A stretch of 35,208 nt of DNA. It comes from Acidobacteriota bacterium (GTDB taxonomy: Bacteria; Acidobacteriota; Blastocatellia; Chloracidobacteriales; Chloracidobacteriaceae). Below the pieces are notes generated by a model. It ran no database searches, was not told where the DNA came from, and was given only the letters and a program-made list of their open reading frames with translations. Below are positions 1 to 35,208 of this stretch, one piece after another (the stretch's first letter is position 1; each line of letters opens with the position of its first letter). The DNA lies in contig JACQXX010000023.1 in the NCBI GenBank assembly GCA_016208495.1, positions 1 to 35,208 on the forward strand, written 5' to 3'. The position numbers were made by a program, and so were the translations under genes.

Positions 1-646
1 CACTCAATTGAAACTCTCTGGCCTGCTGTTTCCAACTCAACCGCAGGTTCACTTGTGGTCTGTCGGCTGGAGGTGACAAACCAGCCTGACCGACAAAGAT
101 CGGGTCTACCTGGCCTGCTCGCCGGGAATTCCTGATGATAGCTTCCAGTTTCGTGGTTAGAACCTCAATACAATCACTATGAATACTCTCCTCTTGAGTA
201 TGAGCAAGAGTTGCTAATTTTGTATGGGCGAAGTCAATTATGCGAAATATAGGCCTCCAATTTTTAAAAGGTGACTTACCATTGATAGATATAGTTGGAA
301 AAATAATTGATAATAGATTCAAGAAAGTTGATTTCCCAGAGCCCATTGGTCCAACAATGGCAACAATTGCTTGGTTTGCATCAACAGTTTTTGCAATTAG
401 AGTTTTTTCGTTATCTCCTAGTTTAGCGTTTGTTGTAAAATCAATTTTACTAGCAGAAGATAGATTAATTCTGTTGAGCCCATATTTATTGATCCGCGGA
501 TCATTTGGCGCCCCTACATATTTCTCAGGTGTGATTATTGATTCATGGTGAAAAAATTGAGTTACCAGGGTCTCATAAGGGTGAGGACGCGGAGCATTTA
601 CTGGGCGCTCAGTTACAATATTGTTAAGGCGAATTATTTTAGACAT
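1..646 (-). CDS. P-loop NTPase, C-terminus beyond the window
   Basis: An open frame runs from an ATG at 644-646 to the window edge, giving 215 complete codons with no stop. Residues 99-107 read GPMGSGKST, a Walker A (GxxGxGKS/T) motif preceded by a hydrophobic strand (AIVAIV), so ATP or GTP binding is well supported. The first 90 residues match no domain I recognise, and the Walker B and later motifs would lie largely off the window. An AGGA sequence lies about 10 nt upstream of the ATG. The gene starts only 7 bp after the stop of the membrane-protein gene at 654-1421, so the two are almost certainly co-transcribed. Most of it is AT-rich (20 G+C of 60 at 361-420), but the last 40 or so visible codons are not (36 of 60 at 61-120). 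The specific function is unknown; a transport, DNA-maintenance or defence ATPase are all possible. Confidence 0.75.
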   Translation of the reverse strand, partial: MSKIIRLNNIVTERPVNAPRPHPYETLVTQFFHHESIITPEKYVGAPNDPRINKYGLNRINLSSASKIDFTTNAKLGDNEKTLIAKTVDANQAIVAIVGPMGSGKSTFLNLLSIIFPTISINGKSPFKNWRPIFRIIDFAHTKLATLAHTQEESIHSDCIEVLTTKLEAIIRNSRRAGQVDPIFVGQAGLSPPADRPQVNLRLSWKQQAREFQLS

Positions 647-653
647 TTTGTTT

Positions 654-1421
654 TCATCCTCTTGTTTCTGGGTCATTTGCTTTGGAGACATCAGAAATAA
701 AAGCAGGGCTCAAAAGTGTATTTTGGCAGTCTGTTAACCAATTACTTAATTCGATTGCAAAAGGTTTGGTAATTGCACATCTTGAAAGTAAAGATTTCAA
801 ACTTGATAATTGTCGATACTCTGCTGAATAGCGAATTGCTAGAAATGGGTAGCGCTGTATTAAGTCAATGATGTAATTGGTTGTAAATATTGAAATACTT
901 CGCATATCAACTGCTTTTCGATTTCGGTGTAGGGCTTCACGTGATCCTGTTTCCTCAAGCTGGCAAAGCTGCATAAGTAAGTGAATATCTTGCCCAATTT
1001 TGCACATTACAGATTTAACGGCTTCTTCAGCTTCTAGTCTGTCTTGTTTTCGAAACGCAAATTGGACTAAAAGGGTTAGCCACCCACTTAAAGCCGCACT
1101 GAAAAGTCGATTCCAGAATTCAAAAGGGGAAAAAATTGGCAGTTTTTCGATTAAAGCAGTTATTGCAAAAGAAACCAATGGGACATAGAGAATAAATATG
1201 GCGCCAATACTGATAAAAATCTTATGAAAACTCCCTAACTGGAGTTGTTTGGGTTGGTGTGTTTTGAAATTTCGAAGGTGTGGCTTAAACATAGTTAGAT
1301 ACAGTAGAGTTGTTGTACTGTTTAGAATCAATGAGTTAGGTAGAAAACCATAAACTCGAATCAAATGGGTGATGACGAGCCAGTGGCGATTGATTTTTGG
1401 AGCAAGAATTTTGAGGTTCAT
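654..1421 (-). CDS. Membrane protein of unknown function
   Basis: The protein has 255 residues. Two clear hydrophobic segments lie at about residues 67-91 and 104-122, separated by a short loop. A soluble C-terminal half of about 130 residues follows (charged helix RKQDRLEAEEAVKSVM, then mixed sequence). No family is recognised. The ATG at 1419-1421 is preceded by AGGAGG with only one base between them. That is unusually tight for a ribosome binding site, so translation may be weak or the real start may be non-canonical. The next gene downstream, a P-loop NTPase, starts 7 bp after this stop, so the pair looks like a two-gene operon of membrane protein plus ATPase. Composition is AT-rich compared with the genes to its right, which suggests acquisition by transfer. 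Confidence 0.7.
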   Translation of the reverse strand: MNLKILAPKINRHWLVITHLIRVYGFLPNSLILNSTTTLLYLTMFKPHLRNFKTHQPKQLQLGSFHKIFISIGAIFILYVPLVSFAITALIEKLPIFSPFEFWNRLFSAALSGWLTLLVQFAFRKQDRLEAEEAVKSVMCKIGQDIHLLMQLCQLEETGSREALHRNRKAVDMRSISIFTTNYIIDLIQRYPFLAIRYSAEYRQLSSLKSLLSRCAITKPFAIELSNWLTDCQNTLLSPAFISDVSKANDPETRG

Positions 1422-1442
1422 GCCTCCTGTTTTACGATTTGA

Positions 1443-1470
1443 TTTATAATATCAAGGCTTGCAGAATCAA
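1443..1470 (-). promoter_or_regulatory. Candidate sigma-70 promoter of the membrane protein/ATPase pair
   Basis: On the minus strand TTGATT (1465-1470) is followed after 16 bases by TATAAA (1443-1448), about 20 bp upstream of the ATG at 1421. An overlapping alternative is TTGTTG-N16-TATTAT. The region is AT-rich, so chance matches are likely. Confidence 0.35.
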
Positions 1471-2001
1471 CAAATTACGGTGGTTTTTCCATCAAAAACA
1501 ACTCTAGTATTTATGAAAGAATTGGGTGTAGTTGGTAGTGCTCTAATTCTCTTGAGACATCTTTTCTCGATTGCTAATATTTGACTGCAAGTAATTGATT
1601 TCATTTCTGTTCTGAAAAGGCATCATCCAGCTTTTGAACTTCAACGGTTTTGGAATACGACATGGCATTACATTTGTATAGATATACAACTACTATTACT
1701 CTAAACTTCCAAAGCTGGGAAGCCAGAGTGAACACATTGAGTTATTGAGTTTATGGGCAAACTACAACTACACCGGCAAATGGGAGCGCCAGTGGAAAAA
1801 ATTCAAGAAGAACCGAAGTTGAAAACCAAAAACCGAAGTTTTTAAGTCTACCTCTGCGATGCTGGAATAACCGACTACTGGGCGTAGCTGGTACCGACCA
1901 GTGGAAGAAACTGGCCGGATTTCAACGGGTGGTCAAAAATGGTGTGAAAAAGGTAAAGAAAAGCTGGATTTTTGTCAAGAAAAAAATTTCAAACCGCTGA
2001 T
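1471..2001. other. Gene-free gap with no recognisable gene
   Basis: No ORF with a credible start is present. Plus-strand stretches at about 1683-1830 (ending WERQWKKFKKNRS) and about 1825-2000 (ending SWIFVKKKISNR) are open and look protein-like, but they lack starts and match nothing I know. They may be remnants of a decayed gene. AACCGAAGTT occurs twice, 20 bp apart, at about 1812-1841. Confidence 0.4.
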
Positions 2002-5000
2002 TCAATCTTTTGAAGTCAACCGCAGGGAAGTGCCTGTGGATGTGGGTTCTCCAGTCCCAGTCAACAAATTCGACTGAAGGGGAATCCGGACCTGGATCTG
2101 GCTGCCCTGGCCGGGGCCGTCGGATTCAGCCCAGATGCGGCCTCCGTGGGATTCGGTGTAGCTCCGGGCAATGGATAGTCCCAGACCGGCGCCCCGCGCT
2201 CCGAACTCGTACCGTCCGGAGGAATGCGTGGATGGGTCGGCGCTTGTATAAAACTGATCAAATATTTTGGAAAGTTCAGATTTATCTATCCCAATCCCCT
2301 GATCTTTGACCGTTACTTGTAGCTGATGGTTCTCAATGGCTACGTTCAGGAAAAGAATGCCGCCGTCATATGAAAATTTAATCGCGTTCTGAACAATTTC
2401 CATCAAGATCAACTGGAGTTTGGCCTGGTCGGCTTTGATGTCGAGCACTTCCGGACACTCAATCATCAGCTTTTGATGCCGACGATCAAGGAAAACTGAA
2501 ACTTCGCCGTGGATTTCGTCAATCACCGCTCTCAAATCAAACTCAGATACATTGAGCGTCGTGGCGCCCTCGTTGATTTTGAGCATTTCCAGAATGTCTT
2601 CAAAGTTGCCTGTCAATCGGTCCACCATCCGTTGACAGGTTTCAAGCGACTGACGCTGCGCACCCGTCAGCAATCCCAAATATTCGCTCAAGAGCACTTC
2701 GTGAAATCCTTTGAGCACCGTCAACGGCGTTCGCATTTCGTGCGACGTCACTACGATAAAGTTCGTCTTCATCCGGTTGAGGTCCTGGAGGCTGCGCGTG
2801 ACTTCCTGTTCGTTCTGGTAAAGCTTCTCCAATTCGCGCATTGATTCGTGGATGAGCAGGTTCTTTTCTTCAAGCTCCAGGTTCTTACCTTCGATTTCCA
2901 GGTACAGCGCCGCTTTTTCGATCGCCACCGCGACCTGGTGGGCGAGCGATTCAATCAGCTTCTGATCCGCTTCTGAAAAGGGACTCCGCCCAACTGGACG
3001 ACGAACTACCAGCACACCAAGCAAAGCTTTCGTATGGCTAATGATCGGGACATCCAGTGAACCATTGGCAAAATAGGTTTGGACCGCGGCAGGGAAGTTC
3101 TCTAATCCAGCTTCTTTTGGGCTGGTCGTCAGCATTGACTTTCGGGTTTGGGCCACTTTTCCAACTGAACCTTCTCCCAGCCGGAAAACCAGGGTTTCAT
3201 CCATCCACGTGCCGTCTTTCCACAACCGTTGAAACACAATCCGGTCGGTTTCAAGCGTGCCGATGCCGCCGGGTTCTCCGTCAATCAACTGGGCGCTTTC
3301 CTCGGCAATCTGGTCCAAAATTGCCCGCAAGTCCGGCTGCGAGTTAATCGCCCGGATGCTTTCCAGGAGCTGATACAGGAGTTTGAGCCGTTGGTGCTGG
3401 CGTTGGCGAAGGGCTTTCAGCCGCGAGCGATAAAACCCAATAAAGGTAGCGCCGACACTGACAAGCACAAATCCGTAAAACCACCACGTTTGCCAGGGCG
3501 CTGGCCGAATCACAAAACTGGCCTGAATCGGGCCCGAGATGTTTCCGGCATAATCCTTGCCCCAGACCGAAAACGTGTATTCGCCAGCCGGTAAATTGGT
3601 GTAGCTGCGTTTGGCCTCGGTTGACCAGTTGGACCGAACGACGTCAAATCCATCCAACTGGGTCTGGTAGATGGTTTCACCTTCGCGGTAATAACTCAGG
3701 AGCGCAAATTCAAAGGCCAGATTGTTTTCAAAATACCGGAATTCTGACTGATTGAGTTGAACTTCAACCGCCATTCCTGTTTCCTGGTTGAAAAGCGAGA
3801 CCTGTTCCAAAAAGAGTGGTTTCGCGGTTCGGTCAACATACTCCAGTTTTGGATCCAGCATGGCCAGCCCGTCCACGGTTCCGACCCACAGCCGTGAAGC
3901 GCGATCCACCAGAAAGTTGACCGGATTGATCAGGCATTCATTGCTCGGTAAGCCGTCTTCGCTGGTGAAGGTATGCAGCAGAAACTGGTCTCCGCTTTGA
4001 TCGTCACGACTGGCACGGCTCAGTCGGGTCACGCCTTTATTCGTCGAAAGGTAGAGCCGGTGCCCCGCATCTTCCAGAATTTGATACACCACGTTGTTGG
4101 GCAGTGCCGGCTGGCTGGTTTCAGACAGTGTCGTAGTGATGGCCAGAGTCGGCGAGTCAAGCGAAAGAGCTGACAACCCGCCACTGGTGCCAATCCACAA
4201 GGTATGCTGGCCGGAGGGCAATTTCTGTTCATGTAGGCTCCAAACCCAGTTGGAAGGTAGCCCCTGGCGGGTGTCATAGCGTTTCCAGTCGCCGTCAACA
4301 TAGCAGCCGAGCCCTCCGGCACGCGTCCCCGCCCAGACCATCGGTTTTCCATCGCGGTTTTTGGTTACCAGCAGGCTCCACACCCAGTTGTGAGGCAGCC
4401 CGGTCGCTGAGGTGATCGTTTGCCAGCGGTTTTCTTTCCACTGGACAAGTCCGCCGCCAAAGGTGCCGATCCAAACCACGGTTTTGCCGTCGGTGTCGGT
4501 ACTTTGGGCCAATGACGTCACCCACCGGCTGGGAAGACCCGTTTGTTCGGTAAAAAATTGCCACCGGCCCTGTTCATAACGAGCCAGCCCGCCGCCATAA
4601 ATACCTACCCAGACCGTTGGTTGGCCAGTTGCGGAACGGGTTTCAAGAAAATCACTGATACTTTGTTGTGGAAACCCGTCCGAAGCCCCAAAAACGGTCC
4701 ACTGACCGTTTTCAAACCGTGCGACTCCGCCGGAATCAAATCCAGCCCAGAAAACTGGTTCCCCCGCCGCATTGGTGGTTTCAAACAGGGAACTGATGAC
4801 GTTGGTCGGCAAGGTGGAAGGGACGCGTAAGACCTGCCATTTTTCAGATTCAATGCGAATCAAGCCGCCATTGTAGGTACCTACCCAGAGGGTCCGATGG
4901 CCTTCGGGCGACCTGGTTTCAAGCAGAACACTGATCAAATCGCTCGGGAACCCATTCTGCTGGTTGTAGATTTGCCAGGTGCCGTTTTCAAACCGGCCAA

Positions 5001-5916
5001 GCCCGCTGCCGTAGGAACCCACCCAAAAGGTTGATTGCCCGGTGGTTGAGGTCGAATGGAGCAACGCCGTTTGAATAAAGCCTTTGGACAACCCGCCGGG
5101 ATGATCCCAGAGTTTCCAGCTTCCATTTTCAAATTGACCAATGCCGTTTTCAGTTCCGGCCCACAGGAGAGGTTCACCCGTGGCTGTTCGCGTCGAAACC
5201 AGGCAATACACCACGTTGTTTGGCAGACCGGAACTGGCGGCGGTATAGGTTTTCCAGACGCCCTGATCCAAACAGGCAATCCCGCCTTCGGTACCGACCC
5301 AAAGCTGCTGATTCCCCAGATTGGTGACTTTGAGGAGCGCCCAGACGGTGTTGTTCGGCAAGCCATTCGAGGTGTCAATCACCTGCCACTTGCCATTTTC
5401 CATTCGCACCAGTCCGCTATCGGTGCCAATCCAGAGCACGGAGTTTCCCTGGGGAGTCCGGGTTTCAAGCAGGGTGCGAACCGTGTTGCTCGGGAAACCA
5501 GACTGGACATCAAAGATTTCCCACTTCCCATTTTTCAGGTGCGACAACCCACCGTTGTCGGAGCCAAACCACATGCTGCCATCAGAACTGGCGAGGATGC
5601 TGCGGAAGAACCGGGAAATTGTTCGCTGGGGTACATTGAGGGTGGTCCATTTCTGACCATTAAAATAGGCAGTTCCATCTTGCGTCCCCACCCAAAGATA
5701 GCCTTTTTGATCAAAGGCAATTGCCCGAACGGCGCTCTGGGGGAGGCCATTCTGGCTGTTGTAGACCCGAATGGCCGGCACACAACTGGCTGATAAATCG
5801 GTTTTGATTGCTGGAGAAGGAAGAGGATTGATCGGCTCAGACAGGGCACGGCAGGGCTGGCCCACCAACGTGAGCAGTCCAAAGAGCAGTAGCAAGATGA
5901 GGTAAGGCCGTACCAT
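2002..5916 (-). CDS. Reg_prop/Y_Y_Y/GAF sensor histidine kinase
   Basis: This is a 1304-residue membrane sensor kinase. A signal peptide (residues 1-25, LILLLLFGLLTLVG) precedes 14 propeller repeats of the form GLPxNxVxxLL...LWVGTxxGGL. That number fits two seven-bladed periplasmic propellers (Reg_prop family). Next come a Y_Y_Y-like domain (about 735-800), one membrane helix (about 811-830), a GAF domain (about 852-1001) and a coiled coil (1003-1048). The HisKA domain has phospho-acceptor His1059 in HEMRTPL. The HATPase domain has Asn1177, DQGIGI at 1205 and GLGLS at 1244. All kinase motifs are intact, so autophosphorylation is expected. There is no receiver or AraC domain, unlike Bacteroides hybrid systems, and no response regulator adjoins it. 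A GGGTTCA array starts 3 bp upstream of the ATG, and no Shine-Dalgarno sequence is visible. The ligand is unknown. Confidence 0.93.
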   Translation of the reverse strand: MVRPYLILLLLFGLLTLVGQPCRALSEPINPLPSPAIKTDLSASCVPAIRVYNSQNGLPQSAVRAIAFDQKGYLWVGTQDGTAYFNGQKWTTLNVPQRTISRFFRSILASSDGSMWFGSDNGGLSHLKNGKWEIFDVQSGFPSNTVRTLLETRTPQGNSVLWIGTDSGLVRMENGKWQVIDTSNGLPNNTVWALLKVTNLGNQQLWVGTEGGIACLDQGVWKTYTAASSGLPNNVVYCLVSTRTATGEPLLWAGTENGIGQFENGSWKLWDHPGGLSKGFIQTALLHSTSTTGQSTFWVGSYGSGLGRFENGTWQIYNQQNGFPSDLISVLLETRSPEGHRTLWVGTYNGGLIRIESEKWQVLRVPSTLPTNVISSLFETTNAAGEPVFWAGFDSGGVARFENGQWTVFGASDGFPQQSISDFLETRSATGQPTVWVGIYGGGLARYEQGRWQFFTEQTGLPSRWVTSLAQSTDTDGKTVVWIGTFGGGLVQWKENRWQTITSATGLPHNWVWSLLVTKNRDGKPMVWAGTRAGGLGCYVDGDWKRYDTRQGLPSNWVWSLHEQKLPSGQHTLWIGTSGGLSALSLDSPTLAITTTLSETSQPALPNNVVYQILEDAGHRLYLSTNKGVTRLSRASRDDQSGDQFLLHTFTSEDGLPSNECLINPVNFLVDRASRLWVGTVDGLAMLDPKLEYVDRTAKPLFLEQVSLFNQETGMAVEVQLNQSEFRYFENNLAFEFALLSYYREGETIYQTQLDGFDVVRSNWSTEAKRSYTNLPAGEYTFSVWGKDYAGNISGPIQASFVIRPAPWQTWWFYGFVLVSVGATFIGFYRSRLKALRQRQHQRLKLLYQLLESIRAINSQPDLRAILDQIAEESAQLIDGEPGGIGTLETDRIVFQRLWKDGTWMDETLVFRLGEGSVGKVAQTRKSMLTTSPKEAGLENFPAAVQTYFANGSLDVPIISHTKALLGVLVVRRPVGRSPFSEADQKLIESLAHQVAVAIEKAALYLEIEGKNLELEEKNLLIHESMRELEKLYQNEQEVTRSLQDLNRMKTNFIVVTSHEMRTPLTVLKGFHEVLLSEYLGLLTGAQRQSLETCQRMVDRLTGNFEDILEMLKINEGATTLNVSEFDLRAVIDEIHGEVSVFLDRRHQKLMIECPEVLDIKADQAKLQLILMEIVQNAIKFSYDGGILFLNVAIENHQLQVTVKDQGIGIDKSELSKIFDQFYTSADPSTHSSGRYEFGARGAGLGLSIARSYTESHGGRIWAESDGPGQGSQIQVRIPLQSNLLTGTGEPTSTGTSLRLTSKD

Positions 5917-5919
5917 GTA

Positions 5920-5982
5920 GGGTTCAGGGTTCAGGGTTCAGGGTTTTTCGGAAGGGATGAGGGATGAAGGATGAGGGATGAA
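5920..5982. repeat. GGGTTCA and GGGATGA heptamer arrays
   Basis: Positions 5920-5945 contain three full GGGTTCA units plus a partial one. Positions 5951-5982 contain a second heptamer array of GGGATGA/AGGATGA units. The first array begins 3 bp upstream of the sensor-kinase ATG, so it forms the 5' leader of that mRNA. Confidence 0.9.
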
Positions 5983-5989
5983 AAACTCA

Positions 5990-6049
5990 CCTTGTCATCT
6001 TATCACCTTGTCAGTCGGTCATCTTGTCAAGGTTCAGGGTTCAGGGTTT
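5990..6049. repeat. CTTGTCA-type microrepeats and second GGGTTCA array
   Basis: CCTTGTCA/ATCTTGTC-like units (CCTTGTCATCTTATCA, CCTTGTCAGTCGGTC, ATCTTGTC) run from about 5990 to 6028. GGTTCA-GGGTTCA-GGGTTT follows at 6031-6049. A related CCTTGTCC motif recurs at 27379-27393. Confidence 0.75.
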
Positions 6050-6099
6050 CGAATACAAGTTGTTTTTGGTTTTCGCCGCAGAGCGGTGGTTGAATTGAG

Positions 6100-6119
6100 G
6101 CAGGCCGTTTCCGGCCTGC
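6100..6119. other. Perfect 7-bp stem hairpin
   Basis: GCAGGCC (6100-6106) and GGCCTGC (6113-6119) are separated by six bases. No T-run follows on either strand, so it is not a typical intrinsic terminator. It may be an extragenic palindromic repeat. Confidence 0.6.
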
Positions 6120-6152
6120 TTCATTCCAAAATGGTATAAGGCAGGAGGTTTA

Positions 6153-6178
6153 AGGGAGTCGGATGGAAATATCATACC
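6153..6178. mobile_element. Solo terminal repeat of the ISAzo13-like element
   Basis: Over 25 bases this sequence matches the right terminal inverted repeat of the insertion sequence at 10231-11522 (read from 11522 inward), with two mismatches: GGGAGTCGGATGGAAATATC then ATACC. Similarity stops after ATACC. No transposase or opposite end is nearby. It is either a relic of a deleted copy or a recognition site without its element. Confidence 0.65.
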
Positions 6179-6182
6179 ACCA

Positions 6183-6210
6183 GGGTTCAGGGTTCAGGGT
6201 TCAGGGTTCA
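6183..6210. repeat. Four exact GGGTTCA units
   Basis: Four perfect tandem heptamers (28 bp) follow directly after the solo insertion-sequence end. Confidence 0.95.
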
Positions 6211-6551
6211 GGGCCAGATACTCCACGTTGAGTGGTACCCGCCAGTTCCCCAGCCTTCATCTTGAGTGGGATCAGTCAACTCATCGCCGAATTTTATTTT
6301 CTTCTGGGTCCCTAAGAACCAAAACCACCTAACCCTAACTTATTCAGGAAATGGAGTCTATAGCATTGAGAGGCGAAAAACCGGCGGGCGATGTGGTTTT
6401 TTTGAAGTGGCGGGTCTGCCAGGGACTTGCATCGTTTGCTACACTAGGGCCTGTCAGTGCCAGTGTTGCCCCATAAAACCAGGGATGAAGGATGCAGGAT
6501 GAGGATGAAAAGTGAAGCGGTCAAAGAGTTGATATTCACAGGGTTAACTCA

Positions 6552-6580
6552 TTGACAGCATTGTTTTACCTGAATCTTGA
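6552..6580 (+). promoter_or_regulatory. Weak candidate promoter of the phosphofructokinase gene
   Basis: A perfect -35 box TTGACA lies at 6552-6557. The -10 region around 6573-6580 (GAATCTTGA) is poor. Its position, about 45 bp upstream of the ATG at 6605, is reasonable. Confidence 0.3.
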
Positions 6581-6604
6581 ACTCTGAACCCGAAAAGGAA
6601 TCCT

Positions 6605-7912
6605 ATGCTTTCTTCGAATGATGTTATTGTCCAAACCCTTGGAACCCCAACCATCAAGTCACCTCTTCGACTCTCGGCTGTAAGAGGAGATGGAATGGGA
6701 AATTTTGTTCCAGATGCTGAAAAAATCCGATTTCAGGTCGAGTTACAACCGGGCGAAATCGCTTCCGACGAAATTATGTTTGAAAAGGCCGGTCCCCGTG
6801 AACTGATATATTTTGACCCTTCAGACACGCGGGCGGCGATTGTGACCTGTGGTGGGTTGTGTCCAGGGCTCAACAATGTCATCCGGTCAGTCTATCTCGA
6901 ACTCTATCACCAGTATGGGGTGCATACCGTGTATGGGATCCGGTTTGGTTATGGCGGATTTAACCCGGCCAGCAAACCGCCAGTGATGCTGACCCGCAAT
7001 TTTGTTGAATCTATCCACAAGCGCGGTGGGTCAATTCTGGGGTGTTCGCGCGGACCGGAAGATACCCTGGTGATTCTCGACTTTTTGGAACAGCAACAAA
7101 TCAATCTGTTGTTTTGTGTCGGTGGTGATGGAACGCAGCGCGGCGCCCATGCCATTGCTCAGGAAGCCCTCCGACGGGGCATGAAACTGGCGGTGGTGGG
7201 AATTCCCAAGACCATTGATAACGATATTCCCTATGTGTACCGCAGCTTTGGGTTTTCAACCTCGATTGAAAAAGCCAAAGAAGTCATTGATAGCGCCCAC
7301 GAGGAAGCCCACGGCGCCCCAAATGGAATCAGTCTGGTCAAATTGATGGGACGACATGCGGGATTCATTACCGCTGCCGCCGCGATTGCCAGTCAGGAAG
7401 TGAATTTTGTTTTGGTACCTGAAGTTCCTTTTAAGCTCCACGGGGAAAAAGGGTTTCTGGAATGCCTCAAACGTCGAATTCTCAATCGGGGCCATGCGGT
7501 AGTCGTGGTGGCTGAGGGGGCCGGGCAGGATTTGATTGCGTCAGACAGCGAGGGACACGATGCTTCGGGCAACGTCAAACTCAAGGACATCGGCCTGTAT
7601 TTAAAGGACCACATCCAGAAGTACTTTGAAGCCCAGGAAATCCCAGTTAATTTAAAGTACTTTGACCCAAGTTATTTTATTCGGAGCGTTCCGGCCAATT
7701 GTGACGACAGTTTGTTGTGTGACCAGTTTGCCCGGCATGCGGTTCATGCTGCGATGGCTGGAAAAACCAATTTGCTGATTGGCTTGTGGTACAACATGTT
7801 TATTCACCTGCCTACGTCGCTGGCAACGCGCAATAAAAAGCAGATTTCTCCAGAAAGCGAATTTTGGATGTCGGCACTTGCTGCAACAGGTCAGCCCGCC
7901 CGGTTCGTATAG
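6605..7912 (+). CDS. 6-phosphofructokinase, probably ATP-dependent
   Basis: This is a 435-residue phosphofructokinase converting fructose 6-phosphate to fructose 1,6-bisphosphate, the committed step of glycolysis, in the cytoplasm. The nucleotide loop GGLCPGLN is at residues 83-90, GGDGT at 173-177, the catalytic PKTIDND at 201-207, and MGRHAGFI further on. The GGDG glycine (Gly104 in E. coli numbering) argues for ATP as donor. Lysine in PKTIDND (position 124) is typical of PPi-dependent enzymes. This G/K pair is known from atypical ATP-dependent enzymes of the plant and trypanosome type. The length also fits that long clade better than the 320-residue bacterial PfkA. AAGGAA lies 7 nt before the ATG. 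PPi use cannot be excluded from sequence. Confidence 0.92.
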   Translation: MLSSNDVIVQTLGTPTIKSPLRLSAVRGDGMGNFVPDAEKIRFQVELQPGEIASDEIMFEKAGPRELIYFDPSDTRAAIVTCGGLCPGLNNVIRSVYLELYHQYGVHTVYGIRFGYGGFNPASKPPVMLTRNFVESIHKRGGSILGCSRGPEDTLVILDFLEQQQINLLFCVGGDGTQRGAHAIAQEALRRGMKLAVVGIPKTIDNDIPYVYRSFGFSTSIEKAKEVIDSAHEEAHGAPNGISLVKLMGRHAGFITAAAAIASQEVNFVLVPEVPFKLHGEKGFLECLKRRILNRGHAVVVVAEGAGQDLIASDSEGHDASGNVKLKDIGLYLKDHIQKYFEAQEIPVNLKYFDPSYFIRSVPANCDDSLLCDQFARHAVHAAMAGKTNLLIGLWYNMFIHLPTSLATRNKKQISPESEFWMSALAATGQPARFV

Positions 7913-7950
7913 GCCCGACATCCCACCTATTATTCTGGAGATTTCAATAA

Positions 7951-9102
7951 ATGAAAAAGAAGTTGTTTTTTACAGCGGTGGTTTTGTCGGTATTTTTTAG
8001 TGTGCATCCGGCAGAACCCCAAATTCAGGCTTTTGTTGCGCAAAACCCATCTGAAACCCCAACGCCATCGGCGCCAGCATGCGACCTGGTCACGGGCACT
8101 CCCGCAGTAACCTTTACCACCGACAATGGAAAAACGCTCACTCCGACCGAAGAACGGTTGACCGGGATTGGTTACACTTTTGGGCTGACCGCCCTGCGGC
8201 AAGCCAACACGTTGCTGGCGGTGCATAATGCCACGTTGATTCGTTCAACTGATGCCGGCTGTTCCTGGGCGGAAATTGCGGATTTCAATGACGAAGGGGA
8301 TTATTTCCCGTTGAAGCTGGAAGCTTCAGTCGGAGACCGCGCCTATGGGTGGGGAGACAACCGACGGTATCTGGTCCGGATTGACGGAACAGAAGTGACG
8401 TATTTGAAATCCCCGGTTGATTCAATCGTCGGGATTGGAATAGATCCAGCCAATGGTGACCACCTGCGCGTTGGTGGCGAAACCGGGATCTGGGATTCAA
8501 CGGATGCCGGTGCCACCTGGACCCGGATTGCAGGATTACCCGTTCCAAACGTCAATCTGATTTTGTACCGGGTGGCATTTGATCCAACCAATCTGGACCA
8601 CATTCTGGTTGGAACGGCCCAAACCGGAGCCTTCTTTACCACCAATGGCGGCCAAACCTGGAAATCCTCAAAAGGGCTTGGATCTGGGAAAGATACAAAA
8701 ATCAATGCGTTTGAATTTGCGTTCTCTCCGGTTCGAGGCAAAGTCGTGTGGGCAATGGGACTGAATCTGGCCGAATCAGATGCCAATCAGCCTTCAGATG
8801 GCCGTCACATTTACTATTCAAAAAATGGTGGCAAGTCCTTTAAGCCAGTTATTGACCGAACCGACGAAGTTACAATCCGCAATCAACCGGTGATGAAAGC
8901 TCACCCAACGGATCCAAATGTGCTGTATTTTGTCTTTGGAACCTATTTCCAGGGCTACGGCACGGATCTCTTCCGGTTTGATATCAAGTCAAAGAAACTG
9001 GACAAAACGCACAATGACTACAATGACATTGATTCGATTGAATTTTCCCGAACCGACCCGTCAATTATGTATTTAGGGCTCGAAGTTGAGCAGGTTCAGT
9101 AG
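7951..9102 (+). CDS. Secreted BNR/sialidase-type beta-propeller protein
   Basis: The protein has 383 residues and starts with a signal peptide (MKKKLFFTAVVLSVFFSV). At least four BNR/Asp-box-like motifs recur: STDAGCSW, STDAGATW, TTNGGQTW and SKNGGKSF. This is the S-x-D-x-G-x-T-W pattern of sialidase, VPS10 and Ycf48-like propellers. No catalytic arginine triad or Tyr/Glu pair is evident, so I would not call it a sialidase. A structural or binding role outside the cytoplasm is more likely. GGAG lies about 10 nt upstream of the ATG. It follows the phosphofructokinase gene by 38 bp and may share its transcript. Its TAG stop (9100-9102) lies inside a palindromic repeat, so the native C-terminus may have been changed by repeat insertion. 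Confidence 0.8.
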   Translation: MKKKLFFTAVVLSVFFSVHPAEPQIQAFVAQNPSETPTPSAPACDLVTGTPAVTFTTDNGKTLTPTEERLTGIGYTFGLTALRQANTLLAVHNATLIRSTDAGCSWAEIADFNDEGDYFPLKLEASVGDRAYGWGDNRRYLVRIDGTEVTYLKSPVDSIVGIGIDPANGDHLRVGGETGIWDSTDAGATWTRIAGLPVPNVNLILYRVAFDPTNLDHILVGTAQTGAFFTTNGGQTWKSSKGLGSGKDTKINAFEFAFSPVRGKVVWAMGLNLAESDANQPSDGRHIYYSKNGGKSFKPVIDRTDEVTIRNQPVMKAHPTDPNVLYFVFGTYFQGYGTDLFRFDIKSKKLDKTHNDYNDIDSIEFSRTDPSIMYLGLEVEQVQ

Positions 9103-9190
9103 GGGCGGACCAATGTGTCCGCCAGGTCTTCAATTGGGCGGACACATTGGTCTGCTGATACCAGGGGCGGACACATTGGTCCGCCCCTAC
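9099..9190. repeat. Palindromic intergenic repeat with three related units
   Basis: The left arm 9099-9123 (GTAGGGGCGGACCAATGTGT then CCGCC) is the exact reverse complement of 9166-9190. A third related unit in the orientation of the right arm lies at 9136-9154. The arms could form a stem of 25 bp. The left arm carries the stop codon of the preceding gene, and the right arm ends 8 bp before the next start codon. Confidence 0.9.
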
Positions 9191-9198
9191 CAAAAACC

Positions 9199-10062
9199 AT
9201 GAACTCCATTGCCTTTATTACCTGCGATAGAATTCCGAATTTAACGGCTGATGACCGGCTTGTGGTTGAAGAACTCCGCAAGTCAGATGTTGCGGTAACG
9301 CCGGTCGTCTGGACTGATAATCCTGATCTGTCAGGGTTTGAACTGGTTGTGGTGCGGTCACCCTGGGACTACCACCTCAACTTCGACCAGTTTCAGGACT
9401 GGCTGAGTGCCGTTGAACAGAACCGCATCCCGCTCCTCAATCCAGCTTCAGTGATCAAATGGAATATGAATAAGCAGTACCTGCGCGAGCTTGAGGCGCG
9501 TGGGGTGCCGGTTGTCCCATCGGTATGGATTCAACGTGGAAATACGGGGCCGTTGCAGGCCGTTCTCGATGAACAGCAATGGGATCAGGTCGTGGTGAAA
9601 CCAACTGTTTCCGCCACGGCCTATGAAACGCATCGGGTGACAAAGCAGCAAACCGGCAAATTCCAGGCTCAGTTTATGGAACTCGCAACTCAGGCTGATT
9701 TAGTGGTGCAGCCATTTTTAGAAGAAATCCAAACCGCTGGTGAGTGGTCCTTCATCTTCGTAGATGGAAAACTCACCCACACCGTGCTCAAACAGGCCAA
9801 AGCCGGGGATTTCAGAGTTCAAGAGGAATGGGGCGGCCAGTTTTTTGCCAGCACAGCGCCTCCGGAGGTGGTTGACGCCGCACATCGGGTGATTGAGGCG
9901 CTCGACGAGACGTTGCTTTATGCCCGCGTGGATGGTGTGGTGAAAGATGGGACATTCTGGCTGATGGAACTGGAATTGATTGAACCGGCGCTCTATTTCA
10001 GTTGCGTTCCAGAAGCGGCCCGGCGTCTGGCCGAGGCCATTGCCTGTCGAGTGAAAGCCTGA
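9199..10062 (+). CDS. ATP-grasp domain protein
   Basis: The protein has 287 residues when started at the ATG at 9199 (MNSIAFITCDRIP). An upstream in-frame ATG at 9115 lies inside the palindromic repeat and would add repeat-encoded residues, so I reject it. The N-terminal half (LSGFELVVVRSPWDYHL, NPASVIKWNMNKQYL, GVPVVPSVW) and the C-terminal half (VVKPTVSATA, VQPFLEEI, GEWSFIFVDGKLTHTV, YARVDGV, LMELELIEPALYF) fit an ATP-grasp fold with its lysine and acidic metal ligands. The family is often annotated as glutathione-synthase-like or as relatives of the D-cycloserine enzyme DcsG. The substrate cannot be told. It probably joins a carboxylate to an amine or thiol using ATP. No Shine-Dalgarno sequence is seen, since the leader is repeat DNA. 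Confidence 0.82.
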   Translation: MNSIAFITCDRIPNLTADDRLVVEELRKSDVAVTPVVWTDNPDLSGFELVVVRSPWDYHLNFDQFQDWLSAVEQNRIPLLNPASVIKWNMNKQYLRELEARGVPVVPSVWIQRGNTGPLQAVLDEQQWDQVVVKPTVSATAYETHRVTKQQTGKFQAQFMELATQADLVVQPFLEEIQTAGEWSFIFVDGKLTHTVLKQAKAGDFRVQEEWGGQFFASTAPPEVVDAAHRVIEALDETLLYARVDGVVKDGTFWLMELELIEPALYFSCVPEAARRLAEAIACRVKA

Positions 10063-10147
10063 AAAGCAAATCACTTTCTGGAGCGAGAACTGATTCCGGC
10101 CTTCTCCCTGGGAACAAAGTACCTTACCGAAAATTCCCAGACATTTT

Positions 10148-10178
10148 GAACCACGAAACACACGAAATACACGAAAAG
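10148..10178. repeat. ACACGAAA-type microrepeat
   Basis: CCACGAAAC, ACACGAAAT and ACACGAAAA form three imperfect 9-bp units between the ATP-grasp gene and the insertion sequence. Confidence 0.7.
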
Positions 10179-10230
10179 AATCAAACACTTCCCAAATTCA
10201 ATCTATCAGGAAATTTTGACAAGGTACTTA

Positions 10231-10256
10231 GGGAGTCGGAAGAAAATAATCTACCG
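10231..10256 (+). repeat. Left terminal inverted repeat of the insertion sequence
   Basis: The first 18 bases, GGGAGTCGGAAGAAAATA, are identical to the right end read inward. A less perfect ACCG match follows. Confidence 0.85.
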
Positions 10257-10327
10257 ATTTGAATCAAAATCAAGAAATTGGTGACGGGGATAGGCTATCA
10301 TAGACCAAAAATGAGGAGAACAGGCCG

Positions 10328-11504
10328 ATGGCCGAACCAATCACACCGGAAATCAAAGACTTGCTCAAAGAAGCGGCCCGAAAACTGACCGGGCCACGCA
10401 AACGTGCATTTCGAAACGATGTTCGGCTGGAGTCGGGCGGCGGTCGAAGTGGGGTTGCACGAACTGCGGAGCGGAATCACCTGTCTCGACAACTACCAGG
10501 CGCGTGGGAATCACCGCAGCGAAGTCCGACACCCGGAGCTTGAAGCGGCAATTCACGAGTTGGTGGCCGAGCACAGCCAGGCCGATCCGCGCTTGAAAAC
10601 GCTGTTTGCGTACACCCGCATCGGGGCTGAGAGCGTACGACGGGCCCTCATTGAGCACAAAGGGTATCAGGACAAGGATTTGCCGACAGCGCGCACGTTG
10701 CGGACGGTCCTGAACCGATTGGGGTATCGCTTGCAAAGCGTTCAAAAAACCAAGCCGCAAAAAAAAATTCCTGAAACGGACGCCATCTTCGCCAACGTGG
10801 CTGAAGTCAACCGGGCGGCGGACGCGACCCCGACGACCTTGCGCATCAGCATCGATACCAAGGCGACAGTCGTGGTTGGCGACTATAGTCGGGACGGTCA
10901 ATCCCGTCTGCCCGAACCGGTTCGGGCACTCGACCACGATCTGCAACCTAAAACCAAGCTGATTCCGTTCGGCCTGCTCAACCTTGAAACCAACGACTTC
11001 TATCTCGCCTTCGGCGTCTCGCACAAAACCAGCGATTTCCTCGTTGATTGCCTTCACGACTGGTGGCAGCGCGTCAAGGCGACGTTCCCCGCCGTGACCG
11101 AATTGGTCATCAACAGCGACAACGGCCCTGAAAGCGCCAGCCGCCGCACCCAATTCCTGGCCCGCCTGGTTGACTTCGCCCACACCACCGGCTTGCGCCT
11201 CCGCTTGATTTATTATCCACCTTACCATAGCAAGTACAACCCGATTGAACGCTGTTGGGCGGCGCTTGAACATCATTGGAATGGCACGCTCCTGTCCACC
11301 ATTGATTTGACCCTCAAGTGGGCCGAAACCATGACCTGGAACGGTCTCAACCCGGTCGTTTCGCTCAGCCAAAAAGTCTATTCCAAAGGCGTTTCCCTGA
11401 CCAAAGCCGCGATGACCACCCTCAACCAGTTCATTCATCGCTCACCAGAACTCCCTTGGTGGGATGTTCTGATTGATCCGCATCGGACGGAGCACCCGGT
11501 ATGA
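10328..11504 (+). pseudogene. ISAzo13-family transposase with a frame-breaking deletion
   Basis: The N-terminus (MAEPITPEIKDLLKEAARKL, then TGPRKRAF) is in one frame from 10328. The rest (MFGWSRAAVEVGLHEL to the stop at 11504) is in the frame of an ORF starting at 10404. From family memory, about 15-20 residues normally sit between KRAF and FGW, so a small deletion that also shifts frame is the simplest explanation. The DDE residues look intact in the second part: SIDTKA, NSDNGPE and NPIERCW, followed by the typical YPPYHSKYNPIERCW context. A GAGGAG sequence precedes the ATG. No slippery heptamer is visible at the shift, so programmed frameshifting is unlikely. The second ORF alone (366 residues) lacks the N-terminal DNA-binding part and is probably inactive. 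Confidence 0.8.
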
Positions 11505-11522
11505 TATTTTCTTCCGACTCCC
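11497..11522 (-). repeat. Right terminal inverted repeat of the insertion sequence
   Basis: Read inward from 11522 it begins with the same 18 bases as the left end and continues TCATACCGG. A two-mismatch copy of this end stands alone at 6153-6178. Confidence 0.85.
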
Positions 11523-13115
11523 TTACTTTGTTTTTTGAACAAAGGCAATTTTTCTCCCGCCGTAATGGAAAAAGACTTTGAAGGGTTCAAGGAGTGGCGC
11601 CCCAACCACGCCAGTCAGGTACGGGTTGGAAAGTGCGCCTTCCCTGGCCTGGGAAAACAGGGCAGGTTGATTGGCAAATCGCTGTCCTCCAAATTCAATC
11701 CATTCAATTTGGCCGTTCCGGGTTTCAACCGTACCTCCGACGCCTCCTGATCTGCCAGACTCAGTTTTTCGGCTTTCGAGCAATTTGAATGATTCAACCG
11801 CCTGAGTCGTAAAAATAACCGTCGAATTGGCCCCGGTATCAATTTTAAAAACACCTTCCCGGTCACCTTCAAACCGGCATCTGACGTGGGGATGTCGGTC
11901 AATGATGAGCATTTCTCGCCACTCGGCCTGTGTTAACTCAAATTTTGCCGGGTTGTGAATTTCAATCTGGTTGGACTTTGAATCAAGTGCCACGATAGCT
12001 CGGGTGAAGAGGTCAAACCCACAGATGCCGGCGATTTTTTCACCAAAAATAGCGGACAACTGCCCAAAGTCATACTCCAGGTAGGTCGTGCGGTGAATTG
12101 AAATCGGACCGAGTTCAAACAGTTTCCCCTGACACAACGCCGACTGGGTATATCCGCCGACGCCACCCACGGGGATTTGTCCAAAAGTTGGCAACTCAAG
12201 CTCCCTGGCCACTGTCTTTGATATCACCATCGAACCCGCACCGCTATCAAAAATAAACCAGCCCACATCTTTCCCATTGATTCTTGGATGAACCAGATAA
12301 TGCCCGGTTCGAGTCCGCTTCATTTCGATAGTCGGGGATGCGCCTGACCAGGTCGTATCATCTGGAATGGTTTGCCGGTACTCAAATTGTTTACCGTTTT
12401 TCGTTTCCAGCGGGACCAGTGTTTTGAGTTTGTACGAGTTGACCAGCCCACGGATTGTATTTTCAACCAGGTGAGGGAAATTGATGCCCTGGACAGACTT
12501 GTACTCCTGTAACTTCCAGGTTTGTGGCGGACCAGCCACGCCATATTTGAAACTGGACGGTAGCCAGGTTTTTCGGTCAATGAGGACGGTGGCTTCGGTG
12601 AGGCCCTGCTTGATTTTTACTCCCAGGGCGATCTGCTCAGGTGTGGTTTGATCGGCAATCGTCCGGATTTCGACCTGGGCTTTTGGAGCAAGCCAGTGGA
12701 AGGTTCGCAACCAGTACTCAAGTTGTGAGGTTTCACGATCTTCGAGCGTTGTGGTATAGGCAAGCCCTGACCAATCGGTGGTCCAGGTCAGTTGACCATC
12801 AAACCCGGTACTCACAGGTAACCGACCGGAAAGCTGTTCCCGAAATTTACCATCTGGCGTCCAGGCAAGTTCAAATGTGTGGTCCACGCCAACGTAAACG
12901 GCCTCTCCCTTCATGACCAGCCCGCTGGAACTCTTTTCCAAAGCTTCGTAACTCACTGCCTGGCGGATGTTTGCCTGAATTTGATCAATCGTGAATGCCT
13001 GGGCTTGCCTGGTTTGAGCCAGCGTGAACTGGCTGCCGGCCAAAACCACCAGTCCAAAAATGAAGAGTCGGAACCAGGTCTGGACTTGACTGCGAACAGA
13101 TATTTTTTGGTGCAT
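11523..13115 (-). CDS. Secreted retropepsin-like aspartyl protease family protein
   Basis: The protein has 530 residues. A signal peptide (about residues 1-34, FIFGLVVLAGSQFTLAQ) is followed by an N-terminal half of about 230 residues that resembles the LolA-like domains seen beside such proteases. Two retropepsin-like repeats come next. The first has FDSGAGS with Asp290, the second has IDTGANS with Asp426. Two D-S/T-G motifs in one chain could let it act as a monomeric aspartic protease in the periplasm. Substrates are unknown. GGAAGGA lies about 6 nt upstream of the ATG. The TAA stop coincides with the target site of the insertion sequence to its right-hand end, but the protein end (QKTK) is unchanged. 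It may be transcribed after the GH13 gene, which lies 140 bp upstream across an 8-mer repeat element. Confidence 0.85.
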   Translation of the reverse strand: MHQKISVRSQVQTWFRLFIFGLVVLAGSQFTLAQTRQAQAFTIDQIQANIRQAVSYEALEKSSSGLVMKGEAVYVGVDHTFELAWTPDGKFREQLSGRLPVSTGFDGQLTWTTDWSGLAYTTTLEDRETSQLEYWLRTFHWLAPKAQVEIRTIADQTTPEQIALGVKIKQGLTEATVLIDRKTWLPSSFKYGVAGPPQTWKLQEYKSVQGINFPHLVENTIRGLVNSYKLKTLVPLETKNGKQFEYRQTIPDDTTWSGASPTIEMKRTRTGHYLVHPRINGKDVGWFIFDSGAGSMVISKTVARELELPTFGQIPVGGVGGYTQSALCQGKLFELGPISIHRTTYLEYDFGQLSAIFGEKIAGICGFDLFTRAIVALDSKSNQIEIHNPAKFELTQAEWREMLIIDRHPHVRCRFEGDREGVFKIDTGANSTVIFTTQAVESFKLLESRKTESGRSGGVGGTVETRNGQIEWIEFGGQRFANQPALFSQAREGALSNPYLTGVVGAPLLEPFKVFFHYGGRKIAFVQKTK

Positions 13116-13134
13116 ATGGTCCTTCCTTACTGAG

Positions 13135-13263
13135 GTAGCGAAATAGTGAATAGCGAAATAGCGAAGTAGTACAAGGCAAGGAGTTTAGGGACTGACAGAT
13201 CCGTTTTGACAATCAACGCTGAGCTACTTCGCTACTTTGCTACTTTGCTACTTTGCTACTTCG
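13135..13263. repeat. Inverted arrays of an 8-mer microrepeat
   Basis: The left array (13135-13169) has TAGCGAAA-like units. The right array (13224-13263) has five CTACTTTG/CTACTTCG units in the opposite orientation. AGCGAAGTAG at 13160-13169 pairs perfectly with 13224-13233, giving a stem with further imperfect pairing. The right array includes the TAG stop codon of the GH13 gene (13256-13258). The left array lies about 20 bp upstream of the protease ATG. Confidence 0.88.
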
Positions 13264-14662
13264 TCGCTCTCCGAAAAATGCGGAAGCCCATCGGATCGAG
13301 GGTGATGGCGGGAAGAGACACCATGGTTTCGCGTTTCGTTTTGCCATCCGTCAAATCCGGGGTGACTTCTTCAAACTGGTTGCCGCGATTGATTTCAACA
13401 AAACCGCGAAATGGGCGATTGGAAAAATTGATCACGACCAGGAATTCTTCATTTCCTGACCGCCGCACATAGGACACCACGTGGGATTCATCAGAATTTT
13501 GGAGCCAGATGGTTTCTCCCTGACGGAGTGCCGTGTATTTTTTTCTCAGTGGAATCATCTGGCTGTAAAACCGGGCAAATTCAGGTCGGCGCTCACCGAT
13601 TTGCCAGAAGATCGGCAGTTTTTCAAACAGGGCCGGAGCCCCTGATTCAGCCGTATCCCCGACTTCCATGCCGTTGTAAATCAACGGCACACCGTCAAGG
13701 GTAAACATCAGAGCTTGAGCCGCCAGGGCACCATGTTCTCCAAAGCGGACAATGGCCCGCCGTTCGTCATGGTTGTCTGAAAACCGGAGGTGGAGCGATC
13801 CTGCCGGAAAGGTGTTGCGCTCAGTTTCCCACACTTTTCGGAGCAAGGTCGCCGGTTCCTTGCCGGTTAACACACCATCAAGGGCCTTGTGAAATGGCCA
13901 GGCGTAGTCAATATCAAAAGCTTTCACCAGCAGGTCAGGTTGATCCCATTCCGCCAGCATAATCAGATCAGGTTTGACTTTTTCGAGTTCAACTCGGGCC
14001 TGGTCCCAAAAGCTGGTTGGTACAAAACCGGCAACATCACACCGAAATCCATCCAGATCAAACTCTTGCAGCCAGTATTTGAGCATGCCGGTCATATATT
14101 CTCGAAGCTTCGGATTGTCATAATTGAGATCAGCCACGTCTGTCCAGTCCGGGTAAGGTGAAATGATCTGCCCTGCGGCATTCTGGACGTAAAATTCGGG
14201 GTTTTTCATCATGACACTGTCCCATCCGGTGTGATTGGCCACAACGTCAATAATGACTTTTAACCCCCGTTGATGGGCTTCGCGAACCAGTTTTTTCAAA
14301 TCATCAGCCGTGCCGTAGTCTGAATTGATCGCATAGTAGTCTTTGACGGCATACGGGCTGCCATATGTCCCTTTGCGTTTGACTTCGCCAATCGGATGAA
14401 TCGGCATCAACCACACCACATCCACCCCGAGCGTTTTCAGTCGGTCTAATTGCTCGGTCACGCCGGCAAAATTGCCTTTGGCGGAAAAAGTGCGCGGAAA
14501 GACCTCATAAATAATCGCGTCCTGAATCCAGACTGGTTTTGGACGGGAGGTTTCTTTTGAGAAATCGCGGGTCGGTGTTTGTGAAAAAACAGAGTGTGGG
14601 AACATAGCCACCAGAAATGGTACCCAGAGCAGGCTGGCCAACAGGTATTTGGACAAGCGCAT
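13256..14662 (-). CDS. Secreted GH13 alpha-amylase family glycosidase
   Basis: The protein has 468 residues with a signal peptide (about 1-28, LLASLLWVPFLVAMFPHSVFS) and a complete GH13 barrel. Conserved region I is DVVANHT at 139-145. Region II is GFRCDVAG with Arg207 and nucleophile Asp209. Region III is LAEWD with acid/base Glu238. Region IV is FSDNHDE with Asn297, His298 and Asp299. All catalytic residues are present, so hydrolysis or transfer on alpha-1,4-glucans is expected outside the cytoplasm. Cyclomaltodextrinase or trehalose-related specificity cannot be separated by eye. A short beta-sandwich C-domain follows the barrel. GAGGTG lies 6 nt upstream of the ATG. The stop codon is inside an 8-mer repeat array, so the extreme C-terminus may be repeat-derived. 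Confidence 0.92.
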   Translation of the reverse strand: MRLSKYLLASLLWVPFLVAMFPHSVFSQTPTRDFSKETSRPKPVWIQDAIIYEVFPRTFSAKGNFAGVTEQLDRLKTLGVDVVWLMPIHPIGEVKRKGTYGSPYAVKDYYAINSDYGTADDLKKLVREAHQRGLKVIIDVVANHTGWDSVMMKNPEFYVQNAAGQIISPYPDWTDVADLNYDNPKLREYMTGMLKYWLQEFDLDGFRCDVAGFVPTSFWDQARVELEKVKPDLIMLAEWDQPDLLVKAFDIDYAWPFHKALDGVLTGKEPATLLRKVWETERNTFPAGSLHLRFSDNHDERRAIVRFGEHGALAAQALMFTLDGVPLIYNGMEVGDTAESGAPALFEKLPIFWQIGERRPEFARFYSQMIPLRKKYTALRQGETIWLQNSDESHVVSYVRRSGNEEFLVVINFSNRPFRGFVEINRGNQFEEVTPDLTDGKTKRETMVSLPAITLDPMGFRIFRRATK

Positions 14663-15142
14663 TGGTTCACCTCTTCGGAAAAAAGTCAGGGGGAGCAGGT
14701 GTTAGCTTGCCTTCTCTTCTACCATCAGGTCAATCCAGGTCTCATCAAAGTTTGGAATTGCCACCCGGAAGAATCGAGCCAGTCAGGGCTTGAACCTGGA
14801 ACCTGTTTCCATTGACGGGCAATGAAAATCCCAAAACCGGGCACCTGCTGGCTATGGTATGATGAACCTTGACTTGTCTCAGACGCTCAAGTGCCGAATT
14901 TGACCATGAGGTTTGGTAAATTCATGTTGGGTAACTGGATTTAAAAAAGATTCAAATTCAGCCAGTTACCAGTTTTCAACACCATCAGAATTGACGTTGG
15001 CCCTGGTTGTTCCAACTCTTTGGGAATGGAAAGGAAACAGCCGGAAAGGCCCTGGTTCCTGGCACGTTGGTTGCACATTTGAACCGGTTCATCCTCAGAA
15101 ATTTCAAGGAAACTTGAAGCCATACTCAACAACAACACATTT
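14663..15142. other. Divergent intergenic region with a sigma-54 promoter
   Basis: This 480-bp gap separates the GH13 gene (minus) and the NtrC-type regulator (plus). Short ORFs here look spurious. It holds the sigma-54 element at 15060-15075. It also holds CCCAAAACCGGGCACCT at 14830-14846, which recurs with one mismatch at 19767-19783 upstream of another secreted-protein gene. Confidence 0.6.
15060..15075 (+). promoter_or_regulatory. Consensus sigma-54 (-24/-12) promoter
   Basis: TGGCACGTTGGTTGCA matches the RpoN consensus TGGCACG-N4-TTGCA at every defined base, with the required 10 bases between GG and GC. It lies 68 bp upstream of the ATG of a sigma-54-dependent activator, so autoregulation is likely. 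The expected transcript start is near 15086. Confidence 0.75.
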
Positions 15143-16513
15143 ATGAAAACGACTGATTCTTTTGCCCCAATGATATTAATTGCTGACGATCAGGCCCATG
15201 TGCTTGAAGCACTCCGGCTCATGTTAAAAGCGGAAGGGTACAAAATTGCCTCGGCGTCGTCGCCATCCGCGATCCTGGATGCGATTGGAAAACAGGATTT
15301 CGATGTGGTTTTGATGGATCTTAACTACGCACGGGACACCACCTCGGGACAGGAAGGACTGGACTTACTTTCGCGAATCAAAGCCGTGGATAGTACCCTG
15401 CCGGTGGTGGTAATGACGGCCTGGGGGAGTGTTGAACTTGCCGTCGAAGCTATCCGGCGCGGCGCGCGCGATTTTGTCCAAAAACCCTGGGATAATGAAC
15501 GGTTGTTGACGATATTGCGCAATCAGATTGAACTCGGTCAGGCGTTACGGCGGGGCCAGCGTCTGGAAGCTGAAAACCGGATGCTGCGCAACGAAGGGTA
15601 TCCGAAACTCATTGCCGATTCCGCCAGCATGCGCCCGGTGCTGCAAATGATTGAACGAGTGGGGCCTTCGGATGCCAACGTGTTGATCACCGGCGAAAAT
15701 GGTACTGGAAAAGGGCTGGTTGCACGGGCGCTCCACGCGGTTTCAATGCGCACGGGGAAACCACTCGTAACGGTCAATGCTGGGGGGCTCTCGGAAGGTG
15801 TTTTTGAAAGTGAACTTTTTGGCCATGTCAAAGGCGCCTATACCGATGCCAAGGCGGACCGGGTTGGCCGGTTTGAACTGGCTGACAGTGGAACACTGTT
15901 TCTGGATGAAATTGCCAATGTACCACTCAACCTGCAGACCAAACTCCTGCGAGTGCTTGAAACCGGCGAGTTTGAACGGGTTGGATCCTCACGAACGCGG
16001 AAAGTCAGCGTTCGAATTCTTTCCGCAACCAACGCCGACCTGAGTGAAGAGGTAAAAAATGGCCGTTTTCGCCAGGATCTTCTGTTTCGGTTAAATACCA
16101 TTGAAATCCGGTTGCCTCCGCTTCGTGAACGGCGCGAAGATATTCCACTTCTGGCACTTCATTTTCTGGCCCAGCACACACAGCACTATCGAAAGTCACT
16201 CACTGGCTTTGACCAGCAATCCATGCAGGCGTTGCTCAACCACGGCTGGCCGGGGAATGTTCGTGAACTTGACCATGTCATTGAACGGGCCGTTTTGATG
16301 GCACAGGGGAAGGTCGTTCAGGTTGGCGATTTGGGGCTACAGACGTTTCGCGAGTCTTCACCTCGATTGGAAGAGATGAGCCTTGAAGAAGTCGAAAGTC
16401 TGCTGATTAAAAAAGCGTTGGCCCGTCATGATGGAAATGTCAGCCGGGCAGCCGAGACGTTGGGCCTGAGCCGGAGTGCACTCTATCGTCGTCTTCAGCG
16501 ATATGGGCTTTGA
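15143..16513 (+). CDS. NtrC-family sigma-54-dependent response regulator
   Basis: The protein has 456 residues. The receiver domain has acidic pair Asp15/Asp16, phospho-acceptor Asp59, Thr92 and Lys114. The AAA+ domain has Walker A GENGTGKG at 184-191, the sigma-54 contact loop GAYTDA at 231-236 and Walker B TLFLDE at 251-256. A Fis-type helix-turn-helix ([20 protein letters not shown]) ends the protein. The loop differs from the canonical GAFTGA. The F-to-Y change is tolerated, and a D in the fifth place is seen in one subgroup of these activators, so activity is still likely. It probably activates RpoN promoters when phosphorylated. No partner kinase adjoins it, so it is an orphan here. No Shine-Dalgarno sequence is visible before the ATG. 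A GGGTTCA array starts right after its stop codon. Confidence 0.95.
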
Positions 16514-16515
16514 AT

Positions 16516-16565
16516 TCAGGGGGTTCAGGGTTGCGGGGTTCAGGGTTCAGGGTTCAGGGTTCCAG
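16516..16565. repeat. GGGTTCA array between convergent genes
   Basis: About six GGGTTCA-like units, some imperfect, fill the gap between the regulator stop (16513) and the lipid-kinase end. The TCA at 16554-16556 in one unit is the TGA stop of the lipid-kinase gene. Confidence 0.9.
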
Positions 16566-17474
16566 GTTTTCGAAATTAAATAAGGACGAAAAAGACAAAA
16601 AGGACAAAAAGGACGAAAAGGAAGAAAATTCCATCGGAAGTGGACCTAAAAGTTCACCATCAACCTGAACCCAGGGCTGGTTGGTTTCCAGACCATAAGC
16701 CTTGATGTGACTTGAGTGGAGCTTGATAACCCCCTTCATTTTGTCAACACTGCTCACCAGCGTGGTGATCGCAAAGGGAAGATACTCAAACCCAAAGCTC
16801 TTTGGTGGGAAAATACTGACTTCAAACTGCGGGTCAAACAGACTGGCGTGGGGAGTCAGGCTAAAGCCTCCTCCGTATCCCTTCGAGTTGCCAATCACGA
16901 CAAAACCGCTCTGGTAGGACTGGCCGTTGACTTCAACCGTAAAGGTTTGCGGCTGTTTGACCAGATGCTGAAGCCCCGAAATCAAATAGGCACCTTCGCC
17001 GAGTTTGGCTTTGAGTGAGGAATCGACGTTTTTGACCATCGCCGCATCCAGTCCAATCCCCGCCATCAGAAAAAAGTACCGGTTCCCGGCCAACCCAATG
17101 GTGATTGGCCGCCGGTGGCCCTCAGCGATGAACCGGGCGTTGGCTTCAGGATCTGCTGGAATATTCAAATCATTGGCCAATACATTGGCGGTTCCGCCTG
17201 GGAAAATCCCCAGTGGTGTTTGACTGCGGGCCATGCCTTGCAAGACTTCGTTCAGCGTACCGTCCCCACCACTGGCAATTACCACATCCACACCCTTGAC
17301 CACGGCTTCATGAGCCAGGCGAGTCGCATCGTTTGGCCCCGTGGTGGGCCAGGGTTCAGCGATAATTCCATACCTGTTAAGGAGCTGGATGTAATTTTGA
17401 ATTTCAGTTGCCCGGTCTCTTCGTTTGTGAGCACCTGATCGAGGGTTGAAAATTACGACGGCGGATTGGTTCAT
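16554..17474 (-). CDS. Diacylglycerol kinase family (YegS/LCB5-type) lipid kinase
   Basis: The protein has 306 residues when started at the ATG at 17474 (MNQSAVVIFNPRSG). The longer frame to 17546 needs a TTG start and adds residues unlike the family. The DAGK catalytic domain shows NPRSG at 10-14, GGDGTLNEV at 69-77 and PLGIFPGGTANVLANDL at 87-103. These bind ATP and lipid substrate. It likely phosphorylates a diacylglycerol or sphingoid-like lipid at the membrane. The C-terminal domain (GYGGGFSLTPHASLFD, VDGE) is typical. The last 25 residues (SSFSSFLSFLSFSSLFNF) are low complexity and are encoded by a microsatellite, and the stop lies in a GGGTTCA unit. So the tail appears to be built from repeat DNA. 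No clear ribosome binding site is seen. Confidence 0.92.
   Translation of the reverse strand: MNQSAVVIFNPRSGAHKRRDRATEIQNYIQLLNRYGIIAEPWPTTGPNDATRLAHEAVVKGVDVVIASGGDGTLNEVLQGMARSQTPLGIFPGGTANVLANDLNIPADPEANARFIAEGHRRPITIGLAGNRYFFLMAGIGLDAAMVKNVDSSLKAKLGEGAYLISGLQHLVKQPQTFTVEVNGQSYQSGFVVIGNSKGYGGGFSLTPHASLFDPQFEVSIFPPKSFGFEYLPFAITTLVSSVDKMKGVIKLHSSHIKAYGLETNQPWVQVDGELLGPLPMEFSSFSSFLSFLSFSSLFNFENLEP
16583..16630. repeat. AAGGACAAA-type microsatellite inside the lipid-kinase 3' end
   Basis: About five 9-10-bp purine-rich units (AAGGACGAAA, AAGACAAAA, AGGACAAAA, AGGACGAAA) lie in frame at the end of the lipid-kinase gene. On the minus strand they encode the Ser/Phe/Leu-rich tail. Confidence 0.85.
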
Positions 17475-17585
17475 AGATTGAAGAGTTATTGATACCCTTT
17501 TGCATTGAAATGATTGTATTTGAAGACAGTCAAGTAACTCAATCAAATGGAGTTAGTAAACTACTGACTACAATCTGATATGAGT

Positions 17586-19424
17586 TTAAAGTCTAAACTC
17601 GAAGGGGCGTGACTGGACGCCTTTGACCGTGATGGTGATGGTGTTTTTCCCGTTCTTTAAATTGAGCTTTTTCTTTTTTCCCTGAATGATCACGACCGAG
17701 GCGTTGGTTTGGCCAGCAGCAACCGGAATGACTTTGCCATTGATTTCAACCAGTGGGGAGGGTTGGAGTCCGAATCCGGTGATGGTCAGCAATTTCCCCT
17801 CATAGGTCACATTGAGAATTTCCGGAGCATTGGAAACCTCTTTTCCAATCACTGAGATCCGCAGAATTTCAGTTGATGACAAGGGCGGGGTTCCATGGTC
17901 GGTGGCTTCAAAAATCAGGCGATAGGGTTTCCCTTCAGGTGTTCCATCCCCCGTGGTTGGAGTGAGGGTCAGTTCGCCCATTCCAAAGCCATTGTCCACA
18001 AATTTGGCAAACCTCGTGCCTTCAATCAATTTGAGACTTATTTTGCCGTCTTTTTCAGGATCTCGTGGTGTGTCGCGATCAATGGCCAGCGCCAGGATTA
18101 AAAACGTATCGCCTTCCTTCATCGTCACAGGCTGAAATGGGCGGAATTCAGGTGGTGTGTTGGCCTGGACTGTGACTTGAAAGCAGGCGGTTGACTGGTT
18201 TCCAAATGTGTCAGAGGCCACCACACATACCTGAAACGTCCCACCGTCAATAGAAATGGGTTGAAGACAAATTTCGGGCGGATTTCCAGTGCGACATTGA
18301 ACAAAACCTGGGTTGGTTGAGCCACAATTGACATTGACGGCATCGCCTTCGGGATCTGTGACCCGGATGGGGATGCACTGTTGATCAAAGGCTCGAATCT
18401 CAACATCCGGTATCGGCTCAATCACCGGGGGGTGGTTGACGGGTTGGGTGCTATCAACCACAAACACTTCGTGGACCGTGGTCTGCCCAAACCCCTGGAC
18501 TGGCGCGCCACCCGGAATATAAATCCGGCTATTGAGGGCGACGGCCCCAATCCCGTGGCGTGGTGTCGGCATGGGAAGTTCAATTCGCCAGGAATTGGTC
18601 ATTGGGTCATAGGACTCATTTTCCTCAAAAACCCCAAGCGGATGATTGCGGTTGCCCTCACCTCCAAAAACATAAAACCGGCCATTCACGGTTGCTCCGG
18701 CAATTCCGCTTCGACCCGTTGGAAGTGGGGCCCGGCTTTGCCAGGTTCGGGTGGCGGGATCAAAAACCTCAAGGGTAGTCAGGGTAAAACTATTACTATT
18801 TCGTCCGCCTGCCACATACAGCTTGCCATCAATCACGCCCGCCGCAATATGTTCCCGAGGGGTCGGCATTGGCGGCAGGGATTCCCAGCGGTTGGTGGTT
18901 GGGTCAAAAACACTTAACTCGCCGGTTGTTTGATCTCCTTCACCGCCAACGGCATAGATTTTTCCATCAATGGTGACGCAGGCCAGTGCTCCTCTGGGGG
19001 AGGGTAATGCAGGTCCTTCGGTCCACTGGTTGGTGGCTGGATCAAATATGTAAACCGAGGCCACAGGTGTAAAAGCAAGTGAATTGTACCCGCCAATCAC
19101 AAAAATGCGATTATTGAGGGAGACTGCTGTGGTGTGATGCAGCCGCTCGGGCACCGGTGCCACTCTCGCCCAGGTATCGGCAACCGGGTCATACCGCTCA
19201 ACTGTATTGCTGACAATCCGATTTGAAATTCCACCGATAAGATAAATGCGACCTTGCACTTCAGTAACCGCCACTTCCTGACGTGCTTCTTGATTTGAAG
19301 CCCGCTGAACCCATGTGGTGTCCTGAGCCCAAACGACATCGGAATTCACTATCCCAAGTGCAATGAGTACCAGCAGCACAACACTCTGGTTGGTCCACTG
19401 CCAGGTGCATAACGGTATCTTCAT
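17586..19424 (-). CDS. Secreted Kelch-repeat protein with Ig-like C-terminal domains
   Basis: The protein has 612 residues from the ATG at 19424 (MKIPLCTWQWTNQSVVLLVL), which has GGGGAG 9 nt upstream and begins a signal peptide ending near VWAQ. The longer frame to 19547 adds 41 residues before the signal peptide and is rejected. About six Kelch repeats (GGxxxxxxxNTVERYDPVADTW, IYAVGGEG...SVFDPTTNRWESLPPMPTPR and so on) form a propeller over about residues 45-330. Two Ig/cadherin-like domains follow (PPVIEPIPDVEI..., TPPEFRPFQPVTMKEGD...). A final IPT/TIG-like domain (ITGFGLQPSPLVEINGKVI) ends the protein. No enzyme motif is visible. A surface or extracellular binding role is inferred from the architecture. 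Confidence 0.85.
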   Translation of the reverse strand: MKIPLCTWQWTNQSVVLLVLIALGIVNSDVVWAQDTTWVQRASNQEARQEVAVTEVQGRIYLIGGISNRIVSNTVERYDPVADTWARVAPVPERLHHTTAVSLNNRIFVIGGYNSLAFTPVASVYIFDPATNQWTEGPALPSPRGALACVTIDGKIYAVGGEGDQTTGELSVFDPTTNRWESLPPMPTPREHIAAGVIDGKLYVAGGRNSNSFTLTTLEVFDPATRTWQSRAPLPTGRSGIAGATVNGRFYVFGGEGNRNHPLGVFEENESYDPMTNSWRIELPMPTPRHGIGAVALNSRIYIPGGAPVQGFGQTTVHEVFVVDSTQPVNHPPVIEPIPDVEIRAFDQQCIPIRVTDPEGDAVNVNCGSTNPGFVQCRTGNPPEICLQPISIDGGTFQVCVVASDTFGNQSTACFQVTVQANTPPEFRPFQPVTMKEGDTFLILALAIDRDTPRDPEKDGKISLKLIEGTRFAKFVDNGFGMGELTLTPTTGDGTPEGKPYRLIFEATDHGTPPLSSTEILRISVIGKEVSNAPEILNVTYEGKLLTITGFGLQPSPLVEINGKVIPVAAGQTNASVVIIQGKKKKLNLKNGKNTITITVKGVQSRPFEFRL

Positions 19425-20053
19425 TTTGAAAACTCCCCGATCACAGCTACCAGACCAACGAAACTCCCGTTGTCTTGAATGAGTAGCCCAAATCTTTCCT
19501 TGATATTTTAACCCTATGTCTAAATCACAAAATGGAGCGGCTGACAACCCCTAAGTGAATTTGGGGCAATTCTCAAACTTGCGGGCATTCAAATTGAAGG
19601 CACATTCAGGTTATGAGTTCTCGGTCAATTCATCATTTTCCCATTACCCGGTTATTTATTTGATGAATTGGATTTGATAAATAAGATGAACTCGATTTTT
19701 CCAAACTTTTGAATATAAACTGGTTAGCTTGATTTTAATGGTTGTTCGGAATTGAAACGCGAATTTCCCAAAAACGGGCACCTCTAGCTGAAACCCACCC
19801 TTTTCACCTGACGTTGAGTGATTCACCCAAAGATCAAAGAGAAATTTTTCCTTCTGTAATTTGGGCTCGCTGTGCGCATGCAATCATCTGAAACACTATT
19901 AGTTAGTTTTGATTGGCACTCTTTTCCCTCCGGAAATTCTGAAAAATTTTTACAAGTAGCACCGAATTTTTTACACGTGGCACGGGATTCGCCTTTTAAT
20001 GAGAATGCCAAACGTCACGTAAATGGTTCAGTCATAGAAAGTTCTTCAAAATT
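19425..20053. other. Intergenic region with no recognisable gene
   Basis: This gap lies between the divergent Kelch and small membrane-protein genes. Short ORFs on both strands (for example 19823-20011 minus, 19872-20057 plus) lack ribosome binding sites and known domains. A short direct repeat, TTTTTACAAGTAGCACCG / TTTTTACACGTGGCACGG, lies at about 19948-19983. The CCCAAAAACGGGCACCT motif lies at 19767-19783. Confidence 0.5.
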
Positions 20054-20392
20054 ATGAAACCCGAAGATGATGTGCAGTATTTTGAATTTTTGAAGCATTC
20101 AAAAATCTCCCGGCTAACAGTCGCTGTGATCCTGACAATTTTTGGTCTGGGAATTGCAAGTATACTTTTTACTCAGCCACAATCCACCCAAGAAATTGCA
20201 TCACTCAAGGCTGAAGATTTTTTTGCCCAACAATCTGCATCTCAAAGGGTGTCGCCGGTGAAGACGCTGGTCTCCCATAAAGCCAATGATGCCGAGTATT
20301 TGCGATTCTTATCAATCTCGGGAGTCAGTCTCAAACGGGACGTGAACACAGTTTCTGAGGGAAACAGGGAGGAGAGAACCCAAAATAACTGA
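20054..20392 (+). CDS. Small single-pass membrane protein, hypothetical
   Basis: The protein has 112 residues. One clear membrane helix lies at about residues 20-40 (LTVAVILTIFGLGIASILF) after a charged cytoplasmic N-terminus. The C-terminal 70 residues are polar and have no recognised motif. No Shine-Dalgarno sequence precedes the ATG, so expression is uncertain. The single well-formed helix and a stop-free frame in a region without other genes are the only support. Confidence 0.4.
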   Translation: MKPEDDVQYFEFLKHSKISRLTVAVILTIFGLGIASILFTQPQSTQEIASLKAEDFFAQQSASQRVSPVKTLVSHKANDAEYLRFLSISGVSLKRDVNTVSEGNREERTQNN

Positions 20393-21050
20393 CGGTGAGG
20401 AAGAACCAGAGCCAGAGTGAGGAGACGATCACCGGTGGTTCTTTCAAGATCAGACCAAAAAGCATCTGTCAGGTAGGGTAGACCCTACAATCCCTCAACC
20501 AATATGGCGCTCGTCACGGTCGGCATCGTAGTGTCGGCCTGGTTGCGATCCTGGCCGTGACGCGCGACCTTATATCCTTACCTTTTACTATCCCTCCATT
20601 TCATCCGCCATTTGCCCAAAGCTATCCCCTCGCCTCTATCCCTGATTTTTTCCTTTCTTTTTCGAGATTGGCCACGAAATTGCAGCTTCTGATATTTTGG
20701 TCCAGCTCAGTCCTGTCCCGTTTGAATCCGGGCGGTACTACCTGTGCTGGGCTGGTAAACTGTATTTGGACTCTGATTTTCCGCAATTCACATCCAGACA
20801 TCGAAGTCAGTTGGGATCAACTATAGAGAAAAAAGTTTGCTATCTACATGGTTCACAGGTGTTTAACTTTCTCTGCACCCAGAAATCACTCAGTATGGCT
20901 GGTTCCTTTGCCTTTGATCACTTCCCCAGTTGAGCAATTGATATGAGCTTTCCGGGTAAATTTGCTAAGCTTTCGACTGCGGCCTCATCGCACTCCCCGA
21001 TTTTTTTGCGAGTGGTCCGGCTTATTTATTCGAAAGAGGTCAGAATTCTG
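20393..21050. other. Leader region of the permease gene with small inverted repeats
   Basis: No credible gene lies here. GTAGGGT-AG-ACCCTAC (20473-20488) is a near-perfect palindrome. CGTCACGG (20512-20519) pairs with CCGTGACG (20555-20562) around a GC-rich 35-base loop. The permease frame is open back to an ATG at 20943, but that start has no ribosome binding site. Confidence 0.5.
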
Positions 21051-23480
21051 ATGGAAAGCGTCTGGCAGGATATCCGGTTTTGTGTTCGGATGTTATTAAA
21101 GAGCCCGATATTTACCGTGGTTGTCGTGTTAACTCTGGCTTTTGGAATTGGGGCCAATTCCGCAATTTTTACCGTTATCAATGCTGTTCTGCTCCAACCG
21201 CTGCCCTTTGAGAAACCTGCGGAGTTGATGTTTGTCCATGATAAGACTCCAGCGTTTCAAATGACTTCGATTACCTATTTGAATTATCTGGACTGGCGCA
21301 ATCAAACTCAGACCTTTGAAGGGCTGGCCGCTTCTCGTCTGGCCACGGTCACTTTATCAGGTATGGGTGAACCCGAACGGATCGGTGTTCGTCTGGCCAC
21401 GGCAAATTTCTTTCAATTGTTGCGAGTAAAGCCTTTGTTGGGCCGGTTGTATCGCCCGGATGAAGACAAGCCTGGTGCAGCACCTGTGATTGTTTTGACC
21501 TATCAAAGCTGGAAAAATCGCTTTGCCGGGGCGATGGATATACTGGGAAAAACAATCACTCTGAATTCTGAAATCTACACCATCATTGGGGTCTTACCTC
21601 AGGAATTTCAATATTTTCAGTCGGTTGACGGATGTATTCCGCTTCACCCTTGGGCGGCAACTCTCCCTGATGATCGAAGCTGGCGGCCTAATCTGTACGC
21701 TTTGGGACGACTCAAACCTGGAACAACGATTCAGGAAGTTCAGGCTGAATTCGATGTGATTTCACGCCAGTTGGAAGAAAAGTACCCTGAAACCAATAAG
21801 GGCTCCCAGGCCCTGGTGGTGCCGTTGACGGAAATGGTGGTTCGTGGGGTTCGACCGTCGCTGCTGATTATGCTTGCCGCCGTGGCATTGGTGCTGCTGA
21901 TTGCCTGTGCGAATGTAGCCAACCTGTTTTTGGCCAGGGCTTCGTCAAGATCCAAGGAAATTGCGATTCGGTCCGCCTGTGGTGCCAGTCGGGGTCGAAT
22001 CATCCGACAACTGGTGACCGAAAGCCTGCTGCTGGGCCTGGTCGGAGGTGGAGTTGGTTTGTTAGTGGCCCATTGGGGAGTTGAATTTTTGGTGAAGTTT
22101 GCCCTTCCAAGTCTGCCTCGGGCTGCCGGAGTGCGCATTGACCTTCAGGTACTTGGGTTTACGCTATTACTCTCAATTGGGACGGGTTTGCTGTTTGGTC
22201 TGGTACCCGCGTTTCAAGTGGCAAGAATTGATTTGCGTGAATCCCTCAATGACGAGGCAAAAGGTTCAACCGCCAGTGCCCAACAACAACGCCTGCGGAG
22301 TTTACTGGTCATTTCAGAAGTTTCTCTGGCACTGGTGTTATTGATTGGGACAGGTCTGATGATTAAGAGCTTTTTCCGATTGCAGCAGGTCGCCCCCGGA
22401 TTTCCGACAACCAACTTATTGATTGTTGATGCTCCAATGACGGAGAAAGTGTATGCCCGACCTGAACAGCGCCTGGCCGTGGCTGATCAAATTCTCGAGC
22501 GCCTGACGGCTCTTCCGGATGTAAAAAGTGTCAGTTTAACAACCCATCCGCCGCTCAGCGGGAGTGGTCTTATGTTCCATTTCAATATTGAGGGGAGACC
22601 TCCGAAAGATACAACTGAATACACCATGGCGGCATATCGGTCCATCACTCCAAATTTTTTTGAAACCATGGGGATGCCGATATTACAGGGGAAGGTCTTT
22701 TCCGACCTGGATTCGATTGAGCGCCCACGGGTCGTGATCCTCAATGCGACAATGGCTCGCACCTATTTTCCCAATGACAACCCGCTTGGAAAACGAATTC
22801 AGCTCGGTGCCTATCCAGACCCCAAAGAACCGTGGATGGAAGTTATTGGAATTGTTGGGGATATCAGGCAATACCTTGAAGAGCCTGTTATGCCGGAATT
22901 TTATGTTCCCTATGCCCAGGATCCAATGCCCACGATTTCAATCATTGCCCGAACCCGGACGGAGCCGACCAAACTCATTCCTCAAATCCGGAGTTTTCTC
23001 CGTGAGGTTGATCGAACCCTGCCCATGGCCAAACCCAGGACAATGGATGAAATAATTCAATGGGCAGTCGTGCAACCCCGGAACCGGACTATTTTGATCA
23101 GTATTTTTGCGGGCGTGGCGCTCTTGTTGTCAGCAATTGGGGTGTATGGGGTGATGGCGTATTCAGTGAGCCAGCGGATTTATGAAATTGGAATCCGGGT
23201 GGCACTCGGAGCCCAGGAGCGGGATATTTTTGCTTTGATTTTAGGACAGGCGATGAGTCTGGCCTTTATTGGGATTGGGTTTGGGTTGGCAAGTTCGCTG
23301 GCATTAACTCAGTTTTTACGGTCGTTTCTGTTTAACGTAACCAGCACCGACCCAGCCACATTTGTTGCAACCTCAATTTTACTTTTTTCCGTGGCGATCC
23401 TGGCTTCATTTTTGCCAGCGAGAAAAGCAGCCAAAACTGAACCGATGGTGGCGATCCGCTTTGATGCTCTTGATTCGTGA
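21051..23480 (+). CDS. ADOP-type MacB/FtsX permease
   Basis: The protein has 809 residues from the ATG at 21051 (MESVWQDIRFCVRMLLKSPI), the typical family start, with AGAGG 11 nt upstream. An in-frame ATG at 20943 would add 36 residues. The layout is one N-terminal membrane helix (about 21-45), a MacB periplasmic core domain, a block of three helices with an FtsX-like segment (ANVANLFLARASSRSKEIAI), one more helix, a second periplasmic domain and three C-terminal helices (VMAYSVSQRIYEIGIRVALG). This duplicated layout without its own ATPase is the ADOP group (Acidobacterial duplicated orphan permease), a hallmark of the phylum. No ABC ATPase adjoins it. Its substrate, perhaps a macrolide-like compound, peptide or lipoprotein, is unknown. 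Confidence 0.93.
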   Translation: MESVWQDIRFCVRMLLKSPIFTVVVVLTLAFGIGANSAIFTVINAVLLQPLPFEKPAELMFVHDKTPAFQMTSITYLNYLDWRNQTQTFEGLAASRLATVTLSGMGEPERIGVRLATANFFQLLRVKPLLGRLYRPDEDKPGAAPVIVLTYQSWKNRFAGAMDILGKTITLNSEIYTIIGVLPQEFQYFQSVDGCIPLHPWAATLPDDRSWRPNLYALGRLKPGTTIQEVQAEFDVISRQLEEKYPETNKGSQALVVPLTEMVVRGVRPSLLIMLAAVALVLLIACANVANLFLARASSRSKEIAIRSACGASRGRIIRQLVTESLLLGLVGGGVGLLVAHWGVEFLVKFALPSLPRAAGVRIDLQVLGFTLLLSIGTGLLFGLVPAFQVARIDLRESLNDEAKGSTASAQQQRLRSLLVISEVSLALVLLIGTGLMIKSFFRLQQVAPGFPTTNLLIVDAPMTEKVYARPEQRLAVADQILERLTALPDVKSVSLTTHPPLSGSGLMFHFNIEGRPPKDTTEYTMAAYRSITPNFFETMGMPILQGKVFSDLDSIERPRVVILNATMARTYFPNDNPLGKRIQLGAYPDPKEPWMEVIGIVGDIRQYLEEPVMPEFYVPYAQDPMPTISIIARTRTEPTKLIPQIRSFLREVDRTLPMAKPRTMDEIIQWAVVQPRNRTILISIFAGVALLLSAIGVYGVMAYSVSQRIYEIGIRVALGAQERDIFALILGQAMSLAFIGIGFGLASSLALTQFLRSFLFNVTSTDPATFVATSILLFSVAILASFLPARKAAKTEPMVAIRFDALDS

Positions 23481-23496
23481 CCAGGACTGAAAGACC

Positions 23497-23690
23497 AGGG
23501 CTTGGGGCTGAAGAAGGCGGGCTGAAGACTCGCAAGCTCGGGGCAATCGAAGGGATGAGGGATGAGGGATGAAGGATGAGGGATGAAATAAAACCAATTC
23601 TTCAACCCAATGTCTTCAACCCAATGTCTTCAGCCCGACGTCTTCAGCCCCGAGTCTTCGAGTCTTCAGCCCCGAGCCCGCTTTATTTTC
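23497..23690. repeat. Inverted TCTTCAGCCC arrays around a GGGATGA array
   Basis: On the left (23497-23543) GGGCTGAAGACTCGC-like units run one way. In the centre (23550-23587) lie about five GGGATGA/AGGATGA heptamers. On the right (23598-23680) at least five TCTTCAACCC/TCTTCAGCCC(CGAG) units run in the opposite orientation. The arms can pair. The element fills the gap between the convergent permease and dihydropyrimidinase genes and ends about 10 bp before the latter's stop codon. Confidence 0.88.
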
Positions 23691-25073
23691 TCACATCGTC
23701 ACGCAGGTACCACGTTTCAAAAATCGTCCATCCCCAGGCTTGCCTTTATATTCCCCATTCTCAATAACGACCTGTCCCCGTGAGAGAACGATATCAACCG
23801 CCCCTTTGAGGGTGACACCTTCATAGGCGCTGTAATCCACATTCATATGGTGGGTGGCCGCACTGATGGTTTGGCTCTTTTCCGGGTCAAAAATCACAAT
23901 ATCCGCATCTGAACCCACCGCAATGGTCCCTTTTTGTGGAAACAGTCCAAACATCTTGGCGGCGGCAGTTGATGTGAGTTCAACAAATCGGTTGAGGCTG
24001 ATACGATTTTCAGCCACTCCGCCGTTGTAAATCAGAGACATCCGATGTTCGACGCCGGGGGCCCCATTTGGGATTTTGGTAAAATCATGCAGGCCAAGTT
24101 CTTTTTGTTCTTTCATGCAAAATGGACAGTGATCAGTTGAAATCACCTGCAGGTCATCCATTTTCAACCCTTTCCATAATTCAGTCTGATTCCATTTCTC
24201 CCGAAGTGGTGGGGTCATGACATATTTGGCCCCATCAAAGCCTGGCTCATCATAATTATCAAGCGACAGGAACAGGTATTGTGGGCAAGTTTCAGCGAAA
24301 GCCAAAATGCCCCGGTCACGGGCTTCCCGGACCTGGTTCAGGGCATCGGCACACGATAAATGGACAATGTAGACCGGGGATTCAGCCATTTCAGCAATGG
24401 CAATTGCCCGGTGAACACCCTCAGCTTCAGCCCGTGTGGGACGGGTGAGCGCGTGGTATTTTGGTGCTGTGCGCCCATCAGCCAGGGCTCGCTTGATGAT
24501 CTCGTTGATAACCACACCATTTTCAGCGTGCATGCAAATCAAACCGCCACGTTCTCCGGCGGCTGTCATAGCCCGATAAATGGTGGCGTCGTCCACCAAA
24601 AAGACTCCCGGATAGGCCATAAAAAGCTTAAAGCTAGTCACCCCTTCATCCATAATCCGGTGCAATTCTGGGATTCGATGATCTTCGAGGTCAGTGCAAA
24701 TCAGGTGAAAGGCATAATCAATGGCAGTCTTCCCTTCGGCTTTGGCATGCCAGGTATCCAGGGCTTCCGTCAGGGATTGACCTTTGTACTGCACCGCAAA
24801 GTCAATGATGGTGGTTGTTCCACCAAAGGCAGCCGCCATTGTGCCGGTTCGAAAATCATCAGACGAAGATGTCCCACCAAACGGGAGTTCCATATGCGTA
24901 TGGGGGTCAATTCCGCCCGGAATCACCAGTTTGCCACTGGCGTCAATGACACAATCTGCCTCCAAATCGAGTGAAGCACCAATAATGGAAATTTTTCCAT
25001 TTTCAATCAGGATGTCGGCTCTGTAATCGTCAACTGCCGTTACAACGCGACCGTTTTGAATCAATGTTTTCAT
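23691..25073 (-). CDS. hydA: Dihydropyrimidinase (hydantoinase)
   Basis: The protein has 460 residues from the ATG at 25073 (MKTLIQNGRVV), which has GGAG 8-11 nt upstream. A longer frame to 25136 is rejected. It hydrolyses the ring of dihydrouracil, dihydrothymine or hydantoins in reductive pyrimidine breakdown, in the cytoplasm. The amidohydrolase metal site is intact: His58 and His60 in DPHTH, carboxylated Lys149 in TSFKLFMAYPG, His182 in MHAENG, His238 in HLSCADAL and Asp314 in STDHCPF. The C-terminal GDGRFLKRG is also typical. The neighbours are not other pyrimidine catabolic genes, so it may act alone here. Phenylhydantoinase or allantoinase-like activity is an alternative. Confidence 0.94.
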   Translation of the reverse strand: MKTLIQNGRVVTAVDDYRADILIENGKISIIGASLDLEADCVIDASGKLVIPGGIDPHTHMELPFGGTSSSDDFRTGTMAAAFGGTTTIIDFAVQYKGQSLTEALDTWHAKAEGKTAIDYAFHLICTDLEDHRIPELHRIMDEGVTSFKLFMAYPGVFLVDDATIYRAMTAAGERGGLICMHAENGVVINEIIKRALADGRTAPKYHALTRPTRAEAEGVHRAIAIAEMAESPVYIVHLSCADALNQVREARDRGILAFAETCPQYLFLSLDNYDEPGFDGAKYVMTPPLREKWNQTELWKGLKMDDLQVISTDHCPFCMKEQKELGLHDFTKIPNGAPGVEHRMSLIYNGGVAENRISLNRFVELTSTAAAKMFGLFPQKGTIAVGSDADIVIFDPEKSQTISAATHHMNVDYSAYEGVTLKGAVDIVLSRGQVVIENGEYKGKPGDGRFLKRGTCVTM

Positions 25074-25394
25074 GGGAGCTCTCCGTGAAATTATGGATGT
25101 GTTTAGGGTTACCGCACCTGTGGGAAGAAAAAACAATGGCTGGAATCACGTCCCCGGTTGTCGGATGAAGGAAGGACCAATTCTGGAAAGGATCTTTTGT
25201 AAATGGAAAGGATATGTTAGCGTCCTGGTATTCTACTCATTTGAACCACTTTCTGCATCAATCAAATCAACATTCAGTTCTGTTGGTGTCGGTTTGGCGA
25301 GGCAACCCATCCATAGAAGTATTGCGCTCATCGTCTTTTCAATCCAAACCCATCCCGTTCATTTTTCAAAGCTCGCAAGATGAGGAGACCACCC
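25074..25394. other. Divergent intergenic region with no clear signal
   Basis: About 320 bp lie between the dihydropyrimidinase gene and the nine-repeat secreted-protein gene. They must hold promoters for both, but none stands out. No gene is seen. Confidence 0.5.
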
Positions 25395-27236
25395 ATGATT
25401 CCACTTCTGAAATTCCACAAACCTTTGTATCAAATTCTGTTTATTTTGCTTTTCAGTTCTGCCCTGCAACCAACACCGGCATATGCTGGTGTTGGAACAT
25501 TTAGCGAATCCCACTCCTTGATTTCCCCTGTTTTGCAACAAAATCAGGACCGCCTGACGGTCGAAGAAAAACGAGCGTATGACAAAGGATATGGCCTTGG
25601 CCGGGATGACTATCGAGTCAATCGGAACCCGGATTACCAGCGTCACCGGCGTGAATTTACACCCCGGTATGAAACCATTTTTAGCGAAGGATATTCCGAC
25701 GGGTACGAAGCTCAACGAGATAAGGAAAGCGGATATACCAACTCACAAGGCGATGCGTATGAAAATGGATTTAAACGAGGGAAGCAGGATTACCGCGTAA
25801 ACAACAAATCCGATTATCGTCGGTACCGGGATGAATATTCCAGCCAAACTGAAACCTATTTTAAGCAAGGGTACGAGCGCGGGTATGCGGCTGAGCGTGA
25901 CCGGGGCGGGTCAATGAATGATACGCAACGGTCCTATTATGATTTTGGCTACAAAAAAGGCCGGGAAGATGCCCAATCCCGAGCGAGCCGAAATGCTGAC
26001 CGGTACCTGCGTGAATATGACAATAAATTCGAGCCCTTTTTCAAAAAAGGATATGAGGATGGATATAACCGGGTTGGTGGAGGTTCGGGGAGCCCCCTGC
26101 CCACTGATGAACGCCGGACCTATGACCTCGGGTATCAGCGAGGCCGTGAGGATTATCAGGCAAACCGAAGCCGAAACTATGAGCGGTATTCCTCGGAATA
26201 TAATCGCAAATATGAATCTTCGTTTCGCCAGGGGTATGAAGCCGGGTTTAAGGGCACTTCATCAGATAATACTGGTGGGTATTCAGGGACGGAACGGACT
26301 CATTACGAAAATGGGTTCGAGCGCGGAAAAGATGATTATAAAGCTGGTCGGACTCGCGACTATCGCCGCTATAACCGGGACTATGAACGCCGATATGAGG
26401 AAGCGTATCGTCGAGGGTATGAGAGTGGATATGACCAGGCAGCTCGAAATGACGAGCCTTTTAAAACCCGTGAACGTGAGGTTTACCTCCAGGGGGTCGA
26501 AATCGGCAAAACAGATTTTCGGACTGGTCGCACCAAAGACTTTCGCCGGCACAATCGGGAGTATGACCGCCAATACGAAGAGTACTTCAAGCGTGGGTAT
26601 GAAGAAGGGTATGACAAGGAAGCTTCAAAGACCGGTGGGGTTACAACCAATGACCAGTCCATGTATAACCGGGGGTATGGGTATGGACAAAGTGACTTCC
26701 GGGCAGGCCGGGGCAAGGATTTCCGCCGGTATCGAAATGACTATGATTCCAGGTTTGAGTCATCCTTCAAGCGTGGGTATGAAGAAGGGTACGAAGCTGA
26801 ATCCCGAAATACCACCAGTGGTCCAACTGAGCGCCAGGCATATGATCGAGGGTATCAGCGTGGGCAGCAGGATTTGCGCAACAATATGAGCCGGCTGTAT
26901 ACCCGATATTCCCGCGAATATGACTCTCGAACGGAAGAAAGTTTTAAACGGGGATACAGTGATGGATATAACTCACGGACCCGTGATGACGATGATGACG
27001 ATGGTCGCTTCCAGGTTCCGTCTGATCAAGTCCAAACTCCCACAGTCAAGTCTGCTTATGATGATGGACATAAGATCGGGAAGCAGGATCGCAAGGATGG
27101 ATTGAGTTTGGATTATCGGCGGCATCGTACTCGCTATGACAGCCGTTCAGAAAGCGAATTCAGGCGTGGGTATGAGGATGGATACAATAAAGTACCCAAA
27201 GGTCAGGGCAAGAAACGTGATGAGCGAAAAAAGTGA
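25395..27236 (+). CDS. Secreted protein of nine Tyr/Arg/Gly-rich repeats
   Basis: The protein has 613 residues from the ATG at 25395, with AGGAG 7 nt upstream. A signal peptide (MIPLLKFHKPLYQILFILLF...AYA-G) is followed by nine tandem repeats of about 58-62 residues that fill the protein. Each has the core YDxGYxxGRxDY..., then DYRRYxxEYDxRYExxF, then KRGYExGYD. The spacers between repeats are variable and Gly/Ser/Thr- or Asp-rich (one reads DDDDDD). The repeats are rich in Arg, Tyr, Asp, Glu and Gly and almost free of long hydrophobic stretches. The tail (GKKRDERKK) is basic. I recall single-copy versions of this repeat in hypothetical proteins of Acidobacteria, but none with a known function. 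An extracellular or periplasmic binding, matrix or condensate-forming role is a guess. Confidence 0.85.
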   Translation: MIPLLKFHKPLYQILFILLFSSALQPTPAYAGVGTFSESHSLISPVLQQNQDRLTVEEKRAYDKGYGLGRDDYRVNRNPDYQRHRREFTPRYETIFSEGYSDGYEAQRDKESGYTNSQGDAYENGFKRGKQDYRVNNKSDYRRYRDEYSSQTETYFKQGYERGYAAERDRGGSMNDTQRSYYDFGYKKGREDAQSRASRNADRYLREYDNKFEPFFKKGYEDGYNRVGGGSGSPLPTDERRTYDLGYQRGREDYQANRSRNYERYSSEYNRKYESSFRQGYEAGFKGTSSDNTGGYSGTERTHYENGFERGKDDYKAGRTRDYRRYNRDYERRYEEAYRRGYESGYDQAARNDEPFKTREREVYLQGVEIGKTDFRTGRTKDFRRHNREYDRQYEEYFKRGYEEGYDKEASKTGGVTTNDQSMYNRGYGYGQSDFRAGRGKDFRRYRNDYDSRFESSFKRGYEEGYEAESRNTTSGPTERQAYDRGYQRGQQDLRNNMSRLYTRYSREYDSRTEESFKRGYSDGYNSRTRDDDDDDGRFQVPSDQVQTPTVKSAYDDGHKIGKQDRKDGLSLDYRRHRTRYDSRSESEFRRGYEDGYNKVPKGQGKKRDERKK

Positions 27237-27310
27237 GCAACCAGGGTGAACCCAGGGCCATAAGCGCCAGGATAAGGAAAGGTGAGTTGGTGTGTAACAA
27301 GGAAATGGGA

Positions 27311-27393
27311 AGACAAGGAGACAGGGAGACAAGGAGATCATCCCACCGAGGTTGGGAGTGGGGGAAGGGTTTTTTCTCCTTGTCCCCTTGTCC
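27311..27393. repeat. Inverted GACAAGG microrepeats between convergent genes
   Basis: AGACAAGGAGACAGGGAGAC-type units at 27311-27337 face CTCCTTGTCCCCTTGTCC at 27376-27393. GACAAGGAGA (27328-27337) pairs perfectly with 27375-27384. A T-run (27370-27375) lies just before the right arm on the plus strand. It may serve as a two-way terminator for the repeat-protein and VOC genes. Confidence 0.8.
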
Positions 27394-27505
27394 AGATCGG
27401 ACTCTGTTCCCTTATCCTGCGCTTATGTCCCAGAGGCTGAGAGCTGAGAACCAATTCAACCTGTCTCTTTCCAGTTCTGAGCCCCTGGCCCTTGATATGA
27501 ACAAA

Positions 27506-27988
27506 TTACTGACATCCACCACTGGCCATGGCGGCGGCTCCAGCGGCTGCAATTTCTTCAAAGCTTAAATCCTGAACATGGGTGGCAATTGCCCAGTGGT
27601 GACCAAATGGGTCAGAGACAATGCCATAGCGATCTCCCCAAAACATATCCGCCAGCGGCATGACCACCTTGGCGCCCGCCTCCACGGCCTGGTTGTAGGT
27701 TTCGTCTGCTTTTTCAACATATAAATGCATGGTGACCGACGTTCCACCTCGGGACACAGGTGAGAGACTCCCCATCTCTGGGAACTCATCACATAACATC
27801 AATGGTGAGTTCCCAATTCGTAATTCAGCGTGCATGATTTTTTCACCATCCGGTCCGGGCATGCAGCCCAGGACTTCAGCATTAAATGCCTTTTGGTAAA
27901 ATTCGATGGCCTGCTTTGCATTTTGGACAACGATGTGGGGGGTAATTGAGTGGAAACCCTCAGGGATTGGTTTGACTTGAGTTGACAT
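27506..27988 (-). CDS. VOC (glyoxalase/bleomycin-resistance) family protein
   Basis: The protein has 160 residues of the PhnB-like VOC type. The opening ITPHIVVQNAKQAIEFYQKA, then MHAELRIGNSPLMLCDE, then GGTSVTMHLYVEKADE and the closing DRYGIVSDPFGHHWAIATHV give the paired beta-alpha-beta units with possible metal ligands (His and Glu). Members include lyases, dioxygenases and resistance proteins. No substrate can be assigned. A good AAGGAG lies 6 nt upstream of the ATG. The C-terminal tail (EEIAAAGAAAMASGGCQ) is Ala-rich and unusual. It diverges from the LexA-like repressor gene, and the shared upstream region carries a palindrome that could serve both. Confidence 0.88.
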   Translation of the reverse strand: MSTQVKPIPEGFHSITPHIVVQNAKQAIEFYQKAFNAEVLGCMPGPDGEKIMHAELRIGNSPLMLCDEFPEMGSLSPVSRGGTSVTMHLYVEKADETYNQAVEAGAKVVMPLADMFWGDRYGIVSDPFGHHWAIATHVQDLSFEEIAAAGAAAMASGGCQ

Positions 27989-28047
27989 TTGATTCTCCTT
28001 ATTTACGGATCAAAAAAAATTGTTTGGGAGCCTGGATTTTTTGTTTT

Positions 28048-28065
28048 ACGAATTGGAAAATTCGT
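28048..28065. promoter_or_regulatory. Palindromic operator candidate
   Basis: ACGAATT-GGAA-AATTCGT is a perfect inverted repeat with 7-bp arms and a 4-bp spacer, 44 bp upstream of the repressor ATG and 60 bp upstream of the divergent VOC gene. ACGAA/TTCGT half-sites recur inside the repressor gene at 28162-28172, and TCGTAAA-A-TTTACGA lies at 28151-28165. It is a likely self-binding site of the repressor. Confidence 0.55.
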
Positions 28066-28109
28066 GGCAATATGGGGTCGTTAGATAACGCGGTAATTAT
28101 TACTCGGTG

Positions 28110-28730
28110 ATGAAAAATATGTCAATACCAAAAACTGATCTTCCGCTTGGTCGTAAAATTTACGAAATTCGTCTGGCCCAACACCTCACCCAAACCCAAC
28201 TTGCCAAAAAAGCCCGGTTAACTCAGGGAATGATCGCTCAAATCGAAAATGGGAAACGGTCTGTTTCAGATCGGACACTGATCGTTTTGGCCCAATCGCT
28301 TGGGGACGATTTTGGGGAGGACTGGTTAACCCCGTTTGTTTCGGCTTCTTCTTCAGTGGTCAACGTTGAAGGCGCCATTGCCGCCGGAAAACCAATTGAA
28401 CCGATTACCCAACACCTGGAATTGTCAATTCCAACTTCAATGCTGCGACGGGGACGCGAACATTTTGCCTTGCGTGTCACCGGGGATTCGATGATTGATG
28501 AGCACATCTGTGATGGAGATGTGGTCATTGCGGTCCGAACCCCAACCGCCGAAAATGGTCAGGTGGTGGTTGCACTGGTTGATGGAAATGCCACCCTCAA
28601 GAAGTTTTACAAGCAAAAAAACGCGATTGTGCTCCAACCCGCCAATCCCAATCATCCGCCGATGGTGTTTGACAAAAAAACGAATGTCGAAGTGCAAGGG
28701 GTTGTTGTGGGAATTGTCCGCAACCTCTAA
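28110..28730 (+). CDS. XRE-S24 (LexA/CI-like) self-cleaving repressor
   Basis: The protein has 206 residues from the ATG at 28110. A GTG at 28107 and an ATG at 28119 are other in-frame starts, and none has a clear ribosome binding site. Residues 15-70 form an HTH_3/XRE DNA-binding domain (LTQTQLAKKARLTQGMIAQI, then ENGKR). A linker leads to an S24 peptidase domain. The Ala92-Gly93 bond in AIAAGKP fits the LexA/CI/UmuD cleavage site. Ser127 in GDSM and Lys164 in TLKKFY fit the catalytic dyad. So it should repress its targets until RecA-stimulated self-cleavage after DNA damage. The XRE domain replaces the winged helix of true LexA, as in phage CI repressors. No phage genes are nearby, so it seems to be a stand-alone chromosomal regulator. 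A strong terminator follows. Confidence 0.9.
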   Translation: MKNMSIPKTDLPLGRKIYEIRLAQHLTQTQLAKKARLTQGMIAQIENGKRSVSDRTLIVLAQSLGDDFGEDWLTPFVSASSSVVNVEGAIAAGKPIEPITQHLELSIPTSMLRRGREHFALRVTGDSMIDEHICDGDVVIAVRTPTAENGQVVVALVDGNATLKKFYKQKNAIVLQPANPNHPPMVFDKKTNVEVQGVVVGIVRNL

Positions 28731-28770
28731 TCCCAGCCGCAGTTGATTCGCGATTTGATCAGTACCATGA

Positions 28771-28800
28771 AATGGGCCAGGTGGCCCATTTTTTGTTTTT
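28771..28800 (+). terminator. Intrinsic terminator after the XRE-S24 gene
   Basis: AATGGGCCA (28771-28779) pairs with TGGCCCATT (28782-28790), and TTTTGTTTTT follows. It lies 41 bp after the repressor stop codon and should end that transcript. Confidence 0.85.
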
Positions 28801-28881
28801 AGCAGCCATCATTGATCCCATGACCTGCCGTAAGCAATGCCCAGATTAAGCCTCCCGCCTTTTGAACGCCAAAGAAATCGC

Positions 28882-28910
28882 TTGACAGTCAGAATAGCCT
28901 AAGATAGAAG
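28882..28910 (+). promoter_or_regulatory. Sigma-70 promoter candidate for the TonB receptor
   Basis: A perfect -35 box TTGACA (28882-28887) is followed after 17 bases by TAGAAG (28905-28910), a 4-of-6 match to TATAAT. Confidence 0.5.
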
Positions 28911-28925
28911 TTGAAAATCATTTTC
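28907..28925. promoter_or_regulatory. Fur-box-like operator overlapping the promoter
   Basis: GAAGTTGAAAATCATTTTC matches about 14 of 19 bases of the classical Fur box, with 11 of 13 in the right part. It overlaps the -10 box of the candidate promoter. Iron-dependent repression of the FecA-like receptor would fit. It is a by-eye match without a background model. Confidence 0.4.
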
Positions 28926-29109
28926 GATATAGACCCTTCAGTCCATACCTTTTCGCTATAAGCCCTGCTGGTTTTCTTTTCTCCCAATCACAGGCCAGGC
29001 TGATTTTCCTTGTGAAGTTCAGGTGTGTTTGGGTTTAAAAGGGAGTTGTTTGCCAGATCCCTGGAGTACCGTCTCCTGGTGATGGTTCAAGGGCAATAAG
29101 GAGTGATTC

Positions 29110-31545
29110 ATGAATTCAATGGTTCTTTTTTTTCAACAAACAGGCAGGTGTATTTTTTACGGGGTTTCCGTCCTGTTTTTGGTTTTGATTGGTTCAACTT
29201 CTGTTCTGGCCGATGAAAAACGCGGGACGCTTTCAGGCCGGGTCAGTGACTCAGGTGGAGGTGCTGTTGTCGGTGCCACGGTCACGCTCCGGCAATCAAC
29301 GGTCGGATTTGAGGTTTCGGCTCAATCAGATGCGAGCGGTACGTTTCAATTTACCGAACTGGTGCCCGGTGAATATTCACTCAGCGCCAAAGCTACAAAT
29401 TATGCGCTCAGTTCAAAGCCCATCACGATCAGCGAAGGGGCGGTTGCAAATCTGGATCTCATCCTGCAACCTGGTACTTTTACTGAAGACATTACCCTGG
29501 TAAGTGGTTCGATTGCTGGTGTGCCTGAAATCCTGCAACGTATTCCTGGAACTGTTGATATTTTGGAACCCAAAACACTTCAACAAAGCCGGCTCTTTAA
29601 TTTCAACGAAGCGCTCCGCAAAGTTTCTGGTATCAATGTTCGGGATGAAGAGGGCTTCGGCCTCCGACCAAACATTGGGATTCGAGGGTTGAATCCAACC
29701 CGCTCAACCAAGGTACTCTTACTCGAAGACGGTATTCCGCTGGCTTATGCGCCATACGGAGACAACGCTTCCTATTATCACCCCCCAGTAGAGCGCTTTG
29801 AAAGCATTGAGGTTTTAAAAGGCTCTGGACAAATCGTTTATGGTCCGGTCACCGTGGGCGGAGTTGTCAATTATGTGACACCAATGCCGCCGACCAAGCC
29901 GAGTGGTTCACTGATGTTGACAGGCGGAAACCGTGATTACTTCAACGGGATTGCCAACTATGGCGGAACGTGGGGAAATACCGGCTTTTTGGTTGATTAT
30001 ATGCGCAAGCAGGGTGAAGGCTCCCGGGTCAACTTGCGACACAAACTCAACGACCTGAATGTAAAACTGGTTACCACCTTGAATGCCCGAAATTTTCTGA
30101 CCTTCAAAGCCAATTATTATGGTGAAGACTCCCAGGTGACCTATTCAGGCTTGACCCTGAAAGAATTTCAGGATGATCCGCGCCAGAATCCATTCCAAAA
30201 CGACGCTTTTGAAATTGACCGGTTTGGTTTTTCAGGAACCCACAATTTCCTGATTACCAGTAATTTTGTGATGAACACAAATCTGTACGGGTCAATTTTT
30301 AAGCGCGACTGGTGGCGACAATCGAGCAATTCCACCCAGCGTCCCAACGATTCAGCCGACCCGGATTGTGGCGGATTACAAAATCTGAACACTGATTGTG
30401 GGAATGAAGGCCGCCTGCGTGAGTTTTATACCTGGGGAATTGCACCTCAGTTTCGGTTGAGCCATAACCTGTTTGGGATTCGCAACGAAGCGGACTTTGG
30501 TTTTCGAGCCCACTTTGAAACCCAGGATCGAATGCAACTCAATGGGGATTCTCCACGGGCCCGAACCGGAATCATCGTTGAAGACAACATCCGCAAAAAT
30601 AAGGCATTTTCCGGATACATTCAGAATCGTTTTATTCTTGGCAAATTTACGGTTACCCCTGGCGTTCGCATTGAAAAGATTCACTATGAGCGAACCAATA
30701 ATCTGGCCAACGCGGGAGCTGGCATCACTGGAAGCACGGATGTAACCCAGGTCATTCCAGGTTTGGGTGTGGCGTATGCCGTTAATGACCGGACAACCGT
30801 GTTTGCCGGTGTTCATCGCGGGTTTGCACCACCTCGCACGGAAGATATTATCAATAACACGACTGGCGGGGCGATTGACCTGGATCCGGAATTAAGCTGG
30901 AATTATGAAGCTGGAATTCGAAGCCTCCCCCTCCAGGGTCTGCGGTTGGATGCGGCCTATTTTCGAATGAATTATGAAAACCAGATTGTTCCAGCCAGTC
31001 TGGCTGGTGGCTCGGGGACAACGCTGACCAATGGTGGTGAAACACGCCATCAAGGCATCGAATTTAATGGTCGGCTTGATACCGGAACACTGCTGCGGTC
31101 CGAGCATAACTTCTTTGTTCGGTTCAACTATACTTATGTCGGCACGGCAGAATTTGTTGGCCGCCGGTTTAGTAATATTCCAGGGTTTAGCACCGTGAGC
31201 GTTTCTGGCAATCGCCTGCCATACTCACCCAACCATCTGGCCACAACCGGGTTTGGGTATTCGCATCAAAAGGGAATTGATGTGTTTGTGGAATCAGTCT
31301 ATGTGAGCGACCAGTTTGGTGATGATTTGAATACAATTGAGTCCTCAGCCGATGGTCAGCGGGGATTGATTCCGGGATATACAATTTGGAACGCGACGCT
31401 CAATTACCGGGCTGAACCGCTGCACTCAACTTTCTTCATTACCTGTAAGAACCTGCTTGATGACACATTCATCGTGGATCGGGCGCGGGGAATTTTGCCG
31501 AGTTCACCACGGCTGGTTCAGGCCGGGTTTAAGTGGAATTTTTGA
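29110..31545 (+). CDS. TonB-dependent outer-membrane receptor, FecA-like
   Basis: The protein has 811 residues. A signal peptide (about 1-35, ending VLADE) is followed by a carboxypeptidase-regulatory-like beta-sandwich (about 38-120, GTLSGRVSDSGGGAVVGATV). The plug (about 150-265) includes GFGLRPNIGIRGLNPTRSTK, LLEDGIPLAYAPYG, and VLKGSGQIVYGPVTVGGVVN. A 22-strand barrel follows and ends in a C-terminal Phe (FKWNF), the outer-membrane insertion signal. The plug resembles ferric-citrate/siderophore receptors, so uptake of a ferric chelate with TonB energy is the best guess. Because many Acidobacterial receptors of this build take up oligosaccharides, the substrate is not certain. AAGGAG lies 7 nt before the ATG. 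A promoter with an overlapping Fur-box candidate lies about 190 bp upstream. Confidence 0.93.
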   Translation: MNSMVLFFQQTGRCIFYGVSVLFLVLIGSTSVLADEKRGTLSGRVSDSGGGAVVGATVTLRQSTVGFEVSAQSDASGTFQFTELVPGEYSLSAKATNYALSSKPITISEGAVANLDLILQPGTFTEDITLVSGSIAGVPEILQRIPGTVDILEPKTLQQSRLFNFNEALRKVSGINVRDEEGFGLRPNIGIRGLNPTRSTKVLLLEDGIPLAYAPYGDNASYYHPPVERFESIEVLKGSGQIVYGPVTVGGVVNYVTPMPPTKPSGSLMLTGGNRDYFNGIANYGGTWGNTGFLVDYMRKQGEGSRVNLRHKLNDLNVKLVTTLNARNFLTFKANYYGEDSQVTYSGLTLKEFQDDPRQNPFQNDAFEIDRFGFSGTHNFLITSNFVMNTNLYGSIFKRDWWRQSSNSTQRPNDSADPDCGGLQNLNTDCGNEGRLREFYTWGIAPQFRLSHNLFGIRNEADFGFRAHFETQDRMQLNGDSPRARTGIIVEDNIRKNKAFSGYIQNRFILGKFTVTPGVRIEKIHYERTNNLANAGAGITGSTDVTQVIPGLGVAYAVNDRTTVFAGVHRGFAPPRTEDIINNTTGGAIDLDPELSWNYEAGIRSLPLQGLRLDAAYFRMNYENQIVPASLAGGSGTTLTNGGETRHQGIEFNGRLDTGTLLRSEHNFFVRFNYTYVGTAEFVGRRFSNIPGFSTVSVSGNRLPYSPNHLATTGFGYSHQKGIDVFVESVYVSDQFGDDLNTIESSADGQRGLIPGYTIWNATLNYRAEPLHSTFFITCKNLLDDTFIVDRARGILPSSPRLVQAGFKWNF

Positions 31546-31570
31546 TTTTGCGACTACCTGGATGGTGGGT

Positions 31571-32086
31571 ATGGTGGCTGAATTCAAAATCAGTCTGGGA
31601 ACATCAGGTCAGGTTGCAGATTTGATCGAGATAGAGCAACTGGCGCTGCAATCGTTTCAAGACCCAGAAGTTCGCCAGTGGTTTTTACAGCATCCAACAC
31701 CACCGGAAATTTTGCACAGCGCAATTCGCGACAATTGTTTGTGGGTGGTCGAACTTTCTTCTGGAGGTTTAGCCGGATTTGCCGATGTAACGTATTTGGG
31801 GGCCGTTCCATATCTGGCTGGGCTCTACGTCCATCCTCAATTTAGTCGGCAAGGAATCGGAAGTGCGCTACTGGTCGCGATTTTGAGTGAATTGAAGGGC
31901 AGAGAATGTGTCGAAATCTGGTTGACCACGACCAGCAATCATCCGTGGCACCAGCCGTTTTATGAGCTTCACGGGTTCCAGGTTGCTGAAGAAACAATTC
32001 TTCCCGCTGAAATCCAGGTGATGCTCCAGATTGAAGCCCGGATGGGATGGCGGACCCGGCGCATTGCCATGCGGCGAATATTGTAG
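31571..32086 (+). CDS. GNAT-family N-acetyltransferase
   Basis: The protein has 171 residues from the ATG at 31571 (MVAEFKISLG). An ATG at 31562 is an alternative start, and the frame is open back into the receptor gene. The acetyl-CoA-binding motif A reads YLAGLYVHPQFSRQGIGSAL, with the Q/RxxGxG/A loop as QGIGSA. The later VEIWLTTTSNHPWHQPFYEL, then HGF, is the usual motif B end of GNAT enzymes. It acetylates an unknown amine. It starts about 25 bp after the TonB-receptor stop on the same strand, so it is probably in the same transcript. The last 15 residues (GWRTRRIAMRRIL) are strongly basic. Confidence 0.85.
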   Translation: MVAEFKISLGTSGQVADLIEIEQLALQSFQDPEVRQWFLQHPTPPEILHSAIRDNCLWVVELSSGGLAGFADVTYLGAVPYLAGLYVHPQFSRQGIGSALLVAILSELKGRECVEIWLTTTSNHPWHQPFYELHGFQVAEETILPAEIQVMLQIEARMGWRTRRIAMRRIL

Positions 32087-32428
32087 AGGGCATCGTGGTT
32101 CATTACTGAGCGCCTTGAAGCTGGGGAGTTGCGAAAGATCAACAACGGTTTGGTGTGTCAGTTTGGAGGGCAAATGCGCAGAATCGGCAGAATTGCCACA
32201 CTGAGTTGCCTGGCGGCTGTGTGGAAGCTACCTCACCAATCTGGCATCAACTCTCGCAGGGGTGGGACATTGTGTTCAACTACCACTTTCAATTCACGGT
32301 GGCACACCAGTTGCCCGGTTGAAAAGCACGCTGGGAATGCCGCCGACGCGAAAAGCCGGGAACGTTGGTTCGAGTCAAGGCGGCATTCTTCACTTTTCCT
32401 CCCGCCTGGTTCGATCTCAATCTTTGAT
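32087..32428. other. Gene-free gap
   Basis: The 342 bp between the convergent GNAT and CBM9 genes carry only ORFs without ribosome binding sites or known motifs (for example frames at 32129-32545 and 32262-32600, which also run into the CBM9 gene antisense). I see no hairpin or repeat worth naming. Confidence 0.5.
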
Positions 32429-33043
32429 TCAGCTCAAATTCACTGTAGCCCAGCTTCCGGGATTGTGCAGTTGGGCCTTCGCAGGCCAGAAGTGGTACAG
32501 CTTCTGGGTGTCGGTAACATTCAATGCCAGTCCAAAGGGACGTGAACTTTTTGGATCAAATCCGACCTTCTCAAAAGAGATTTTTATTTCAATGGCCTGA
32601 TTTTCAGTGAGTGGGAAATTATTGGCAGACCAGCCATTTTTGGTTGGCGTGCAATCCCAGACATTGAATTTCCCGTGGCCTTCACAATCGTTGTAGGACG
32701 CGTGAAACCACCAGTCGTGCTGGTCCCAGGCGGCGGTTCGATTGTGATTGAGGTCAAACACAACCTCTGGATACCGTTCGGCGGCGCCTCGTTTCAGGTT
32801 TTGGAAGGCAAAATAGAAATGTGACCCGTCGTGTTTCATCAACACGGTGACCTTCCAGTTTTTCTCCACCTCGATGGCAACCGAGCGCGCATCACGCCAT
32901 TCAGTTGCTTCAAGCCGGCCATCAATGTTCGGAGCCGTCCCAAACGGAATCTGGACGTCAATTTTGGGGGAAACTGGTTGTTGAAAACCAGTCATCAGCC
33001 AGCAAATCAAACCAGGAACCAGCAGCAAGAATGGAATCTTCAT
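32429..33043 (-). CDS. Secreted CBM9/DOMON-like carbohydrate-binding protein
   Basis: The protein has 204 residues. A signal peptide (about 1-20, IPFLLLVPGLICWLMTGFQ) is followed by one CBM9-like beta-sandwich. IPFGTAPNIDGRLEATEWRD is the typical opening. It continues with KHDGSHFYFAF, YPEVVFDLNHNRTAAWDQHDWW and IEIKISFEKVGFD, and closes with FGLALNVTD. Such domains bind sugar ends in xylanases or haem in DOMON proteins. No catalytic domain is attached, so it is a stand-alone binding protein in the periplasm or outside. GGAG lies 8 nt before the ATG. It is followed upstream by the oxyR gene on the same strand across a GGGTTCA array, but the gap makes a shared operon uncertain. Confidence 0.8.
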   Translation of the reverse strand: MKIPFLLLVPGLICWLMTGFQQPVSPKIDVQIPFGTAPNIDGRLEATEWRDARSVAIEVEKNWKVTVLMKHDGSHFYFAFQNLKRGAAERYPEVVFDLNHNRTAAWDQHDWWFHASYNDCEGHGKFNVWDCTPTKNGWSANNFPLTENQAIEIKISFEKVGFDPKSSRPFGLALNVTDTQKLYHFWPAKAQLHNPGSWATVNLS

Positions 33044-33100
33044 CGCTTTCTCCAGGTTGGGCTAGAGAACAGTAAACCACCGAAAAAAGTGGATTTCCCC

Positions 33101-33124
33101 GAACCCTGAACCCTGAACCCTGAA
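33101..33124. repeat. GGGTTCA array in inverse orientation
   Basis: Three TGAACCC units (reverse complement of GGGTTCA) lie 8 bp after the oxyR stop codon, between oxyR and the CBM9 gene. Confidence 0.92.
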
Positions 33125-33131
33125 ATGGTTT

Positions 33132-34022
33132 TTAGACCTGGTTTTGATGTGTGATTTCCCGAACAATATCACCAATTCGATGAAAGAGATAAGACCGGGC
33201 CGTCGTTGGTCTCCAGGCCAGTCCGACGCTGCGGTTGGGCACAGGGTGTGAAAACGGAAGGTACACCACATTGGAGGCATTGCCGCTAACCGCCATTTCC
33301 GGCACCAGAGTAATCCCCGCGCCACTGGCGACCATATGGCGGAGCGTTTCCAGACTTGTCGCCCGAAACGACGTTTTTTCCCGTGCTCCTACGACTTTAC
33401 ACACGGCCAGCGCCTGATCGCGCAAACAGTGACCATCTTCGAGGAGCAGAACCGATTCATTGGCCAAATCCTGTTGTGAAACCATCTGCCGGTGGGCCAG
33501 GGCGTGCGTATGCGGAACCGCCAGAAAGAATGGCTCAAGGTACAATTCGCGTTCGAAAAAGCGGTAATCCGGCAGCGGGAGCGCCAGCAGAATCAAATCC
33601 AGTTCGCCATCTTCAAGCTGTCGGCAAATGGTAGGGGTCTGGGCTTCCACAAGCTGGATTTGCAAATTGGGGAGTTCAGCCTGAAGTCGTGGCAAAATGC
33701 GGGGCAGCAAATACGGAGCAATCGTCGGAATCACGCCGATTTTGATAATTCCTCCGAGCGGGTCGGACGCCTGTTTGGCCAGATCGCGGATGTTCCCGAC
33801 TTCCTTGATGATGAGGCGGGCGCGTTCGGCGATGGTCTTCCCGATGGGGGTGACGATGACCTGTTTGTTATTGCGTTCGAAGAGCTGCACGCCCAGGTCT
33901 TCTTCCATTTTTTTGAGCTGCATACTGAGCGCCGGCTGGCTGACGTAGCACGCCTCGGCAGCCTTCCCAAAGTGTTTCAGATCAACAACGGCGAGAAAAT
34001 AAGTCAAATCACGGATGTTCAT
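33132..34022 (-). CDS. oxyR: OxyR, peroxide-sensing LysR-family regulator
   Basis: The protein has 296 residues from the ATG at 34022 (MNIRDLTYFLAVVDLKHFGK). The longer frame to 34049 needs a TTG that lies inside a palindromic repeat. Residues 1-60 form the LysR winged helix (AAEACYVSQPALSMQLKKME). The effector domain contains LLEDGHCLRDQALAVC, with Cys199 and Cys208 at exactly the E. coli OxyR positions. This pair forms a disulphide on H2O2 exposure and switches the protein to activate catalase and peroxiredoxin genes. No katG, ahpC or similar gene diverges from it in this window, so its targets lie elsewhere. No Shine-Dalgarno sequence is seen. The 26-bp inverted repeat at 34036-34154 begins 14 bp upstream of the ATG. 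Confidence 0.95.
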   Translation of the reverse strand: MNIRDLTYFLAVVDLKHFGKAAEACYVSQPALSMQLKKMEEDLGVQLFERNNKQVIVTPIGKTIAERARLIIKEVGNIRDLAKQASDPLGGIIKIGVIPTIAPYLLPRILPRLQAELPNLQIQLVEAQTPTICRQLEDGELDLILLALPLPDYRFFERELYLEPFFLAVPHTHALAHRQMVSQQDLANESVLLLEDGHCLRDQALAVCKVVGAREKTSFRATSLETLRHMVASGAGITLVPEMAVSGNASNVVYLPFSHPVPNRSVGLAWRPTTARSYLFHRIGDIVREITHQNQV

Positions 34023-34035
34023 AGGTGGAGAAAAA

Positions 34036-34154
34036 AGTTCAGAGTTCAAGCTTTAGCTTGCTTTCGTCTCAAGGCAAGCACAACTCAAGTCGTATCAAGA
34101 ACTTGAATGACACACCCCAACGATTTTTGCAAGCTAAAGCTTGAACTCTGAACT
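34036..34154. repeat. 26-bp perfect inverted repeat upstream of oxyR
   Basis: The arms 34036-34061 and 34129-34154 are exact reverse complements (core GAGTTCAAGCTTTAGCTTGC). They are separated by 67 bases. The element fills the gap between the WD40-ankyrin gene (stop at 34168) and the oxyR ATG (34022), so the oxyR leader could fold into a long hairpin. It is probably a dispersed palindromic element. Confidence 0.95.
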
Positions 34155-34167
34155 CCATCCCACGTTC

Positions 34168-35208
34168 TCACTGGTCTTTATTCTCTGACTTGTAATTGCG
34201 TAAGAAATCGGCCACTTCGGTTTGTCCCGCTTCCTGAGCCAGATCGAATGGAGTTTTCCCATCCTTGTCTTTGGCATCAGGGTCAGCCCCGTGTTCGATC
34301 AGGTATTTGACAATTTCCAGGTGGCCAGCCTCTGCAGCGTAATGCAATGGAGTTTTCTTCCCATCCCGATCTCTGGCATTAATCTGAGCACCTTTTGAAA
34401 TCAGGTATGCAACAATGGTTCGTTGCCCTTTACTGGCAGCCCACATTAAAGCAGTCCATTTTGTCTCTTTACCGTCTTTATCAATTTCGCTGTCTTCCAG
34501 GTTCAGGTTTAAGGTTTCTAATAAATATTGCAAAACATCGAGATGACCTTCCCCGGCTGCCGTGACCAAAGGACTACCATAATAAGCGTCTTTTGAATTA
34601 TTTAGGTAAATCAGCCCTTTGTGGTTTGGGTCAGCGCCTTTATTGATCAGTAGTTTTACTATCTCCAAATGACCACCATAGATAGCCCACATTAACGGGG
34701 TTGTCCCATTTTGGTCTGTGCTGGTTACCAGTAATGGTTGGGAATTGATCAAGTACTGAACCCACAGTAAATTCCCGGTTGATGCTACTTCAAAAATCTC
34801 TTGTTGCTGAAGAAATCGAGTCAATTGTAGTTTTTCTTCCTTAGTTTGCCGGGTTAACCACACCTTGACCGTGTTGTCCCAACTCCCGGTTGCCAGCCGG
34901 TTTCCATCCGGTGAGAAAGCGACTGAGAAGACAGAGTCTGTATGTCCGGTCAGGGTGGCCACCGCCTGCCAGGTCGCCACATCCCACACCTTGACCGTGT
35001 TGTCCAAACTTCCGGTTGCCAGCCGGTTTCCATCCGGTGAGAAAGTGACTGAGGAGACAAAGTCTGTATGTCCGGTCAGGGTGGCCACCGCCTGCCAGGT
35101 TGCCACATCCCACACCTTGACCGTGTTGTCCAAACTCCCGGTTGCCAGCCGGTTTCCATCCGGTGAGAAAGCGACTGAGAAGACAGAGTCTGTATGTCCG
35201 GTCAGGGT
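34168..35208 (-). CDS. WD40-ankyrin repeat protein, N-terminus beyond the window
   Basis: The frame is open to the right edge, so the start is not in the window. The visible 346 residues begin with two complete and one shortened WD40 repeats of 42 residues ([20 protein letters not shown], then [22 protein letters not shown]). The third breaks off at VKVW and runs into a linker. About five ankyrin repeats follow ([56 protein letters not shown] and so on). WD40-ankyrin fusions are protein-binding scaffolds. In bacteria the missing N-terminus often carries more WD40 blades or a kinase, protease or STAND module, which cannot be seen here. The WD40 repeats are nearly identical at DNA level. Confidence 0.88.
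34858..35208 (-). repeat. Near-identical 126-bp tandem repeats encoding WD40 blades
   Basis: Units 35083-35208 and 34957-35082 are each exactly 126 bp and differ by about six bases. A third, shortened unit (34858-34956) is almost the same. Such identity at DNA level points to recent duplication or gene conversion. Confidence 0.93.

Follow-up and report, generated by a model that had tools for sequence, protein, structure and literature searches.

The gene described here encodes a protein that is most safely stated to be an exported chain of nine hairpins, each of them probably folded according to a structural model. The protein belongs to a real, unnamed exported repeat family, which is spread more widely than the original prediction for this DNA could tell. 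As judged by sequence comparison, the family is new at the domain level: its module falls within no Pfam or NCBIfam family over cut-off and, in the searches made, has no match in the PDB.

The window is the whole stretch of DNA that was analysed, i.e., positions 1 to 35,208 (35,208 nucleotides) of contig JACQXX010000023.1 (GCA_016208495.1), forward strand; coordinates below refer to the window unless a locus or contig is named. The features of the gene are as follows.

25395..27236, + strand: gene for the nine-copy, apparently exported protein, 613 aa (translation; nine HMM domains)
25382..25387, + strand: Shine-Dalgarno-like GAGGAG, 7 nt before ATG 25395 (read from sequence)
25395..25487, + strand: putative signal peptide (residues 1-31), with cleavage presumed to follow AYA (read by eye)
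25566..25721, + strand: hairpin copy 1 (HMM domain 1)
25746..25901, + strand: hairpin copy 2 (HMM domain 2)
25926..26081, + strand: hairpin copy 3 (HMM domain 3)
26109..26264, + strand: hairpin copy 4 (HMM domain 4)
26292..26447, + strand: hairpin copy 5, part of the AlphaFold2 pair model (HMM domain 5; model)
26472..26627, + strand: hairpin copy 6, part of the AlphaFold2 pair model (HMM domain 6; model)
26652..26807, + strand: hairpin copy 7 (HMM domain 7)
26829..26984, + strand: hairpin copy 8 (HMM domain 8)
26985..27044, + strand: 20-residue linker, the longest, containing an Asp run and separating copies 8 and 9 (sequence)
27045..27200, + strand: hairpin copy 9 (HMM domain 9)
27201..27233, + strand: short Lys/Arg-rich C-terminal tail, by eye with no anchor (sequence)

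The gene and its hairpin copies

The ATG at 25395, with GAGGAG placed 7 nt upstream of it, is preferred as the start codon over the ATG at 25380 of the ORF listing, which is in the same frame; the stop codon occupies 27234-27236. The N-terminus displays, by eye, the features of a Sec-type signal peptide, i.e., K6/K9, the hydrophobic stretch LYQILFILLFSSAL, and then A29-Y30-A31, on the basis of which the protein appears to be exported, as had been predicted. A sigma-70 promoter scan found none against 3.1 expected by chance, and neither an Rfam match nor a tRNA was found in the window.

A profile made from the copies recovers exactly nine domains in the window protein, totalling 590 bits, which is the number originally proposed. 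The repeat unit measures about 52 residues within a mature protein of 582, and the linkers are 7-9 residues long, except for the 20 residues between copies 8 and 9. Ungapped self-identity peaks at lag 60 with 24.3%, against a best value of 15.3% in 500 shuffles of the mature protein (lags 20-200). Among eight of the nine copies (copy 3 left out), pairwise identity ranges over 33-57% for protein and 42-63% for DNA. The mature protein contains 14.8% Arg, 11.3% Tyr, 10.8% Gly, 9.6% Asp, and 9.1% Glu, in agreement with the predicted richness in Tyr, Arg, and Gly, and has a pI of 9.1 and a charge of about +12. Ile, Leu, Val, and Met together reach 5.5%, whereas 17 further long ORFs in the window, some of which may not be genes, have 20.9-31.0%; the window protein contains neither Cys nor Trp. 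Thus, Tyr, Phe, and Gly seem to replace the aliphatic residues.

Conservation was read from a set of 29 copies drawn from eight proteins, the window protein included. Y5, G8, G12, D15, G42, and G46 are invariant in all 29; of these copies, 25 have Arg at position 26, 24 have Tyr or Phe at position 24, and 27 have Tyr or His at position 27. The turn of the hairpin is kept in all or nearly all copies of six of the eight proteins and is lost in the second copies of L023-L025. The net charge per copy lies between -2 and +5 across the set; the chain is rich in both charges, yet it is no strong polycation.

In a tree of the 29 copies, 18 label changes by protein are counted, against a shuffled mean of 18.1, and recent copy expansion is therefore unsupported overall; the tree draws on few columns, and of its 26 inner branches, one is starred and 16 are open. 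The six copies of genome G012 group beyond chance (four changes against a shuffled mean of 5.6; 20 of 500 shuffles gave as few). Two copies from one protein differ as much as copies from different proteins do, yet the same positions are kept. The copies thus appear to be mostly old and divergent, and the retention of the same positions in such copies points to selection on each of them.

Predicted fold and searches against known families

Fold prediction, which had been proposed as a check, yielded a helical hairpin for each modelled copy. For window copies 5-6, modelled with AlphaFold2 on an alignment of 14 rows (the pair itself and 13 others, from the window and related loci only), the mean pLDDT was 90.5 and the pTM 0.51, with the other four models at 82.5-86.7; given this pTM, the relative placement of the two copies is unfixed. 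The predicted helices span residues 3-21, 28-34, and 37-57, followed by 63-81, 88-94, and 97-119, so that each copy comprises a helix of about 19 residues, then a short one of 7, and finally one of 21-23. G8 and G12 are located in the first helix, G42 and G46 in the second, and the DYRRY stretch in the turn region. When the full chain was modelled with AlphaFold2 without an alignment, the mean pLDDT was 42.2, and long single helices ran through several copies. Based on the pair model, each copy is probably a small, folded, tyrosine-cored helical hairpin.

A Foldseek search with the pair model returned no PDB match at E<=10; entries of the ribosome modulation factor (RMF) exist in the PDB (6h4n, 4v8g, 2jrm) and may be absent from the Foldseek copy. 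Against viral models, 17 weak rows were obtained, none at E<=0.001. The second of these is the RMF of Caulobacter phage CcrBL9, which has the highest probability in the list (0.57), an E-value of 4.0, and a TM-score of 0.70 by target length and 0.37 by query length.

Sequence searches likewise bear out the description of the repeat as uncharacterised, in that no named family matches it. The window protein matched no Pfam family at E<=1, including DUF3011 (PF11218) and Yae1_N / deca-GX3 (PF09811), and only one chain in the PDB, at E 0.89; the 29-copy profile found no PDB chain at E<=10. PHROGs gave scattered weak matches to 24 families (best E 0.018). NCBIfam returned a single weak match of the window protein, to RMF (NF011162, 15.6 bits against a cut-off of 40), which bridges the end of copy 4 and the start of copy 5. 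Copy by copy, too, the repeat matched no known domain whose function is established; the best library match of any copy detailed is again RMF, at 20.3 bits against 40, in a copy of one relative. No match to the Pfam RMF family (PF04957) over cut-off occurs in the window's own genome. In the open-access literature, no tyrosine-rich repeat of Acidobacteria was found, although the repeat may be published elsewhere, and nothing was found there that joins RMF with CrpP or their fold.

Other families match a few of the 29 copies weakly, namely Alvin_2107 in four (best E 0.0052), DUF2799 (PF10973) in five (best E 0.0087), and Yae1_N in three. Yae1_N / deca-GX3 and DUF2799 proteins have helices with glycine at every fourth residue. 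The hairpin copies share such GX3-type helices; unlike members of these two families, the window protein matches neither of them at E<=1. According to PMC4523923, Yae1-Lto1 serve the cytosolic iron-sulphur machinery as adaptors. A second protein of the same genome (G000:C45:34400-35329; L027:6401-7429, - strand) has a signal-like start and GX3 helices and matches Yae1_N in six stretches (E 2.2e-12, 46.9 bits, over the cut-off of 27.5); it bears the motif of a cytosolic adaptor family. Its kin in genome G001 (L026:7044-7898) matches Yae1_N at E 4.5e-11.

Relatives, their architectures, and genomic context

Within its own genome (8.4 Mb, 177 contigs), the window protein retrieves, apart from itself, a single and very weak match on contig C45 (E 0.015), which is the different, GX3-helix protein described above; a broad profile scores that protein at 7.0e-5. 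Eight of 58 genomes searched as relatives, its own included, match at E<=0.01; one of them is G001 (E 0.0056), where the match is the kin of the C45 protein. The profile surveys covered the window's own phylum: among 396 Acidobacteriota genomes, the 29-copy profile detects 19 at E<=1e-4, and the broad profile, built from 20 copies chosen to include divergent forms found with the 29-copy profile, detects 40 at E<=1e-3, the own genome being included in both counts. Several of the 40 are marginal, and the number is possibly an undercount since at most 17 candidates were scored per genome. The expectation that such an exported protein would be new is narrowed by the recurrence of the module in these 40 genomes.

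Genome-contig scans reach close relatives only. With the whole protein, 28 pattern matches were obtained, none of which was confirmed; with a five-row alignment, 211 were obtained and eight confirmed, all from Acidobacteria/Acidobacteriota, Blastocatellia or Pyrinomonadaceae MAGs. No match to the window protein was found at E<=1e-3 among plasmids (72,556 records) or phages (50,697 records), and in viral contigs, the five-row alignment gave 72 pattern matches with none confirmed. A mobile origin of the gene was rejected on these grounds, together with its GC3 of 0.46 against 0.49 and 0.51 in two neighbours.

The survey of copy number by HMM, which had also been proposed as a check, revealed arrays of five, six, or nine copies, or one to two copies beside other stretches. 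All 22 distinct proteins with an open frame that were read, including that of the window, have a signal-peptide-like N-terminus by eye; most of the weaker matches to the broad profile lie outside these 22. Array-only proteins are those of the window (nine copies), L059 (six), and L058 (five). In L021, L022/L062, L034/L063, and L037, a DUF3011 domain identified by Pfam and a Gly/Ala-rich segment precede one or two copies, with PF11218 E-values of 6.7e-14 (L021), 2.1e-14 (L022), 4.1e-14 (L034), and 8.5e-18 (L037); the L038 protein is identical to that of L037, and L036, L039, and L040 have the same DUF3011-type layout by eye. The L037 protein also matches the NCBIfam lectin model NF035930 (E 3.2e-11, 43.4 bits, below the cut-off of 100). 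According to passages of PMC5484111, a DUF3011-type egg lectin of the sea hare Aplysia kurodai binds galacturonic acid. These relatives of the hairpin are fused to DUF3011 and, like DUF3011 proteins, look exported; the window protein itself, unlike them, lacks DUF3011.

A further group (L023/L060, L024, L025, L061, L064/L035) combines two copies with a linker rich in Pro and a pair of similar stretches that look beta-rich; in L065, a single copy goes with a single stretch of this kind. The stretch reads SWxGRVD...VRKxxGRGxVxVxxQPS...YxIxIxW, occurs once or twice in L060, L061, L064, L065, and L023-L025, and matches no Pfam family over cut-off (L064 was scanned as its twin L035 and L060 as L023). 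Finally, L042-L046 each hold a single copy, preceded by a stretch rich in Arg/Gln/Asn or Gly/Tyr/Asn. At L041:1078-1959, a hairpin frame is broken by an internal TAA, and the segment after it presumably resembles a beta/gamma-crystallin.

The neighbours of the repeat gene in the window are as follows.

23691-25136: amidohydrolase
27506-27988: glyoxalase-like
28107-28730: HTH-S24
29110-31545: TonB receptor

Searches for the glyoxalase-like protein and the amidohydrolase covered four relatives (G001, G002, G010, G012), and eleven window proteins were compared with three stretches. The repeat gene is absent from all three stretches and, across the four relatives and the three stretches, never adjoins the window's neighbours; the amidohydrolase stands alone in two of the three. 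The glyoxalase-like/S24 pair may be partly kept in G001, where the glyoxalase-like protein lies within about 2 kb of part of an S24 protein (45% over 137 residues). The genes adjoining the five-copy array (alpha-2-macroglobulin-like, YdjC, EamA halves, PLD) differ from those adjoining the six-copy array (glycosyltransferase, alanyl-tRNA-editing-like, asparaginase). As neighbours are not shared between the repeat genes examined, the neighbourhood was set aside as a functional clue.

Several observations were made in passing. A peptide deformylase is encoded directly upstream of a two-copy protein at L060:5313-5804 and L064:5198-5710, and two adjacent short EamA-like half transporters lie near the five-copy gene (L058:7184-7950). 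In the window, an ORF at the end of the contig (34168-35133, - strand), which is possibly truncated there, combines WD40 with ankyrin repeats, and one at 11523-13115 (- strand) contains two aspartyl protease stretches (Asp_protease_2).

Candidate roles and kinship with RMF

We propose that the gene gives rise to an exported protein in which nine small folded domains would be strung like beads on flexible linkers. Each hairpin would consist of a first helix YxxGYxxGxxD, a turn region DYRRYxxEY, and a second helix FxxGYxxGY, in which the glycines may let the helices pack closely and Tyr/Phe may fill the core instead of aliphatic residues. The conserved Tyr-Arg-Arg-Tyr turn would be the likeliest binding site, and nine copies of it could confer avidity for a repetitive ligand outside the cytoplasm. 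Such a ligand would most likely be an acidic polysaccharide of the cell envelope or extracellular matrix, which the protein, through many weak sites, may hold as a cross-linker or scaffold. The computed basis of this proposal comprises the signal-like N-terminus, the nine copies, their conservation, the predicted fold, the signal-bearing relatives, and the DUF3011 fusion in relatives. Polysaccharide binding is the most likely role because of the multiplicity, the flexible linkers, the conserved Tyr/Arg turn, and the fusion of the module to a lectin-type domain, and we give the proposal as a whole somewhat less than an even chance. As single copies carry almost no net charge, we do not favour plain attraction to a polyanion.

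The rivals divide by what the hairpin is taken to be. The hairpins may descend from RMF or share its fold and retain nucleic-acid binding, in which case the protein would bind extracellular DNA or RNA. RMF (PF04957 / NF011162) resembles the predicted hairpin in having about 50 residues and two helices, and in both proteins each helix bears a motif of the form G-aromatic-x-x-G/A, which reads GYQAG and GWREA in RMF of E. coli and GYxxG and GYxxGY in the hairpin copies. NF011162 matches 12 of the 29 copies at E<=10, the best (E 3.7e-4) in register over residues 3-47, and PF04957 matches five (best E 0.033). Aligned by hhalign with eight RMF-like sequences, the copies are in register over 38 columns (P 0.0044), with a score of 16.2, whereas 100 column shuffles reached at most 12.4; with the eight-sequence RMF profile, each of the 29 copies beats at least 259 of 300 of its own shuffles, and 22 beat at least 287. 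The RMF comparison used three RMF-like places in phage CcrBL9 (L073-L075), which score 27.2, 23.2, and 22.7 bits against a cut-off of 27.9; one weak place in phage CcrBL10 (PF04957, E 0.01) was left out, and E. coli RMF searched against phage records gave 15 matches at E<=10, the best with E about 1 and none of note. The CcrBL9 model found by Foldseek, with its TM-score by target length, agrees with such kinship; its E-value does not. Nor do the library scores of the copies, all of which are under the cut-offs, or the hhalign probability of 7.8% with the eight sequences. With only the five gammaproteobacterial RMFs, hhalign placed the second helix of the copy on the first helix of RMF, and two of the detailed NCBIfam RMF matches cover just 11-12 residues; part of the RMF signal is therefore the GYxxG motif alone. 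Alvin_2107 and DUF2799 match about as weakly. Furthermore, in each of the three profile tests, the best shuffled control outscored all real sequences: the top scores were 17.2 shuffled and 11.7 real when the RMF profile was run on the copies, and 12.5 and 10.2 with one repeat profile and 14.4 and 8.7 with the other when these were run on the RMFs. Two of the eight RMF-like sequences do not stand out with either repeat profile. According to passages of PMC8126665, replacement of C29, W40, or W44 of RMF by Ala suppressed ribosome binding, and G16 was also needed. In the 29 copies, the Gly that aligns near G16 is invariant; no Cys-Pro is present in any, and Phe or Tyr occupies both Trp sites, except for WLKGW in one L024 copy. 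With this exception, the three residues named in those passages are without counterpart, and the hairpin is therefore not an RMF. In contrast to RMF, the copies lack the basic RMF N-terminus and the Cys-Pro-Tyr, and have about seven more residues between the helices (hand count); RMF is also a single-domain cytoplasmic protein acting on the ribosome, whereas the window protein carries nine copies behind a signal-like N-terminus, which argues against a cytoplasmic, ribosome-bound role. The general shape and motif are RMF-like and kinship is possible; that nucleic-acid binding has been kept along with it is considered unlikely.

The hairpins could also serve without a specific ligand, as a structural matrix protein that self-assembles or cross-links via its tyrosines outside the cell. 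The content of Tyr and Arg, the lack of Cys and Trp, the many copies, and the Arg/Gln/Asn- or Gly/Tyr/Asn-rich stretches before the single copy of L042-L046 are consistent with this; however, single-copy forms beside a lectin-type domain suit a binding module better, and a filler needs no conserved turn, so we rate it as a minority view of low probability. The original prediction suggested an unfolded, phase-separating Tyr/Arg repeat, in line with the Tyr/Arg/Gly-rich composition and with the poor pLDDT of the alignment-free model. The six columns that never vary across the 29 copies, the pLDDT reached with an alignment, and position-specific residues kept in spite of the low identity among eight of the nine copies run counter to it. 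Binding of nucleic acid or polysaccharide, which the original prediction also named, is possible. Because of the invariant positions, the confident (predicted) helical hairpin, and the near-neutral copies, a folded domain is favoured over a low-complexity phase-separating repeat, which we regard as very improbable. The probability beyond these four readings is left for roles not thought of.

Concerning the origin of the module, we tentatively suggest, as a possibility that is itself doubtful, that an RMF-type hairpin was put behind signal peptides in Acidobacteriota and became an exported recognition module, used singly beside lectin-type domains or multiplied up to nine per chain, with a Tyr/Gly core replacing aliphatics. 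In a large, poorly understood phylum, the hairpin recurs as a module that no Pfam or NCBIfam family covers over cut-off and that had no PDB match in these searches. A name for the family would apply to proteins in roughly one in ten of the Acidobacteriota genomes sampled (40 of 396, where only part of the proteins were read), and a domain with a Tyr/Phe/Gly core and few aliphatics, if so built, would be of interest to protein-folding researchers.
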